A stretch of DNA of 64,000 bases from the NCBI RefSeq assembly GCF_900129725.1, contig NZ_FQWQ01000001.1, positions 1,240,001-1,304,000 of the forward strand, written 5' to 3'. Made by a program: the position numbers and the translations under genes. Origin of the DNA: Chryseolinea serpens (lineage in GTDB: Bacteria; Bacteroidota; Bacteroidia; Cytophagales; Cyclobacteriaceae). Every line of letters begins with the position of its first letter. The stretch's first letter is position 1. The notes below the pieces were generated by a model. The model was not told the origin of the DNA. It saw nothing but the letters and a program-made list of their open reading frames with translations, and searched no databases. Shown one piece after another: positions 1-64,000 of this stretch.

Positions 1-2
1 CT

Positions 3-350
3 GATCTTTGGTGGAGGTATGGATACCAAAAGTGGAGAATTGTTTTATACTCATTATCGGCGGTGCTATTTTTCTCATTCTTCAACTATCGACTCTACGA
101 TAAACTTCAGGCCGTCTATCCGAACGACAAATTAGATTTATCCCATATACCAGAGAATCGAAATTTAACAATCCAAACGATTAAAAGATATATTGCCATC
201 TTGCTTTATACAGGTATTATCTTTTTTCGATTTAATATCGACTTGAAAAATATGGAGTTTTTCCCTTTGAGATATTCACTTCTCATAATTTTCCAATACA
301 CCATCGGCCTAGTGTGCACAGGCTTTCTGATCAATTGGATTATTGGTTGA
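3..350 (+). CDS. Membrane protein of unknown family, 5' end outside window
   Basis: The reading frame is open to the left edge of the window, so the true start lies upstream; the first internal start would be GTG at 63. The visible 115 residues contain three hydrophobic stretches: one around VLFFSFFNY near the left edge, one around YIAILLYTGIIFF, and one at the C-terminus (LIIFQYTIGLVCTGFLINW). This suggests an integral membrane protein with a C-terminal transmembrane helix. I do not recognise the family. It sits left of the tRNA remnant and may be outside the island that follows. Confidence 0.5.
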   Translation, partial: DLWWRYGYQKWRIVLYSLSAVLFFSFFNYRLYDKLQAVYPNDKLDLSHIPENRNLTIQTIKRYIAILLYTGIIFFRFNIDLKNMEFFPLRYSLLIIFQYTIGLVCTGFLINWIIG

Positions 351-422
351 TTCGAAATCGCTGAAACATCCACCGTCGAAAATCAACATTCTTGAGGTAC
401 CGTGCCTCAATCTTCTCACAAT

Positions 423-542
423 ATGACGGACTTAATCGCCGATATCAAAAATGTATTCACGAACGTGATCAACGAAAATGATGAGCCTCAAGACCATACA
501 CAAAAAGTTGCAATTGTTTCCGATTTGCCACCCAGGGCGTAA
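423..542 (+). CDS. Possible small ORF, 39 aa
   Basis: ATG at 423 opens a 39-residue frame (MTDLIADIKNVFTNV...) ending in TAA at 540-542. The composition is protein-like and acidic, but there is no ribosome binding site and I recognise no family. It lies in the gap between the membrane protein and the tRNA remnant and could be chance or the debris of a larger gene. Confidence 0.2.
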   Translation: MTDLIADIKNVFTNVINENDEPQDHTQKVAIVSDLPPRA

Positions 543-654
543 CTAAACGTGAATTGTTGCATAACCGATTGAAGGGCGCTTGAGTGTCTTTAACAGGCGA
601 GGATGCCTTGGTCTTTCTGCACATCTACGAAAGAATGAAATCGCGGTAAGCTTT

Positions 655-680
655 AAAAAAAACCTAAAGGGGCTTTTTTT
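655..680 (-). terminator. Weak A/T-tract terminator after tRNA remnant
   Basis: Eight A residues (655-662), CC, a short loop, GG-GC and seven T residues (674-680) form a short hairpin flanked by A and T tracts. On the minus strand it follows the tRNA 3'-half at 689-722, the place where a tRNA terminator would be expected. The stem is weak, mostly A-T pairs. Confidence 0.45.
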
Positions 681-688
681 AGATTTTC

Positions 689-722
689 GTCGGGCGGCCA
701 GATTCGAACTGGCCACCTCATG
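689..722 (-). pseudogene. tRNA 3'-half remnant (T-arm and acceptor strand)
   Basis: Read on the minus strand, this segment holds a T-arm with TTCGAAT loop flanked by GCCAG and CTGGC, then an acceptor-like CGCCCGAC end. The 20 bases at 692-711 are the exact reverse complement of 947-966 in the nearby tRNA-Pro. Upstream on the minus strand no D-arm or pairing anticodon stem can be drawn, so the 5' half is missing. It is either a tRNA pseudogene or an attachment-site scar. It explains the spurious 61-residue frame at 543-728. Confidence 0.6.
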
Positions 723-871
723 ATCCAATGCCCTGTTAAAGTATGAAAATATCCAGCATTCGATTAATTGGCAACTTATTAATATTCAATAATTTATAAC
801 ATAAAAGGAACGCAAAATCCACCGGGTGGCCTGTTTTTTTGTGGTGACTTAGGAGGTATGCGAATAAAATG

Positions 872-879
872 TATCTTTG
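872..879 (+). promoter_or_regulatory. Bacteroidota-type -7 element of tRNA-Pro
   Basis: TATCTTTG matches the TAnnTTTG -7 consensus known for the Bacteroidota housekeeping sigma factor. It lies 16 bases before the mature tRNA start, which would place the transcript start near 886. No clear TTG -33 element is visible at the ideal spacing. Confidence 0.55.
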
Positions 880-895
880 CGCTCCCTTATGGGAT

Positions 896-969
896 CGGGG
901 CGTAGCGTAGCCCGGTATCGCGCTTGGTTTGGGACCAAGAGGTCGTCAGTTCGAATCTGGCCGCCCCGA
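896..969 (+). tRNA. tRNA-Pro (anticodon TGG)
   Basis: A full cloverleaf can be drawn. The acceptor strands are CGGGGCG (896-902) and CGCCCCG (962-968). The anticodon arm is CTTGG-TTTGGGA-CCAAG, with anticodon TGG. The T-arm is GTCAG-TTCGAAT-CTGGC, with one G-T pair. The discriminator base is A969. The 3' CCA is not encoded. A consensus promoter precedes it and a strong terminator follows. Confidence 0.95.
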
Positions 970-972
970 CAC

Positions 973-1004
973 AAGCCCCGTCACATCTTGACGGGGCTTT
1001 TTTT
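973..1004 (+). terminator. Rho-independent terminator of tRNA-Pro
   Basis: Perfect 11-bp stem AAGCCCCGTCA / TGACGGGGCTT (973-983 with 989-999), loop CATCT, followed by a T run to 1004. It begins four bases after the tRNA end. Confidence 0.9.
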
Positions 1005-1464
1005 ATGACCTTATACTAGCTATAGCGAATCATGCCGGAAATTTTACACCGGCGATACCCAACATCTTTAAAATCCCGTTGCCTCCAGATCGTTATCGAT
1101 GGTCGTAAGGCAGGCATTTTCCAGGAGCGATTTTTTTCTGGACGCTTAAGTTGTGTCTTGCACGGAGTAAAAACCGGTCGCCGGCCTAGATGACCTTCAA
1201 CCCAACCTCGATCCGCAAATCTGACACTTGGCCCATCGGATAGTTTTACTTCTTCATTCCTCCTTAGTGATCATCTACAAAGCGTGGAACCCCGAAATAG
1301 GCACGAGCGACTAGTTCTGGGCTTACTTATCGGCAATTGATAATGGACAAAATCTAGAGTATATTAGTTTCCAAGTCAATCCTAACTTCTTCGTTCGAAG
1401 AAGTTGGATGGCTTTTGCTCTACTGTCCGTTGGTTTTCGCACTTTAAATTGTAGACCCTATCCT
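1005..1464. other. Gap between tRNA-Pro and the TIR operon
   Basis: No confident gene. A 53-residue frame (1032-1193 +, starting MPEILHRRYPTSLKS) is the only protein-like stretch; I do not recognise it and it has no ribosome binding site. No recognisable integrase is present. The segment must contain the promoter of the three-gene operon that follows; a short inverted repeat, CTTCTTCG / CGAAGAAG (1387-1402), lies about 60 bases before the chosen start of its first gene. Confidence 0.4.
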
Positions 1465-2649
1465 ATGAACCCCCGTGCACATCATTATCTGTTTGCCCAT
1501 CGAGAACTACGCGAGATTTTATTTCAAGATCTTTCAGCGTTTGTAAAGTTGACGGAGTCATCATTATTCGGGTCCTGGCTGAGTCGCCTGTGGACCAAAG
1601 TTGGAGACGACGTCTATGCTGGCGGCCTAGGGGCAAAATTACCGGGTACAGCTCTCGCCTTTGAATCCATTGCTGACGGCGGAGCAAGGTACACGCTCAT
1701 TACGCTCCCCACGCCGGAAGCTGTTGTCGAGGTCTTCTTCATCGCAATCGTTGTGTGTGAGCAGCCCTACAAATACTACAGGTATCTGGTCCTGGAAAAA
1801 TGTGAGGAGGGTCGGGTTGGGATTGGCCCCTCAGCAGGTGTACTCTGTGAATGGTTTTCCGACGGTGGACGTCGGAATCATAATTGGTATTTGTCTCCCG
1901 AAAAAGAACTCTTTCACTCGGCGATTAAAGAAATGCACCGGAGAGAAAGAGTACGATTTGAACTTGGTCTGAATTCAACGATGAAGTCGCTGTGGAATCC
2001 GAAAAGGGAGAATAAACCGTCAAAGAATGCGACCGAGGAGGAGGAATTCAGAACGCCGCATATTTACTATGCGATGGTCGCAGTGCCCGAGGCGTTGAAT
2101 GCCTTATTGAATTCTGAGGGGTCATTCCCGAGGGGTGAGCCAGATTTGGCCAAGGCAAGAGAAAAATTGACCGCTAACAAGGCAAAGCAACTCGACAATC
2201 TTCTTGCGCAACAATGGAAACGTGCTCATGAGATTTCCTTCCCCAATACTTCTACTTCAAAATCTTTGCATGCTGAACTGGTTGATCTGACGGTAGGTAT
2301 TTTCCTGCTCATTTCTTTTCCGGAACCCATCGAAGCTCCCGAGCCCTTCTTTATGCTTTGTCCTTTAGATAAGGCATTTGGCAAAAAAACAAACAACGTA
2401 ATCTATCTCGCAGAGCTGCCGAGGGGGAGATCTAATTTCGAAGTTATCATTTCGAGACTTGAAGCCGACAAGGGATATGCGATATTAGGCAGTCTTGAAG
2501 ATTGCACAAAGGATACATTCATTCAAGGAATGAAGGGATTCTTTCAAGGACAGGAATTCGACCAGCCAGCCGGAATTTTGGATCATCTCCAAACCATTGC
2601 GCGAACCTTCGGTGTTCTGAAGTCACTCCAGCCCAAGAAACAAAAGTGA
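1465..2649 (+). CDS. Unknown protein, first gene of TIR/HExxH operon
   Basis: 394 residues from ATG 1465 (MNPRAHHYLFAHREL). A longer frame from 1408 adds 19 residues of unconvincing sequence, so I prefer the internal start; neither has a visible Shine-Dalgarno. I recognise no domain. The protein looks soluble: no signal peptide, one hydrophobic patch (VDLTVGIFLLISFPEP, residues about 275-290) that looks like a buried strand-helix, and a charged linker (KNATEEEEF, about 190-200). The stop TGA shares its A with the ATG of the next gene (TGATG), so the two are translationally coupled and probably work together. It may be a sensor or adaptor of the module (inference only). Confidence 0.75.
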   Translation: MNPRAHHYLFAHRELREILFQDLSAFVKLTESSLFGSWLSRLWTKVGDDVYAGGLGAKLPGTALAFESIADGGARYTLITLPTPEAVVEVFFIAIVVCEQPYKYYRYLVLEKCEEGRVGIGPSAGVLCEWFSDGGRRNHNWYLSPEKELFHSAIKEMHRRERVRFELGLNSTMKSLWNPKRENKPSKNATEEEEFRTPHIYYAMVAVPEALNALLNSEGSFPRGEPDLAKAREKLTANKAKQLDNLLAQQWKRAHEISFPNTSTSKSLHAELVDLTVGIFLLISFPEPIEAPEPFFMLCPLDKAFGKKTNNVIYLAELPRGRSNFEVIISRLEADKGYAILGSLEDCTKDTFIQGMKGFFQGQEFDQPAGILDHLQTIARTFGVLKSLQPKKQK

Positions 2650-4415
2650 TGCGATCAGCAATAAACCCTGCGATTTGCTATTTAGGCGAGCCTGTCACCG
2701 ACAGTTTATTTTCGAAATGGGAGACAACTGTCCTTCCCAGCGAAATCGAATTCGAATTAACCCTAGAGGCCTCCATCTCCAAATACGAGGCTGGCCATTT
2801 TGACGAAGCTAAAAATCTTCTGGGGACGGCACGTTCGATTCTTGCCGAGAAAAGCCCGGATCGGGTTATTTCCGGATTGGCAAAACTAGCTAGAGTGTAC
2901 TGCCTCACAAAGGACTTCCCAAATGCTTGCTTGTGTATTCAGGATTCACTAAAAAAATGTCATCCCTGGCAAACTGAATCACCGCCAAGTGCCGATCATG
3001 AAACGCACCAACCTAGCGACTGTTATCTTCCGGAAGTTCTATCGCTCCTACATATTCATTCAGTGCTGGTGGCAGAATCAGGAGGACCAATGGAAGCCAT
3101 TGAGCCACTTGAGATGGTGGGCGAGTATTATGGAGCGCGAAATGAGCTTGAGTTATATGCAAAAATCCTAAACGATCTTGGCGTTGTGTACTTCCTTGCC
3201 GGCAAGCCAATAAAGGCGGAAGCGACGCTAAGAGATTCCATTCGATTGTTGGATATTATAGGCCTACCTCAAGATTCGAAATTGGTTTCTGACAATCTGT
3301 CGGCGATGCCAGGATTGAACGATCACTTTCCTTTACAGGATCGTGAGGATGAAAAAGATGATATAAACACCATACGCACAAAGCTTGAGCAAGAAGTGAC
3401 AAGACAGTATCAGGTTTTAGCAGATGGATTGCTGGCCGACATGCTGCTTAACAAAGCCGAAGACGATGACAAAGTTAACAACATTGTTTGGTGGTACCAC
3501 TACCTTCATTCAAATGAGGACAAAAAGAAGCAACCAAGATTCGACGATCCACTTTTTATTCAATTTCGAAACCGGTTTATTCAAGCTATTGCTTTGCGGA
3601 AAATTCGCAGGATATCCAGAACGACTCTCGCCGAATACCAACTTGATCTTTTTGGCTCCAAAGTAAAATGCTGGGAGGAGGGCAAAATAAATCGTCTATT
3701 GGCAAGCTTTGGGTCTTCGCTACGAGTTCTCATGATTAGTAGCGATCGCTTTCGCCAGCATGCATTAAGACGTTACATTAAAAAGACCCTGTTCGATGAA
3801 AACACTCCCGGAGAACTGGTTGCCGATGGAAGGTTTGTGCTGGGTGAAATTGGGCCGATCAGCGCTTTTAACAGGGCTTCCGTTATTCATTTTATACACG
3901 AATATGCAAAAGCACCCTATTTTCCCCTGGGAGTTGAAGGTTTTTGTGAAGAGTCTCAAGGCCGCGTGGTCATAAGAAAGGGCATTGAATCGAGAGGCTT
4001 TCGGTTTGATCGTGACGTTAATTTTGATTTCCGCGTCACGTTGATGCACGAGTACACGCACTTTCAATTTAGACTTAGACAAGGTGCAGAAGTCCTATCT
4101 TCCTGGCATCATGTACTTCGAGAAGACCTCTGCAGATTTACGCGATCGGTTCGCTCGGCGCAGGAAATTGTTGACAATCTAAGATTGTCTTACCTCAGCA
4201 AACGGAATATTCACGCTCCTGATCATCCAGGTCAGGACGATTTTGAAGAGGAACTTGAGGAATTCGATGCCGAGAAAACGATACGAGATTACCCCCAAAT
4301 CGCGCGCGACCTGAAAGCGCTTTGCATAAAAGGCCTAATTATCGAAAAACCAAAACTGCATTACAAATGCACCTTATTTAATGACAAAAAGGTATGGAAT
4401 CTGTCAGTAGCATAG
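2649..4415 (+). CDS. TPR-like protein with HExxH metallopeptidase motif
   Basis: 588 residues from ATG 2649, which overlaps the previous stop by one base; the frame is open further upstream but that part overlaps the first gene and is not protein-like. The N-terminal half (about 25-230) has paired amphipathic helices with TPR-like spacing, for example the segments SKYEAGHFDEAKNLLGTA and LGVVYFLAGKPIKAEATL. The C-terminal half has HEYTH at residues 467-471 within a hydrophobic helix, the zinc-binding HExxH signature of zincin metallopeptidases. A third ligand is not certain; acidic residues follow in REDL and in the acidic tract EEELEEFDAE. No signal peptide, so it is likely cytosolic. Its 3' end overlaps the TIR gene by 22 bases. 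A repeat-domain sensor joined to a protease is a common design in bacterial conflict systems. Confidence 0.8.
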   Translation: MRSAINPAICYLGEPVTDSLFSKWETTVLPSEIEFELTLEASISKYEAGHFDEAKNLLGTARSILAEKSPDRVISGLAKLARVYCLTKDFPNACLCIQDSLKKCHPWQTESPPSADHETHQPSDCYLPEVLSLLHIHSVLVAESGGPMEAIEPLEMVGEYYGARNELELYAKILNDLGVVYFLAGKPIKAEATLRDSIRLLDIIGLPQDSKLVSDNLSAMPGLNDHFPLQDREDEKDDINTIRTKLEQEVTRQYQVLADGLLADMLLNKAEDDDKVNNIVWWYHYLHSNEDKKKQPRFDDPLFIQFRNRFIQAIALRKIRRISRTTLAEYQLDLFGSKVKCWEEGKINRLLASFGSSLRVLMISSDRFRQHALRRYIKKTLFDENTPGELVADGRFVLGEIGPISAFNRASVIHFIHEYAKAPYFPLGVEGFCEESQGRVVIRKGIESRGFRFDRDVNFDFRVTLMHEYTHFQFRLRQGAEVLSSWHHVLREDLCRFTRSVRSAQEIVDNLRLSYLSKRNIHAPDHPGQDDFEEELEEFDAEKTIRDYPQIARDLKALCIKGLIIEKPKLHYKCTLFNDKKVWNLSVA

Positions 4416-5386
4416 AGATTTCCCTGAATGAATTAATATGTCATTCGTGTTCCGAGGACCACAAACATGATGTTAAGGAAACCTTTCTTCCTTATCAGGC
4501 AACTGGTGTGACAATAGAAGGCGGAATGGACACACCGCCGGTGAAAGTTACCGTCGATGTGCAAAGAATTTCATGGCGGCGGCAAAGTGAGGGACGCTAT
4601 TCGGCTTTCGCATTGATGACATTCCCGTGTTTGGATTGTGATAAGACGCATACCTTTGAACATCAGTTAGAGGCGCCACGAGTCTTCATCCGCGACACAT
4701 TCAAATGCAAGACCTGTGGCAATAAACTTGAAGTCGAGGATGAAAACATCGAGTACTATGACTCATCCGAAAAAGGCCCTCATGTCGAAGTAACGGCGAA
4801 ACTTGTTTGTCGCAACTGTGCAACGGGCGCGGTTGAGAATTTTGACATTCCCAGTCCGAGCTTTTCAAGCTTGAAACATCAGGATCATATCGACATTGAT
4901 CTGGCCAAATCAAGTTTAAGAGCATCAAAAAACAGTCAGTCTGCCCCGTCCTTGCACTCCTATCGCTTCGATATCGCGCTATCGTTTCCAGGCAAGCGGC
5001 GGGATTACGTAAAAAGTGTTCGTGAAGAACTGAAGCGACTCAAACCCGATCTGAATATTTTTTATGATGATGACTTTAAGGCTGAACTAGCTAGGCCGAA
5101 TCTTGACTCGTATTTGCAGGATATATACATGAAACATTCCAGATTGATTGTGATTTTCCTTTCACCAGAGTATGAGCAAAGTGAATGGTGCGGACTGGAG
5201 TGGAGGGCAATCAGGGACCTCATAAAGAAGAAAAATACATCCACCATAATGCTCATGCGATTCGAGGAGGTTGAAGTCCCAGGCCTGTTATCTATCGACG
5301 GATATATCAGCCTAAAGAATAACTCTCCTGAAATTGCGGCGATGTTGATTGAAAGAAGGTTTGATTTTGAGTTTTTGAAAGAGTAG
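4394..5386 (+). CDS. Zinc-ribbon protein with C-terminal TIR domain
   Basis: 330 residues. Residues 190-325 form a TIR domain: strand A FDIALSFPG (192-200), YVKSVREELK helix, the IFYDDDF segment, SRLIVIFLSPEY (249-260), and SEWCGLEWRAI, where E269 sits at the place of the catalytic Glu of NAD-cleaving TIR enzymes. The N-terminal half has four CxxC pairs (C16/C19, C79/C82, C105/C108, C139/C142), which fits two zinc ribbons. No membrane segment. The start overlaps the upstream gene by 22 bases, so the three genes form one operon. Known bacterial TIR proteins deplete NAD on phage sensing; that role here is inference. The TIR assignment is strong, the function of the ribbons is not known. Confidence 0.88.
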   Translation: MESVSSIEISLNELICHSCSEDHKHDVKETFLPYQATGVTIEGGMDTPPVKVTVDVQRISWRRQSEGRYSAFALMTFPCLDCDKTHTFEHQLEAPRVFIRDTFKCKTCGNKLEVEDENIEYYDSSEKGPHVEVTAKLVCRNCATGAVENFDIPSPSFSSLKHQDHIDIDLAKSSLRASKNSQSAPSLHSYRFDIALSFPGKRRDYVKSVREELKRLKPDLNIFYDDDFKAELARPNLDSYLQDIYMKHSRLIVIFLSPEYEQSEWCGLEWRAIRDLIKKKNTSTIMLMRFEEVEVPGLLSIDGYISLKNNSPEIAAMLIERRFDFEFLKE

Positions 5387-5462
5387 CCCGTCAAGCTGTA
5401 CCCCAAAACTCGATCGTGATCCTCCTTGAGTCATTTCGATTAGTGTCCACTTATACCCACTA

Positions 5463-8400
5463 TCACTTCATGTACAGTATCCGACTCGTTGAAATCGATG
5501 TATCCGTTTGTATGCAAAGAAAATATATCCCGGCACGCAAAAAATGCTCTGGAGTCCAGTGTAGGGTGTGTACTCCAGCCGGTAGCAGTTGGCTGAATTC
5601 GGATCCTGTTTTCATTCCCTTGTCATCATAAATTGTCAAATGAACGTTGCTTTGATGAACCAACTCAAAGGTAATGGTTGTCGAAATAAAGAACGGATTG
5701 GGATACAGGCCTACATTTTCCAAAGGTTCCATTTGTTGTTCTATACCTGTTACCTCCTGGACTTCTACGGAAATGAGACCCTGGTCATCTTCACTCTCAA
5801 CCCCGTTATCGGGAGTTGAATCGGGGTCACCCTGATCGCTGGCGGATATTTCTGCCACGTTGGTAGCGAGGCCCGCCTGCAGCGTGGTGGCTAAGATGGT
5901 AAGGGTGGCATTATTTCCCAGGCTCAGCGCGCCTACTGTCCAGATACCGGTGGTTGCATCATAGCTACCTGTACTTGCCGTAATGTTGTCAAAGCTCAAA
6001 CCTATCGGAGCGGCATCCTTCACGGCTATACCTGTGGCGCCAGCAGGGCCTTTGTTTGTTAAACTCATGGTGAAGGTCACCTGTTCTCCTACGGTCAGGT
6101 TAGTTTTATCGGCTTGCAGGGTGAGCTCCAGATCAGCTACGGTTCCAAAGAACAAGCAGGGTGAAAATTCACTGGTATTATTGGCCGGATCGGTGGCTGT
6201 CGCGGTAATGAAAGCGCCATCGGGAACAGTAGTATTGCTGAGATCAACCGAAAACACAGCGTTGCCTGCGTTATCCGTTGTGACTTGTTCGAAGCCGAGG
6301 AAGGTCTCTCCTTCTCCAAATCCAGAAGCGTTACATTTCGCATTGGAAAAAAATTCCAGGCGAAAGACGTTATTGGGTGTACTATTAAGCGATCCCTGGA
6401 TGTTGGTGTTGCCACCGCTGGAACTTACCTGACTCAGCAATGGAAAGTTCTGCAGGTTGTTCGTTCCCATATCGGCATCACCCGCATCATTGGCCGTGAT
6501 GCCATCATTGCCGAGGTCAATGCCAAGCCCAAGATTTTCAGATATGCTGTTTCCCAGGATAGAACCCGTGCCGTTTCCCGCCAGGGCCAGGGCTGTGCCA
6601 TTCGCCGTAAACGTATTGTTGTTCACCGTAGCTACGCCTTGTTGCTGTGTGAATACCCCTGCAACGCTATTATCCGAAATGGTGTTGTTTGTCAGTGTAG
6701 CCTCTGCGTGATCCATTACGTTCACGCCAACCTGATTCCCTGAAACGGTATTGCTCTTAACATTGGCCTGAGTACCACCACCAAGTTCGATCCCATAGGG
6801 ACCATTGTTCGTGATGGTGTTTTCAAGAACGCTGAATTTGAGTTGGCCATCGAATAGAAAAAGTCCCCCGTCGAGATTGCCATTAATAAGGTCCTTTTCA
6901 AAGTGAGCGCGTAACAGATCTAACCGGGTTGATCCATTTATAATTCTAAACCCCGCTCCTCCGTTCAACTCGGCCCTTGACTGGTTTGCTTGCAAACTAA
7001 ACTGGCCGCCCAGCTCACCGAAGAGTTCCAGCCGCGTTCCATCTTTTCCATTGCTTTTACTTGTCGTATTGAGAAAGGCGTAGGCAAGCTCTCCTTTCAC
7101 CGTGGCCTTGATGCCAACGCCATCCAGTCCGTTTCTGTCATACACTTCGCCGGTAACGGTCACCGTCGCGAATACATTCTTTTCGATTTCGGCAATGTAT
7201 CTGAATCCTGCCTCCGTATGGAGTTCCCAGGTGTTCGTGCTGAAGTTTTTTGTGCCATTCGATCGGATGACAAGGCTCCCACCGGTGGCTCCCAGGTTAG
7301 CGAAATTTCCGACGACATTCCAATTGATGTTGCCTTTGAGAGACTCTTCAAATTGCACTCCCTTGCCATTTTCGCTATGGTAATTATTGAGGTATTCTAT
7401 ATTTATGGTTCGCCCCTCCCCGAAAGTCAACTTGGTTCCGATCCTCATTTTGCCCTCAAATCGGTTAGCCTTGATATTGTAGACGCCATCCGCGTTCAGG
7501 AAGGCGTCGATACCAACGCTGTCTATGTTTTCCAGTAGGTTACCCTCGATGGTGATCAGCTTTCCACGGTGAAGAATTCCTACCAAAAACTTGGATCCTG
7601 TTCCGTCCTTCCCAATAAAATTGCCCATCACCTTGATCCCTTGCGAAAGGCTGCCCTGAATGGTGACGCCATTCTTGACACCGGCTATTTTATTGCCTCT
7701 ATTCTCCTGCGTACTTCCCACTGAAATGTCCCGGCCATCTTCTATCAATACTCCTCCCTTTGCATTCGCCAAGACATTCTGTTCCAGGAAATCAAGACCG
7801 ATTAAATTTCCTTCCAGTCTGTTGTTTGGTGCTCCGCTACGACTACTCCCCGATACATTTGGATCTCTACCCAGAATGCGGATGCCATACCCTTCATTCC
7901 CCGATATAATATTCCGGAGTAAACCTGCTCCCCCGACGACATTGTCCGGAGTGTCTTCAATGAAAATCCCGTCGCCACCGTTCCCTTTGTCTTGTTTGGC
8001 GGTGACATCTGTTCCAATTTAGTTAGACTCCAGGCGGTGTCCGCCTTCTCCGGGCGGAGGTGTACCGGAAATATAGATGCCATGAGAAGAAAAGCTATGG
8101 ATGACGAAGAAACTGATATGACAATTGCCCCCCAGCAATCGAAGTCCAATGGCGTTGTTTCCTGCCATACTCCCATCCAATTCAATCCGGCCTACGGCTT
8201 CTGGTGGACTGCCTGAATTGAGGCCCTGAATATTGACGGCACCAAGGATGGGTGGCAAAGCTCCCAGGCCGGTACTTCCTACCTTGATGATGACGCGCTC
8301 CAATCCCAGGGCCTTCGTATCAATATTAAAGGAAATCGTATTCAGGTCCAGGTGGCGGTTCGCATTGTGATTTTGGATCGCTGCTCTGAACGTACATTGA

Positions 8401-8675
8401 TCGCCCGGTGTATTCGGGTCGGTATCACATTTATTATCATCACCACCCCCACCAGCATCCGGATCCTCTTCATCGCCGGGCATATTGACGGTAAAGGATT
8501 TTCCGGTCAGCACCGATTCCGGCACTGATCCCGAGCTTTTGACGGGCGTGACGAAGTAGGCCAGGAGTACGAATACATAAAATTTCCATTTACATACTAC
8601 AACGCCGCCAACTTCCTTAATGATAAGAAAAGATCCCAGCCGCTGGAAATACGGTGGTTGTAAATTGAATGACAT
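5463..8675 (-). pseudogene. Secreted beta-helix T9SS protein interrupted by one TAA
   Basis: Reading from ATG 8675 there are 218 codons, then TAA at 8021-8019, then the same frame stays open to TGA at 5463: 1070 positions in all. The stop falls in SN-stop-IGTD, while sister repeats read NLIGLD and NFIGKD, so one base change (for example TTA to TAA) explains it. Order of parts: signal segment (KFYVFVLLAYFV), CSLREA-like motif CTFRAAIQNHN, parallel beta-helix repeats, DUF11-like domain (ADLELTLQADKTNLTVGE), and a C-terminal type IX sorting domain (VGLYPNPF ... GIYFL). A strong SD (AGGAGGA, 8679-8685) precedes the start. An internal restart at 7772 would lack a signal peptide. It converges on the TIR gene. 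Confidence 0.85.
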
Positions 8676-8678
8676 ATA

Positions 8679-8688
8679 TCCTCCTTTC
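8679..8688 (-). promoter_or_regulatory. Strong Shine-Dalgarno site of the beta-helix gene
   Basis: Minus-strand GAAAGGAGGA lies three bases before ATG 8675. Such sites are rare in this phylum and absent from nearly all other genes of the window; it fixes the start codon. Confidence 0.7.
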
Positions 8689-9115
8689 TTGAAGTAGGTA
8701 TAATGGTGAATGGATTATTCGGAGAAGAACTGACGCAGATAACAGGCAGGTACAGAAGAATATCGATGGCCCTTACGATTTCGGGGCGTAAACCTTTTTC
8801 AGGTTTGCATCAGAAGCAAGTGGAGGGCACTCGCTTACAAATTATCGATGGATAAATAAACTCTGACATTGTCCTCAGAGCAACCACTGGCCTTTAATCC
8901 TGAAGAGGATTTACATGCCTGTAACGTACATCGAATGTACTTATATTATCTTAAAAGAAATAGGGAGTTGAGTTTGATATTTGCTACAGCGATGATTTCA
9001 CATCTGCCTGCGGAGGCCGACACATCCCGAACGGCCTACGATGTTGTAACTTATATTATTTTCAGTGAATCGCATTCACTAAATTGCAGACCTCCAAAAA
9101 CCAACGATCATCTCG
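8689..9115. other. Divergent intergenic region
   Basis: It separates the beta-helix gene from the SnoaL-like lipoprotein and should carry both promoters. A small palindrome GTACATCGAATGTAC (about 8926-8940) is the only clear structure. The 100-residue frame at 8869-9171 overlaps the lipoprotein start and does not look like protein. Confidence 0.4.
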
Positions 9116-9577
9116 ATGCAGAAACTACTTGTGGTCACGCTGATACTAACCAGCTTAGCTTGCTGCGATAAGCGGAAAGTACAGGATGAGGCCAGTGATA
9201 TTTCAAAGATCAAAGCACTCAGCGCGACTCGCGCGAAAGCGTTCAATGAGGGAAACGCCGAGGTCATAGCGGCTGCCTTTACAGAAAGTGGAATGTTGAT
9301 GGCTCCCGATAAACCGTCAACCACGGGCCGGGAGGCTGTGCGCAAATATTATCAGGGCATCTTTGATCAGTACAAAACTTTTCTGGAGAGTGGCTATGAG
9401 GATGTAAAGGTTTCCGGCGACATTGGCTATGGCGTAGGCTTTGCAAAGGTGAAGCTCGTCCCGCATAGCGGCGGCGACACCCTTGTATCCACCGCGAAAT
9501 ACATCAACATCCTTCAACGTCAAAACGACGGTTCCTGGCTAACGACGCATGATATCTGGAATGCCAATGAGCCGTGA
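9116..9577 (+). CDS. SnoaL-like / DUF4440 lipoprotein
   Basis: 153 residues. A lipoprotein signal (MQKLLVVTLILTSLAC) places the lipid Cys at 16. The mature part has the nuclear transport factor 2-like fold typical of SnoaL/DUF4440 proteins: ALSATRAKAFNEGNAEVIAAAF helix, YTESGMLMAP-type strand, REAVRKYYQGIF helix, then strands ending in GSWLTTHDIWN. These proteins bind small ligands or act as isomerases; the substrate cannot be told. It stands alone, with a gap of 104 bases to the next gene. Confidence 0.8.
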   Translation: MQKLLVVTLILTSLACCDKRKVQDEASDISKIKALSATRAKAFNEGNAEVIAAAFTESGMLMAPDKPSTTGREAVRKYYQGIFDQYKTFLESGYEDVKVSGDIGYGVGFAKVKLVPHSGGDTLVSTAKYINILQRQNDGSWLTTHDIWNANEP

Positions 9578-9681
9578 TACCCTTCCAGCCCGATCCTGTT
9601 TTTTGACTACAACAACCATAGATTTGGCTACGTCCCCTCCTTTCATACTGCTGAATTTTGTAAGCATAAAAAACAGACAGT

Positions 9682-10569
9682 ATGAAAATCATCGTAACCG
9701 GTTCACTGGGAAACATCAGTCAACCACTAACAAAAGAACTATTACAAAACGGGCATTCGGTCACCGTTATTAGCAGTAATCCCGAAAAACAAAAAGACAT
9801 CGAAGCTTTAGGGGCAACGGCGGCCATCGGGTCGATAGACAACCTTGCGTTTCTTACCAGGACATTTACAGGTTCGGATGCGGCGTATTGTATGATCCCG
9901 CCAAACTTCCACTTCCATGGCAACCTTGACCCGAGAGCATACTATCGCGCGATCGGCGAGACCTATGCACAAGCCATTCAACAATCGGGCGTGAAGCGGG
10001 TGGTTCATCTGAGTAGTGTTGGCGCGCACCTGGATAAGGATTCCGGAATCATTCTCGCCCATCATGATATGGAGCAGGCGCTAAAGAAAATACCGGGCAT
10101 AGCCCTTACACACCTGCGACCGACCGCCTTCTATTACAATTTGCTTGGCTTTGTGGGCGCCATAAAAAAACAAGGCGTCATGGCTTCGAATTATGGAGCG
10201 GACGACCGCGTGCCCTGGGTTTCTCCCCTTGATATTGCTGCCGTGGCTGCCAAAGAACTCATGACCCTCACAGAAGGCATTAAAGTACGCTATGTGGCAA
10301 GCGATGAACTGCCCTGCATTGAAGTGGCCCGTATCTTAGGTGCCGCCATCGGGAAGCCTGATTTGAAATGGGTCATTAAGAGCAGCGAAGAGACGCAAAA
10401 CGGTTTAGAGGCCGCTGGCGTGCCGCCGCGGGTGGCTGCAGGTTTGGTGGAGATGAATGCCAGTATGCATAGCGGGGTGTTGTTCGAAGACTATTATCGC
10501 AACCGCCCGGCGTTGGGGAAAACAAAACTGACCGATTTCGCTAAGGAATTTGCTGCCGTCTTCAAATAA
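9682..10569 (+). CDS. NmrA-like NAD(P)-binding oxidoreductase
   Basis: 295 residues. The N-terminus starts with the Rossmann strand-loop MKIIVTGSLGNIS; G7 and G10 of the GxxGxxG motif are kept, the third Gly is Ser13. VISSNPEKQKDIEALGA follows as the adenosine-ribose strand, and VKRVVHLSSVGAH as the central strand, matching the NmrA/atypical short-chain dehydrogenase group that includes NAD(P)H azoreductase- and quinone-type enzymes. The C-terminal half carries the usual substrate lobe. The AraC regulator 50 bases downstream points the same way and could control it (inference). Confidence 0.85.
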   Translation: MKIIVTGSLGNISQPLTKELLQNGHSVTVISSNPEKQKDIEALGATAAIGSIDNLAFLTRTFTGSDAAYCMIPPNFHFHGNLDPRAYYRAIGETYAQAIQQSGVKRVVHLSSVGAHLDKDSGIILAHHDMEQALKKIPGIALTHLRPTAFYYNLLGFVGAIKKQGVMASNYGADDRVPWVSPLDIAAVAAKELMTLTEGIKVRYVASDELPCIEVARILGAAIGKPDLKWVIKSSEETQNGLEAAGVPPRVAAGLVEMNASMHSGVLFEDYYRNRPALGKTKLTDFAKEFAAVFK

Positions 10570-10619
10570 AAATATGCCGCCCTACGACAATCTCAGCAAA
10601 AAGTAACTATCATCGCAGC

Positions 10620-11540
10620 ATGCCAGCCAAGCAACTTTACCGGGTCAAAACGATAAGCGAATTTCACCGGGTGAGGGGATTACCCAAACCGGAACATCCG
10701 TTGATCAGCCTGGTGGATTATGAATCCATCAAGCATTCGGTTGAGAACAATCCGATCAACTGGGTATTCGACTTTTATTCCATCGCGCTGAAAAGAAATT
10801 TCAATGCCAAAATAAAATACGGCCAGCAGGAATATGATTTTGACGAAGGGGTCATGTTTTTTATGTCGCCTGGCCAGGTCTTTGGAGTTGAGGTGGGGAA
10901 AGATCTGGACACAAAACGTTCGGGATGGATCTTGCTCATCCATCCCGATTTTTTGTGGAACACGCCGTTGGCCAAAACCATAAAACAATACGAGTACTTT
11001 GATTACTCGGTACACGAAGCCTTGTTTCTTTCCGACAAAGAAGAAGCGACCATGGCGGGCATCGTGAAAAACATTCAGCAGGAGTACCATTCGAACATTG
11101 ACAAATTCAGTCAGAACATCATCATCGCGCAATTGGAAGTGTTGTTCACCTATGCCGAGCGATTCTATCAGCGTCAATTCATAACCCGCAAGATCACCAA
11201 CCATAAGATCCTTAACCGTCTGGAAGAGATCCTTACGGAATATTTTAATGATGAAGCGTTAATAAACAAGGGATTGCCCACCGTTCAATACGTCGCCGAA
11301 AGATTACATGTGTCTCCCAACTATCTATCGGGCTTGCTGAAGGTGTTGACGGGACAGAGTACGCAACAACACCTCCACGAGAAGCTGATCGAAAAGGCAA
11401 AAGAAAAACTATCCACCACCGATTTGTCGGTGAGCGAGATCGCTTATGCACTGGGGTTTGAACATCCCCAGTCTTTCAGCAAGTTGTTCAAAACAAAAAC
11501 CAACCTTTCGCCTTTGGAATTCCGGCAGTCCTTTAATTGA
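10620..11540 (+). CDS. AraC-family transcriptional regulator
   Basis: 306 residues. The C-terminal 100 residues hold the two helix-turn-helix units of the AraC family: TVQYVAERLHVSPNYLSGLL and LSVSEIAYALGFEHPQSFSK, followed by the conserved FK-P-FR ending. The N-terminal 190 residues look like a cupin-type sensor (VMFFMSPGQVFGVEVGKD). This matches the YSIRK/AraC type common in Bacteroidota next to short-chain oxidoreductases. It follows the NmrA-like gene in the same direction. Confidence 0.88.
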   Translation: MPAKQLYRVKTISEFHRVRGLPKPEHPLISLVDYESIKHSVENNPINWVFDFYSIALKRNFNAKIKYGQQEYDFDEGVMFFMSPGQVFGVEVGKDLDTKRSGWILLIHPDFLWNTPLAKTIKQYEYFDYSVHEALFLSDKEEATMAGIVKNIQQEYHSNIDKFSQNIIIAQLEVLFTYAERFYQRQFITRKITNHKILNRLEEILTEYFNDEALINKGLPTVQYVAERLHVSPNYLSGLLKVLTGQSTQQHLHEKLIEKAKEKLSTTDLSVSEIAYALGFEHPQSFSKLFKTKTNLSPLEFRQSFN

Positions 11541-11762
11541 CAAACCACCACCCTGCTTGGGTTATCGCGCCCTTACGCGAGCGCCGAATCTGCAATGCCT
11601 AGACGTCACGTGGCGATCCCAGTCGATTTTCCGGAGATAGCTTTTGATTTATCGGTCAAAATCTGGTAATTATGAAGACGGGAATTTGCATTTCACGCGG
11701 GATCACTTCCTGCATTTGATTTCCCCGGTCACCAAAAAATACTCCCCACAAAAGCATCAGAA

Positions 11763-12065
11763 ATGATTTTCGTAACGCAACTTATTTACATCATCAAAGG
11801 GCAAGAAAAAGTCTTCGACGAATTTGAAAAGGTAGCCATCCCCACCATTTCAAAATACAACGGGCGACTGCTGTTCCGGGTCAGACCAACGCCGGACACC
11901 TTTATCGAAAACCAAATCGAGCCACCCTATGAAATTCACCTCGCAGAATTTGACTCCGAACAAGATTTTGAAAACTTCAAACACGACGAGGAGCGAAAGA
12001 AATTCTTGCATTTGAAGGAACAATCCATAAAAACATCCATCATGATTCAAGGGACAAAATTATAG
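11763..12065 (+). CDS. DUF1330-like small protein
   Basis: 100 residues. Sequence starts MIFVTQLIYIIKGQEKVFDEFE and has the beta-alpha-beta-beta pattern of dimeric ferredoxin-like barrels (DUF1330 or antibiotic-biosynthesis monooxygenase type): YIIKGQEKVFDEFEKVAIP, NGRLLFRVRP, EIHLAEFDSEQDFENFK. No catalytic residue can be named. It stands alone after a 222-base gap in which no gene was seen. Confidence 0.7.
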   Translation: MIFVTQLIYIIKGQEKVFDEFEKVAIPTISKYNGRLLFRVRPTPDTFIENQIEPPYEIHLAEFDSEQDFENFKHDEERKKFLHLKEQSIKTSIMIQGTKL

Positions 12066-12167
12066 ATGGCAAGTCCTTTTTGCCGGCGTCCAGCGCCCAT
12101 CCAAAGTCATCATATCCGTATAAACCCCTAGTCGCGACGCCAATTTTTTTCGCGCATCTTTGCGGCC

Positions 12168-12758
12168 GTGAAAAGAAAGGTGAAACGCCACATTTTTAAG
12201 GCCCGCCGGATCATTTACCAGGAGACGCTCGTCGATTTCCAGGAGCATCTTTGGACGTTTGTCGGCGCATTTCTGGGCATCGCCGTCATCGGCTGGCTCA
12301 ACAGCAACCTGGCTCCAATCGACAATCTCTTCCTGATCGGTTCTTTTGGCGCCTCTTCCGTGTTGATCTACGGCATCATCAACAGTCCGTTGGCACAGCC
12401 TCGGAACCTGATCGGGGGGCATGTGATTTGTGCGTTCACGGGCGTGCTGGTGCACAAGGTCGTTCCGGGTGATGTTTGGTTCACGTCGGCCCTGTCGGTG
12501 GCTTTGTCCATTGTGTTTATGCAGATCACCAAAACTCTTCATCCTCCCGGCGGGGCAACCGCCCTGATCGCCAACATCGGGTCGGCGAAGATCCAGGCGC
12601 TGGGTTTCTGGTATGTGCTCAGCCCCGTGCTGAGCGGCGTGCTCATCCTCTTTTTCGTGGCGCTGTTATGCAACAATGCCACGCCCCATCGCAGCTATCC
12701 GAAAAACAAGCACTGGTATAAAGTGTGGAAGCGAAAATATCTGAAGCAAAAAGTCTGA
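12168..12758 (+). CDS. HPP family integral membrane protein
   Basis: 196 residues from a GTG start. At least five hydrophobic segments are visible (LWTFVGAFLGIAVIGWL, FLIGSFGASSVLIYGI, GHVICAFTGVLVHKV, FTSALSVALSIVFMQ, LSPVLSGVLILFFVALL), and the signature LHPPGGATAL gives the family its name. Plant and cyanobacterial relatives carry nitrite across membranes; a similar role here is only possible. The element CATCTTTG at 12155-12162, close to the Bacteroidota -7 consensus, lies so near the GTG that the mRNA could be nearly leaderless. Confidence 0.88.
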   Translation: MKRKVKRHIFKARRIIYQETLVDFQEHLWTFVGAFLGIAVIGWLNSNLAPIDNLFLIGSFGASSVLIYGIINSPLAQPRNLIGGHVICAFTGVLVHKVVPGDVWFTSALSVALSIVFMQITKTLHPPGGATALIANIGSAKIQALGFWYVLSPVLSGVLILFFVALLCNNATPHRSYPKNKHWYKVWKRKYLKQKV

Positions 12759-12843
12759 AGGCACCCTGCTTCCTTTCCACACTGACTCCAACCCAACCCT
12801 GCCTTCAACACCCCTCCCATTCCACGGGCCGATTTTCAAGCCC

Positions 12844-13677
12844 CTACACTTTATCGGTTCCTGGTTTCCGCGACCAGCGCATCATGCCGAACGCGGGTGT
12901 AAATCCCAGGGGCTGGTAAAATTGCGCCAGGTTTTCGCCTGTGATGAGGGTGGCCAGCGCGTTGTGTGGTGCGTTGGCGTCGAACCATTGGATCAGTTCC
13001 TCCATCAGGGCCGTGCCCACGCCCTGGTGCTGCCAGTCGGGATGCACCATCACGTCTTTGACATAGTAGACACTGGCGTTGTCGCCGATCAACAATGCGC
13101 AACCCAGCGCTTCCCCGGTCAGCGCGTGTTCAGCCACCACGGCATGCACAAGCGACGCCAGGATGGCCGGCACTCCCTCCGGGTTCGCCGCCTTCGACCA
13201 GCCCACGGCGATGCAAAGGTGTGAATATTCTGCAGGGGTCGGGCTGCGGTGAACGATGCGCATCGGCACAGGTGCACGCCCGTGACGATGTTCGTGATCA
13301 CCGGTCAACGCCCCGCCAAAGTTGATATAGTACCCGTTCCTTTCGCGGACGATGTAGCCCGACATGCCCCACGGTTTGTTTTCGAGCGGGGCCACGATCT
13401 CTACATTTCTTGATTGATGCAAAGCATACAGCGCCTGTATGTTTCGCGCAACAATGAAAATGGCCTGTGCTCCTGAAACCGCGGCAAGCGATGGATTGAG
13501 CGTGAACTGTATGTGCGCACCGTGCCAGCGCACCCCGCCGTGATTGGGTGGCTCACCCCAGGTCCACTTTTCCGGAAATCCCAACACGTCATGCCAGTAG
13601 TCAACGGTGGCCGTGATGTCGGCCACGGGAAGGATCGGTTCGGCGTGGGAAACGAGGGGTTGCTGTGGCGATTCCAT
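12844..13677 (-). CDS. VOC (glyoxalase-like) - GNAT acetyltransferase fusion
   Basis: 277 residues. Residues about 10-125 form one vicinal-oxygen-chelate unit (ILPVADITATVDYWHDVLGF ... HGAHIQFTLN ... NGYYINFGG), of the type found in glyoxalase and bleomycin-resistance proteins. Residues about 140-277 form a GNAT domain with the acetyl-CoA loop QHQGVGTAL and the C-terminal strand FYQPLGFTP. Both parts are in one clean frame, with no sign of a frameshift. A resistance or detoxification role is likely, substrate unknown. The neighbours are unrelated. Confidence 0.85.
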   Translation of the reverse strand: MESPQQPLVSHAEPILPVADITATVDYWHDVLGFPEKWTWGEPPNHGGVRWHGAHIQFTLNPSLAAVSGAQAIFIVARNIQALYALHQSRNVEIVAPLENKPWGMSGYIVRERNGYYINFGGALTGDHEHRHGRAPVPMRIVHRSPTPAEYSHLCIAVGWSKAANPEGVPAILASLVHAVVAEHALTGEALGCALLIGDNASVYYVKDVMVHPDWQHQGVGTALMEELIQWFDANAPHNALATLITGENLAQFYQPLGFTPAFGMMRWSRKPGTDKV

Positions 13678-13918
13678 GGGTGTATTTTTCAGAAGCTTTT
13701 AAAGGGAAGATAAGCGAATTATAAACATTCCGCACGCGCCCTTTGTCATGAATAAGGGTGACTGAGGCCATCTTTCAATCTCTTCAATACCGCCATTTCA
13801 CGTTGAATTTCAGGTTTTTGGAAATTTCTTCAAAAAATTTCCCCTCCGTTGTCCCATTCCGCCCTTCTCATTTGATAAGGGATTGATAAACATTTATTAA
13901 AAACTAAACAAACACATC

Positions 13919-14503
13919 ATGGGACACTTATCGGTATTCAATTTCATCACCCTAAACGGCTACTACAAAGGCCTCAACGACGACATCAGCTGGCATCGCC
14001 ACGGCCAGGAAGAAAGCGAATTTGCCTCCAATGCCGCCAGCACAGAAAGCGTGCTCATGTTCGGCCGCGTGACCTACGAAATGATGATGCGCTACTGGCC
14101 CACCGAGCAAGCCAAACAAAGCGTGCCAGCAGTGGCCGAGGGCATGAACAATTCAAAAAAAATCGTCTTCTCCCGAACCCTGAAAAAAGCAACCTGGAAC
14201 AACAGCCAACTGGTAAGCGACAACATTGAAGCATTCGTGCAAAAACTAAAACAGGGCGACAAGAACATCACCATCCTGGGCAGCGGCAGCATCGTAACGC
14301 AATTGGCCGACAAGGGCCTCATCGATTCCTATCAATTCATGCTTGATCCCGTGGCGCTCGGCGATGGCACGCCTGCGTTCAAGGGAATGGCACGAATGCT
14401 GGACCTGACGTTGACTTCGGTGAAAAATTTTAAGAGTGGAGTGGTGTTGTTGAATTATGTGCCGTTGGTGGGGAAACGGGATGGACGGCCGGCGGGGTCG
14501 TGA
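13919..14503 (+). CDS. DHFR-like / RibD C-terminal domain protein
   Basis: 194 residues, MGHLSVFNFITLNGYYKG at the N-terminus, VLMFGRVTYEMMMRYWP as the NADPH-contact region, KKIVFSRTLKKATW and the glycine turn ITILGSGSIVTQLADKGLIDSYQF. This is the YwjB/YyaP-type group of the RibD C-terminal/DHFR fold, usually of unknown substrate. The last ten residues (GKRDGRPAGS) run into low-complexity sequence. It precedes the DGPF protein and ECF sigma gene in the same direction. Confidence 0.85.
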   Translation: MGHLSVFNFITLNGYYKGLNDDISWHRHGQEESEFASNAASTESVLMFGRVTYEMMMRYWPTEQAKQSVPAVAEGMNNSKKIVFSRTLKKATWNNSQLVSDNIEAFVQKLKQGDKNITILGSGSIVTQLADKGLIDSYQFMLDPVALGDGTPAFKGMARMLDLTLTSVKNFKSGVVLLNYVPLVGKRDGRPAGS

Positions 14504-14566
14504 TGCTGGGGATGGATTGATGGGCGCGGAGGGCTGGTTGAATATTTGAATGGTGTGTTCAAAATT

Positions 14567-14590
14567 CTTGTTGGTGGGGACACCAACAAG
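14567..14590. repeat. Palindromic hairpin repeat, copy 1
   Basis: CTTGTTGGTG and CACCAACAAG form a perfect 10-bp stem around GGGA. TTCAAA precedes and a GGTG-rich stretch follows, as in copy 2 at 14799. The shared flanks argue for a dispersed repeat family rather than a terminator; there is no T run. Confidence 0.75.
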
Positions 14591-14798
14591 AGGGTGTGGT
14601 GGTGCGCTTAGCGACTGGTCAAAATATTGAGGTGTGCTCCGAATTTTGTTATTCATGAAGGCACCGACTCGTACGAATGATCTGCGCGGGCAACCCATTC
14701 AATAATCAATATCAAACGACGCGTTCAGTTTATGGCCGATAGCCCTGAAGCAATGGGCGCGAGAGGACCGTTGCAATTTGAAACGGCGGCTTCAAATT

Positions 14799-14823
14799 CT
14801 TGTTGGTGAAGAACACCAACAAG
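14799..14823. repeat. Palindromic hairpin repeat, copy 2
   Basis: Same 10-bp stem as the copy at 14567, with loop AAGAA. The stem is identical, the loop differs, which suggests selection on the folded form. Confidence 0.75.
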
Positions 14824-14890
14824 GGCGCGGGTGGGCTACTGAATTCTGGCTCCTGATTTTAACTATCTTACACTTCAAATTTCAAACAAC

Positions 14891-15247
14891 ATGGAAGAAT
14901 ACGTATTACTATTCCGACTCGATATCCTCACGAAAGCAATCCAGCCTTCACCTGAACAAATGCAGGTCTATATGAAACAATACCAGGATTGGGTGGGGGG
15001 CATTGCTGCGCAGAACAAGTTTGTGGGGGGCACGGGACTTTCTACGGAAGGGAAAGTGGTGAAGCATCCCAGCGTGGTGACCGATGGGCCTTATGTCGAC
15101 ATCAAGGAATCGTTGGCGGGCTTTATTTCGGTTCGGGCGACTGACTTTGAGGATGCTTTGCGTATGGCAAAAGAGTGTCCTATTTTAGGTGGCGCGGGCA
15201 ACAGTGTCGAGGTGCGCAAGGTGGTTTCGGTGCACGATAAAAAATAA
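14891..15247 (+). CDS. YCII/DGPF domain protein
   Basis: 118 residues with the YCII-like ferredoxin fold: MEEYVLLFRLDI strand, PSPEQMQVYMKQYQDWVGG helix, and VVTDGPYVDIKESLAGF, the region that gives DGPF proteins their name (here DGPY). These are regularly encoded just before ECF42-type sigma factors, as here. Function is unknown; they may be targets or partners of that sigma factor. Confidence 0.85.
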   Translation: MEEYVLLFRLDILTKAIQPSPEQMQVYMKQYQDWVGGIAAQNKFVGGTGLSTEGKVVKHPSVVTDGPYVDIKESLAGFISVRATDFEDALRMAKECPILGGAGNSVEVRKVVSVHDKK

Positions 15248-15255
15248 CTTTGGAC

Positions 15256-15283
15256 GCGCCCCGTTTTTGCGGGGCGCATTTTT
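15256..15283 (+). terminator. Terminator between DGPF gene and sigma gene
   Basis: Perfect 8-bp stem GCGCCCCG / CGGGGCGC (15256-15263 with 15270-15277), loop TTTTTG, then ATTTTT. It ends three bases before the sigma factor ATG, so it also lies where a ribosome would bind. Confidence 0.8.
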
Positions 15284-15285
15284 CT

Positions 15286-16512
15286 ATGGAGCACGGCGAA
15301 TTGATACCGCATTTGTTCAGGATCGAGTACCGGAAAATTGTTTCCGTGCTCAGCAAACGCTTTGGTTTTGACCAGATCGAAGTGGCGGAGGACATTGCCA
15401 GCGACACCTTTCTCACCGCCACGCAGTCGTGGGGCATCGGTGGGGTCCCTCCTAACCCAACCGCATGGCTGTATCATGTGGCGCGGAACAAAGCCAAAAC
15501 GTATTTGCAGCGCAGTCACGTGTACGACAGCAAGATTGCACCGGTTGTAAAAAATAGCGCCGAGGAATCGGCGGAGATCGAGCTCGATCTGTCGCCACAA
15601 AACATAAACGACAGCCAACTGCAGATGATGTTTGCCGTGTGTCACCCGGTGATCCCCGCCGAGGCGCAGGTAGGATTGTCGCTGCGCATTCTTTGCGGGT
15701 TTGGTATTGAAGAGATCGCCGATGCGTTTATCACCAGCAAGGATACGATCAACAAGCGGTTGTTGCGGGCCAAGGAAAAACTTCGTGAGGAAAAAATAAA
15801 GATCGAGTTGCCCGATGCTGCGCAGTTGGAAGGGCGGATGGCCCCGGTGCTGACGACGATCTATTTGTTATTTAACGAAGGCTATTATTCGGTGAGCCAG
15901 AACAGCACTCTGCGCAAGGAGCTTTGCCTGGAAGCGATGCGGCTTTGCACCATGCTGGTGGAGAACCCGGTCACCGACACGCCGGCTTCCAACGCCTTGC
16001 TGTCCCTCATGTGTTTTCACACGTCGCGCTTTGATGCGCGATTGTCGGAAAGCGGCGAGTTGATCCTTTATGAAGACCAGGATACCAGCCGTTGGAACAC
16101 GGAGTGGATCGGCAAGGGAGGTTATTTTTTGAGTCGCTCCGCCAGCGGCAACAAACTCTCTAAATATCACCTGGAGGCGGGCATTGCCTACTGGCATACA
16201 CAAAAAAACAGCACAAAGGAGAAGTGGGAAAACATTCTGCAGCTTTACAACCAGTTGCTTCAAATAGAATACTCGCCCGTGGCGGCGCTGAACCGGACCT
16301 ATGCGCTTTCGCGGGCCAACGGGAAGCGGCAAGCGATTGTGGAAGCGGAAAGGTTGCAGCTCACCAGCCATCATTTTTACTTCATGCTGCTCGGCGAATT
16401 GTACACCGACATCGACCAGGTCAAAGCCAGGCTCCACTACGAGCAGGCTCTGAACCTAGCCAAAACTCCGGCCGACAAGCAAGCCATTCAAAAGAAGTTG
16501 GATGCCCTGTAA
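15286..16512 (+). CDS. ECF RNA polymerase sigma factor, ECF42-like with C-terminal extension
   Basis: 408 residues from ATG 15286 (MEHGELIPHLFRIEY); the frame is open to 15250 but that part lies in the terminator. Residues about 10-85 are sigma region 2 (EVAEDIASDTFLTA, TAWLYHVARNKAKTYL), about 110-175 region 4 with the helix-turn-helix GIEEIADAFITSKDTINKRLLRAKEKL. The remaining 230 residues are helical and repeat-like (YNQLLQIEYSPVAALNRTYAL), the long C-terminal domain typical of the DUF6596/ECF42 group. It has no anti-sigma gene beside it, which is usual for this group; the C-terminal domain is thought to control activity. Confidence 0.9.
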   Translation: MEHGELIPHLFRIEYRKIVSVLSKRFGFDQIEVAEDIASDTFLTATQSWGIGGVPPNPTAWLYHVARNKAKTYLQRSHVYDSKIAPVVKNSAEESAEIELDLSPQNINDSQLQMMFAVCHPVIPAEAQVGLSLRILCGFGIEEIADAFITSKDTINKRLLRAKEKLREEKIKIELPDAAQLEGRMAPVLTTIYLLFNEGYYSVSQNSTLRKELCLEAMRLCTMLVENPVTDTPASNALLSLMCFHTSRFDARLSESGELILYEDQDTSRWNTEWIGKGGYFLSRSASGNKLSKYHLEAGIAYWHTQKNSTKEKWENILQLYNQLLQIEYSPVAALNRTYALSRANGKRQAIVEAERLQLTSHHFYFMLLGELYTDIDQVKARLHYEQALNLAKTPADKQAIQKKLDAL

Positions 16513-16597
16513 CGCGCGGCTACTCCTAACACGGGTCTATGTTTACTTCAGGCTTGGATTTTTTTGTAACTTTCCTTCACACGCAATCTCCATCATC

Positions 16598-17656
16598 ATG
16601 AAACATTTTTCGGGAAGAGCAGGCCTGGCCATCGGCAGTTTAGTTTTGGTTTGTGGATGTCATTCCGGGAAGTCAACCGAAGATCGTGCAAGCGCCGACG
16701 AGGCAAAAGCACGACCCGGCATGGTATGGATCCCCGGCGGGGAGTTCATCATGGGCACCGACGACCCTGAATCCTACGAAACGGAACGCCCGGCACATAC
16801 GGTGCAAGTGAGCGGGTTTTGGATGGACGAGACCGAGGTGACCAACGCACAGTTCAAAGCTTTTACCGATGCCACAAAATACGTGACCGTCGCCGAACGC
16901 AAGCCCGATTGGGAGGAACTAAAAAAGCAAGTACCGCCCGGCGTATCAAAGCCCCCGGATAGCCTCCTCGTTGCCGGTTCACTCACGTTTAAAAAACCTT
17001 CTGAACCTGTTGTGGAGTACGACTATTCACTGTGGTGGAAGTGGCAACCCGGCGCAGACTGGCGTCACCCCGAGGGAAAGGGCAGCGACCTGGAGGGACG
17101 GTGGAATCACCCCGTAGTGCACGTGGCCTACGAAGACGCCATGGCCTACTGCCGATGGGCACACAAGCGCCTGCCCACGGAAGCTGAGTGGGAGTTTGCT
17201 TCGCGCGGTGGCAAACAACAAGAGCGCTACAGTTGGGGCACCGAGGTGACGCCCAATGGCAAGTTCATGGCCAATACCTACCAGGGCAGCTTCCCGGTGA
17301 CCAATACCAAGGAAGACGGCTTTGAAAGCACGTCGCCCGTGAAAAGCTTCCCTCCCAACCCTTATGGACTCTACGACATCATCGGCAATGTGTGGGAATG
17401 GACCAATGACTGGTACGATGTGAATTATTACAAAACCCTGGCGTCGGCGAAGGTGACTGTGAATCCACGCGGGCCGGCGAAGTGTTATGATCCCCAGGAG
17501 CCCTATGCACAGAAGCGCGTGAGCCGCGGGGGCTCGTTCCTGTGTGCCTCCACCTATTGTGTTAACTACCGGCCCAGCGCACGGCAAGGGACCGCCTTCG
17601 ATTCGGGGTCGTCGAATATTGGGTTTAGGTGTGTGGCAGATGCTGCGGCGCAATAA
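16598..17656 (+). CDS. Formylglycine-generating enzyme family lipoprotein
   Basis: 352 residues from ATG 16598; the frame is open 96 bases upstream but that overlaps the sigma gene. A lipoprotein-type signal ends at C19/C21. The mature part has the family signature throughout: MVWIPGGEFIMGTD, MDETEVTNAQFKAF, RLPTEAEWEFASRGG, YDIIGNVWEWTNDWY, RVSRGGSFLCASTYC, SNIGFRCV. Cys316 and Cys321 match the spacing of the two active-site cysteines of human SUMF1, so the enzyme could convert a sulfatase Cys to formylglycine. No sulfatase is in the window. The lipid anchor suggests action outside the cytosol. Confidence 0.9.
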   Translation: MKHFSGRAGLAIGSLVLVCGCHSGKSTEDRASADEAKARPGMVWIPGGEFIMGTDDPESYETERPAHTVQVSGFWMDETEVTNAQFKAFTDATKYVTVAERKPDWEELKKQVPPGVSKPPDSLLVAGSLTFKKPSEPVVEYDYSLWWKWQPGADWRHPEGKGSDLEGRWNHPVVHVAYEDAMAYCRWAHKRLPTEAEWEFASRGGKQQERYSWGTEVTPNGKFMANTYQGSFPVTNTKEDGFESTSPVKSFPPNPYGLYDIIGNVWEWTNDWYDVNYYKTLASAKVTVNPRGPAKCYDPQEPYAQKRVSRGGSFLCASTYCVNYRPSARQGTAFDSGSSNIGFRCVADAAAQ

Positions 17657-17802
17657 TTCGCACGCGGCACACGCTTAAATTCATTTGATCAAATCCATTT
17701 AAACTACGTTAGCGTGTCAGGATCAGCATCGTTTCTGTGGACGACGCCAGTTCTGATAAATTGATTTGAAATTGCGATTCGTGGTTTCTGATCCAAAGAC
17801 CT

Positions 17803-17810
17803 TACTTTTG
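17803..17810 (+). promoter_or_regulatory. Putative -7 element before AraC gene
   Basis: TACTTTTG fits TAnnTTTG and lies 13 bases before ATG 17824. No good TTG -33 element is seen, so this is tentative. Confidence 0.4.
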
Positions 17811-17823
17811 TTTCGTAGTCTTT

Positions 17824-18693
17824 ATGATTCACCATAACCTGCCTGCGCCAGACATAAACACGGTTGCTTCCCAGGAAGCCTTAAAGAATCATGTGTACTT
17901 CTCAACAATCCATGGCAACTATCATCACCCGGCACACGAAACACCCTACCTGCTGATCGCCAATTTTCGCGAGTCTGGACAGTATGTTCTAAACGACCGC
18001 AAAGTAACGGCCTCGGATCATCATTTTTATATGCTGAATCCGGGTGATCAACTGGAAATCGATTTAAGAAAAAAACATGCTTTACACACCTTTCTTGTCG
18101 CGTTTGATGAGGTCTTTGTGAAGGATGCATTTCAAGTGGCCACCCGTTCCGCGGATGCGTTGCTGGATGTTGCGCCGGAAGAAGCATCGGCTGCGCCATC
18201 CCTACCGATGGTGCCTTTTTTGATGAATGATAACATCAGCCATTCACTTTATTCCCTCCTACAGTCGTCGCAAGACGATGAAATACTGGCCGAAATTTTA
18301 CTGGCCTTTTTTCCATTGCTCCGTGACACCCGGAACCAATTGGAAAATCTAAAAGCCGCAAAGCATTCTACCCGCGAAGAAATTTACCGGCGGATTATTG
18401 TGGCCGAAGAATTCATGCGCGAGCATCTCTCGGAAACCGTTTCGCTCGACCAGATGGCTGCCGCGGCCTGTCTGAACCGGTTTCATTTTCTAAAACTCTT
18501 TAAGGAAATGAGGCATACCACGCCCCATCAGTATCTGACAAAACTAAGACTGGACCAGGCCTACCAGCAATTGAAAACTGGGAGCACTTCCGTTTCGGAG
18601 GTCTGTTATGCGGTTGGATTTCAAAGTCCCGCATCGTTCAGCCATCTTTTCAAAAGAGCCTATGGATGTGCGCCCTCGGCATTGCTGAAATAG
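17824..18693 (+). CDS. AraC-family transcriptional regulator
   Basis: 289 residues. N-terminal cupin-like sensor (VTASDHHFYMLNPGDQLEID), linker, then the double helix-turn-helix: VSLDQMAAAACLNRFHFLKLF and SVSEVCYAVGFQSPASFSHLF, ending in the usual YGCAPSALLK. The following lipoprotein gene starts 51 bases downstream in the same direction and may be co-transcribed. Ligand unknown. Confidence 0.88.
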   Translation: MIHHNLPAPDINTVASQEALKNHVYFSTIHGNYHHPAHETPYLLIANFRESGQYVLNDRKVTASDHHFYMLNPGDQLEIDLRKKHALHTFLVAFDEVFVKDAFQVATRSADALLDVAPEEASAAPSLPMVPFLMNDNISHSLYSLLQSSQDDEILAEILLAFFPLLRDTRNQLENLKAAKHSTREEIYRRIIVAEEFMREHLSETVSLDQMAAAACLNRFHFLKLFKEMRHTTPHQYLTKLRLDQAYQQLKTGSTSVSEVCYAVGFQSPASFSHLFKRAYGCAPSALLK

Positions 18694-18744
18694 AAAAACC
18701 AATTTTCGATACGTGGTTCTTTCATCCCCTCGCTAGTTTGGGGC

Positions 18745-19272
18745 ATGAAAAAAATGATCACCCTTTTTAGCGCAGCCACCCTGTTGGGTTCCTGCGATCA
18801 ACCCTTAAGAGAGCCGGGATTCGTTTCCGAGCAGATCACAAAAAACGCCACTATCATCATCGATGGCCAACCCGACCAAATCTTTCCTTTGTTTGGCGCT
18901 TTCGAAGAAAAGAAATGGGCGGAAGGCTGGCAACCGGTTTTGCTCTATCCCGACACCGAGACCATTCACGAGGGAACAACCTTTGTGACCCCAGGCCACG
19001 GTCATGGCGAGAAAAAATTTACCTGGATCGTTACGCGGTATGACAACCAACAGTATATCATTCAATATCTCGTCTATACCGAAAATCGGCATTGGATCAT
19101 CACGGTTACTTGCAGCCCGCACCATGAAAGTCAAACCGCTGCCAGCATCACCTATGCGTACATCGGGCACAATGCCTTGGGGAATGAAATCAACGAGGCC
19201 ATGCTCAAGAAAATGTATGCGCATGACTTGCACGATTGGGAGGACGCCATCCATTACTATCTGGCAAAATAA
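18745..19272 (+). CDS. SRPBCC-like lipoprotein
   Basis: 175 residues. Lipobox LLGSC with Cys17. The mature part resembles the SRPBCC (START/Bet v 1) fold: NATIIIDGQPDQIFPLFGAF at its start is the usual first strand and helix, then long strands (EKKFTWIVTRYDNQQYIIQYL) and a C-terminal helix (MLKKMYAHDLHDWEDAIHYY). Role not known. Likely linked to the AraC gene just upstream. Confidence 0.7.
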   Translation: MKKMITLFSAATLLGSCDQPLREPGFVSEQITKNATIIIDGQPDQIFPLFGAFEEKKWAEGWQPVLLYPDTETIHEGTTFVTPGHGHGEKKFTWIVTRYDNQQYIIQYLVYTENRHWIITVTCSPHHESQTAASITYAYIGHNALGNEINEAMLKKMYAHDLHDWEDAIHYYLAK

Positions 19273-19300
19273 TGGCACCCGTCGTTCACGTATTCACGGA

Positions 19301-20140
19301 TCAGGCGCAGCATCCGGGAGCGCAGCAGCTCGCGGGTTTTTCGGCGTAGACGGTGATGCTGAAGATGCCTTGGTCTGACGCATTAAATACAGTTGCCTCT
19401 TCAGCTGTGAGATAATCTTTCAAGATCTCTGCGGGCAAGACAATGCGTTTTTCTTTTTGAATGGTGATGTTGGTGAAGCCCGCCTTCTCGATGATGCTCA
19501 TGTACTCGTGCTTTTGAATGGCGCCCGACACACACCCGGCATACATCTCGGCACTTTGCTGCAGGCCCTGGGGAAGCTCGCCGGTCAATACGATATCGGA
19601 CACGCTAAAGTGTCCTCCTTTTTTCAGGATACGGAAGGTTTCGGCAAAGGCTTTCTGTTTATCGGGCACGAGGTTGAGGACACAATTGCTCACGACAACG
19701 TCGGCCACCTCGGCGGCCAGCGGCATGTTCTCGATATCGCCCTGCCGGAACTCGACGTTGGTGAACCCAAGCTTTCCGGCATTGACCCGTGCCTTCCCGA
19801 TCATTTTTTCTGTAAAATCAATGCCGATGATTTTTCCCGTCTCGCCCGCTATGGCTCGCGCTACAAACGCATCGTTGCCCGCACCCGATCCCAGGTCAAC
19901 GACAGTATCCCCCGCCTTGATCCCGGCAAACTCCGTCGGCAAGCCGCAACCTAATCCAAGATCCGCTTCGGCCACATAGCCTTGCAGTGCCGCATAGTCG
20001 TCGGCCATTACCGCGTAGTCCACGGTAGAGCATCCGCAGGTTGCCCCACAACAGCTTGATTCATTTTGCGCTTTGCTTTGTTCGGCAATCTGGCCGTACT
20101 TTTCTTTTACGATTTCCTTTTGTTGTTCGGATGTTTTCAT
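19301..20140 (-). CDS. arsM: Arsenite S-adenosylmethionine methyltransferase
   Basis: 279 residues. SAM-binding motif VVDLGSGAGND (80-90) and IIGIDFT; the three conserved ArsM cysteines are present as C65 (LGLGCGLP), C153 (VSNCVLN) and C203 (YAGCVSG). Extra Cys clusters lie at both ends (CCGATCGC at 30-37 and ASCCAPGCC at the C-terminus) and may bind metalloid. It converts arsenite to methylated arsenic species. It lies 66 bases after arsR on the same strand, with its own copy of the palindromic operator between the two genes. Confidence 0.95.
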   Translation of the reverse strand: MKTSEQQKEIVKEKYGQIAEQSKAQNESSCCGATCGCSTVDYAVMADDYAALQGYVAEADLGLGCGLPTEFAGIKAGDTVVDLGSGAGNDAFVARAIAGETGKIIGIDFTEKMIGKARVNAGKLGFTNVEFRQGDIENMPLAAEVADVVVSNCVLNLVPDKQKAFAETFRILKKGGHFSVSDIVLTGELPQGLQQSAEMYAGCVSGAIQKHEYMSIIEKAGFTNITIQKEKRIVLPAEILKDYLTAEEATVFNASDQGIFSITVYAEKPASCCAPGCCA

Positions 20141-20170
20141 GGCATGGGTGTTTAAGGTTTTATCCTGTTT

Positions 20171-20186
20171 ATCGTAATATTACGAT
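20171..20186. promoter_or_regulatory. ArsR operator copy before arsM
   Basis: Perfect palindrome ATCGTAATATTACGAT, the same core as the site before arsR. Its place between arsR and arsM suggests arsM has its own repressed promoter. Confidence 0.75.
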
Positions 20187-20206
20187 TGATACAGACAAAA
20201 AAATAG

Positions 20207-20533
20207 TCAGCAGCAACCGGGCTCTTTATAGCTGTCAAATAATTTATCGAGTTGGGCCTTGGCCTTGCTCCAGGTCTTTTCATCTATACAATAGCAAACG
20301 CTTGGCCCCTCGATGTCGCCTTTGATCAGCCCTGCATTCTTCAGTTCTTTGAGATGTTGCGATACGGTGGATTGCGACAGCGGAAGTTCCTCCACAATAT
20401 CGCCACAGACACACGACTTTGTTTTGATCAGGAATTGAAGAATAGCAATACGCGCCGGGTGCCCCAAGGCCTTGGCCAACACCGCCATCTCATTCTGCGC
20501 CTTTGTAAATTCTTCGGTCTTCGTTAATCCCAT
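20207..20533 (-). CDS. arsR: ArsR-family metalloregulatory repressor
   Basis: 108 residues with the winged helix-turn-helix of the ArsR/SmtB family (LSQSTVSQHLKELKNAGLIKG, residues 52-72). SCVCGDIVEEL (40-50) corresponds to the arsenite-sensing CxC in helix 3; further cysteines are C80, C82 and the terminal C107-C108. Arsenite binding should release DNA and switch on arsR and arsM. A 20-bp palindrome lies 7 bases upstream of its start codon. Confidence 0.93.
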   Translation of the reverse strand: MGLTKTEEFTKAQNEMAVLAKALGHPARIAILQFLIKTKSCVCGDIVEELPLSQSTVSQHLKELKNAGLIKGDIEGPSVCYCIDEKTWSKAKAQLDKLFDSYKEPGCC

Positions 20534-20540
20534 AGGCTAT

Positions 20541-20560
20541 ATATCGTAATATTACGATAT
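20541..20560. promoter_or_regulatory. ArsR operator before arsR
   Basis: Perfect 20-bp palindrome ATATCGTAATATTACGAT-AT just before the arsR start. The 16-bp core recurs before arsM. Confidence 0.8.
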
Positions 20561-20740
20561 AAGGTTCGGATTTGCCAGCGTTATTTTTTTAACGCGGCTA
20601 TTGTGACGGGCAAGAGGGACTACTTGGCCCTGGCCTTTAATTATAAATGAATTGGCGCTGCGGACAGGACTAAGGCCCGGATGAGTGAGATGTGGTTGTC
20701 CCTGGTCTAAAGACCTATCTTTCAAGAGAAATATGAATAA

Positions 20741-20880
20741 CCCCGGACTTCAGTCCGGGGAACACAGCAACATCTAGTTACGGGCTTTAGCCCTGACCAC
20801 GCCGATGATTGGGCAGATAGCGATACATACAGAGGGAAAGTCAGGGCTAAAGCCCGTCATAGGTGTCTCTACCCCGGACT
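20741..20880. repeat. Cluster of inverted repeats
   Basis: The gap 20561-21054 has no gene. It holds a perfect palindrome CCCCGGACTTCAGTCCGGGG (20741-20760), then two 18-bp arms ACGGGCTTTAGCCCTGAC (20780-20797) and its exact complement (20840-20857), each itself a small hairpin, then a partial repeat of CCCCGGACT (20872-20880). A related TGGTCTAAAGACC lies at 20703-20715. This looks like nested intergenic repeat elements rather than a simple terminator. Confidence 0.75.
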
Positions 20881-21054
20881 AAAGTGCTGGGTTACATAAA
20901 CAAGAGCCTTTCAGTAGGGCTATTCTAAAAAGCCAGAGTTACTCTTCATATCGAACAAAATTTTTCTCTTTTTTTCAGTAATCTTGTTTCCATGCTGACA
21001 TAGGGCTGTCACCCCGTCTCCGTTACTTTACTTCAGAAACAAAACAAAACTCTT

Positions 21055-21552
21055 ATGGAAACAACAACCCTTCAGACTCAATCGGCGGTTATTAGCATCC
21101 CGGCTTTTCTCGAACATTGGCAAGGCCACCGCGCCCTTACGCGGCGCACCATCCTGGCTTTCCCGGAGGACAAGCTGTTTACCTATTCTGTGGGGGGTAT
21201 GCGCCCATTTTCGGAACTGGCGTTGGAGATGATCCAGTTGACCGGCGGCGGCATCAAAGGCATCGTTTCGGGCAAATGGGACAACTATGAAGCGCAGAGT
21301 GAAAGATACAAGGCCACGACACGTGCAGAGCTGCTGGCCCTTTGGGATGCCGTGACCGAAGATCTGAACCGGTTCTGGCCCCAGGTAACGTCCGAAAGAC
21401 TCCTGGAAATCGACAAAGCTTTTGGCGCCTGGGAAGGCCCCGTACATTGGATCACATTCTATTTTGTTGACAATGAGATCCATCACCGCGCGCAGGGCTA
21501 TGTCTATCTCCGTTCACTGGGCATCGAGCCGCCGCATTTCTGGGAACGGTAG
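21055..21552 (+). CDS. DinB family protein
   Basis: 165 residues, four-helix bundle of the DinB/YfiT type. Helix 1 contains FLEHWQGHRALTRRTI, the C-terminal helix NEIHHRAQGYVYLRSLG with the His residues that usually bind a divalent metal in this fold, followed by PPHFWER. Members include thiol transferases; a precise activity cannot be given. It stands alone, downstream of the inverted-repeat cluster. Confidence 0.88.
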   Translation: METTTLQTQSAVISIPAFLEHWQGHRALTRRTILAFPEDKLFTYSVGGMRPFSELALEMIQLTGGGIKGIVSGKWDNYEAQSERYKATTRAELLALWDAVTEDLNRFWPQVTSERLLEIDKAFGAWEGPVHWITFYFVDNEIHHRAQGYVYLRSLGIEPPHFWER

Positions 21553-21706
21553 TCGCTCTTTCCGAACCAACCTCATGCCAACCCGCCGGTTTCTTTTACC
21601 CGGCGGGTTTTGGCTTGAAGGTATATGCGGGGTTGGCTTAAAAATGTGCTACAACGAATGCCGTGTTGGCGCAAACGCTGTGGGACAACGTTGCGTCCGG
21701 CATTTT

Positions 21707-22159
21707 TTATTCCGTGTCTGTCTTCCAGTTTTCAATCTTTGAATTGCCCCGCAACGAGTAGTTGAGCAACAGGGGTTTGCCTTCGTACCGCACCAGCGCA
21801 TCCTCATCCAAACTCAGCAGTTCGATGGTGCGGGTGCGCCCCAGGGTGACGATCGATTTGCCGCGGGCAGATTCGCACCACACACTTTGGGTAGTGAGGT
21901 CGCTGAGGTCGATGACGCAGTTCCCCTCCACGCGTTTGATCATGAGTTTTTTGCAAACGCCTTTAAAAACGATCATGCCGTCGCCGGCAATTTCCATTTC
22001 AACGGTGTTCCTGCCGCAATAAATAAGACCCGAGAGGTTGAAGTTGCCCCGGGCTACCAGGGATGCGTCGCCGTAGTTTCCAATCACAATCGAGTCGTTT
22101 GTAAAGTCGCCGATGAATTCAATCCTCCGGCCTTTTTGTCTGGGTAATACTTTCGGCAT
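21707..22159 (-). CDS. DUF2807-like beta-helix protein
   Basis: 150 residues without signal peptide, made of short beta strands with regular turns (GDFTNDSIVIGNYGDASLVARG, GNFNLSGLIYCGRNTVEMEIAGDG). The pattern resembles the head-GIN/DUF2807 domain, a right-handed beta-helix common in Bacteroidota, but without the usual lipoprotein leader. Role unknown; the family call is tentative. Confidence 0.65.
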   Translation of the reverse strand: MPKVLPRQKGRRIEFIGDFTNDSIVIGNYGDASLVARGNFNLSGLIYCGRNTVEMEIAGDGMIVFKGVCKKLMIKRVEGNCVIDLSDLTTQSVWCESARGKSIVTLGRTRTIELLSLDEDALVRYEGKPLLLNYSLRGNSKIENWKTDTE

Positions 22160-22342
22160 ACGGTTAGGGGTTGGGTTAGTGGTTGCGTTGTATGATCAAA
22201 TGACGTCTCCCCTTTTCCCATTATCAACTTGTATGGAAAGAATATAGAAAAATCTTGCCCCCTGACGGAAGTAAAGAAATGACTGTCAATAAATTGAATG
22301 ATTGTCCGTCACAAAAAAATATGAATGCTTTATGGCCGTTTT

Positions 22343-23947
22343 CTAGGCGGTCGCCTGGATCTCCATGATTTTCCGGTCGAATTCATCGTTGGGAAGGATG
22401 GATTTGTTCCGGACTTTGGTCTTGTAGGCGTAGATGGTGTTGACCGAATAGTCCATGATCCGGGCAATGTCGTCGGTGTCGGTGATGCCCATGCGGATGA
22501 GCGCAAAGATTCGCAACTCGGTGTTGAGCAGTTGGCCCTCCTTGGTGACAAACTGATCTTCTTTGTGGAAATATGAATTGAAGGTCTTTACAAAATCGGG
22601 GAACAGCTTCAGGAACACCTTGTCAAAGCTGTGGTAGAGCTCCTCCCGGTCGCGCCGGGCGTTGATGTTGTTGACGATGAATTTGATGTCGTCGTACTTT
22701 TTATGGGTCAGCTTTTGGTCGACCGACCGTTTGAGCGATTCCATCTTTTCAAGGTACTCGGAGTTGACCGAGAAGGAATAGCCGATGTATTCCTCCTTGA
22801 TCCTATTGGCTTCAGTGAGTTGGCGGTTGGTCTCCTGCAGGGTATTGTTGGCTTCCTTGATCTGGAGCTCGGCGGCCTTCAGTTTCCGGAGCTGGCGGAG
22901 GCTGACGTAGGCAAACAATCCCAACATCGCAAACAAGACCGACAACCCCACGCCATAGCCCAACCAGAGCCTGCGCTGCGATTCGGATTGGGTCAACGCG
23001 GCCGAGGCCACCATCGGCAGAATGGACCCTATTTCCACCATGCGTTGGCGCGCACCGTAGAATTCGGCGTCATCCAAGGCCTGTTGAATGAACACATAGG
23101 CATCGGCCACATCCCCCCGGTCATAGAGCAGCCGCGCCACCGTATAGGTGGCGGCCGTTTCTTTGGTGGCGGCGCGAACGTCGCATAGGGCCGACATCAG
23201 CAGGCAGCGGAGATTCTTTTCCTCCTGGTTCACACCGCGGTAGGCGGCCGCCAGGTCATAGTAGTTTACCGCCCGCTGCGGGTTTGTCAGGGTTTGCGTG
23301 CGGAAAAGTTCTTCGATGGTGTCGATCACCTTCTGGTAGTTGTGGATCTGCCCGTTTTTCACGGCCGTGACATAGTAATGCTGGTAGGATTTGGCTGGAC
23401 ACCATTGCAGGGCCGAATCGAAATAGTGTTGCGAAAGGTTGATGTAGTAGGCGTCGTACAGGTTGCCCTTATTGTATATGTTCAGGTCGGAATAGGCTTT
23501 GCCCACCAGCCAATAATAATTGGCCTTGGTGGAGTCGTCCAGGTAGCGAGGCTCCACCACGTTGAGGGAGTCGAAGGTCTCCTTGAACATGCCCGACGAG
23601 TTGAGGATGAAGCTCAGCTTCACCCGGGCGTAGCCAAGCCGCGACTTGTCCTTGAGCTTGCCGGCGGTTTCGATGAGACGGGTAGCATATTTAAAAGCGG
23701 AATCGTTGATGAATACTTTGTATTGGTGATAGAGCCCATTATAGAGCTCGAACTGTTCGGGCAGCGTCAGCCTACTCACATGCGCCAATGACTGGCGAAG
23801 GTTCGCAATGGCGTTGAGCTTGTGCTGGACGTAAACTTCTTTTTGGGCAATCTCTTTTTTCAGAACAGCAATGAGGCTGTCGTTGCTTTGCGCGGAAACG
23901 CTTTGCGCAACGCAAAATAACAGCGCAACCAGCCGGAGACTCTTCAT
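22343..23947 (-). CDS. DUF6377-type membrane regulator with TPR sensor
   Basis: 534 residues. Signal peptide (MKSLRLVALLFCVAQSVSAQ), periplasmic helical TPR-like part (about 25-310), one transmembrane helix near 328-350 (WLGYGVGLSVLFAMLGLFAY), coiled coil (AELQIKEANNTLQETNRQL), and a cytosolic end with a LuxR-like helix-turn-helix (ITDTDDIARIMDYSVNTIYAYKTKVRNK written in two parts: ITDTDDIARIMD and YSVNTIYAYKTKVRN). Such one-component regulators act in Bacteroidota, some on polysaccharide genes. No sugar-uptake locus is beside it, so the target is unknown. Confidence 0.85.
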   Translation of the reverse strand: MKSLRLVALLFCVAQSVSAQSNDSLIAVLKKEIAQKEVYVQHKLNAIANLRQSLAHVSRLTLPEQFELYNGLYHQYKVFINDSAFKYATRLIETAGKLKDKSRLGYARVKLSFILNSSGMFKETFDSLNVVEPRYLDDSTKANYYWLVGKAYSDLNIYNKGNLYDAYYINLSQHYFDSALQWCPAKSYQHYYVTAVKNGQIHNYQKVIDTIEELFRTQTLTNPQRAVNYYDLAAAYRGVNQEEKNLRCLLMSALCDVRAATKETAATYTVARLLYDRGDVADAYVFIQQALDDAEFYGARQRMVEIGSILPMVASAALTQSESQRRLWLGYGVGLSVLFAMLGLFAYVSLRQLRKLKAAELQIKEANNTLQETNRQLTEANRIKEEYIGYSFSVNSEYLEKMESLKRSVDQKLTHKKYDDIKFIVNNINARRDREELYHSFDKVFLKLFPDFVKTFNSYFHKEDQFVTKEGQLLNTELRIFALIRMGITDTDDIARIMDYSVNTIYAYKTKVRNKSILPNDEFDRKIMEIQATA

Positions 23948-24089
23948 GGATTTTCTTGGGACAACTGGGGAGACAAGGTAGCGTTTGGAGGATTAACCAC
24001 AAAGTTGCAAAGACGCAAAGTTAACTGCAGCGGTGCTTTTGCCTCGCATACACTTCCCCTTGCGCCTTTGCGGCCCGGCGGCTAAAATT

Positions 24090-26273
24090 CTAGGCGGGTA
24101 CCTTCCGTATTTTTTCCCGTTCCCAAAAACGATGTTGCGCGATGGCGTCTATGAATGGCTTCGCCAACCGTGCTGTATCGGCCTGTATGAACAGGCCTGC
24201 GGACGAGGCGCTGTCTTTCGATTTGCCATCCGGCAACGCCGCGCCAAAATAAGTCGCCTTTAGCAACGGCCTTGCGTCTTCGCTGGCGGCTATGGCTTTG
24301 CAATGTTTGTAGGCTTCGTTCAAAAAATGAACGGCATCGGGCTCGCCGGCCAATGTCTTGATGCTCACCGCTCCGCCAGGAACATAAACGGCATCATAAA
24401 AAACAGAGGCGCCGGTGAGGAACGATTTTTTAATGTTGAAAGCTGTCTTGTTGCTGGCGTTCACTTCCCCTAATCGCGGTGCGATCAGTTCCACTACAGC
24501 ACCTCCAGATTCCAGCGCCTTTTTCATCGACGTCACCGTGGCAGCATCAACGCCGTCGGCTACGAGGAAGGCGACCTTTCGCGTGGCAATGGAATTCTTG
24601 ATGGTGCCGGCCATGCTCAATGCTTGGGAGACGGGCAATCCACTCTCCTTCACCACCGACTTGTAACGGTTGGGCGACCCGTCGGCGGGCACGCTGTGGT
24701 TCATCGGTTTCTCGGGAGCCTTCGGCACAGGCATTCCCAGACCCGTGGCGACCTGCTGGGCAAGATCCCGGTCGACCTGGGATAGCAATCCCAGCATGCG
24801 CTGGCGTATGGCGAGGGTCTCTACTTTTCCCAACTCAAAACGCAAGGCATCGATGATGTGATTTTTTTCGGGCTCCGACTGGCTGTTGAAAAAAAGTTTA
24901 GCCTGACTAAAATGGTCCATGAAGCTGCTGCTACGTTCGCGCACTTTTTTTGCATCGATGCGTTGGGCAAAGGAGCTGAATCCCCCCTGGTCCATTTTGG
25001 CTTGGAAAGGACAGCCGCCGCCAAGAGAGTTAGGCTCATAGCTGACTTGACCTTTATTGATGGTTTGTCGCATGAAACCGTCGCGCTGGTTATTGTGCAC
25101 CGGTGCCACGGGACGGTTGATGGGTATTTCGTGAAAGTTTGGTCCGCCGAGGCGGATCAATTGCGTGTCGGTATAGGAAAACAGCCTACCCTGCATAAGC
25201 GGGTCGTTCGTGAAGTCGATGCCGGGCACAATGTTGCCCACATGGAAAGCCACTTGTTCTGTTTCAGAAAAGAAGTTATCGGGGTTCCGGTTGAGGGTGA
25301 GTTTTCCCACGCGCTGCACGGGCACAATTTCTTCCGGTATTAATTTTGTCGGATCGAGCAGGTCGAACTCAAAGGCATGTTCATCTTTTTCAGGAACAAT
25401 CTGCACCCCCAGCTCCCACTCGGGAAAGTTGCCGCTTTCAATGGCTTCATAGAGATCGCGGCGGTGGAAATCGGGATCGCGACCCGATATATTGAGGGCC
25501 TCATCCCAGGCCACCGAGTGTACGCCCAGCAGCGGCTTCCAATGGAATTTGACGAAACAGGATTTTCCCTCGTCGTTCACCAAACGGAACGTGTGTACAC
25601 CAAAGCCTTCCATCATGCGGAGACTGCGGGGAATGGCGCGATCGCTCATGACCCACATGACCATGTGCATGGCTTCGGGCATGAGTGAAATAAAATCCCA
25701 GAAGGTGTCGTGCGCCGAAGCCGCTTGGGGAATTTCGTTGTGCGGCTCGGGTTTTACGGCATGGATGAGATCGGGAAATTTCATGGCATCCTGGATAAAG
25801 AAAACGGGCATATTGTTTCCGACAATATCGAAGTTACCTTCCTCTGTATACAACTTTACGGCAAAGCCACGCACATCGCGCGCCAGGTCAGAAGAACCGC
25901 GCGATCCTGCCACGGTGGAGAAGCGGACAAATACAGGGGTTTCCGTTTTTGTATCGTTCAAAAATTTTGCTTTTGTGAACTGTGCCAACGGCTTATACAC
26001 TTTGAACACGCCGTGCGCGGCCGATCCACGGGCATGCACTACGCGCTCCGGTATGCGTTCGTGATCGAAATGCGTGATCTTCTCGCGCAAAATAAAATCT
26101 TCCAGCAGGGACGGACCCCGATCGCCTGACTTCAGTGAATTTTGATTGTCGTTGATGCGAACGCCTTGGTTGGTGGTCAGAAATTCGTCTTTACCGTCTT
26201 CGGTATCGGGCTTAAGATTTTCGATTTTCTTATTAATATTTTTATTGCGGGTTTCTTTGCGAGGAAGAGCCAT
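24090..26273 (-). CDS. katE: Large-subunit catalase (clade 2) with C-terminal PfpI-like domain
   Basis: 727 residues, the size of the large HPII-type heme catalases. Catalytic His80 in VVHARGSAAHG, the FIQDAMKFPDLIHAVKPEP segment, and the proximal heme ligand region RLFSYTDTQLIRLGGPNF are visible. Residues about 575-720 form the extra flavodoxin/DJ-1-like domain (RKVAFLVADGVDAATV ... FYDAVYVPGGA) that marks clade 2. It breaks down hydrogen peroxide in the cytosol. Upstream lies a five-copy tandem repeat, which may influence its promoter. The DUF892 gene upstream on the same strand also belongs to stress responses. Confidence 0.95.
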   Translation of the reverse strand: MALPRKETRNKNINKKIENLKPDTEDGKDEFLTTNQGVRINDNQNSLKSGDRGPSLLEDFILREKITHFDHERIPERVVHARGSAAHGVFKVYKPLAQFTKAKFLNDTKTETPVFVRFSTVAGSRGSSDLARDVRGFAVKLYTEEGNFDIVGNNMPVFFIQDAMKFPDLIHAVKPEPHNEIPQAASAHDTFWDFISLMPEAMHMVMWVMSDRAIPRSLRMMEGFGVHTFRLVNDEGKSCFVKFHWKPLLGVHSVAWDEALNISGRDPDFHRRDLYEAIESGNFPEWELGVQIVPEKDEHAFEFDLLDPTKLIPEEIVPVQRVGKLTLNRNPDNFFSETEQVAFHVGNIVPGIDFTNDPLMQGRLFSYTDTQLIRLGGPNFHEIPINRPVAPVHNNQRDGFMRQTINKGQVSYEPNSLGGGCPFQAKMDQGGFSSFAQRIDAKKVRERSSSFMDHFSQAKLFFNSQSEPEKNHIIDALRFELGKVETLAIRQRMLGLLSQVDRDLAQQVATGLGMPVPKAPEKPMNHSVPADGSPNRYKSVVKESGLPVSQALSMAGTIKNSIATRKVAFLVADGVDAATVTSMKKALESGGAVVELIAPRLGEVNASNKTAFNIKKSFLTGASVFYDAVYVPGGAVSIKTLAGEPDAVHFLNEAYKHCKAIAASEDARPLLKATYFGAALPDGKSKDSASSAGLFIQADTARLAKPFIDAIAQHRFWEREKIRKVPA

Positions 26274-26300
26274 AATGTTTTTTGGGAGATTGACGGATTT

Positions 26301-26423
26301 ATTTAAAAGATCAAAGACGACGGTTATTTAAAAGATTAAAGACAACCACTATTTAAAAGATTAAAAGACAACCACTGTTTAAGATTAAAGACAGCTACTA
26401 TTTAAAGGACTAAAGACAACCAT
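26301..26423. repeat. Five-copy 25-bp tandem repeat upstream of catalase
   Basis: Imperfect units of 23-26 bases with consensus ATTTAAAAGATTAAAGACAA plus CCACT start at 26301, 26326, 26351, 26377 and 26400. They fill the space between the catalase start (26273) and the next gene. Confidence 0.85.
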
Positions 26424-26434
26424 AGACACGCCAC

Positions 26435-26614
26435 TCAGAAATATTGAGCGGCCGGATCCCATTTCTTTTTCAACGACTTCTTGGGTGTGGGTGATGGCGG
26501 CGGCGCGGCGGTCTTGCGGGCTTTCGGGGCCACGCGCGATACCGGTTTTGCCAAGGCCATGTTCTTGTTCCCAGCGGCTTTGTTTTCGGAGGTCGATTTT
26601 TCCTTCGTTTTCAT
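26435..26614 (-). CDS. Small basic Pro/Lys-rich protein
   Basis: 59 residues from ATG 26614 (MKTKEKSTSENKAAG); the frame is open 48 bases upstream without better sequence. Rich in Lys, Ala and Pro (APPPSPTPKKSLKKKWDP), no hydrophobic core, likely unstructured. Similar small basic proteins are often found next to DUF892 and catalase genes of stress loci; it may bind nucleic acid (inference). Confidence 0.6.
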   Translation of the reverse strand: MKTKEKSTSENKAAGNKNMALAKPVSRVAPKARKTAAPPPSPTPKKSLKKKWDPAAQYF

Positions 26615-26728
26615 AACTATTTCTGGTTGTTGTTTTTTAGCAAACGATCCGGCGAAATGCAATGCCCCGTGGCGTTCCGAAAAAATTTAACGGATGCTCC
26701 ACGCGGGGCCATAAAACAAAAGCAAAGA

Positions 26729-27265
26729 TCATCGTTCGGCGGCTTCGAAATTGATGGCCGACATGGCCAGCTCCGACAGTCTGTTGTCGGCGGCGCGTTC
26801 CTCGTCGAGGTTTTCCTGCAATAAACGCACGGCCCGATCTAATCCGAGGGTGCTGGCGAAGGTGCGCAGGGTGCCATACGAGGCCATTTCATAATGCTCT
26901 ACTTTCTGGACGGCCGAGATGATGCCGGCATCGCGCACCGGTCCAACTTCGGTATGGCTCATGATCTCGTCGGCTTCGCGGATAAGACCGGCCATCGCCT
27001 CGCATTTTTTGGTTTTGGGCTCTTTCCCCAGCATCCGGAAAACACTTTCCAGACGCACGACATGGTCTTCCGTTTCGGTGAGGTTGTCTTCCAGCACCTT
27101 GTACAACTCATCGGAGGTGACATTGCGCAACAGTTTTGGCAATGCCCTGACAAGCGCCTTCTCGGCCCAGTAAATGTCCTTCAATTCGTCTTCAAAAAGT
27201 CTTTCAAGTTTGGAATTATGGTCGGAGATAGTTTCCCGTTGCGGAAGAGGCATTGTCTTTTTCAT
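26729..27265 (-). CDS. DUF892 ferritin-like protein (YciE/YciF family)
   Basis: 178 residues from ATG 27265 (MKKTMPLPQRETISDHN); a start at 27304 would add 13 doubtful residues. The four-helix ferritin-like bundle is evident: LERLFEDELKDIYWAEKALVR, LYKVLEDNLTETEDHVVRLE, AVQKVEHYEMASYGTL, LLQENLDEERAADNRL, with Glu and His residues placed as diiron ligands (ETEDH, EHYE, DEE). Family members are stress-induced and probably bind metal. It lies upstream of the small basic protein and katE on the same strand. Confidence 0.9.
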   Translation of the reverse strand: MKKTMPLPQRETISDHNSKLERLFEDELKDIYWAEKALVRALPKLLRNVTSDELYKVLEDNLTETEDHVVRLESVFRMLGKEPKTKKCEAMAGLIREADEIMSHTEVGPVRDAGIISAVQKVEHYEMASYGTLRTFASTLGLDRAVRLLQENLDEERAADNRLSELAMSAINFEAAER

Positions 27266-27304
27266 ATGTGAAACAGGTTTTCGGGAACCCCTGGCGAAAT
27301 TCAT

Positions 27305-28116
27305 GCCTGAGAATAACCTGCGCCTGGACGCCTTAAAAAAACTTTTGCCAAAACGCCGTGAGGATGAATGTCAACAAACGTATACATTGTCCACAATCTC
27401 TGGCCATAGTTAACCCGTGCCAGACATCTCCTATCGTGCCACCAATGGGGATAGGTCCCCGGGAAAAACGGTCAAGGTGGAGCGCCCCACCTCCGTGCCA
27501 ATCCGGTAGAAGCGCTATTAGCAATGGCGTTCATTAACAAGCGTGGAGTTTTTTCCCCTGAGGGTAGAATAAACGAAACACTTCCACACTGTTGCACACA
27601 ATCATCCTAAGTCCATATGAAGTCCTTCGTGTGTTTTTCATATTGGCACGATGGTTGGCCTCTCATGGTCGTCGGGCTTTTACTCCCAGGAAGTAAAAAA
27701 GGCGTCGTATCACGGCGTCAAACGCAACCTGGAGAACATAAGCAAGAGGTAATACTCAGCGGATGAAAGGTCCCGATGCTAAGAGGCTGCTCTCACTACA
27801 TGCTAGTGACCGCAGCCTCTTTCCTTTTACTCACTAGCACCGAGCATCTTTCCTCGAAAAGCTCTACCCCTGTCGTCAAACCATCCCGGGTTCGTTTGAA
27901 TGTTCTCCTCCGCCGGTTGCATCCCCTGAGTCTGACTTGCCATGGATTGACTTTGGTTTTTGGTTTACCTGGCGAAAAAAAATTACACTCTTCTAAAAAA
28001 ACATCTTCCGTTCGTCTTGCGTAACGGCAGTTTCAGCGGTGTCTTTACATCACAAAAAAATTGGATTTGATAGGCGAAGATGCTAAGTTAGACAACGCTC
28101 ACCATCCCTCTGGTAC
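27305..28116. other. Long gap without a confident gene
   Basis: About 810 bases. A 33-residue frame (27651-27752 +, MVGLSWSSGFYSQEVKK) is weakly protein-like. Downstream of it is the two-part hairpin at 27782-27820. The 82-residue frame at 27776-28024 starts inside that hairpin and is not convincing. The right end should hold the promoter of the sensor kinase. Confidence 0.4.
27782..27827 (+). terminator. Two-part hairpin with T-rich tail
   Basis: Outer stem AGAGGCTGC / GCAGCCTCT (27782-27790 with 27812-27820) and inner stem TCACTA / TAGTGA (27793-27798 with 27804-27809), followed by TTCCTTTT. It could end a transcript of the small frame at 27651-27752 or of an unseen RNA. Confidence 0.65.
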
Positions 28117-30273
28117 ATGACCCCGCTTCGAACACTCGTCCTAATCCTGCTCTTTCTTTCTTTTTTTTCCTGGGTAACGCCGGCCGCAGCACAAGATGTG
28201 GGAGAAGACGTCTTGAAGAGAAAGTTTGCCGTGCTGAAGAATGACAGTCTCGAAACCTATTTAGATTCCCTTTACCGGCATGCCCTGGCCCTGCCCTTCG
28301 AGGAAAGTATCCTGCACGGCCAGGCCGTCTTGCTGGCGGCCAAACAAATGGGGACACCGGATATCGTCGTCAGAACGACATCTGCCCTGGGCCAGCTTTA
28401 CTTCGAGAAAGGCAGTATAAAGGAAGCTTTCGGGAACTTCAATGCGGCCTATGCCCTCGCGCAATCCTGTTCCAAATCAACCCGTGGATGGATGGCCCTG
28501 CACATCAGTTATTTCTATAAAGCCATCAACTTGCTCCCGGAAGCACAGGAAAAAATACAAGAGGCCGCTATTTTATTTCATGCCGTGGGCGACCAAAAGC
28601 GATTGTTCCGCAGCAACTATTTTCTATCCATCATTTACTATATCGAGAACGATTATCCCCGGTCGATCGACCAATCCAAAGTAGCGATCGAAAATTTCAA
28701 GACCATAAAAAAACCGGAAAAGCAAGACTCGGCCGAATTCATCAGTGCGCACAACACGGCAGGACTTTGTTACGTCTATACCAATAGTCTCGACGCATCG
28801 CTCGAATGGTACAACAAAGCAGAGCAGTTGGCCATCGACTTTCACAGTCCGGTATGGCTTGGCATTATCCGGTGGAGTAAAGCAAACCTCTATATCAAGT
28901 TAAAGCGCTATCCGGAAGCCCTGGAACAAATCAAGTTCGGATACCGGGCAGCGATGAACTACCACCAGCTCTCCGACGCTTGCCATACGGCCGCGACCGT
29001 GGCCCGTGTGCTGACCCTGATGAAGCGCTACCCCGAAGCCAAGGTCTATCTCGATTCGGCAAAAATCCTCTTACCCCACAGCATAGACGACAACGTGAGG
29101 CTCTACTACTGGCAAGCCAGCGCCGATCTTTCCAATGCGGAGGGAAAATATAAAAACGCTGTATTCGCCTTGCAAAAACTCAACGCCATACGCGATTCAC
29201 TTTTTGTGGGAAAGGAAAAGGCCAACTTCGAACGCGATGCGATCCGGCAGGAAATGGAATGGAGGGATGCGGAAATAAACTTGTTAAAGGCCCGGAACGA
29301 AATCTTTGCCCTCGAAGTGGCCCGCAGCAAATTCCAACGCAACGTGCTGATTGCGTCCATCGTTACCTTCATCGTCTTGTTGGTCATTATTTATGCCGCC
29401 TACCAAAACAAGAAGTCATCGCATCGCGCGCTCATGGCCAAAAATGAAGTGATCGAACGGCATCAGAAGGAATTGACACAGTCGATCGAAAATCTAAAAA
29501 TAGCCCAGGAGCATCTCGTGCAGTCCGAAAAAATGGTTTCGCTGGGGGTGCTCACGGCAGGCATTGCCCATGAGATCAACAATCCCCTCAATTTTATCTC
29601 AGGCGGTGTTGAAGCGCTGACCAGCGAAATAGACGATCTGCACAAAGCCGCCGCCAATCCCGCGGCATTGCAAAAGAATTTTAACGAAGCAGAAGAAAAT
29701 ATCCGTGACATTCTCACCACCATTGGCAATGGTGTGCAGCGGACGAATAAGATCATCATGAACCTGCTCTTTTTCTCGTCGCCTCAAACGCGCGGCATGG
29801 AAATGATCGATGTGCACGAAACACTGGAAGCCGCGCTCACCATTCTCAACAGCAAGCTAAAAGAAAGTAATATCCACGTCATCAAAAATTACAAGACCTT
29901 GCCTCCGGTCTTGGCCAGTGCGGTACAGTTGAGCCAGGTTTTTCTGAATATCATCGACAATGCCGTTTATGCTATGAGTACGGTCGAGGGGCCGCGGAAT
30001 CTGATTATTTCTACGGCACAACACGGTGATGTTATTAAAATCAGTATCTCCGACAATGGTCCCGGCGTCCCCCCTAGCCTGCAACGGAAAATCATGGATC
30101 CTTTTTTCACGACAAAAGAAGTCGGCAAAGGCACTGGTCTTGGCTTGTCGATAAGCTTAGGAATAATCAACAACCACAAAGGCTCCTTGCACGTGGTGAG
30201 TGAAGATGGCAAGGGTGCCGAATTTATCACCTACCTGCCTGTGAATGGCAGCGTGGGGAAAGAGTCAAAATAG
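28117..30273 (+). CDS. Sensor histidine kinase with periplasmic TPR domain
   Basis: 718 residues. Signal peptide (LVLILLFLSFFSWVTPAAAQ), periplasmic TPR repeats (about 50-330, for example LGQLYFEKGSIKEAFGNFNAA), transmembrane helix from residue 409 (NVLIASIVTFIVLLVIIYAAY region), coiled coil, then a HisKA-type segment with phospho-acceptor His485 (GIAHEINNPLNF) and an HATPase domain (ISDNGPGVPPSLQRKI, GKGTGLGLSISLGI). No receiver domain and no response regulator gene beside it, so it is an orphan kinase. The TPR part probably senses a protein or peptide in the periplasm. Confidence 0.92.
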   Translation: MTPLRTLVLILLFLSFFSWVTPAAAQDVGEDVLKRKFAVLKNDSLETYLDSLYRHALALPFEESILHGQAVLLAAKQMGTPDIVVRTTSALGQLYFEKGSIKEAFGNFNAAYALAQSCSKSTRGWMALHISYFYKAINLLPEAQEKIQEAAILFHAVGDQKRLFRSNYFLSIIYYIENDYPRSIDQSKVAIENFKTIKKPEKQDSAEFISAHNTAGLCYVYTNSLDASLEWYNKAEQLAIDFHSPVWLGIIRWSKANLYIKLKRYPEALEQIKFGYRAAMNYHQLSDACHTAATVARVLTLMKRYPEAKVYLDSAKILLPHSIDDNVRLYYWQASADLSNAEGKYKNAVFALQKLNAIRDSLFVGKEKANFERDAIRQEMEWRDAEINLLKARNEIFALEVARSKFQRNVLIASIVTFIVLLVIIYAAYQNKKSSHRALMAKNEVIERHQKELTQSIENLKIAQEHLVQSEKMVSLGVLTAGIAHEINNPLNFISGGVEALTSEIDDLHKAAANPAALQKNFNEAEENIRDILTTIGNGVQRTNKIIMNLLFFSSPQTRGMEMIDVHETLEAALTILNSKLKESNIHVIKNYKTLPPVLASAVQLSQVFLNIIDNAVYAMSTVEGPRNLIISTAQHGDVIKISISDNGPGVPPSLQRKIMDPFFTTKEVGKGTGLGLSISLGIINNHKGSLHVVSEDGKGAEFITYLPVNGSVGKESK

Positions 30274-30295
30274 CAGGGCGTCAATCATCGACGCC

Positions 30296-30514
30296 TCAGT
30301 TGTTGCTGGTCAACACCGCATAAAACACCTCCACCCGTCGCAGATAATGATATCGTTTGAGCTGCTTCAGGTTTGGACGGTACATGGGACTGGCATAGGG
30401 GAACACGAAAAAGTTGCTATCCATTATCCATTCCGTGACGTCGCCGGCAAGCATTTTGGGTGTGATGTTTTCGGGATACTGTGTCAGCGTCACCAAGAGA
30501 TTTATTTTTTTCAT
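30296..30514 (-). CDS. Small hypothetical protein
   Basis: 72 residues, MKKINLLVTLTQYPENITP. No signal peptide, no recognised family. The mix of residues is protein-like and the gap would otherwise be empty, but there is no further support. Converges on the kinase gene. Confidence 0.4.
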   Translation of the reverse strand: MKKINLLVTLTQYPENITPKMLAGDVTEWIMDSNFFVFPYASPMYRPNLKQLKRYHYLRRVEVFYAVLTSNN

Positions 30515-30542
30515 GATGGTTTCATCGTTTGACTATCTCTGG

Positions 30543-30764
30543 TCATTCAAAAATCATACAGGAATGGTGGACCGGCAAAGCTGCTTCAGCAGACTCAAGG
30601 GAGAGCATAACCAATGCAGGTGTAGAGATTCCTTCTGATACGTGAAAAAAATTCCACTCTACGGACAGATCACCGGCGTCTGTTCTGAACACTACAAAAT
30701 ACCCCGGCGTTGAAAAAGCGAGGTAATGTTTGCCATTGAATTGCTCTTTGCAAGGGACTGGCAT
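30543..30764 (-). CDS. Small hypothetical protein
   Basis: 73 residues, MPVPCKEQFNGKHYLAFSTPGYFVVFRTDAG in its first part (strand-rich). Family not recognised. It lies 28 bases upstream of the other small frame on the same strand, so they may be a pair. Confidence 0.4.
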   Translation of the reverse strand: MPVPCKEQFNGKHYLAFSTPGYFVVFRTDAGDLSVEWNFFHVSEGISTPALVMLSLESAEAALPVHHSCMIFE

Positions 30765-30804
30765 TCTTTTTTCACACCCTTATCAAAATCAAACACAATA
30801 ACTC

Positions 30805-31083
30805 ATGGCAAAATATGGAAAGAAAGCTCAGCGCAAGGTGGAGCGCGCCATGCATGAGCGCAAGACGGGGGAGCTAAGAAGTGGGCGCAGTGGAAAAAAG
30901 GTAACGAGCCGTAAACAAGCCATCGCCATCGGTCTGTCCGAAGCACGCAAGGCCGGCGCCAAGGTTCCTAAAAAAGCAGCAAAACCATCCAGGACCACTG
31001 CGAAACGAACGGGCCGTCCGGCGAAAAAGCGCGCGAGAAAAACGGCAAAAAGAAGTATGCGAAAAACGGCACGCAAGTCTTGA
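30805..31083 (+). CDS. DUF6496-like basic protein
   Basis: 92 residues, very basic. The N-terminal 45 residues (KAQRKVERAMHERKTGELRSG, KQAIAIGLSEARKAG) match the DUF6496 pattern; the rest is an Ala-Lys-Arg tail (KKAAKPSRTTAKRTG) like that of histone H1-type proteins. Probably binds DNA or RNA non-specifically; role unproven. Stands just before the convergent trehalose operon. Confidence 0.85.
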   Translation: MAKYGKKAQRKVERAMHERKTGELRSGRSGKKVTSRKQAIAIGLSEARKAGAKVPKKAAKPSRTTAKRTGRPAKKRARKTAKRSMRKTARKS

Positions 31084-31125
31084 TGATCTCAACGAAAATC
31101 ACAACGGGTTTATTCGCTGCACAAT

Positions 31126-34100
31126 CTATATCCTGTTGAAGAGCCTGGCAAGCGCGCGGAGTTCTTTCTCCGTTTCCTTGCCCGGCAATTTTATCATCCG
31201 CCACATCCAGTTGGCGGTTGCAGCGCCAGGAGTGTTCATGCGGGCGGTCTCATCCAAGCCCAGGATGTCTTGCAGCGGCACCATCGCGATGCGTGCCACC
31301 GAAGCATAGGCCAGGCGTATAAATATTTTAGAAATATTTTCGTCCGTCACAGTCAGGTTGGAATAGCTCCTGATGCGGTCCCGGTCCTTGTCTCCGATCT
31401 CCTTCGAAAACCATCCGCGGGTGGTGTTGTTGTCGTGCGTGCCGGTGTAGACCACAAAGTTCGTGTCGTAGTTGTGCGGGGCATAGAGCGAGCGCGGCAT
31501 GTCGGGTCCAAAAGCGAACTGCAATACCTTCATGCCCGGGAAAGCAAAAGCATCGCGCAGGGCAAACACATCGGGTGTGATCTCTCCAAGGTCTTCGGCC
31601 ACAAAGGGGCTTTCACCCAGGTCCTGCTCCATCGCCCGAAAAAAATCCTTGCCCGGTCCTTTCTCCCAGCGACCCTCCACCGCATCCGTTGCCCCGGCGG
31701 CCACTTGCCAGAAGCCTGCAAACGCGCGGAAGTGATCGAGGCGCACCAGGTCGAACCGTTCGATGTTCTTTCTAAGACGGCGTTTCCACCATGCATAGCC
31801 CGTGGTCCGGAGCGTCTCCCAATCAAATACCGGCATGCCCCAGAGTTGGCCCCGATCATTAAAATAATCGGGGGGCACGCCGCCAACAAAACGTGGCGCC
31901 CTGTTTTCGTCGAGACAAAAAATTTCCGGTTGACTCCACACGTCTGCCGAATCGTAGACGACATAAAAAGGCAAGTCGCCAAAAAGCTTTATGCCTGCAT
32001 CGTTGCCATATTTTTTCAGCCGGTGCCACTGCCGGTGAAAGGTGAATTGTTGCCATTTTATTTTCAGGATCTCCGTGGCGTATCGCTTTGCATTTTTTTC
32101 CAACGCCACCGGATCCCGGTGCTTCAAATCGTCCGGCCATTCCCGCCACGATCGTTGATGCAGGGTTGTCAGGATGACATAGAGGGCAAAATCGTGAAGC
32201 CAGTGATCTTCCTTTTCGATGAACGCCTGAAATGCCTCCCGGGCGGGACCATCATTTTTTTTTTGAAAGGCGATCCAGGCCGCGTCGAGCAATTCGTCTT
32301 TTTGATTTTCGGCTCTTCGGTAGTCAACACTCTCGTTCGGGCGTGTCCGATGGGTTTGCAAGATCTCCGGCGGCAAGAGCCCATCCTCCATCAACAACTC
32401 GGGGCTGATGAACAGGGGATTGCCCGCCATACTAGAAAAGGCGCTATAGGGCGAATGCGCGCTTGACCCATGGGTTGGGTTGAGCGGTAACATTTGCCAG
32501 TAGGTTTGACCACTCTTTTTTAAAAAATCAACAAAGGCATACGCGCCGGGCCCCAGGTCGCCCACAGCAAACGGCGAGGGCAAGGAACTGATGTGCAAGA
32601 GCACGCCGGCGCCACGGTCACCGGTCTGATCCTTCAGGGTCAGCACCGCCAGGGGGAACGAGGCAAAGATCTCCGACACCTGTATTTTTCCCGCATGCCG
32701 GCCCTTGCCCGGCGTTAACAGACTAACCCAATCTGACGGCATCTCGGCGGGCAACACCACGGCCGTGTTTCCCCAATCGATGAAAAGAAGATCCACGTCT
32801 TGGCGATGCGCCAGCAAGGCGGTGTGCAAGGGTATGACGGTCACGATCCAGTCGCGTCCCCGCTTGCGCGCAAAGGCCAGGGCGTGTTGGTGGTGATCGC
32901 CGGTCAACGGCAGAGGGATGTAGTCGCCTTCGGCAAACAGGGCTGCCTCCTGCCAGCGGATGTTGCAGAGGGTGGCGATGAGCCATTGCTTGATGTAGCC
33001 GTTGTCGCGTGTTTGCCAGAGCGAACGCAGCCGGTGGCCTTCGGTTGTCGCGAGGCTTTGGTGCAGGGAAGCCTCGTGCTTTGTGAAGTCGATGGACTGG
33101 CGGTTGTCCGGATCCACGAGGCTGAAGTCCCAGCCTTCGCAGCCCTGGTAGATGTCGGGCACGCCCGGGGTGGTGAACTTCAAGACGACTTGTGCGAGGG
33201 AGTTGATGAGGCCCCCGTCCGTAACGGTGGCCAGGTATTTTTTCAAGGCCAGGCCAAAGGGCGAGCTTAGGGTGGCCAGTGCCTTGATGAATTTCACTGT
33301 GGCCGCCTCATAGGCTTCGTTGGGTTCGGACCAGGTGGAGTTCAGTTTCCCCTCGCGCAGGACTTTCACACAATAGGTCTCCAGCCTGCCGGCAAATTTG
33401 TCGCTTTGCGAAAGCGGGTAAGCACCGGCCAGCGTTTGAAAGATGAAGTACGTGTCGTTGGCATCGGGCATACCATCTTCTTTCAAAGGGTCTGTCAATG
33501 CAAACCATTCGGTCACGGTGTCGGCCCAGGCTTCGGCAAGACTCGTGATGGCGTTGAGGCGGGCCCGTGCGTCTTCGCCCCGTTTCGTGTCGTGAGTGGA
33601 CGTGGCATTGAGGCTGAGGGGCCATTGCTGCTGGCGGTGCGCCATGCGGGCGTGAAACGCATCGGGCGACATGCCAAACCGGGCAGGTGAATCGCCCACT
33701 TCGTTGTGGCCGATAAAGCGGTTGTAGGTGTAGAACAAGGTGTCTTCAAATCCTTTCGCCATGAGCGGTCCGGTGAACTGCATGATGCGTTTGTAGAATT
33801 GGGCTGCCCGTTGCGCGTGGGTCTCATCGTCGGCAGGTACTGGAAACAACAAGGCCTGCTCGAGAACCGTAACGCCATCGCCAAGCGCCGGCGATCGTTC
33901 GCGAATTTCGGTCAAGATGCATCTCACCTTTTGCACCTCCTCTGCTCCCAATGGAAACGCGTTGCCATAATAGCGGTATACCGGACAATGCACCAGAAAC
34001 GCCGCCAGGGAGGGCTTGATCGTTGCCACGGCAGACGGTGTTAGCAGCTTCTTATCGACGAGGTTCAGTTCGAGGAACAGGTGATACAGGTTGTCCAGTT

Positions 34101-35325
34101 CACCCTGCATGTGGGTGTTCAGGATGTGCGCTTTCTTGGCATGGATCTCTACGTCGATGGACGTATCGCTCTTCAGGATGTGTTCATAGAGGTTTGAGAA
34201 TTTCTTTTCGGCCGGGGCATAGGTCATCAGCTGATTGACCCAAGCCATGTATTCGTAGCCGGTAGTTCCCTGTATCGGCCAGGAAGGGAGTGTTTCATCG
34301 GCTTCCAAAATTTTCTCCACATAGATCAACACGTCGTCACCCACCAGTTTGCGCAGGCGCTCGATGTATTGCGGCGGATCAAAGAGTCCGTCGACGTGAT
34401 CGATGCGCAGGCCCTGGAACACACCGTCGACCACGAATTTTTTGATGAGGAGGTGATAGTGGTCGAACACTTTCTCGTCCTGCATATTGAGCCCGATCAA
34501 TTCGTTGACCGTAAAAAAGCGGCGGAAGGTGATGCGGCGATCTGTCACCTGCCAGGGCGTCAGCGCATAGGTTTGTTCGTCCAATATTCGCTTCAGTGCC
34601 AGACCGTCGCCGTTCGCTTGTTCGAGACAGGTTTGGATGTAGGTGTTCACCTCTGTGTTTTGCATCAGGGAGTCCAGTTGCAGCAGCAGCTCGTGCCAAC
34701 GGAGGGAATAGGGCACGGCGTGGTCGATGGTATGTAACTCGGCGATCTGCTGTTTCCATTGTTGGATCGCCTGCGGAGGTTGGTTGTCGTTCAAAATGAG
34801 GGCGTACGACCGGGGATGCAAGGGATAATGATGGTCGTGAAATTTGATCACAAACCGCTGCTGCCAATAGGTCACTTGCAGTTCCTTGTTGAACAACACG
34901 TCCTCGCGGGGAGCGCCCAGCACGGGCACCATGATGCGGCCGTGAAAAAGATCGCCCGCCCACGCCAGGTCAAAGAAGTTTGCATAAACGGAATACCGTC
35001 CTTTCTCCAGCACGTCCATCAGCCAGAGGTTGCACGGATGAAAGGCCATGTGGTTGGGTACGATGTCTTGTATCCAGCCAATGCCGCATTCCCTCAGCTT
35101 CCGGCAGGTTCGGTAGAGGTCGTCTTCTGTGCCGATCTCCGGATTGATGCGGTGGGGATTCGCGCCATCGTAGCCATGCAAACTTCCCGGCACCGATTCA
35201 AAAATGGGCGAGGCATATACGGCTCCCACGCCCAGCGACACGAGGTAGGGTATGATCGCCTCCAACTGCCGGAAGGTGAAATCCTTGTGAAATTGTATGC
35301 GGTACGTGACGGCGGGGTTAGTCAT
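31126..35325 (-). CDS. treY-malQ: Malto-oligosyltrehalose synthase - 4-alpha-glucanotransferase fusion
   Basis: 1399 residues from ATG 35325 (MTNPAVTYRIQFHKDFTF); a longer frame to 35421 only overlaps treZ. Residues 1 to about 895 are TreY (GH13): YLVSLGVGAVYASPIFESVPGS, GLRIDHVDGLFDP, STHDTKRGEDARARL, PGVPDIYQGCE. From about 900 the sequence is MalQ (GH77): GVLLHISSLPSPFAVGDLGP, LFGDLPFYVVYDSADVW, VRLDHFRAF, VAEDLGEITPDV, YTGTHDNNTTRGWF. TreY turns the reducing end of maltodextrin into a trehalosyl end; MalQ moves glucan chains. It is the last gene of the operon; the start overlaps the treZ stop by 8 bases. Confidence 0.95.
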   Translation of the reverse strand: MTNPAVTYRIQFHKDFTFRQLEAIIPYLVSLGVGAVYASPIFESVPGSLHGYDGANPHRINPEIGTEDDLYRTCRKLRECGIGWIQDIVPNHMAFHPCNLWLMDVLEKGRYSVYANFFDLAWAGDLFHGRIMVPVLGAPREDVLFNKELQVTYWQQRFVIKFHDHHYPLHPRSYALILNDNQPPQAIQQWKQQIAELHTIDHAVPYSLRWHELLLQLDSLMQNTEVNTYIQTCLEQANGDGLALKRILDEQTYALTPWQVTDRRITFRRFFTVNELIGLNMQDEKVFDHYHLLIKKFVVDGVFQGLRIDHVDGLFDPPQYIERLRKLVGDDVLIYVEKILEADETLPSWPIQGTTGYEYMAWVNQLMTYAPAEKKFSNLYEHILKSDTSIDVEIHAKKAHILNTHMQGELDNLYHLFLELNLVDKKLLTPSAVATIKPSLAAFLVHCPVYRYYGNAFPLGAEEVQKVRCILTEIRERSPALGDGVTVLEQALLFPVPADDETHAQRAAQFYKRIMQFTGPLMAKGFEDTLFYTYNRFIGHNEVGDSPARFGMSPDAFHARMAHRQQQWPLSLNATSTHDTKRGEDARARLNAITSLAEAWADTVTEWFALTDPLKEDGMPDANDTYFIFQTLAGAYPLSQSDKFAGRLETYCVKVLREGKLNSTWSEPNEAYEAATVKFIKALATLSSPFGLALKKYLATVTDGGLINSLAQVVLKFTTPGVPDIYQGCEGWDFSLVDPDNRQSIDFTKHEASLHQSLATTEGHRLRSLWQTRDNGYIKQWLIATLCNIRWQEAALFAEGDYIPLPLTGDHHQHALAFARKRGRDWIVTVIPLHTALLAHRQDVDLLFIDWGNTAVVLPAEMPSDWVSLLTPGKGRHAGKIQVSEIFASFPLAVLTLKDQTGDRGAGVLLHISSLPSPFAVGDLGPGAYAFVDFLKKSGQTYWQMLPLNPTHGSSAHSPYSAFSSMAGNPLFISPELLMEDGLLPPEILQTHRTRPNESVDYRRAENQKDELLDAAWIAFQKKNDGPAREAFQAFIEKEDHWLHDFALYVILTTLHQRSWREWPDDLKHRDPVALEKNAKRYATEILKIKWQQFTFHRQWHRLKKYGNDAGIKLFGDLPFYVVYDSADVWSQPEIFCLDENRAPRFVGGVPPDYFNDRGQLWGMPVFDWETLRTTGYAWWKRRLRKNIERFDLVRLDHFRAFAGFWQVAAGATDAVEGRWEKGPGKDFFRAMEQDLGESPFVAEDLGEITPDVFALRDAFAFPGMKVLQFAFGPDMPRSLYAPHNYDTNFVVYTGTHDNNTTRGWFSKEIGDKDRDRIRSYSNLTVTDENISKIFIRLAYASVARIAMVPLQDILGLDETARMNTPGAATANWMWRMIKLPGKETEKELRALARLFNRI

Positions 35326-37156
35326 ATTTTCCAGTGTATACGACCAGGGATTCGGGGGGCAGGATAAAGCTGCTGGCCTGCAACATTCCCGGTGAAGTTT
35401 CTTTTCCATTCCAATGCGCATTGCCAGAGTCCAGCACGTTTTGCAAGGGTTGATCGTTGGCCAGGGCGACGCGCTGTGCCCGGTTTGAAAAATTCATGGC
35501 ACACCACGCATGATCCGCGTGATGCCACCGGTGAAGCACCAGGATATCCCCGTCTTCCTCAAAGAAAACTTCCAGCGCATGGCGGTCCAGGTGACGCAAG
35601 GCGGGATGTTTCTTGCGCAATGCGATCAGGGCCTGGTAGTATTGGAACAACGCTCGGTGGTCGTCCGCTTGCTGGAGTTCCCACTGGAGTTTGCTGTTCC
35701 TAAAAGTTGATTCACTTTGCGGGTCAGGTGCCTCACCTGCATCGTGAAAGGCAGCAAACTCTTCGCGACGTCCCCGGCGCACGGCGTCGATGAGCTGTGG
35801 ATCGCCATGGTGCACAAAATATTGGAAGGGATTTTTTTCGCCATACTCTTCTCCCATAAACAGCAGCGGCAGGAACGGGCTTAGGATGGTCGCGCCGGCC
35901 ATCACCTTCAGCATGCTAAAGCTCACCAGTGCACTCGTGCGTTCGCCCAGCATGCGATTGCCCACCTGGTCGTGATTTTGCGAGAAGACAATAAACTTGT
36001 TGCCCGCCTGGTGTGTCGCAGGAATGCCAAAGCATTTGAGGCGGTGTTCTGAATATTGACCATCGTATACATAAGCATCGCGATACGCTTTGGCCAGGTG
36101 ACCCACGCCATGAAAATCGCTATAGTAACCGCTTCGCTCCTGCCCGGCTGTGACGCGCAGAGCGTGGTGAAATTCGTCTGCCCATTGGGCATCCATGCCG
36201 TAGCCTCCCCGTTTGAGCGGGTCGAGGTAGCGCGTATCGTTCAGGTCCAGTTCCACAAACAAGTAGTGCATGCACCAATGATTTTGGATGAACGCGTCGA
36301 CTTCCTGCCGGATCGCTTTCAAAATATGAATGGGGCTGAGATCTTTGATGGCGTGTACGGCGTCGAGCCGCAGGGCATCGATGTGAAAGTCGCGAAACCA
36401 CATCAGCACATTCTCTATAAAAAAACGACGGACCTCATCGCTATGGGCGTCGTCGAAGTTGATCGCATCGCCCCAGGGCGTTTTGTATTTCGATGTAAAA
36501 TAGGGGCCGAATTCCTTGAAGTAGTTCCCCTCCGGTCCGAGATGATTGTAAACCACATCCAGCACGACGGCGATGCCCTGTGCATGACACTGATTCACCA
36601 GTTCTTGCAACCCTCGTGGTCCGCCATAGGCCGCATGCACCGCATAGGGAAACACGCCGTCATAGCCCCAGTTGCGCAAGCCCGGAAATTGTGCCACGGG
36701 CATCAGCTCGATGGCGGTAATGCCCAATGCTTTGAGGTGTGAGAGTTTATCGATAACCCCTTGAAAATCTCCTTGCGGTGAAAAGGTCCCGACGTGGAGC
36801 TCGTAAAAAATGTAATCGTCCTGGCTTGGGTTCACCCACTTGTGATCCGTCCACACAAAGGCAGCGAGGTCCACCGCCCGCGACGGACCGTGCACACCCT
36901 GCGGCTGACAGAGGGACGCCGGGTCCGGGATAGCCTTGCCGTTGGGGGTGATGAATTCGTAGTCGTCGCCTGGTTGCAGGTTTGGGATGGTCAAGGTCCA
37001 GTAGCCGTGCGCTTCAGGAAGAAGCGGGAGCGTTTGGTCCCGGAACCGGATGTGTACTGCTTCCAGCTTGGGCGCCCACAACCTTACGGTGGCGGTGCCT
37101 TCACCGGTGAAATTCACGCCAAGCCGGCGGTGGTCTATAGCGACTGCTTGCATCAT
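35318..37156 (-). CDS. treZ: Malto-oligosyltrehalose trehalohydrolase
   Basis: 612 residues, GH13. N-terminal carbohydrate-binding strands (VNFTGEGTATVRLWAPKLEAV), TIM barrel with ITAIELMPVAQFPGLRNWGYDG, VVLDVVYNHLGPEGN, DALRLDAVHAI (nucleophile Asp), LFVELDLND and SQNHDQVGNR, the usual order of the family. It frees trehalose from the end made by TreY. Start ATG overlaps the glgX stop (ATGA), and its stop overlaps treY-malQ, so the three are translated together. Confidence 0.95.
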   Translation of the reverse strand: MMQAVAIDHRRLGVNFTGEGTATVRLWAPKLEAVHIRFRDQTLPLLPEAHGYWTLTIPNLQPGDDYEFITPNGKAIPDPASLCQPQGVHGPSRAVDLAAFVWTDHKWVNPSQDDYIFYELHVGTFSPQGDFQGVIDKLSHLKALGITAIELMPVAQFPGLRNWGYDGVFPYAVHAAYGGPRGLQELVNQCHAQGIAVVLDVVYNHLGPEGNYFKEFGPYFTSKYKTPWGDAINFDDAHSDEVRRFFIENVLMWFRDFHIDALRLDAVHAIKDLSPIHILKAIRQEVDAFIQNHWCMHYLFVELDLNDTRYLDPLKRGGYGMDAQWADEFHHALRVTAGQERSGYYSDFHGVGHLAKAYRDAYVYDGQYSEHRLKCFGIPATHQAGNKFIVFSQNHDQVGNRMLGERTSALVSFSMLKVMAGATILSPFLPLLFMGEEYGEKNPFQYFVHHGDPQLIDAVRRGRREEFAAFHDAGEAPDPQSESTFRNSKLQWELQQADDHRALFQYYQALIALRKKHPALRHLDRHALEVFFEEDGDILVLHRWHHADHAWCAMNFSNRAQRVALANDQPLQNVLDSGNAHWNGKETSPGMLQASSFILPPESLVVYTGKYD

Positions 37157-39309
37157 GTGTCGAGGGGATGGTGAAGAAGTACTATCGATCGTCCTTCCAC
37201 CGTCACTGTGCCTTGGGGATCGTAGGCGGGACCTTCACCGATCTGGCCGGTGGCTGTATTGAGAAGCTGCGTCCACTGGAGCGCATATTTTGGCGGGGGC
37301 AAAACATAATCCAGTGGTTCGTGATGCGCATTGAACATGATATAAAAACTATCGTCCAGCACGGCTTCTCCTTTTGGGCCGGGCGTGTGGATGCCGTGAC
37401 CACTTAGAAATACGCCCAGCGACTTGGCAAAATCATGACTCCAATGTTCTTCCGTCATCTCCGTTCCTTCGGGTAAAAACCAAGCGACGTCCTCCACCCC
37501 TACGCCTTTTATGGGACGGCCCTGGAACCACCCCCTCCGGCAAAGCACGGGATGCTTTTTGCGCAGGGCGATGAGTTTTTTCGTGAACTTCAACAAGGCG
37601 TGATCAGCATCGGCCCAGTTGATCCACGAGATCTCGTTGTCCTGGCAATATGCGTTGTTGTTGCCCTGTTGTGTGCGGCCGAGTTCGTCGCCGGCCAGCA
37701 GCATCGGCACACCTTGTGAAAGAAAGAGCGTGGTCAGCAGGTTGCGTTTCTGGCGGTTGCGCAGGGCGATGATGTCAGGGTCGTCGGTGGCGCCTTCTTC
37801 ACCACAGTTCCAGGAGCGGTTGTACGATTCTCCGTCGTTGTTGTCTTCTCCGTTGGCTGCGTTGTGTTTTTCGTTGTACGATACGAGATCGTGCAACGTG
37901 AAGCCGTCGTGCGCGGTAATAAAATTGACGCTGGCCGTCGGGCTGCGATAGTCACCTTCGTAGAGGTCGGGGCTGCCCGTAAAACGCTGGGCGAATTCCC
38001 CCAACATGCTGTCGGCACCACGCCAATAGTCGCGGATGCAGTCGCGGTATTTCCCGTTCCACTCCGCCCAACCCGGCGGGAACTTGCCGACCTGGTAGCC
38101 GCCTTCACCAATGTCCCACGGTTCGGCAATGAGCTTCACCTGGGAGATGACGGGGTCCTGGTGGATGATATCAAAGAATGCACTGAGCTTGTTCACTTCG
38201 TGCAACTCGCGCGCCAGTGCCGACGCCAGGTCGAAGCGGAACCCATCGACATGCATCTCCAGGATCCAGTAGCGCAGGCTGTCCATCATCAGGCGCAACA
38301 CGTTGGGAAGATTCGCATTGAGCGTGTTGCCGGTGCCGGTATAGTCGAAGTAAAAGCGTTTGTCTTCGGATAGACGATAATAGCTGGCGTTGTCGATACC
38401 CCGGAACGAAAGCGTCGGTCCCATGAAATTGCCCTCTGCCGTGTGGTTGTAGACCACATCCAGGATCACTTCGATGTTTGCCTGGTGAAGCGCCTTCACC
38501 ATCTCCTTGAACTCGATCACTTGTTCACACAGCACGCCACTCGCCGAATAGCGCACTTCCGGGGCAAAGAACCCGATGGTATTGTAGCCCCAATAGTTTG
38601 TCAACCCTTGTTCTACTAAATGACGGTCAGCAATGAAATGGTGTACCGGCATCAATTCGATAGCCGTGATGCCGAGCTTCTTCAGGTATTCGATCGTCAC
38701 CGGATGGGCCAGGCCTGCAAAGGTCCCCCGGATGTCGTCCGGAATGTTCGGGTGAAGTTTGGTGAAGCCCCGCACATGCATTTCGTAGATGATGCTCTCG
38801 TGGTAGGGTATGTTGGGTCGCTTGTCATCTTCCCAATCAAAGCGCGTGTCGCTCACGACACACTTGGGGAGAAAGGGTGCACTATCCACTTCGCTAAATG
38901 ACAAGTCAGCTGCCTCGTCGTTCACGATGTAGCCAAACAGGGCATCGTCCCATTCGATCTTGCCGGCAATGGCCTTTGCATAGGGATCGATCAACAATTT
39001 GTTGGCGTTAAAGCGATGGCCGTTCTGAGGCTCATAGGGACCATGCACACGATAGGCATAGAGTTGTCCGGGTTGCAGCCCGGGAATGTAGGCGTGCCAG
39101 ATCTGGTGCGACCGCTCCTGTATTTTTATTTTTATAACTTCTTTTTCATCACGGGGAGAATCGAAAAGACACAGTTCAACGGCGGTAGCGTTTTCTGCGT
39201 ACAACGCAAAGTTCACGCCTTCTCCATCCCAGGTGGCGCCTATGGGGTAGGCCAAACCCGGGTACACGTCCAGCTTTCTTTTCTCGATCGTCTCTATCCT
39301 ACTTCTCAT
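37153..39309 (-). CDS. glgX: Glycogen debranching enzyme GlgX
   Basis: 718 residues. N-terminal CBM48-like part (YPIGATWDGEGVNFALYAENA), GH13 barrel: ITAIELMPVHHFIADRHLVE, VILDVVYNHTAEGN, DGFRFDLASALARE (nucleophile Asp), KLIAEPWDIGEGGYQVG, ITAHDGFTLHDLVSYNEKHN, and LLAGDELGRTQQGNNNAYCQ, all typical of isoamylase/GlgX. It cuts alpha-1,6 branches, giving the linear chains TreY needs. Its start overlaps the GH57 gene end by 11 bases. Confidence 0.95.
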   Translation of the reverse strand: MRSRIETIEKRKLDVYPGLAYPIGATWDGEGVNFALYAENATAVELCLFDSPRDEKEVIKIKIQERSHQIWHAYIPGLQPGQLYAYRVHGPYEPQNGHRFNANKLLIDPYAKAIAGKIEWDDALFGYIVNDEAADLSFSEVDSAPFLPKCVVSDTRFDWEDDKRPNIPYHESIIYEMHVRGFTKLHPNIPDDIRGTFAGLAHPVTIEYLKKLGITAIELMPVHHFIADRHLVEQGLTNYWGYNTIGFFAPEVRYSASGVLCEQVIEFKEMVKALHQANIEVILDVVYNHTAEGNFMGPTLSFRGIDNASYYRLSEDKRFYFDYTGTGNTLNANLPNVLRLMMDSLRYWILEMHVDGFRFDLASALARELHEVNKLSAFFDIIHQDPVISQVKLIAEPWDIGEGGYQVGKFPPGWAEWNGKYRDCIRDYWRGADSMLGEFAQRFTGSPDLYEGDYRSPTASVNFITAHDGFTLHDLVSYNEKHNAANGEDNNDGESYNRSWNCGEEGATDDPDIIALRNRQKRNLLTTLFLSQGVPMLLAGDELGRTQQGNNNAYCQDNEISWINWADADHALLKFTKKLIALRKKHPVLCRRGWFQGRPIKGVGVEDVAWFLPEGTEMTEEHWSHDFAKSLGVFLSGHGIHTPGPKGEAVLDDSFYIMFNAHHEPLDYVLPPPKYALQWTQLLNTATGQIGEGPAYDPQGTVTVEGRSIVLLHHPLDT

Positions 39310-40606
39310 AGCTGTTTTCTAATTTCATGGCCCAGATGGGCGTGTGCATCTCGCGTCGTTCCGCCTCTGCTTTCAAGGCTCCTTTTTCCGGCAGCGTGGC
39401 CATCTCTTTTTCTTTTTCCTTCACGGTATGAAGAAAATCCTGCAACACATTCATGTAGTTCATAAAGGCTTCGTAGGGTGATGCGTATGGACTGAAGTAA
39501 GCGTGCACGTTGCCATCGCTGTTCCGCTTCGTCGACATGTAATAGAAATGATCGCTGGTCATCAGCCTGCGCCAGCGGTCGGTGAGGTTGGGGTCGTTCA
39601 GGGTTTTGATGCGTCCTTCCAGGTGGGCCATGGTCTCAAAGGCATCCTGCTGCATGTCGTTGCCCAGCCAGGCCGACAGATCGCGTTCTGCATCGGCCCA
39701 AGAAATCGTATCGGGCACGTGGAGCGCCGGCGTATCCTGGATTTGCTGAATGGCTTCGGATGGCGTCACCAATTTGTGGTGCTTGTCTTTGGCGAAACAC
39801 ACCAGCAGGTCATGAAGAAAATTGAGAATGCCACTCTCCGCTTTGTGGTGTTCGCCAAACGTTTCGTAGTCCAGCCCGAGGGTGATCAGTTGATCCTCTT
39901 GGGGTATGCTCTTGAGCCGCGCCATGAATTTTCCCACGGTCAGCTTTTTGCCAAACTCGTGATAGCGAAACGCGATGTCGTCGCTGAGAAAATAATTACG
40001 CGGGAACAGCTTCATTCCTTTTTCTTCGGGATGTTCGTATAGATGATTGGGGCTTCTGCCTTGTAGCACGGCATCGATGCCATCGAGGAACATGCCGTTG
40101 AACCCGAGCGCATGGACCTTCTTTGCCATGTCGTTGTTGTAGATCAATTCCGTGTTGCGAAAGACCAAGGGACGCACGCCGAGGTATTCCTGCAAGCGGG
40201 CCACGTGGTCGAGCACTTGTTCTTCAAACTCCGTTCCGGGAAGCAGGCTGGCCAGCGAATGAAAATCCGTTTCGGCCAGGAACTCCACCGCGCCGGTTTC
40301 GGCCAATGCCTTGAAGCTGGCGAGCCCGTCGGGACAATATTGTTTCAGTTGGTCGAGCAACGTGCCGGAAATAGAGAAAGTGATCTTTAGCTGTGGAAAT
40401 TTTTTAATGAGATCCAACACGATCTTGTTGGCCGGCAGGTAGCACTGGCGAGTGATGCGACGCACGATGGCTTCGTTCTGGGCGTTGTCGAACCCATCGC
40501 CTTGCGTTCCGATCTCAAAAAAATGAAACGGACGAAGTCTCCAGGGCTGATGCGCCTGGAAATATAACACCATGGGTTTGGGCGTTGGATTAGGTTGTGA
40601 GCTCAT
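39299..40606 (-). CDS. GH57 family alpha-glucan hydrolase/transferase
   Basis: 435 residues from ATG 40606 (MSSQPNPTPKPMVLYFQAHQ); the upstream open frame lies inside the GT4 gene. GH57 marks: the N-terminal HQPWR block, IGTQGDGFDN, the ELIYNN segment likely holding the nucleophile Glu, and LGLDYETFGEHH with the acid Asp. Family members are amylases, 4-alpha-glucanotransferases or branching enzymes; an alpha-amylase like enzyme is the best guess from length. It starts inside the end of the GT4 gene (17-base overlap). Confidence 0.88.
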   Translation of the reverse strand: MSSQPNPTPKPMVLYFQAHQPWRLRPFHFFEIGTQGDGFDNAQNEAIVRRITRQCYLPANKIVLDLIKKFPQLKITFSISGTLLDQLKQYCPDGLASFKALAETGAVEFLAETDFHSLASLLPGTEFEEQVLDHVARLQEYLGVRPLVFRNTELIYNNDMAKKVHALGFNGMFLDGIDAVLQGRSPNHLYEHPEEKGMKLFPRNYFLSDDIAFRYHEFGKKLTVGKFMARLKSIPQEDQLITLGLDYETFGEHHKAESGILNFLHDLLVCFAKDKHHKLVTPSEAIQQIQDTPALHVPDTISWADAERDLSAWLGNDMQQDAFETMAHLEGRIKTLNDPNLTDRWRRLMTSDHFYYMSTKRNSDGNVHAYFSPYASPYEAFMNYMNVLQDFLHTVKEKEKEMATLPEKGALKAEAERREMHTPIWAMKLENSYEK

Positions 40607-42149
40607 GGTAGATGGTTTTAATTTTCTTTGCGGCTTTACTCCAGGTGATGTGTTGAATTTCATCCTTGCTGTTTTCGCGCAGGGTTGCGGACAGGCTCTC
40701 GTGGGCCAGCACGTTGCAAATGGCGTTGGCCAGGGCATGTGTATTCCAGAAGTCTACTTTGATGACGTGCGACATCACCTCCGACACACCCGATTGATTC
40801 GACACGATCACCGGAATGCCGGCCTGGATCGCTTCTAACGGAGTGATGCCAAAGGGTTCGGAGACGGAAGGCATCACATATACCTTCGTCATCGACCATA
40901 CTTTTTCTACGTTGTCGCCTTTTAAAAAACCGGTGAAATGAAAGCGGGTGGAGATGCGCAGGTGGGCCACCTCTTCGATGACCTGGGGAAGCATGTCGCC
41001 GGAGCCCGCGACAATGAAGTGAGCATCGGGAAATTTTTCGAGCACCTGGTAGGCAGCCTTCACAAAGTAGAGCGGACCTTTTTGGTAGGTAAGTCTTCCC
41101 AGGAAGGTGACCACGTGAGGACCGAACGGATGACCGTGTACGAGCGGCGTGATCTCGCGGGGCATCACGCCGTTGTAGGCTACTTTCACTTTGGACGGCG
41201 CGATGTGGTAACGCGACTCAACGATGCGTTTTGTCCAGCCGCTCACCGCCACAATACTGTCGGCGCCTTCAAAGCCTGCTTTCTCGATTTCAAATACGGG
41301 CGCATGGGGAATTTCGCCCGAGCGGTCGAATTCGGTGGAATGCACATGAACCACCAGGGGCTTGCCACTGGCTTCCTTCGCCGCCAACCCCGCAGGAAAG
41401 GTCATCCAATCGTGCACGTGAATAACGTCGAAGGTGTTGCGGCGCGCGACTTCGGCGGCTACCTCCGCATAGTGTTTTGTTTCTTCGAGGAGATCGGGAC
41501 CATACTTCCCCGAGAAGGCATAGAAATATGATCCTTCTTCGGGAAGTTGCGCCACAGTGTCCGGATCAGCATGATGAGGATCAACGTTAACATAGTCACT
41601 AGCCTTATCAATATCCTTATACGTGTCTTCGTTCTTCGGCTCCATCTTTCTTTCCACTTTTTTATCCATTTCCACCGCCGTCTGTTTCCACCGCTTTGTT
41701 GAAACGGTCATTGATTTTGGCAGGACGTTCATGGCAGGGCTGACATAGGGTGAGAGATACGATGGGATCTCGATGGTGGTAAGATCTTCTGTTTCCTGCG
41801 TCGTGTAAACCGTCGTATACACCGGCCGCCGGAGATGGGCTTCCGGTCCACTGACGACAAACTCAGCGGGCTTCGCGGCCACCACCGCAGGGCGCTTCAC
41901 GGGACCATCGGCAAGGGGCGCCTCAGCAATAGCCGGAGGGGCGATGCGTCCGTTCTTGTTTTGAAGCGTTACGTGGCTGGCATCGATGAGATCGAATTTC
42001 ATCTCGGGCTCATCGCCGTGAAGTTTGGGTATCACCAGCAGAATTTCGACGTCATGCTGCCGCAACGACTGCGTCAAGCCATAGCAAGCCGTTCCCAGGC
42101 CCCCGGAAATATGCGGGGGAAACTCCCAGCCAAACATCAATACCTTCAT
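40590..42149 (-). CDS. GT4/GT5-type glycogen (starch) synthase-like glycosyltransferase
   Basis: 519 residues, first gene of the operon. N-terminal nucleotide-sugar loop MFGWEFPPHISGGLGTACYG, central FDVIHVHDWMTFPAGLAAK, and C-terminal GRLTYQKGPLYFVKAA and SEPFGITPLEAIQAGIPVI with the E-x7-E motif of GT4 enzymes. Between residues about 65 and 185 is a long Pro/charged low-complexity insert (VKRPAVVAAKPAEF ... KKVERKMEPKNED) not usual for this fold, likely a surface loop. It probably elongates alpha-glucan chains from ADP- or UDP-glucose. Confidence 0.88.
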   Translation of the reverse strand: MKVLMFGWEFPPHISGGLGTACYGLTQSLRQHDVEILLVIPKLHGDEPEMKFDLIDASHVTLQNKNGRIAPPAIAEAPLADGPVKRPAVVAAKPAEFVVSGPEAHLRRPVYTTVYTTQETEDLTTIEIPSYLSPYVSPAMNVLPKSMTVSTKRWKQTAVEMDKKVERKMEPKNEDTYKDIDKASDYVNVDPHHADPDTVAQLPEEGSYFYAFSGKYGPDLLEETKHYAEVAAEVARRNTFDVIHVHDWMTFPAGLAAKEASGKPLVVHVHSTEFDRSGEIPHAPVFEIEKAGFEGADSIVAVSGWTKRIVESRYHIAPSKVKVAYNGVMPREITPLVHGHPFGPHVVTFLGRLTYQKGPLYFVKAAYQVLEKFPDAHFIVAGSGDMLPQVIEEVAHLRISTRFHFTGFLKGDNVEKVWSMTKVYVMPSVSEPFGITPLEAIQAGIPVIVSNQSGVSEVMSHVIKVDFWNTHALANAICNVLAHESLSATLRENSKDEIQHITWSKAAKKIKTIYHELTT

Positions 42150-42420
42150 TTGTGCGTTTCCTTTTTACCTATAACCTTACACTGGAAAAGGAAAAAAATG
42201 TGCCATGATTATGGCGATGACCTGAGTAAAGAAGAATGAGTACGTCAGGGAAATTAAACGGCTCTAAAGCGCCTGAATCCAGTTACTCCCGGAATGAAGT
42301 AGTCCGGTGTTACGCCTGTGTTAAGCCGATGGAAAATGGCTTGGGGATAATTCCTCCACGGGTTGTTACAAAATCTCCCCAAACCGTTTCCCACAAACTT
42401 TGCGCCTATCTGAGCGCAGG
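42150..42420. other. Gap before the glucan operon
   Basis: Promoter region of the five-gene operon (minus strand). A 62-residue frame at 42236-42424 on the plus strand is not convincing. Confidence 0.35.
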
Positions 42421-43299
42421 TTAAACTTTTACTTTCAACAATTCCCGAATGGCCTCGGCCAGTTTCTCAGGTTGTTCATCCGGCGAAAAGTGACCGCAGT
42501 CTTCGATCACTTTGCCTTCGATGTTGGTGAGGCCGGCTTCGCGGAACCCCTTCAGGTAGGTGTTGATGTCGCCATACTCCTTGTCGCCGCGGATGTAGAG
42601 CACGGGGGTTTCGATGATGGTGGACCGGCTCTCGCGGTTGTCCCTTTCATCTTGTGCGAAAGAGCGATACCAATTGAAAGCCGTCTTTAACGACTCGGGC
42701 TTGGCATAAGCATCGGCATAGATAGAACGCGCGCGTTTGTTGATCTTCTCGGAGTGTGCGCTGATGGCATTGAAAAAGAATTCGAAATAGATCCGCTCTT
42801 TGCCGCCCACCAGCATCTCCGGCAGTTCGGGTACGTTGTGAAAGGAAAAGTGCCAGATGTTCGGGTTGCGCTTCACTTCCTCCCAGGGATCGATCCCCGG
42901 GATGGCGGTGTTCAGGATGATGGCATTTTCCAACGTGTTGGGGAAGGCATGCAGGTAGGCGTAGGTGACCATTCCCCCCGCATCATGACCAACCAAAGTC
43001 AACTGGTTCAGGCGGAGGTTGTCGACCAGGCGTTTCACGAGTTTGGCAATCGCCAGTTTGGTGGTCGAGGAAATACCGCCCGTGGTGCCCACCCCCGGCA
43101 GGTCGATGGCCACCACACGAAAGTCGCGATAGAGCAGCGCCATGACCTGCTCGAAAGCAGACCAGTTTTCGGGAAAGCCATGCAGGAAAAGGATGGCGGG
43201 TCGTTCGGGTTTGCCGGCTTCGACCACATGAATGGAGAGGCCGTCGACCAGCACCTGGTGGTTGATAAAGACGGAGGAAGAGGGGTGTGTGAGGTTCAT
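42421..43299 (-). CDS. Alpha/beta hydrolase, epoxide-hydrolase-like
   Basis: 292 residues. Strand-loop ILFLHGFPENWSAF gives the HGFP oxyanion motif, LTLVGHDAGGMVTY the nucleophile elbow with Asp (G-H-D-A-G, the form found in epoxide hydrolases and haloalkane dehalogenases), a cap domain (GKERIYFEFFFNAISAHSEK), and VIEDCGHFSPDEQPEKLA the catalytic His. No signal peptide. Stands alone; substrate unknown. Confidence 0.9.
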   Translation of the reverse strand: MNLTHPSSSVFINHQVLVDGLSIHVVEAGKPERPAILFLHGFPENWSAFEQVMALLYRDFRVVAIDLPGVGTTGGISSTTKLAIAKLVKRLVDNLRLNQLTLVGHDAGGMVTYAYLHAFPNTLENAIILNTAIPGIDPWEEVKRNPNIWHFSFHNVPELPEMLVGGKERIYFEFFFNAISAHSEKINKRARSIYADAYAKPESLKTAFNWYRSFAQDERDNRESRSTIIETPVLYIRGDKEYGDINTYLKGFREAGLTNIEGKVIEDCGHFSPDEQPEKLAEAIRELLKVKV

Positions 43300-43773
43300 C
43301 TTTTTTGTTTCTGTTTTTAAAATCCTAAAGGACCGGCGGGGACACGTTTAAGCCCGGCAAAGCCCGCTGATAAAACGTCCATGTCTTGCCGATGTTATGC
43401 CGGGAGGAAATGCACATCTGCCCGTTTGACTTTCCGGTCGATGCCTTCTTTCCAGTTCCCATCCGAAGCCAGCGTGTGGAAAGATTTACCCTGATGGGCA
43501 GGCGCTGTACATAAATATTCCCATCGGACCACCCCAATCTAACCCATTATTTCGAAAAACACTCGTCCCGTTCCAGTACACGCCCGGGTACGCTTTTTGA
43601 ATTCGAATTCGTCGCCGGGTTCCTTTTTCTCAGGAGCCAGAAGCCAAAAGCCGGGAACCAGTAGTCAGGGTGAGGCAGAGCGCGGGGATTAGGGATTGAT
43701 GATGACGGGTTAAAGTTTTTGGTGTAAAAAATCGTCAAGACTTAAATCAGTATGTCAAACTAAAATCAAGCGT
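43300..43773. other. Gap with degenerate short repeats
   Basis: No gene seen. At 43632-43666 the sequence has a run of near-repeats of (A)GCCAGAAGCC, a low-complexity pattern. Frames at 43325-43537 and 43547-43738 on the minus strand are products of this composition. Confidence 0.4.
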
Positions 43774-44112
43774 ATGAAAAAATTCATATTACTATTCGCT
43801 GGTGTTTTGTTTTTGGGTGTGGCGGGTATGTACGCTCAGGAGCAAGATAGTACTTCGATGAAGGGGGAACGTCAGGGTGTGGCTGCGCTGTCGGAGCCGT
43901 CTAACAATTATGCGATGGAGATGGTGCAGATCCAGACCGAGGACATTCCCGCCAGTTTGCGCTCGAAGCTTCAGGGTTACCGGTATAAGGGTTGGGAGAA
44001 CGGCACCTTCTATCGCTTGGGGAACTACGATGGATACATTGTCGAAATAAAGGACGGTGATAAAACCAAGACCTTCCACTTTGATGCTAACGGCCGGCCC
44101 ATTCCGGATTAG
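43774..44112 (+). CDS. Small secreted protein, PepSY-like
   Basis: 112 residues. Clear signal peptide (MKKFILLFAGVLFLGVAGMYAQ). The mature part has VQIQTEDIPASLRSKLQGYRY and the strand pattern TFYRLGNYDGYIVEIKDG and TKTFHFDANGRPI, like one PepSY/DUF2874-type unit of Bacteroidota. Periplasmic; role unknown. A terminator follows at 44126. Confidence 0.75.
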   Translation: MKKFILLFAGVLFLGVAGMYAQEQDSTSMKGERQGVAALSEPSNNYAMEMVQIQTEDIPASLRSKLQGYRYKGWENGTFYRLGNYDGYIVEIKDGDKTKTFHFDANGRPIPD

Positions 44113-44125
44113 TTGATCATTGTGC

Positions 44126-44160
44126 AGGACCTTCTATTGAAATAGGAGGTCCTTTTTATT
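44126..44160 (+). terminator. Rho-independent terminator
   Basis: Stem AGGACCTTCTATT / AATAGGAGGTCCT with one G-T pair and a two-base loop, followed by TTTTTATTTT. Ends the small secreted protein gene. Confidence 0.85.
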
Positions 44161-44237
44161 TTATCGTGTGCATGTTGGGGGAAATACCGGAAGGCTGGAA
44201 TTTCTTATCTTTATAAGCCGCAACCCCCCTCCCTGCT

Positions 44238-45407
44238 ATGACCGTCACCGAAAACATGTTGTTGTTCGTTGTCAGCGCGGGAATCGTACAGGCTTTCTTT
44301 CTGGCGGCGCTTATTTTTTTTAATCCACGCGGCGACCGGTCGGTGAACATTTACCTGGTGGGGTATATCCTGTCGTTGACCGTCCCCATGTTTGCTCCGC
44401 TGGTGCAACATTTCTATTCCTGGCAGCGCGTGCTCTACCTGGCGCCGGTGCTCTTGTTAGTGGCGCCCTTTTTATACCTCTACGTTTGCAGTTTTCGCGA
44501 GCAAATCACGTTTCGCAAAGCCTGGCCGCACTTCATTTTGTTCCTGATCGCTGTCGCCATAGAGGCCTACATCGTGGTGAAGATTGCTCCGCTATATCCC
44601 CCATCGAAACAAGTGCCGCCGGAAGTGATCCACAGCCCCTGGCCAATGGCGCGGGTGTATCTCCGCCTGATCCAAATGTTGGTCTATATCTATTTTGCAG
44701 GAAGGGCATTATCGTCGTATCAACGATCTATTCAACATTTGTATTCGGAAACCAGCCGCATCGACCTGGCATGGATGCGGTGGCTCATCAACGGTTTCCT
44801 CGTGCTCACGATCTGGATGATCTTTTTTTATTTTATGATCCTGAAATTTCCGGAGTACTTCAAGCTGATCATTCTCATCAACACCGCCATCGTCACGCCC
44901 TATTTATATGCCGTCACGTTCAAAGGCATGACCCAGCCTACATTGTGGCAAGCAAGACCAAAGGTCAGCCGTGAGGAAGTTCTGGAAGAGATTCACATTG
45001 TCGAGGAGACCGAAGCCCGCAATCAAAAGAGCACCCTAAACCCTGAGCGAAAAGACGACATCGTTGCTCGCATCCAGGGCCTCATGGACAATGGGAAGTT
45101 ATACCTCCAGGCCGAACTCACCCTCCAGGATCTCGCCGACCAACTGAACACCCCCGCCTACCAGGTTTCGCAAGCCATCAACGAAGGCCTCCAGAAAACC
45201 TTCTACGACCTGGTGAACGGCTGCCGCGTGGCCGAGGCCCAGCGCCTCCTCCTTGACCCCAAAAACCGAAACCTAAAAGTCATGGCCATCGCCCTCGACT
45301 CCGGCTTCAACTCCAAAACCACCTTCAACACCGTCTTCAAAAAATTCACCGGCCTCACCCCCACCGAATTCAAAGAGCAACACCAAACGCAAACGGTCGC
45401 CGCCTAA
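44238..45407 (+). CDS. Membrane-bound AraC-family regulator
   Basis: 389 residues. About 225 N-terminal residues form six or seven transmembrane helices (MLLFVVSAGIVQAFFLAALIF, YLAPVLLLVAPFLYLYV, FILFLIAVAIEAYIVV, FLVLTIWMIFFYFMIL). The C-terminus is an AraC DNA-binding domain (LTLQDLADQLNTPAYQVSQAI, LKVMAIALDSGFNSKTTFNT, FTGLTPTEFKEQ). It probably senses an envelope signal. It is upstream of the efflux operon in the same direction and could control it. Confidence 0.9.
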   Translation: MTVTENMLLFVVSAGIVQAFFLAALIFFNPRGDRSVNIYLVGYILSLTVPMFAPLVQHFYSWQRVLYLAPVLLLVAPFLYLYVCSFREQITFRKAWPHFILFLIAVAIEAYIVVKIAPLYPPSKQVPPEVIHSPWPMARVYLRLIQMLVYIYFAGRALSSYQRSIQHLYSETSRIDLAWMRWLINGFLVLTIWMIFFYFMILKFPEYFKLIILINTAIVTPYLYAVTFKGMTQPTLWQARPKVSREEVLEEIHIVEETEARNQKSTLNPERKDDIVARIQGLMDNGKLYLQAELTLQDLADQLNTPAYQVSQAINEGLQKTFYDLVNGCRVAEAQRLLLDPKNRNLKVMAIALDSGFNSKTTFNTVFKKFTGLTPTEFKEQHQTQTVAA

Positions 45408-45483
45408 CCCCGAAGAGATCCACAACAATTGCATTATTAAGAACGCACAACGGGATTGGAGCCTGTAAGGCTCCCCATCATAC

Positions 45484-45529
45484 CCCCGGGTCCGTCCGCT
45501 CCGATCATCGGAGTGGCACGGACCCGGGG
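45484..45529. repeat. 46-nt near-perfect hairpin
   Basis: Outer stem CCCCGGGTCCGT / ACGGACCCGGGG (45484-45495 with 45518-45529), inner stem CCGCTCCGAT / ATCGGAGTGG with one G-T pair, single-base loop plus a one-base bulge. A second hairpin AACCCGC-TTTA-GCGGGTT follows at 45549-45566. Neither has a T run. Confidence 0.75.
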
Positions 45530-45772
45530 AAGGCGACCATCCCAACTCAACCCGCTTTAGCGGGTTACCTAAAGCCACCACCTAACTATTTTCCGCCAAC
45601 CCCTTCCCAAGGACACCTATTTCCCACCGGGGGCCACCACCCCCAACCCAGCACGACCGAACTCCCAAATCCGCACCTAAACCAGGTTCGGATTCCCCAA
45701 TCCGAACCCAATCGCATGTCCGAACCGCTTTCCATGGGCGTAAACCCCGGCATCATTCAAAAACCAATGCTC

Positions 45773-47104
45773 ATGACAAAAACCATTTCCCTCTTCCTCC
45801 TCCTGGTCTCGCTCCTTTTATGCCCAGACCTGGCCGCGCAAACCTTCTCCCTGGAAGACTGTATCGACGCAGTCCTGAGAAACAACCAACAACTAAAAAA
45901 CAGCCAGCTCGACATGGACGCATCCGCCTTTCGCGTCAAAGAATTGAAGAGCGGCCTGCTACCCACCGTGGACCTCGCCGGGCAATCGCTCTACTATAAG
46001 GACTTGCCTGCTCAGTATGCGCCAGCTTCCGCGTTTGGCGGCCCCGAAGGTGAATACACCAAGCTGAGCCTGAACATGCGCCAAACTTCGTCAGCCAACC
46101 TCCAGCTCAGCCAGTCGCTGTTCAACCAATCGGTCCGGACTGGTGTGAAGACCGCCCAGGCCGCACAAGATGCCACGCATCTGCAAGACCACGTCGTGCG
46201 CGAAAATGTGATCTACAATGTGACCGCCACCTACTACAGCATCCAGGTGCTGAACGACAACCTCGTGCGCCTCGCCACCAACCTCGCCAACCTCGAACAC
46301 GCCACCCAAATCAACGCCGTGTTGAAGGACAACGAACTGGTATCGCCCAACGCCCACAACCGCATGCTCATCAACCTGGAAAACCTGCGCAATCAATATG
46401 AGAACCAGAAACTCCTGCTGAGCAAGAACATGACGGCCTTGAAAAATCTTATGGACATGGACGTGAACGACTCCCTGGCCGTGCAGTCGTTCGACTATGC
46501 CGCGCTGCTCGCCATGCCGGAAACAACCGACCTGTCGCAGCGCCCCGACCTGAAGTTTCAACAGGCCCAGATCAAGGTGGCGCAGTTTGAAAAGAAAAAT
46601 ATTGCGGCTGGTTATCTGCCAACACTGACCAACACTTTTTCATACGGCTTCACCGGCTACAACAACGCGTTCGGCCCCTTCACTCCCATTCACCACGATT
46701 GGGTGCGCAGCAGCTATTTCGCCCTCACGTTGAAGGTGCCCGTGTTTGATGGCTTCCGCAAGCAAAACCAGATCCGCCAAAAAGAAATGACCATACAACG
46801 CAACATCAACACGCTCGCCATGATGCGCGCCAATGCAGACAAAGAATTGGAGGATGCCCTGAGCACATACCGTTCGAACAAAACACTTTGGGACAGCAAT
46901 AAGAAGAGCCTGGACCTGGCGGAGAAATTATTCGCAAGCGCCAGCGGTGAGTATGAAAGCGGCATCACGACGCTCACCGATCTGCTCAACGCCCAAAACG
47001 ATTTGACCAATGCCCGGACCAACTACAGCACTGCCTTGCTAAACCTCAAACTTGCAGAGCTCTCGCTGAAAAAGGCCAACGGGACATTGATCGCAAAACC
47101 ATAA
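45773..47104 (+). CDS. TolC-family outer membrane efflux protein
   Basis: 443 residues from ATG 45773 (MTKTISLFLLLVSLLL); the frame is open to 45716 but that part does not look like protein. Signal peptide, then the two TolC repeats of long coiled-coil helices (YNVTATYYSIQVLNDNLVRLA, GEYESGITTLTDLLNAQNDLTN). Forms the outer membrane channel for the adaptor and RND pump that follow; first gene of the operon. Confidence 0.93.
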   Translation: MTKTISLFLLLVSLLLCPDLAAQTFSLEDCIDAVLRNNQQLKNSQLDMDASAFRVKELKSGLLPTVDLAGQSLYYKDLPAQYAPASAFGGPEGEYTKLSLNMRQTSSANLQLSQSLFNQSVRTGVKTAQAAQDATHLQDHVVRENVIYNVTATYYSIQVLNDNLVRLATNLANLEHATQINAVLKDNELVSPNAHNRMLINLENLRNQYENQKLLLSKNMTALKNLMDMDVNDSLAVQSFDYAALLAMPETTDLSQRPDLKFQQAQIKVAQFEKKNIAAGYLPTLTNTFSYGFTGYNNAFGPFTPIHHDWVRSSYFALTLKVPVFDGFRKQNQIRQKEMTIQRNINTLAMMRANADKELEDALSTYRSNKTLWDSNKKSLDLAEKLFASASGEYESGITTLTDLLNAQNDLTNARTNYSTALLNLKLAELSLKKANGTLIAKP

Positions 47105-47148
47105 ACCCGATCATTAAAAAAGTAAAACCAACAAGAAAAAAAACCATC

Positions 47149-48204
47149 ATGAAAACAAAAATCATCATTGCCAGTTTGATCGCCGTGCTCTTTGTGTCGG
47201 TAGCGTTCAAATTGAAAAACAACAAACGCACGGTAGAAGAAAACGTTTACCGACCCGACGCCAACAAAAAAGTGCTGGTCCAGGCCGACACCGCCGTCGT
47301 AAAAAGCTTACATAAGACCTTTACGTATACCGGCACCTTTGCAGCCTTTCGCGAAGTAATGCTGGTACCCCAGGTACATGGCGAAGTAGAAGCCGTCTAT
47401 TTTGACGAAGGCGATCACGTAGTGACCGGTTCCCGGCTGGTGCAAATCGACGACGACCTTCTTCAGGCACAATACAGCTCCGCCGCGGCTACTTATCAAA
47501 ACGCCAAGCGAAACCTGGAACGCTATGAGGGCGCGTCCCAAAGTGGCGGCGTGAGCAACCTGCAACTGGACAACCTGCGCTTGACGCTCATCAATGCCCA
47601 GGCACAAGTGAAACAGCTGGCCAAGCAAATCGAATGGAGCAGCATCATCGCGCCCTTCACCGGCACTATGACCTTGCGTGATGTAGAGCCCGGTTCGGTT
47701 GTGGGTAGCGGAGCCGTGGCCCGCATCACCGACCTCTCGCAATTGAAGCTCGAGATCTCCGTGCCTGAAAAAGAGATCTTCCTTTTTCACGAAGGCGATT
47801 CCATCGCGATTGAGACCGATCTCTATCCCGGCAAAACGCTGTGGGGAAAGACCGACCAGGTGGCCGACCGTGGCGACAATGCGCACAACTACAGCGTCCG
47901 CATTTTGCTAAAGAACACTGACCCTGCGTCGTTGCTGAAAGCCGGCATGTATGGAACAGCCCTACTCAACAAAGGCATGAAAGACGAATCGCTGGTGATC
48001 TCCCGGACGTCCCTGTTGGGCTCTGCCAAAGATCCCCACGTGTTTGTGATCCACGATGGCAGGGCTTCGCTTCGTTCCATCCGCACCGGTAACGCCAATG
48101 ACACGTCTATTGAAGTTGTGGAAGGCCTCGAAGCCGGGGACGTTGTAGTCGCCAGCGGTCACATCAACCTGAGCAACGGTTCGCCAGTTGAAATTGTAAA
48201 ATAA
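47149..48204 (+). CDS. RND efflux periplasmic adaptor subunit
   Basis: 351 residues. N-terminal membrane segment (IIIASLIAVLFVSVAF), lipoyl-type halves (VEAVYFDEGDHVVTGSRLVQI), helical hairpin (SSAAATYQNAKRNLERYEGAS), IIAPFTGTMTLRDVEPGSVV, beta barrel and membrane-proximal part. Links TolC to the RND pump. Spaced 44 bases from tolC-like and 36 bases from the pump gene. Confidence 0.93.
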   Translation: MKTKIIIASLIAVLFVSVAFKLKNNKRTVEENVYRPDANKKVLVQADTAVVKSLHKTFTYTGTFAAFREVMLVPQVHGEVEAVYFDEGDHVVTGSRLVQIDDDLLQAQYSSAAATYQNAKRNLERYEGASQSGGVSNLQLDNLRLTLINAQAQVKQLAKQIEWSSIIAPFTGTMTLRDVEPGSVVGSGAVARITDLSQLKLEISVPEKEIFLFHEGDSIAIETDLYPGKTLWGKTDQVADRGDNAHNYSVRILLKNTDPASLLKAGMYGTALLNKGMKDESLVISRTSLLGSAKDPHVFVIHDGRASLRSIRTGNANDTSIEVVEGLEAGDVVVASGHINLSNGSPVEIVK

Positions 48205-48240
48205 AGTAATCACCAAAGACCAACTCATTTTCATTTCCAT

Positions 48241-51200
48241 ATGAACTTAACAGAAATATCCATCAAAAGACCGTCGGTGATCATCGTCATCTTCACGATC
48301 CTCATGCTCGGCGGCTTCTATTGCTATACCACGTTGCGTTATGAGCTCTTGCCTCCCATGGAAGTGCCGACGCTGGTGATCACCACACCCTATCCCGGCG
48401 CTGCGCCCTCTGAAGTGGAGCAGTCGGTGACGCGGAAAGTGGAAGATGCCGTCTCCGGACTCGACCGCGTGAAAAGCGTCTTGTCACAATCTTTCGAAGG
48501 GGTCTCCGTCATTGTCGTTGAATTTAGTGTCGGCACCGACACGGAAGCCAAACAAGAAGAAGCCCAGCGCAAGCTGAACAACATCCTGAACGATCTGCCC
48601 GACGACGCCGAGTCGCCTTCCATCTCACGTGTGTCGCCAAGCGATCAACCGATCATGGACCTGATGGTGGTGGCCGACATGAGTGCCGAAGCCTCTTACG
48701 ACTTAGTGGAAAACGAGATCCTGCCCCTGATCCAACAAATTGAAGGCATCGGCGAAACCCGGTTGCTCGGTGGACAGAAGCGCGAGATCCAGGTGAAAGT
48801 GGACAAAGATAAACTGGCTCACTACGGCCTGGCCCTGTCGCAAGTGACCGACGCGGTGAACAACGCCAACCTTGATTTTCCCACCGGAAAGATCAAAGGA
48901 CGCGACGACCAGATCACCGTGCGCCTCGCCGGAAAATTCAGTTCGATGACGCAGATCGAAAACCTGATCGTCGCCACACGTGCCGGCAGCCCCGTGCGGG
49001 TGGCCGACGTGGCCGATGTATTGGATGGCACACGCGAGCAGGAATCGGTGAGCCGCTTCAACGGACAGGAAGGCATTGCCATCAGCCTCAAAAAACAAAC
49101 CGATGCCAACGCCGTGAAGATCAGTGAAGAAGTTCACGCCAAGATCGCCTCGATTGAAAAGAAGTATGCGGCACAAGGTGTCAAAATCATCATTGCCGAC
49201 GACACCTCCGAGTTTACGCTCGAAGCCGCCGACGCGGTGACACACGACCTGGTGATCGCAGTCATACTGGTAGCCGCTGTCATGTTGCTTTTCCTTCACA
49301 GCCTTCGCGACTCACTGATCGTGCTCGTGGCCATCCCGGCTTCGCTGCTCTCGACGTTCATCGCCATGTACCTGTTTGGTTATTCCCTCAATCTGATGAC
49401 CTTGCTGGCCATGTCGCTGGTGATCGGCATCCTGGTCGACGACTCGATCGTGGTGCTCGAAAACATTCACCGCCACCTGCACATGGGCAAGGACCGCGTT
49501 CAGGCCACACTCGACGGCCGTAAGGAAATCGGGTTCTCGGCCATGGCCATCACGATGGTGGATGTGGTGGTGTTCCTTCCCATTGCGTTGATCAACACCG
49601 TGATCGGCGATGTGTTGCGCCAGTATTCGGTCACCATCGTCGTGTCCACGTTGATGAGTCTCTTCGTTTGCTACACGTTGACACCCTGGTTGGCTTCGCG
49701 CTTTGGCAAGGTGACGCACCTCAACCCCAACAATGTGTTTCACAAAGTATTGCTGGGCTTTGAGTCGATCGTGACCCGCGTCATCAACGGCTATACACAT
49801 CAATTGAAATGGACCCTGCGGCACAAGCTCATCACCGGGCTCGCCATTCTTGCCGCCTTTGGCGCAACGGCCTACATCATGAGCCTGGGCATCCTCGGGC
49901 AAGAAATGGTGGCGTCGGGTGACCGTGGCAAGCTGCTGCTGAAATTTGAATTTGACAAACGCACGGCCCTCACGGAAAACAACATCCGTTCACGCGCCAT
50001 CGAAAACTATTTATTGGCACAACCCGGCGTGGAAACCGTGCTGGCCAATGTGGGAGGTGCAAGTACATCGGGTGTGATGTCTACCGTGGGCAGCGAGAAC
50101 AAAACGGAGATCACCGTGGGTTTGGTCGATGCCAAGAAACGGAATGAGACCACGGCTGCCTTTATGCTCCGTGTTCGCAAAGCATTGGAAGCAACGTACG
50201 AAGGATTGAAAGTAAACTCCACCGTCATTGGTATCACCAAATCGGAAGAGCCGATTCAGATCGTGCTGAACAGCGAGGACAAGGTCGAGTTGATGAAGGC
50301 TACCAAACAACTGGAGCAACGCATCAAAAGCATTCCCGGTGCGAACGACGTGTCGGTGAGCGTGGAAGACGGCAGCCCGGAACTGACCATCGAACTGGAC
50401 CGTGAAAAGATGGCCCGGCTTGGGCTGAGTGTTGGTCAGGTGGGCGCATCGCTCCAAAATGCCTACGCCGGCAACACCGACGCCAAGTACCGCGAAGGCA
50501 ATAACGAGTACGACATCAACGTGCGCCTCGATGAATTCGACCGCAGCAATCCCACCGACGTGGAGAGCATCGGTTTCGTGAACAGCAAAGGCGAACAGAT
50601 CGCCCTCACGCAATTTGCCACCGTGAAGCAGAGCAGCGGGCCGTCCATGCTGGAGAGAAAAAACCGGCGCACATCGGTGACGCTGAAAAGCAACGTGCTC
50701 GGCATCACGTCCGGAACACTGGCCGAAAACATCAACGCTGCCGTGGCCGCTCATCCCCTGCCGTCTTCGGTGGAAATGAAATGGACGGGCGATGTTGAAC
50801 GCCAGGTGGACTCGTTCAAAGCACTGGGACTGGCCTTGGCCACCGCCATCTTGCTGGTATATCTCGTGATGGTATTGCTCTACGACAGCTTTGTCTATCC
50901 CTTCGTGGTGTTGTTCTCCGTACCTGTCGCGCTGATCGGCGCCCTCATTGCCTTGAACCTCGCGATGAGCACGCTGAGCATCTTCACGATGCTGGGCATC
51001 ATCATGCTGATCGGTCTGGTGTTGAAGAACGGCATCCTGTTGGTGGACTTCACCAACCAACGCAAACAGGAAGGCCGCAGCACGTTCGACGCGCTCATCG
51101 ATGCCGGTCAGGCGCGGTTGCGTCCCATCCTGATGACCACCATCGCCATGGTGATCGGCATGCTGCCCATCGCCCTCGCCGAAGGGGCCGGGTCGGAGTG

Positions 51201-51372
51201 GAAGAACGGTTTGGCTATCGTAATGATCGGCGGTCTGCTCTCTTCGCTGATGCTCACCGTCTTCATTGTGCCCATGATGTATTATCTGGTAGACCGGGTG
51301 AAAGCCCGGTTCACCAAACCGGCCCAGCCGGTTGCAGAACCCGAGTTGGCATCGTCTGTAACCATACTTTGA
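48241..51372 (+). CDS. RND efflux permease (AcrB/HAE1 family)
   Basis: 1043 residues, normal length. TM1 region ISIKRPSVIIVIFTILML, porter domains, the TM4 aspartates in VIGILVDDSIVVLENIH, AVMLLFLHSLRDSLIVLVAIP, and the second half repeat GIIMLIGLVLKNGILLVDFTN, PILMTTIAMVIGMLPIA. A proton-driven trimeric pump exporting hydrophobic compounds; substrates not predictable. Last gene of the efflux operon. Confidence 0.95.
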   Translation: MNLTEISIKRPSVIIVIFTILMLGGFYCYTTLRYELLPPMEVPTLVITTPYPGAAPSEVEQSVTRKVEDAVSGLDRVKSVLSQSFEGVSVIVVEFSVGTDTEAKQEEAQRKLNNILNDLPDDAESPSISRVSPSDQPIMDLMVVADMSAEASYDLVENEILPLIQQIEGIGETRLLGGQKREIQVKVDKDKLAHYGLALSQVTDAVNNANLDFPTGKIKGRDDQITVRLAGKFSSMTQIENLIVATRAGSPVRVADVADVLDGTREQESVSRFNGQEGIAISLKKQTDANAVKISEEVHAKIASIEKKYAAQGVKIIIADDTSEFTLEAADAVTHDLVIAVILVAAVMLLFLHSLRDSLIVLVAIPASLLSTFIAMYLFGYSLNLMTLLAMSLVIGILVDDSIVVLENIHRHLHMGKDRVQATLDGRKEIGFSAMAITMVDVVVFLPIALINTVIGDVLRQYSVTIVVSTLMSLFVCYTLTPWLASRFGKVTHLNPNNVFHKVLLGFESIVTRVINGYTHQLKWTLRHKLITGLAILAAFGATAYIMSLGILGQEMVASGDRGKLLLKFEFDKRTALTENNIRSRAIENYLLAQPGVETVLANVGGASTSGVMSTVGSENKTEITVGLVDAKKRNETTAAFMLRVRKALEATYEGLKVNSTVIGITKSEEPIQIVLNSEDKVELMKATKQLEQRIKSIPGANDVSVSVEDGSPELTIELDREKMARLGLSVGQVGASLQNAYAGNTDAKYREGNNEYDINVRLDEFDRSNPTDVESIGFVNSKGEQIALTQFATVKQSSGPSMLERKNRRTSVTLKSNVLGITSGTLAENINAAVAAHPLPSSVEMKWTGDVERQVDSFKALGLALATAILLVYLVMVLLYDSFVYPFVVLFSVPVALIGALIALNLAMSTLSIFTMLGIIMLIGLVLKNGILLVDFTNQRKQEGRSTFDALIDAGQARLRPILMTTIAMVIGMLPIALAEGAGSEWKNGLAIVMIGGLLSSLMLTVFIVPMMYYLVDRVKARFTKPAQPVAEPELASSVTIL

Positions 51373-51482
51373 CATAAAGCCATTTCAAAAACCATGATCA
51401 TCCTGGTTAAAAGCATCAACGCCTTAATTCAGGATGGTCATTTTATAAATAACATACCTTCTAAAAGATCAAGATCAAGACC

Positions 51483-52184
51483 ATGAACGAATCTATTCGA
51501 ACCGCAGGCTTCCTGCTCATGATGGCCGCCATCACCTTTTGGCTAGGCTGGTTTTTCATGCCCGATCCCGGCACCACCGACGCGGCGCACATTCTGCAGA
51601 TCGTGAAGGCGGCGCGCAACGGCGTGCTGAATTCGGTGATCGCACAAATCGTTTCGTCCCTACTCTTCTCGGTTGCCCTTTGCCTGGTGTCGCAGCATTT
51701 TCTTCCCCACAAAAAAATGACCCTCGCCGGCATCGTGTTGCTGAATATCGGCGCCATGGGATGGTGTGTCGACGCATTCTTTCACTTGCTGGCCTATTAC
51801 ATGACCGACAACACCGTACACATTCAAGAGGACGTCGTGCGCGTGATGGCGTTCATGCAAACCGGCGGTCTGATATTTCTCATCCCACTACTCCTGCCCT
51901 TCTTCATCGGCACAGGGCTGCTGACGATCGGGCTGAACAAGCAAGGCATCATTTCGAAGCGTCCCTTATGGATCATGATCGCCGGCTTTGTGCTGGCCCT
52001 GGTCATCGGACTCGTTTCAATTTATGTATTCGACTATCACAGCAACCTCGCTTCCCTCACCCTACTCGGGGGCGTAGCATTCGCTCAGGCCTGGATGGGA
52101 TTTGAATGGGCACACCCGGACCAATGTCTGACACCGGCGAACAACGATGTGGGCCATGCTTACTCAGACCGTTCCGCGGCATGA
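51483..52184 (+). CDS. Multi-pass membrane protein of unknown function
   Basis: 233 residues with six hydrophobic segments (FLLMMAAITFWLGWFF, VIAQIVSSLLFSVALCLV, LAGIVLLNIGAMGWCVDAFF, GLIFLIPLLLPFFIGTGLL, WIMIAGFVLALVIGLVSIYV, LTLLGGVAFAQAWMGFEW). Overall shape resembles DUF4386-type proteins but I cannot confirm the family. The cyclase gene follows after 35 bases in the same direction. Confidence 0.75.
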   Translation: MNESIRTAGFLLMMAAITFWLGWFFMPDPGTTDAAHILQIVKAARNGVLNSVIAQIVSSLLFSVALCLVSQHFLPHKKMTLAGIVLLNIGAMGWCVDAFFHLLAYYMTDNTVHIQEDVVRVMAFMQTGGLIFLIPLLLPFFIGTGLLTIGLNKQGIISKRPLWIMIAGFVLALVIGLVSIYVFDYHSNLASLTLLGGVAFAQAWMGFEWAHPDQCLTPANNDVGHAYSDRSAA

Positions 52185-52219
52185 TCTCATCCTAATTCAA
52201 CGATTTAAAAAAGACCCTC

Positions 52220-53401
52220 ATGCGCTTCTGGAATGAAAATCGAAAGTGGATTGTGATCCACACCGTTACCTGGTGTTTTGCCAAGGTACTGTTTGTCGCC
52301 ATCAAACTTTGGGGCCTGGGCACCGCGCTGTATACGACCGCTGCCGATGGAACAGCGGCACCTTTGTTGCGCCTGTTAACGCCGGAGGTCGATCATGGCA
52401 ACTTGTTTTTGGTCGTCGCCTTCTCGGGGGTGATCGACGGGTTGATCTTCAGTTGGCTTGATGTGCGTTTTGATGCGTGGCTCAGGCGTCCGGGGTTTGT
52501 CCGGCGCGTGCTCGTCAAAGGCCTCGCCAACCTCTGCTTGGGCCTGGCACTCACTTCGGTGCTGGTGCCCTTGCTGCTGGGAAAGACGTCGGGGGTGAAA
52601 ATCTTATCGCTTTCACTGATGCATACCAACCTGCTGGTGATGGCTGTATACATACTGCTGATCACTTTCTTATTGCAGCTTTCAAAACTAGCCGCAGCGT
52701 GGATACAAACAAGCGACCTGCTCCACATCCTCTCACCCCAGGCCAAAGGTGTGGAAGAAGAACGCATCTTCATGTTCCTCGACATGAAAGGATCGACTAC
52801 ACACGCCGAAACATTGGGGCCCGCAAAATACAGCGCCCTCATCCAGGATTGCTTTGCCGACATGACCAAGGCCGCCAAACAAACCGCAGCCGAGATCTAT
52901 CAATACATCGGCGACGAAGCGGTGTTCACCTGGAAAACTTCACCCGTCAACTTCCTATATGCCCTTCAGCACTTTTTCTACTTCCGCGATCATCTCTTGC
53001 AACGCGCCGGCTACTACCGGAAACATTATGGACTTGTTCCACAATTCAAAGCTGGCATTCACTACGGCAAAGTCGTACGCACGCCGGTGGGCATAACCCA
53101 CAAAACTCTTGCCTTTCACGGCGACGCCATCAACACGGCCTCCCGCATACAGGGCAAGTGCAATGTGCTGGGACGGGACCTGTTGGTGTCGGCAGAGGTT
53201 TTGGAGCAGGTGACGTTGCCTTGTGGTTATGTGGATATGGGTGAGCACTTGTTGCGGGGAAAGGATCGGAAGGTGCGGTTGTATGGGGTTAGCAAGCCAC
53301 CTGGCGCAGATGTGAAGTTTTTGAGAAAAAGCGTTCAGAAGGTTACGCCTTCGAAAACGAAGGTGGCGCCGTTCTTATTTTGGTTGAATGGAATATTGTA
53401 G
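52220..53401 (+). CDS. Membrane-anchored class III adenylate/guanylate cyclase
   Basis: 393 residues. Four transmembrane helices lie in residues 10-160 (WIVIHTVTWCFAKVLFVAI, LFLVVAFSGVIDGLIFSWL, LANLCLGLALTSVLVPLLL, NLLVMAVYILLITFLLQL). The cyclase homology domain has metal-binding Asp188 in FLDMKGST and Asp232 in YIGDEAVFTW (the usual GDG reads GDE) and the transition-state region GDAINTASR. Substrate choice, ATP or GTP, cannot be read safely. Such proteins may make cAMP for signalling. The last 25 residues run into a low-complexity basic tail. Confidence 0.88.
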   Translation: MRFWNENRKWIVIHTVTWCFAKVLFVAIKLWGLGTALYTTAADGTAAPLLRLLTPEVDHGNLFLVVAFSGVIDGLIFSWLDVRFDAWLRRPGFVRRVLVKGLANLCLGLALTSVLVPLLLGKTSGVKILSLSLMHTNLLVMAVYILLITFLLQLSKLAAAWIQTSDLLHILSPQAKGVEEERIFMFLDMKGSTTHAETLGPAKYSALIQDCFADMTKAAKQTAAEIYQYIGDEAVFTWKTSPVNFLYALQHFFYFRDHLLQRAGYYRKHYGLVPQFKAGIHYGKVVRTPVGITHKTLAFHGDAINTASRIQGKCNVLGRDLLVSAEVLEQVTLPCGYVDMGEHLLRGKDRKVRLYGVSKPPGADVKFLRKSVQKVTPSKTKVAPFLFWLNGIL

Positions 53402-53417
53402 GTTCGCCATCGGAGGC

Positions 53418-53517
53418 GGCCCCCTCGGAGGCCTCGGGCCGGGCTATCCGCTACAAGTCCGGCCGCGCGCGGGCCGACGCACTTCGGGCTTTCCGCTGCT
53501 ATCCCTGGCCGGGGGCC
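53418..53517. repeat. GC-rich structured element
   Basis: Outer arms GGCCCCC (53418-53424) and GGGGGCC (53511-53517) enclose a GC-rich core with the internal near-repeat GGGCTATCCGCT / GGGCTTTCCGCT (53441-53452 and 53486-53497) and a GGCCGCGCGCGGGCC palindrome (53461-53475). It stands just after the cyclase stop and before the convergent ccmD. No T run, so it does not look like a normal terminator; a dispersed repeat is more likely. Confidence 0.65.
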
Positions 53518-53562
53518 CAAGGATCATCATCGCATTGTAAACAAAGTTCGGATTGACTGCGA

Positions 53563-53775
53563 CTACTTCTTCCCCAAGTCCCTCACCTTCTTATCCACAC
53601 GAAGCAGAAATAAAACCACTCCCGTCAAAATGACCACGAGTCCGATCACGACCGTGTAGATCTTTCCATTGCTGCGAAGGGTGTCTGCCATTTCCACGGG
53701 GGCGTTGGTCTGGCAATAGGATTTGTAGCTCGAGAGGATGAGGGCCAGAAAGAAGATCAGTTTACTGTATTTCAT
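53563..53775 (-). CDS. ccmD: CcmD-family protein
   Basis: 70 residues. N-terminal signal-like helix (LIFFLALILSSYKSYCQ), then a second membrane helix (YTVVIGLVVILTGVVLFLL) with the following VDKKVRDLGKK basic tail, the pattern of the small CcmD of Bacteroidota. It helps the heme-handling complex of cytochrome c maturation. Start overlaps ccmC by 14 bases. Confidence 0.85.
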   Translation of the reverse strand: MKYSKLIFFLALILSSYKSYCQTNAPVEMADTLRSNGKIYTVVIGLVVILTGVVLFLLRVDKKVRDLGKK

Positions 53776-54436
53776 CGCGAAGGCGGTTATAGGTTTTTAT
53801 GCGGAGTAATAAGGTCGTAAGCCACCAGCCCAGCAGGCAAAACGCGAGAATGGCGGTGTAGAGCACCAGTTTAAGATCGTGGGATGTGTCGAACAGCCGA
53901 AAGCCGGGGTTTCCGCCATTGCCGGGATGGAGAGAATCGGTCAGCCGGGGAAGAATGAAGATGAGGGGGATGAGGATGGCGAACGCGAAGATGTTGTAGA
54001 CGCTGCTCAACCTCCCGCGCTGCACTTCATCCTGCAAGGAGCCGCGCAAGACAAAATAGGCCAGGTAGATCATCAGGGCGATCGCGGTGCCGTTCAACTT
54101 GGGATCGTTTGTCCAGAATGTTCCCCACGTGGCTTTTGCCCATAGGCTGCCCGTGGCCAAACCCAGTATGCCAAAGAACAACCCAACCTTGGCCGACTCG
54201 GCGGCGTAGTCGTCGGCCGCGATGTCGCCGCTTCTCAAATATTTGACCGCCGACACCACCGAGACTATGAAGAGCAATAACATGGCACACCACATCGGGA
54301 AATGGAAATAAAAAAGGCGGATGCTTTCATTCAGGATCGGCAACCGTGGCACGGGCAACAGGAACCCACCGATGACGGTATAATATAAAAGTATAATGGT
54401 GAGAACTTTCCACCACTCCAGGCGATCTTTCTTCAT
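53762..54436 (-). CDS. ccmC: Heme exporter / cytochrome c maturation protein CcmC
   Basis: 224 residues, six transmembrane helices. The tryptophan-rich heme motif WAKATWGTFWTNDPKL (WGxxWxxD) is present, with His residues in FHFPMW and TSHDLK as possible axial ligands. Acts in the inner membrane to move heme to CcmE. Upstream of ccmD; other ccm genes are not in the window. Confidence 0.93.
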   Translation of the reverse strand: MKKDRLEWWKVLTIILLYYTVIGGFLLPVPRLPILNESIRLFYFHFPMWCAMLLLFIVSVVSAVKYLRSGDIAADDYAAESAKVGLFFGILGLATGSLWAKATWGTFWTNDPKLNGTAIALMIYLAYFVLRGSLQDEVQRGRLSSVYNIFAFAILIPLIFILPRLTDSLHPGNGGNPGFRLFDTSHDLKLVLYTAILAFCLLGWWLTTLLLRIKTYNRLRDEIQ

Positions 54437-54542
54437 AGGCGATGCTTCATCGTTGGAACAATGCGTTGAAAAACGTGTCCAAATATAGGGGAAGACGAGG
54501 GCATCCGGATGCCACTCCTGTAAAGAAAATAAAGTGGATTGG

Positions 54543-56195
54543 TTACGTGGAGTTGAATTGTCGCCGTTTGAAATACACCCGAAACGTGGTGCCCTCGTTT
54601 ACCTCACTGTCCACCTCAATCCTGCCGCCAAGGGCGGTCACCTGGGTTTTCACCAGGTACAATCCCATTCCTTTTCCCTCCACATGAAAGTGGAAGCGTT
54701 TATAGAGCGTGAAGATGTTCTGCCGCTGTTGGTCGACGTCGAATCCCAATCCATTGTCGGACACCGTGAGACAGATAAAATCTCCGGCAGGTTCGGTCTT
54801 CAGGTCGATGACGGGCACCTTGTCCGGATTCCTGTATTTAATGGCATTGCTGATCAGGTTAAAGAGGATGCTGTCGACGTATGGCTTCACCGATAAAATA
54901 ATGGGGGCCGCATCAAACGACGCCCGGATGCTGGCATTGGTCTCAACGATCTCCTTGGAAAGGTTGGAGCGCACCAACGTCAACTCATCGTATAGATTGA
55001 CGGACGTGAAGTAGTTGCTGTTGTTGCTTTTGATCTCCAGGATAACATTCAAATCCTTGATCACCGTATCCATTTCCGCCGTCGATGAGATCAGTCTTCT
55101 GATGATCGCCCGTTCCTCGTCCTTGTTATCTTCCGAAAGCTCGAGCACCTTGCCCAGTCCCAGGATGCGCGCGGCAGGTGCCCTCAGGTTATGGGCGGCG
55201 ATAAAGGCAAATTGCTCCAGTTGCTGGTTATATTCCACCAGCACTTTCGTGCGTTCCTTGATGTCTTCTTCCAGCGATTCGTTCGTTGCCCGGATCTCTC
55301 TGTTTTGACGCAGGATGATCTCCTTCGCCTGGTTTAGTTTTTTATTCTGTCGCGCCAGCAGATCGCGTTGTGAAGAGATCTCTTCCTGTTGCGACTTCAG
55401 TTCTTCGTTTTGTGCTTCAATCTCGCCCTGGCTGTGCTGTAGGGCGATGTTCTGCTGGTGTATTTCGTGTGTGCGGGTAGCCACAAGTTTCTCAAGCACA
55501 TCATTTTGCCGGGCCAGGAAGGACACCTTTTCGCCTTCCAGTTCACGAAGCTTCACTTGCGTTCTGAATTCCCGGTTGGTGTGAAACGCCGTGAAGATCA
55601 GCGTGGGCACACAGATCAGCAACAGAATAAGTTGGATCGTATAATTGCTGCTGAGCGCGGCACTGTATTTCTCCTGCGCCTGCGCATTGATGGTGTTCTC
55701 GAACCGGTTGATCGACTGCGAAAGCCGGTCGTATTGAAGCCATAGTTTATAGCCATTATCCAAATCGGCCAACCGGTTAAATTCTTCCTTCTGATTTTCG
55801 TCGAACAAGATCTTCATCCGCACACATTGGGTGGCATAGGCTTCGGTGGAATCCTCAAACCGGTCGTATTCCTCCAACGGAAATTTTTGTTCCTCCAGGA
55901 GCCTGCGCACGGAATAGAAAAGTGAGTCTTTGTCGCGCAGCGCGAACTTCATCGGGAACAAATATTTATCCTTTCCAAACAGGGCATAGCCGCGCAACCC
56001 CAGGTCCAGGTTGTGAATGATGATGATGGCAAACTGCGATACCGTCACCTTGATCTGTTCCGTCTGCTGCTGAAGCAATTTGTTCGCCTCAATTATTTTA
56101 TTGTTACGGCGGGTGATGAATATGTTCAGAATAACCAACAAAATGATACTGGCGGTCGCCAGATTTACCCAACTTTTTGGAATAAAGGTTGTCAT
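54543..56195 (-). CDS. Sensor histidine kinase with CHASE3-like input domain
   Basis: 550 residues. TM helix 1 (VNLATASIILLVILNIFI), periplasmic helical sensor of about 150 residues (LDLGLRGYALFGKDKYLFP, typical of CHASE3), TM helix 2 (TIQLILLLICVPTLIFTAF), a long coiled coil (residues about 225-330), a HisKA-like segment with His335 (FIAAHNLRAPAARILGLG), and HATPase motifs (LISNAIKYRN, VSDNGLGFDVDQQ, GKGMGLYLVKTQV). The H-box form HNLRAP is of the HWE/CHASE3 bacteroidal type. No response regulator is adjacent. Confidence 0.92.
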   Translation of the reverse strand: MTTFIPKSWVNLATASIILLVILNIFITRRNNKIIEANKLLQQQTEQIKVTVSQFAIIIIHNLDLGLRGYALFGKDKYLFPMKFALRDKDSLFYSVRRLLEEQKFPLEEYDRFEDSTEAYATQCVRMKILFDENQKEEFNRLADLDNGYKLWLQYDRLSQSINRFENTINAQAQEKYSAALSSNYTIQLILLLICVPTLIFTAFHTNREFRTQVKLRELEGEKVSFLARQNDVLEKLVATRTHEIHQQNIALQHSQGEIEAQNEELKSQQEEISSQRDLLARQNKKLNQAKEIILRQNREIRATNESLEEDIKERTKVLVEYNQQLEQFAFIAAHNLRAPAARILGLGKVLELSEDNKDEERAIIRRLISSTAEMDTVIKDLNVILEIKSNNSNYFTSVNLYDELTLVRSNLSKEIVETNASIRASFDAAPIILSVKPYVDSILFNLISNAIKYRNPDKVPVIDLKTEPAGDFICLTVSDNGLGFDVDQQRQNIFTLYKRFHFHVEGKGMGLYLVKTQVTALGGRIEVDSEVNEGTTFRVYFKRRQFNST

Positions 56196-56558
56196 GTTTT
56201 CGCGATCTGACGGTGTAACATCTATTTCGGATGCTTCAATACCCTATGTGCTGGTCGGATTGCCGTACATCAATCCATACCCGCGTCTGCTCCATCCTGG
56301 CTTCTCTAAACATTTCGTGCTGAAAAACGGCCCCAATTTCGAAGTAAACTGTCCCAGTTTTGCTCTGGTTGAAAAAGAAAATCAAGCGATTTGATCTTCT
56401 TAAGATAGCAATTCCTTTTGAGCTATCAAATCACCATGACGGCGGAAACGCACCTCGCCAGTATCAACCAGGCCGTCGGACACAAGATTTGCGTTGGTAA
56501 AAGATCCCTTTCTGAAAAATATCTATAAAAGTATTAGTTTAACTGCAACATTTCGAAA
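56196..56558. other. Gap between kinase and macro-domain genes
   Basis: No gene or structure noticed. Divergent promoters for the kinase and macro genes must lie here. Confidence 0.3.
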
Positions 56559-57032
56559 ATGAATATACGATATACAGAAGGCGACGCCACGGCACCAACC
56601 GAAAACGGGGACAAAATTATAGTCCATGTCTGCAATGATATCGGGGGTTGGGGCAAAGGTTTTGTTATGGCCATCACGCAACGGTGGAAAGCACCCGAAG
56701 AAGAATACCGGAAGTGGTTTAAAAGCAAGCTCGACTTTGCTTTGGGTGAAGTACAGTTTGTGCAAGTTGAAGAGGACGTCTGGGTGGCCAACGTGATCGG
56801 GCAACGCGATGTCAAGAAAGACGCGGAAGGAAATGTGCCGGTGCGATATCCGGCTATCCAAAAAGGACTGGCAAAGGTCAGCGCATTTGCCCGCGAGAAG
56901 AACGCTTCCGTTCACATGCCCAGGATCGGTTGCGGGCTGGCCGGCGGCAAATGGGAAAACATTGAACCGATCATAAACCAAGAACTGATTTCGACCGGCG
57001 TTCCCACGACGGTTTATGATTTCAAGCCTTGA
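56559..57032 (+). CDS. Macro domain protein
   Basis: 157 residues, one domain. The ADP-ribose pocket is visible in YTEGDATAP and VHVCNDIGGWGKGFVMAI, and in HMPRIGCGLAGGKWENIEPI. This form is closest to the ALC1/TARG1/Poa1-like group, which removes ADP-ribose from proteins or splits ADP-ribose 1''-phosphate. Cytosolic. It may be a repair or phage-related function; no ADP-ribosyltransferase is next to it. Confidence 0.92.
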   Translation: MNIRYTEGDATAPTENGDKIIVHVCNDIGGWGKGFVMAITQRWKAPEEEYRKWFKSKLDFALGEVQFVQVEEDVWVANVIGQRDVKKDAEGNVPVRYPAIQKGLAKVSAFAREKNASVHMPRIGCGLAGGKWENIEPIINQELISTGVPTTVYDFKP

Positions 57033-57100
57033 AACGATTTGTGCGGGCGGAAAAAATTTCATTCATCCCGTGACCACTAAAAAAATACAAGCCAGCACCC

Positions 57101-57556
57101 ATGGAGATCTACAACGAGATCGTCATCAACAGACCCATCGAAGAGGTGTTCAACTTCTTGTCAGACTTTGCAAACTTGTCGATGTGGAATTATTACGTTC
57201 TTAAAGTAAGCAAGATCACCGATGGCCCCATCACCAAGGGTACTGTCTTTCACCAGGTGCGCAAGACCGACGCGCAGGACTTCAAGATCATTACCTTTGA
57301 CTTTCCAAAGGTCGTGGCGATCGAAACGTTGCCGCCCGAACGGTATCTGATGATGCGCTTCACCCTCATTGCGCAAGGTGACCACACCAAAGTGGAAGAT
57401 GCCTGGCAGGTGAAAATACCTCGGGTGGTGGGCTGGTTTGCAAAAAAGAAAATCCAACCGGCCGTGATGGAGAATCTGCAAAAGCTGAAGGCCCTGCTGG
57501 AAACCGGCAAGGTAACCTTACAAGATGGGCGCATCGAAACCCTCCCGGTTCGTTAG
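57101..57556 (+). CDS. SRPBCC family protein
   Basis: 151 residues. Typical start EIVINRPIEEVFNFLSDFANL with WNYY, then strands (KVSKITDGPITKGTVFHQV, HTKVEDAWQVKIP) and the C-terminal helix (VMENLQKLKALLETG). The fold binds hydrophobic ligands; function unknown. It follows the macro gene by 68 bases in the same direction. Confidence 0.85.
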   Translation: MEIYNEIVINRPIEEVFNFLSDFANLSMWNYYVLKVSKITDGPITKGTVFHQVRKTDAQDFKIITFDFPKVVAIETLPPERYLMMRFTLIAQGDHTKVEDAWQVKIPRVVGWFAKKKIQPAVMENLQKLKALLETGKVTLQDGRIETLPVR

Positions 57557-57648
57557 GATGACCGGTCGTCACAAAAAAACATTTTAGCGCATCGTATACG
57601 GTAAATTAAATGCGTCTTCCTACTTTTATTCCTTAACAGTTTTTTGTC

Positions 57649-58503
57649 ATGCGCAAAGTCTCTCTTCATTCCATCCTGCTCTTCCTACTTTTGTCTGTCG
57701 CGTCCAGATCCTTTGGACAAGCCACTTGGTCAGAACCCTACGAACCTTTCCGGATTGCCGGGAATTTGTATTATGTCGGCACGTACGATCTGGCTTGTTA
57801 CCTCATTACAACCCCAGAAGGGAACATACTCATCAATACGGGATTGGAGGGTTCAGTACCCATGATCCGCGCAAATGTGGAGGCTTTAGGGTTTGATTTT
57901 TTCAACATAAAAATACTCCTGACCACCCAGGCGCACTTCGACCACGTGGCCGGTATGGCGGAGATAAAAAAAATGACCGGGGCACAAATGATGATCCACA
58001 AAAACGATGCCCAGGTGCTGGCTGATGGAGGCAAATCCGACTTTGCCATGGGCGGTGATAAAGGAACCACCTTCGCTCCCGTCAAAGCCGACCGATTGCT
58101 ACGCGACGGCGATACGGTACGGTTAGGCGAAATGAAAATCGTAGCCTTGCATCACCCCGGGCATACCAAGGGGTCGACTAGCTTCCTCTTTGATGCAAAG
58201 GACAAAGATTGCACCTGGAGAGTATTGATCGCCAATATCCCCACCATCCTTCTTCAAACCCAGCTTCGGGGCATGCCGAATTATCCCGAGGTGGGTAAGG
58301 ATTATAAATATACGTTCGAAGCGATGAAGAAAGTTCAGTTCGACCTTTGGGTGGCCTCGCATGCCAGTCAGTTCGGTCTGCACGAGAACCGCAAGCCCGG
58401 CGATGTCTACAATCCGACAATTTTTAGCATTCGATCACAATACGACGACGCGATCGATACCCAGAAGCAAGCCTACTTGGACCGGCTGAAAAGCCAAAAG
58501 TAA
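57649..58503 (+). CDS. Subclass B3 metallo-beta-lactamase-like hydrolase (Gln in site 1)
   Basis: 284 residues. Signal peptide (SILLFLLLSVASRSFGQ), so secreted to the periplasm. Zinc motif reads Q94-A-H96-F-D98-H99; the first His of HxHxDH is Gln, as in GOB-type B3 enzymes. His172 in HHPGHTKGS and His238 in ASHASQFGLHENRK complete the sites. Length and WSEPYEPFRIAGNLYYVG near the N-terminus fit subclass B3. It may hydrolyse beta-lactams, though many such environmental relatives have not been tested. TACTTTTA at 57621-57628 may be its -7 element. Confidence 0.9.
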   Translation: MRKVSLHSILLFLLLSVASRSFGQATWSEPYEPFRIAGNLYYVGTYDLACYLITTPEGNILINTGLEGSVPMIRANVEALGFDFFNIKILLTTQAHFDHVAGMAEIKKMTGAQMMIHKNDAQVLADGGKSDFAMGGDKGTTFAPVKADRLLRDGDTVRLGEMKIVALHHPGHTKGSTSFLFDAKDKDCTWRVLIANIPTILLQTQLRGMPNYPEVGKDYKYTFEAMKKVQFDLWVASHASQFGLHENRKPGDVYNPTIFSIRSQYDDAIDTQKQAYLDRLKSQK

Positions 58504-58537
58504 AGGAACCCGTGCGAAGCCATTCGGAAGTATCGTT

Positions 58538-59311
58538 CTAAAGAATCTCCCACATCTCATTCAACACCGGCAACGCCTGGTGTGCCGTGAGATCGAACTG
58601 GCAGGGTACTATGGAAACATAGTTATTGGCGATCGCCCACTCATCGTTGTCTTCGCCTTTGTCGAAGTTCACAAAGTTGCCGGCCATCCAAAAGTAGCGG
58701 CGGCCATTGGGATCGTAGCGCTCGTCGAATTCTTCCACCCACTTGGCGTTGGCCTGGCGGCAGAGGCGGATGCCTTTGATGGCCTCGTTGCGCTTAGGGG
58801 GAAAGTTGACGTTGAGGGCGATGCCTTTGGGCAAACCCTTGTCGAGCACTTGCTTGGTTATTTTGCGAATGTATTCCTCGGCATGCGAGAAGTCGGCATC
58901 GTGCGAGAAGTCACAGAGGGAGAAACCAATGGCAGGAGTTCCTTCAATGGCACCCTCAATAGCAGCCGACATGGTGCCGGAATAAAGTACGCTGATAGAA
59001 GTGTTGCTCCCGTGGTTCACGCCACTCACCACGACGTCGGGTTGGCGCTGGTCTTTCAACACAAAGTGGCGGGCCATCTTCACACAATCGGCCGGCGTGC
59101 CGGAGCATTCGTAGGCCTTCACGCCCTCGAAGATAAAATTCTCTTCCAGCCGCAACGTCTCCCCCACTGTAATGGCGTGACCCATACCGGATTGGGGACC
59201 GTCGGGTGCCACCACGATCACGTCGCCAAGGGTTTTCATAACGTTGATGAGGGTGAGGATGCCTTTGGAGGTAATGCCGTCGTCGTTGGATACCAGGATC
59301 AGGGGCTTCAT
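58538..59311 (-). CDS. surE: 5'/3'-nucleotidase SurE
   Basis: 257 residues. SurE motifs: ILVSNDDGITSKGI with metal ligands D10 and D11, APDGPQSGMGHAIT, SGTPADCVKMA, VVSGVNHGSNTSISVLYSGT and GAIEGTPAIGFSL. Removes phosphate from nucleoside monophosphates, linked to stationary-phase survival. Follows a hypothetical secreted protein and ribBA on the same strand, gap 40 bases. Confidence 0.95.
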   Translation of the reverse strand: MKPLILVSNDDGITSKGILTLINVMKTLGDVIVVAPDGPQSGMGHAITVGETLRLEENFIFEGVKAYECSGTPADCVKMARHFVLKDQRQPDVVVSGVNHGSNTSISVLYSGTMSAAIEGAIEGTPAIGFSLCDFSHDADFSHAEEYIRKITKQVLDKGLPKGIALNVNFPPKRNEAIKGIRLCRQANAKWVEEFDERYDPNGRRYFWMAGNFVNFDKGEDNDEWAIANNYVSIVPCQFDLTAHQALPVLNEMWEIL

Positions 59312-59351
59312 GGGTGAGGGTTGTGTGTTGTTGCCTTAAAAAAATGCCCGC

Positions 59352-60044
59352 CTACATCAGCGAGTTGTAATAGGCCACAATTCTAACAAAATCGGAGCGA
59401 TCTTCATACCGCAGCTTGTTGGCTTTCATGTATTTTTCGACCTCTTCCGATTTCCGTCCCATCAGTTGCAACAGGTCGGCCTTGTTGCCGGTGAATTCGG
59501 TGATGTTGCCATTCTCGTCCAGTAAGTAATACGTGTACACCAGCACGGTGATGGTGTTGCCCAACCGGTTGGGGTTGTAGACGCCACCTCCATAGGAGTA
59601 AGGATAATAGCCGCTATAATAGGGCGACCCGCTATACATTCTGGTCTCCAGCCCTTCGCGCGATAGCAAGGTAAGCGCACCTTCGGCGAGCAGTTCGAAA
59701 AACACGGGTGTCTTATAGTCGGCCCCCGAGTTGCCACCCACATACGGCAAAGCAAAGAACTGCCGGTAGCGGCGCACCGACGCGTCGAAGATCTCGAAGA
59801 ACAATACTTTGCGGGCGCTGAAGGCTTCGATGCGTTTGTCGGCCATCGAGTATTGCACCAGGTTTTGGGGGAGGTCGTATTTCACCAGGCCGCGCAAGGT
59901 GTCGCCTTCCACCAACACGATCTTTCCTTCGTGCCAAAGCTCGGAAGGGAACTGGGCATGGGCGGTGCCCGTGCTCAGCAGGGTCAACAATATTAAAAGT
60001 CCTCCCGCCATCCGTGGCGAAAGACCTCTCTCTTCTTTGCGCAT
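59352..60044 (-). CDS. Secreted hypothetical protein
   Basis: 230 residues from ATG 60044 (MRKEERGLSPRMAGGLLILL); a start at 60068 would overlap the ribBA stop. Signal peptide ending near AQFPSELW. The mature part begins GKIVLVEGDTLRGLVKYDL, a strand pattern seen in several Bacteroidota surface or periplasmic proteins of unknown role, and has a Tyr/Gly-rich loop (GSPYYSGYYPYSYGGGVYN). Family not recognised. Likely in an operon with ribBA and surE. Confidence 0.7.
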   Translation of the reverse strand: MRKEERGLSPRMAGGLLILLTLLSTGTAHAQFPSELWHEGKIVLVEGDTLRGLVKYDLPQNLVQYSMADKRIEAFSARKVLFFEIFDASVRRYRQFFALPYVGGNSGADYKTPVFFELLAEGALTLLSREGLETRMYSGSPYYSGYYPYSYGGGVYNPNRLGNTITVLVYTYYLLDENGNITEFTGNKADLLQLMGRKSEEVEKYMKANKLRYEDRSDFVRIVAYYNSLM

Positions 60045-60064
60045 GCCAACTAATGAAACCAATC

Positions 60065-61282
60065 TCATGTATGCTTTAAAATGGTATGACCCAGCTTATC
60101 GCGTTTCGTCAATAAATATTTTTCGTTGTGTGGATTGGGCACAATCTCGATGGGCACATTGTCAACGATCTCCAATCCGTAGCCCATCAGCCCTACACGC
60201 TTCTTGGGGTTGTTGGTGATGAGTCGGATCTTTGTTATACCCAAGTTACGAATTATTTGTGCTCCCACGCCATAGTCGCGCTCGTCCATATCAAAACCCA
60301 GTTGCAGGTTGGCTTCCACGGTGTCGAGGCCCTGTTCCTGCAGTTTGTAGGCCCTGAGTTTGTTCAACAATCCGATGCCTCTTCCCTCCTGTTTCATGTA
60401 GAGCACCACGCCTTTTCCTTCGCGGTCCACCATTTCCATGGCTTTGTGCAACTGCGGTCCGCAATCGCAACGGCACGATCCGAAGATGTCGCCCGTCACG
60501 CACGAGGAGTGCACGCGCACCAGCACGGGTTCGTCTTTTTCCCAGGTTCCCTTTACTAACGCTAAATGGACTTCGTTGGTATTGAGCTGGTCAAAAGCCA
60601 CCAGGTTAAAGTGGCCGTGTTCCGTGGGCATGTCCACCTCGATCTCGCGTTTGATCAGGGTTTCTTTTTTGATCCTGTATTCGATCAGGTCCTTAATGGT
60701 CACCAGCTTCAGCTTGAATCGTTCGGCCACCTTTACCAGGTCGGGCAGGCGGGCCATGGTGCCGTCTTCGTTCATGATTTCCACCAGCACACCGGCAGGT
60801 TTGAACCCGGCCAGGCGCGCAAAGTCGATAGCGGCCTCCGTGTGGCCGGAGCGGCGCAGCACACCGCCGCGTTTTGCTTTCAAGGGAAAAATGTGACCCG
60901 GACGCCCAAGTTCTTCGGGCTTGGTTTCGGGGTCTACGAGCGCCCGGATCGTTTTGGCGCGGTCGTGGGCAGAAATGCCAGTGGTGCAGCCGTGACCGAT
61001 CAGGTCAACCGACACCGTGAAGGCGGTCTCATAAACGGCGGTGTTGGTGCCCACCATCATGTGCAGACCCAGTTCGTCGCAACGGTCCTCCACCAACGGG
61101 GTGCAGATAAGGCCGCGGCCGTGGGTGGCCATAAAATTCACGATCTCGGGGGTGATGCACTCGGCGGCGCAGATGAAGTCGCCTTCGTTTTCGCGGTCCT
61201 CGTCGTCGACCACAATGATCACTTTACCGTTCTCAATATCTTCGATGGCCTCGTCAATGGTATTCAGTTTTATAGCACTCAT
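60065..61282 (-). CDS. ribBA: RibBA: DHBP synthase / GTP cyclohydrolase II
   Basis: 405 residues from ATG 61282 ([20 protein letters not shown]); the longer frame up to 61477 runs into dnaG. The N-terminal half is 3,4-dihydroxy-2-butanone-4-phosphate synthase ([32 protein letters not shown]). The C-terminal half is GTP cyclohydrolase II with zinc-binding [19 protein letters not shown] and [13 protein letters not shown]. Supplies both starting compounds for riboflavin. No FMN riboswitch is visible before it. Confidence 0.95.
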
Positions 61283-61359
61283 AGTCGTTATTTCCTCTCG
61301 TTTAAGCCGCCTCCTGTGGGTCAGCATAGTAACAAAAAAGTTCTTTTGTATGTTCCTGG

Positions 61360-63279
61360 CTACCCTTTGTTCACCACGATACCGAGAATGACAGCCAGTT
61401 CTTTCTCCGCACCTTTTAGTTGTTCGTGAATGGTGAAGTGCTTTTCCTGCTCTTCTTCGGTGGTAGCCTTCCGCCATTCCGCTTTATTATCTTCGACCAG
61501 CTTCTGGATCACTCTGAATTTCAGACGCAACACGTTCGTATAGGCCAGGTCGTGAAGCAATTCCCTCTCGTGTGGAAAGAAGATGTTTTTTTCCGGCCAG
61601 TGCTTGCTGGCTTCGTAGCGGGGCGTGGTGAGTTCGGCCACGACTCCTTTAACGGCAGCGCTGCCATGTTCCATAAAATACATCGTGTCTACCACTTCTC
61701 CCCGTTCGGCGCCGTCCTTGAAGCCTTGGTATATTTCTTTGAGTATGGGATCGGTAAACTCGACATCGTCCAATTCGGCGAGCATGAAGTCGACGAGTCG
61801 CTGTTCGTCATAGTGCGTTTCGGCGTAGTTCAGGAGCAAGCGGATCGACTCGCGTTCCTGCAACTGCACCATCGTGTTTTCGTCGGTTTTCGTTTCCGTC
61901 ACCGGCGGCTCGTTCATGAAATCCGGAGGCGGCTCCTGCACTTCGCGGCCGCGGTCCTGGTCTTTCTTTCGCCGCTCGCCGATCACGATCTTGTTCATCT
62001 CCGACAGCAATACCGTCTCCGACATACGCAGGAGCTGGCTGGTCTCCTGGATGTAGACCGACCGTTTGATCGGGTCCGGGATCAGCGAAATGGTGGTGAC
62101 GATATCACGGATGGCCTCGGCTTTCTTGATGGGATCTTGACCCGCTTCTTTGGCGTGAAGGTCGATCTTGAAGGAGATGAAGTCCTGCGTGTGATCTTTC
62201 AGGTATTGCTTGAACGCCGTGCTTCCCATCTTGCGCGAGAAGCTGTCGGGGTCTTCGTTGTCGGGGAAGAGCAGCACGCGCACGTTCAGACCGCCTTTCA
62301 GGATCAGGTCGATCCCGCGCAACGCCGCCTTCACGCCGGCAGCATCGCCATCGAAGAGCACCGTCACATTTTCGGTGAAGCGGCGGATGAGTTTGATCTG
62401 TTCTTCCGTCAGCGCCGTACCCGACGAGGCCACCACGTTGTCGACATCCGCCAGGTGCATGGAGATCACGTCCGTGTAGCCCTCTACCAGATAGCAGGAG
62501 TCTTCGCGGCGGATGGCGTTCTTGGCCTGGAACATGCCATAGAGTACCTGGCTCTTGTGGTAGATCTCCGTTTCGGGAGAGTTGATGTATTTGGGCTGAT
62601 CTTTTTCTTTGGTGAGGATGCGCGCTCCGAAGGCGATCACCTTTCCGGCCAGGTTGTGTACCGGGAAAATTACCCTTCCGCGAAAGCGGTCATAGAAACG
62701 GCCGTCGTCGCGTTTGATGATGAGACCGGCTTTGTCCAGCATCTCTTCGCGATAGCCCTCTTGCAGTGCCCGTTTGTTGAAATCGTCCCAGGCGTTGATG
62801 GCATAGCCCAATTCGAATTTCTCGATCGTGCGGTCGTTGAACCCGCGTTCGCGGAAATAGCTGAGACCGATGCCGTTACCCTCCTCGGTGTGGAGCAGGC
62901 GCTGTTTGTAGTGCTCCTTGGCATAATTCATCACGATATAGAGACTGTCGCGCTCGGTGGCCTGGAGGGCATATTCCTGCGACTGGGCCTCTTCCTTGAT
63001 CTCGACACCGTATTTCTTGGCGAGATAGCGGATGGCCTCCATATAGTTCATCCCCTCGTGTTCCATCACGAAAGTGATGCCGTCGCCGCCTTTGCCACTG
63101 CTGAAATCCTTGAAAATCCCCTTGGAGGGAACCACGTAGAAAGACGCGGTTTTTTCGTTCGTGAACGGGCTGAGGGCCTTGTAGTTCTGGCCGGAACGCT
63201 TGAGCGTCACAAAATCGCCGATCACATCGACAATGTCGACACGGTTTTTTACGTCGTCTATGGTTTCGCGGGAAATCAC
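61360..63279 (-). CDS. dnaG: DNA primase DnaG without zinc ligands
   Basis: 639 residues. N-terminal CHC2-type zinc domain in which the four metal ligands are replaced: S37, T40, D58 and S61 stand where bacterial primases have Cys, His, Cys, Cys. Toprim core is intact ([47 protein letters not shown]). C-terminal helicase-interacting part is present. Makes RNA primers for replication. From memory, loss of the ligands is seen in other Bacteroidota, so the gene is likely functional. Diverges from the mrp-like gene, 148 bases away. Confidence 0.93.
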
Positions 63280-63427
63280 CTTTTATCGTTGCTTGCGGGG
63301 AAGTAAAAAAATAAGGCCTTCTCCTCAAACTTTGCGTCAAAGATAGGGGTTCGGATAATACGCGAATAACTTTTAACCATTAACAGTTTACCGCTAACTT
63401 GCGGCCACTTTAACACGACGGAATTAG

Positions 63428-64000
63428 ATGAGTTTTACCCAAGCCGACATTCTCAAAGCCCTTTCCACAGTAGAAGACCCCGATTTCAAGAAAGACCTGG
63501 TGACCCTGGGCATGATCAAGGACGTGACCGTAAGCCCTGAGAAAGTGAGCTTTACGGTGGTTTTAACCACCCCGGCATGCCCCCTCAAAGAGAAAATCCG
63601 CCAGGATTGCGAGGACGCCGTCGACAAGGTGGTGGGCGACAAGGTGGCCATCGACATCAAGATGACCAGCTCGGTGACGACCCTGCGCGACAACGCTCCC
63701 CTGCTGCCGGGTGTGAAAAATATCATTGCCATCGCCTCCGGCAAAGGCGGCGTCGGCAAATCGACCGTAACGACCAACCTGGCCGTGGCACTGGCGCAAT
63801 CCGGAGCCAAAGTGGGGTTGATCGACGCCGATATTTCCGGCCCCTCCATCCCGGTGATGTTCAATTGCGAGTTTGAGCAACCCTCTGTGAAACAGGTAAA
63901 TGGGAAGAATATCATCATTCCCATCGAGCAATATGGCGTGAAACTGATCTCCATCGGCTTCCTCACCCCACCCGACAGCGCGGTGGTGTGGCGCGGTCCC
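63428..64000 (+). CDS. Mrp/NBP35-type iron-sulfur carrier ATPase, 3' end outside window
   Basis: 191 residues visible, frame open to the edge. N-terminal MIP18/DUF59 domain (ILKALSTVEDPDFKKDLVTLG, VVLTTPACPLKEKI), then the P-loop ASGKGGVGKSTVTTNLAVAL and LIDADISGPSIPVMF, the deviant Walker A of the MinD/Mrp group. Takes part in transfer of iron-sulfur clusters. Start ATG at 63428; the nearby upstream sequence has no Shine-Dalgarno. Confidence 0.95.
   Translation, partial: MSFTQADILKALSTVEDPDFKKDLVTLGMIKDVTVSPEKVSFTVVLTTPACPLKEKIRQDCEDAVDKVVGDKVAIDIKMTSSVTTLRDNAPLLPGVKNIIAIASGKGGVGKSTVTTNLAVALAQSGAKVGLIDADISGPSIPVMFNCEFEQPSVKQVNGKNIIIPIEQYGVKLISIGFLTPPDSAVVWRGP

Follow-up and report, generated by a model that had tools for sequence, protein, structure and literature searches.

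A candidate TIR-effector operon with two orphan partner genes beside a tRNA-Pro gene of Chryseolinea serpens

Described systems closest to the locus

TIR domains recur in antiphage systems, as outlined in PMC10952713, and several described arrangements can be set beside a three-gene operon of Chryseolinea serpens located in a 64,000-nucleotide stretch of contig NZ_FQWQ01000001.1 (the window, from whose first letter positions are counted). In type IV Thoeris, according to the outline given in PMC12847820, N7-cADPR activates a caspase-like protease. The trio likewise encodes a TIR protein and a (here putative) protease in one operon; however, its candidate protease carries an HExxH motif instead of being caspase-like and gives no PADLOC match, and the trio includes an additional orphan gene (gene 1). 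A precedent for protease-activated effectors is outlined in PMC12799240, in the form of nuclease-protease proenzyme pairs (Hachiman, AVAST and others) in which a protease gates the neighbouring effector. Such gating is a proposal in the case of the trio, and in these pairs, unlike in the trio, the protease is trypsin-like and the effector is an MBL-type nuclease.

Bacterial NADase-type TIRs (TIR_2, PF13676) resemble the gene 3 product in the TIR domain and the WxxxE glutamate, the difference being that its N-terminal half contains four CxxC pairs. CBASS-linked TIRs of Bradyrhizobium and Mesorhizobium (L002, L035, L036 and L040) belong to the same subfamily and are 50-53% identical to it over the domain, although their N-terminal domain is different and the trio gives no cyclase or SAVED match. 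A subtilase-TIR fusion on a Rhizobium plasmid (L004) also combines a peptidase with this TIR subfamily; unlike the trio, it is a serine peptidase in one chain with fewer than two CxxC pairs. Membership of CBASS and of Thoeris was dropped because the defining proteins are absent: the trio and the ten nearby proteins gave no cyclase or cyclic-nucleotide receptor match, and no recognisable ThsA or ThsB was found, the only PADLOC match being PDC-S66 at 0.0015 for gene 3, with nothing for genes 1 and 2. Literature searches of the open PMC library brought up no three-gene operon of this kind among the titles and abstract openings listed.

The operon and its tRNA-Pro slot

The features of the locus are collected in Table 1. 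As the preliminary description had stated, the three genes lie on the same strand and are joined by TGATG (2647-2651) between genes 1 and 2 and by a 22-base overlap between genes 2 and 3; the coordinates agree. For all three genes, the annotated frame has the best local codon usage score among the three same-strand frames. A further in-frame ATG at 1408 would extend the first product to 413 aa, and the start of gene 1 is therefore uncertain. Promoter and terminator scans at the trio yielded matches at chance level only, and a Bacteroidota-type promoter pattern was not found upstream of it.

Table 1. Positions of the operon, its diagnostic residues and the neighbouring tRNA features in the window
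Feature	Position	Strand	Description
Partial tRNA-Pro copy (3′ half), inverted	692..726	-	35-nt arms, 89% complementary
tRNA-Pro(TGG)	896..970	+	3′ end forms the left edge of the segment with the trio
Segment without match in the compared G839 region	971..5462	+	Trio and about 490 nt upstream
Gene 1	1465..2649	+	394-aa orphan protein, without family
Gene 2	2649..4415	+	588 aa; TPR-like N-terminal part, C-terminal HEYTH; putative zinc metallopeptidase
HEYTH codons	4047..4061	+	Residues 467-471 of gene 2
Gene 3	4394..5386	+	330 aa; N-terminal CxxC pairs, C-terminal TIR domain (about 190-325)
Glu269 codon	5198..5200	+	In WCGLEW of gene 3; catalytic-type TIR glutamate (WxxxE)

In G839, the one same-genus genome on which the polymorphism of the slot rests, both flanks match (79-94% per piece) and the slot is filled by other genes. 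The similarity stops at the 3′ end of tRNA-Pro, and the common right flank starts at 5463. Twenty bases of the inverted copy are identical to the G839 tRNA, in the orientation found there. In two other genomes (L119 in G843 and L120 in G842), this tRNA has direct copies of its 3′ end beside it; at the present locus, no direct att-like repeats bound the element, the second tRNA copy being inverted, and no integrase was noticed on reading the ORFs of the slot. The GC3 of the trio is 0.43-0.49, against a mean of 0.654 (sd 0.068) in 46 nearby genes, one or two of which have lower values; the right-hand gene common to G839 is also low (0.51-0.53). The location of the trio is polymorphic, and the genes were probably acquired by horizontal transfer. 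The earlier proposal of a mobile island beside the tRNA gene is supported by the boundary at the tRNA 3′ end and the different content in G839, and by neither an integrase nor direct repeats.

PADLOC models matched none of the ten nearby genes at E 0.001, nor the gene for a membrane protein next to the trio at 0.05; the surroundings are therefore not a recognisable defence island. That no defence gene is recognised near the trio, and that relatives were found for the TIR part only, would suit an acquired cassette that employs its TIR enzyme in a role outside defence, for example in competition or the response to stress. On the other hand, tRNA slots often hold defence cargo. The repeated occurrence of TIR domains in antiphage systems, as outlined in PMC10952713, also argues against a role of this kind, which is considered rather improbable.

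The TIR protein and its subfamily

The C-terminal domain of gene 3 matches Pfam TIR_2 at 1e-10 (42.6 bits against a curated cut-off of 28) and Pfam TIR with 26 bits (cut-off 21.3). Residue 269 is a glutamate, in agreement with the catalytic-type E269 claimed from the sequence at the outset, a claim tied there to conservation among homologues. This residue is glutamate in all 17 relatives gathered without motif selection, and in 101 of 101 rows of an alignment in which 80 loci and 2 viral loci had been picked by a pattern that includes it. Gene 3 is likely to encode an NAD-cleaving, NADase-type TIR protein. Its CxxC pairs, at 16, 79, 105 and 139, probably form two zinc ribbons; none of 20,000 shuffles of the protein placed four pairs in the first 187 residues. 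An N-terminus with four such pairs is nearly unique among the TIR relatives: among 101 other parts (N- or C-terminal pieces cut from these relatives), at least two pairs occur only in L014 (four, C-terminal) and L078 (two). The gene 3 N-terminus had no match in plasmids and one weak match among the ORFs of 99 TIR-related loci.

The subfamily spans several phyla, and its fusion partners include Roc-COR-LRR, subtilase, CBS and NACHT-like domains as well as unnamed ones. Among ten members scanned, Roc-COR-LRR, Ras/Roc, CBS and subtilase each exceeded the cut-off in single proteins, and NACHT/NB-ARC and squalene-cyclase-like matches fell below it. In the four CBASS-linked loci, the TIR gene lies 23-27 nt after a gene for a 489-aa protein that matches the PADLOC CBASS endonuclease effector model (4/4), and the gene before that matches an oligonucleotide-cyclase model (4/4); both of the 489-aa proteins given to Pfam, out of the four, contain SAVED and Cap4 domains. 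Recurrence of the subfamily with exchangeable partners is supported by these sequence comparisons. Two of the 18 TIR relatives of other search origin belong to a group of 44 proteins in which no partner domain is recognised. Around TIR relatives, 214 neighbour ORFs were found; in the 101 of them that lie upstream, none of the 25 defence families listed, out of 149, had more than three matches. The HExxH motif was found in none of the 40 directly upstream genes listed, some of which are very short ORFs. An eight-sequence profile of the subfamily had no match at E 0.01 to solved structures, and the best single-sequence structure match was a plant TIR (0.021).

The partner genes and a possible switch

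Gene 1, from the start described as having no known family, gave no significant match in four profile collections (Pfam, PADLOC, NCBIfam and PHROGs). The draws of 292 phylum genomes and of 98 relatives each returned its own gene and one weak match, and plasmids, phages and viral contigs returned nothing, so that no convincing homologue was found in these sets. For gene 2, the genome draws overlap, and those of 296, 241 and 98 genomes include its own genome. Only the own gene was found in 296 phylum genomes and in 98 relatives (including five of the same genus, which were searched for both genes); 241 genomes of the order added two weak matches, 16 genomes with TIR relatives gave one, and 299 genomes of the phylum of the Bradyrhizobium genome G528 gave two. 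There was no match in plasmids, phages, viral contigs or genome contigs, the pattern-based collection scans being able to detect close relatives only. None of the sets searched yielded a convincing homologue of gene 2. The weak matches for the two genes (L104-L108, L111 and L137) cover short stretches only and, for gene 2, are without HExxH except in L111. Several matches of L104 fall in the TPR region; L105 and L106 look unrelated, and L137 had no BLASTP match at E 1. L111, a TPR protein of the same phylum with its own HEYAH, was not counted as a homologue because its E value is weak (0.032) and its best match does not align TPR with TPR and motif with motif. Genes 1 and 2 had no match, at E up to 1 (BLASTP and phmmer --max), among ORFs of at least 60 aa near TIR relatives in 99 of 103 loci, the four loci of the own genome being left out. 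Single-sequence AlphaFold models of both proteins reached a pLDDT of 35.

The N-terminal part of gene 2 has probable TPR-like helices, with weak matches to TPR_12 that both stay below the curated cut-off (E 1.5e-5 with the full-length protein; E 1.6e-6 with this part, at 28.7 bits against 30.1). Of the TPR-like protein with HEYTH in the preliminary description, the motif is present, and the repeat assignment falls short of the curated threshold. When protein 2 was shuffled 20,000 times, 942 of the products (4.7%) contained HExxH, and the motif on its own is therefore not strong. This frequency, and the finding of no significant peptidase family match, would fit a gene 2 product inactive as a peptidase, its TPR-like helices and gene 1 acting as a sensor or scaffold that brings the TIR protein into clusters and HEYTH being there by chance or for structure. 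Such a role is doubtful: a weak, non-significant Tox-MPTase2 match (E 0.076) lies over the motif; E492, 21 residues past H471, is a candidate third zinc ligand by its spacing, which occurs in HExxH-E peptidases; and TPR and HExxH also occur together in L111, a protein that is not significantly similar to gene 2.

The preferred reading, which is given an even chance, is that the trio is an immune operon gained by horizontal transfer, with a TIR effector whose partners are undescribed and in which gene 2 would switch gene 3. Its relatives suggest that the trio may be used in defence. Within the operon, which occupies a variable slot beside the tRNA-Pro gene, the product of gene 3 would be the effector, with an N-terminal CxxC region that would hold or sense, and gene 2 (TPR-like, with a probable HExxH zinc peptidase) and the orphan gene 1 would form the part that senses and switches. 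In the simplest version, a trigger would cause gene 2 to cut or remodel the gene 3 N-terminus, and the TIR domain, once released or clustered, would cleave NAD+, so that the infected cell stops. Here we infer the protease activity of gene 2, the TIR protein as its target, the loss of NAD and a phage trigger; the L004 fusion holds a peptidase and this TIR type in one chain. A specific form, metalloprotease-switched NAD depletion, in which the TPR-zinc peptidase and its orphan partner would gate the TIR NADase by cutting the double zinc-ribbon N-terminus, is considered unlikely.

The order of events may instead be reversed, with the TIR protein sensing infection and making an ADP-ribose signal that activates the gene 2 peptidase, which would degrade cell proteins. 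That the operon encodes a putative protease beside the TIR protein would fit this order, which resembles the one reported for type IV Thoeris in the outline of PMC12847820. However, no nucleotide-binding domain was recognised in gene 2, its searches gave neither a caspase-like nor a PADLOC match, and the sensor-like CxxC part sits on the TIR protein; little probability is given to the reversed order. As for the immune operon, this TIR type has varied partners elsewhere but the searches brought up no relatives of the partner genes here, and that the trio is a new antiviral system is thus plausible and unproven. The candidate undescribed defence operon of the preliminary description is strengthened by its NADase-like TIR subfamily, which follows CBASS genes in four loci, and weakened by partners without a convincing homologue and neighbours without a PADLOC match.

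The TIR subfamily is modular, being common to genes behind CBASS operons and to Roc-COR-LRR, NACHT-like and subtilase fusions. If the preferred reading is true, a zinc metalloprotease would serve as the switch of a TIR NADase, in addition to the links with serine- and caspase-like proteases that have been reported. Cassettes present in a single genome would then be able to carry immune operons which surveys based on recurrence overlook.

Operon layout and the slot beside tRNA-Pro

The three genes lie on one strand with the TGATG junction and the 22-base overlap reported in the preliminary description, and in each of them the annotated frame is the best of the three same-strand frames by local codon usage score. 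The window (C10:1240001-1304000) belongs to a genome of 8.36 Mb in 10 contigs. The genes flanking the trio on both sides appear to be housekeeping or metabolic by reading, and 10 nearby genes had no match in PADLOC at an E-value of 0.001.

Window coordinates of the cassette and the adjacent tRNA-Pro sequences
Feature	Position	Strand	Remark
Inverted partial tRNA-Pro copy	692-726	-	beside the full gene
tRNA-Pro(TGG)	896-970	+	full gene
Gene 1	1465-2649	+	ORF; alternative start possible at 1408
Gene 2	2649-4415	+	ORF; joined to gene 1 by TGATG
Gene 3	4394-5386	+	ORF; 22-base overlap with gene 2

The location is polymorphic. G839, a genome of the same genus, matches the window on the left as far as coordinate -1164 (79-88% per piece) and on the right from 5463 onward (94% over 3.6 kb, 86% beyond that); where the window has the trio, G839 carries genes for a PadR-like regulator and a permease, along with unknown genes. 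This G839 slot (L133 14154-19930) comprises a permease of the MacB/FtsX-like kind and three proteins that no Pfam family matches significantly, one of which weakly matches a PADLOC CARF-HEPN model (0.0047). The tRNA segment 845-970 is present in both genomes at 98% and inverted relative to the flanks, the likeness stopping at the tRNA 3′ end. Two other genomes (G843, L119; G842, L120) have copies of this 3′ end in direct orientation near the same tRNA. The inverted segment, the partial copies, and the swapped slot content make the tRNA-Pro site look like one of recurrent rearrangement and insertion. The differing G839 slot and the end of the likeness at the tRNA are in keeping with the tRNA-adjacent mobile island envisaged previously. 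No integrase was noticed in the slot.

Third-position GC is 0.49, 0.43, and 0.48 in genes 1, 2, and 3, whereas 46 genes nearby average 0.654 (sd 0.068); 2, 1, and 2 of the 46, respectively, have lower values. One of the lower genes encodes a membrane protein and lies in the same variable slot. The right-hand gene common to the window and G839 is also low (0.51-0.53); because such genes occur nearby, composition alone is not proof of acquisition. The trio was probably acquired. To its right, a minus-strand secreted-protein gene (5463-8675) is represented by two ORFs (5463-7772 and 8019-8675), corresponds to one 1068-aa ORF in G839, and is possibly broken in the window.

The two orphan partners

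Gene 1, described previously as lacking a known family, gave nothing significant in Pfam, PADLOC, NCBIfam, or PHROGs. Gene 2 had been read as a TPR/HExxH protease; HEYTH is present at residues 467-471 of the translated protein and TPR_12 matches the N-terminal part (1.6e-6), but this match is slightly below the cut-off and family profile searches gave no significant match to a peptidase family. Tox-MPTase2 overlaps HEYTH at a non-significant E-value of 0.076, and HExxH arose by chance in 942 of 20,000 shuffles of gene 2; thus, the peptidase reading needs further support. Single-sequence structure models of both proteins had a pLDDT of 35.

No convincing homologue was found for gene 1 in two genome draws, plasmids, phages, and viral contigs, for gene 2 in the phylum, order, and same-genus genome draws, 16 genomes with TIR relatives, a draw from the phylum of a Bradyrhizobium genome, plasmids, phages, viral contigs, and genome contigs, or for either near 99 TIR-related loci; searches of 5 same-genus genomes also failed to find either gene. 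Because single-sequence scans of large collections reach close relatives only, and genome contigs were scanned for gene 2 only, distant relatives may have been overlooked. A TPR protein with HEYAH in another genome of the phylum (L111 1-2421), reached by chance via a weak gene 1 match, shows that the TPR and HExxH combination exists elsewhere in the phylum; it is like gene 2 in plan but not in sequence (E-value of 0.032 only).

The TIR protein and its relatives

The TIR_2 domain of gene 3 is over the Pfam cut-off (1e-10), and four CxxC pairs stand within residues 1-187 (at 16, 79, 105, and 139), a number reached in none of 20,000 shuffles. As to the proposed zinc-ribbon TIR, every zinc-ribbon-like match of the N-terminus was under the cut-off (best DUF6431, 0.0011). 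Glu269, the glutamate of WCGLEW, is present as described and is conserved, with E in each of the 17 relatives that were collected without selecting for the motif; the pattern used to pick the genome-contig and viral loci includes it. A profile from 8 subfamily members had no match among solved structures at an E-value of 0.01.

TIR-domain relatives occur in 17 plasmid records (best ~55% identity), 8 of 295 further genomes in the phylum draw, genome contigs (116 confirmed, 80 kept), and viral contigs (2), with one more in the genome itself. This second gene (L019 1468-2490; G000:C3, close to the contig end; 36% over the domain) has its start within the final codon of the gene upstream, which resembles a tyrosine recombinase by reading.

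Clustering of 102 non-TIR parts, including that of gene 3, gave groups of 44 and 22, smaller groups, and singletons, gene 3 being a singleton. In the group of 44, whose proteins come from several phyla, TIR is joined to an N-terminal domain of ~150 aa; the N-terminal domains of the members scanned from it (L024, L084, L078) and from the group of 22 (L035) had no Pfam match. Among 10 subfamily representatives scanned, Roc-COR-LRR (L033), Ras/Roc (L029), and CBS (L087) were above the cut-off, and NACHT/NB-ARC (L041) and squalene-cyclase-like (L011) matches were below it. A subtilase domain was also above the cut-off in a subtilase-TIR fusion on a Rhizobium plasmid (L004 4540-6495).

In four Bradyrhizobium and Mesorhizobium loci (L002, L035, L036, L040), a 489-aa gene precedes the TIR gene by 23-27 nt; all four 489-aa genes are hits of the PADLOC model for a CBASS endonuclease effector, and in every locus the gene preceding this one matches oligonucleotide-cyclase models. 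Both 489-aa genes given to Pfam contain SAVED and Cap4 domains. The TIR gene here, with a ~209-aa N-terminal domain, directly follows the CBASS cyclase and Cap4-like genes and is possibly an accessory gene. Such company concerns 4 of 100 TIR ORFs, and no family matched more than 3 of 101 upstream neighbours (among the 25 of 149 families listed); hence, a subfamily-wide tie to known defence genes lacks general support.

Proposed role of the cassette

The company of some TIR relatives, together with the general role of bacterial TIRs in immunity (PMC10952713), suggests an immune use of the trio. More tentatively, the putative peptidase encoded by gene 2 would act on gene 3. Nuclease-protease pairs offer a precedent for protease-switched effectors (PMC12799240), and type IV Thoeris is described as likewise an operon of a TIR and a protease, but in reverse order (PMC12847820). 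A conflict-system survey describes actinobacterial peptide-processing systems in which zincin-like peptidases are coupled to AP-ATPases and a TIR domain is present in some cases, an arrangement unlike that of the trio (PMC7159879). The mechanism is left as a proposal; the trio itself is a real, probably acquired TIR cassette in which two of the three genes are orphans, and its role is likely defence.
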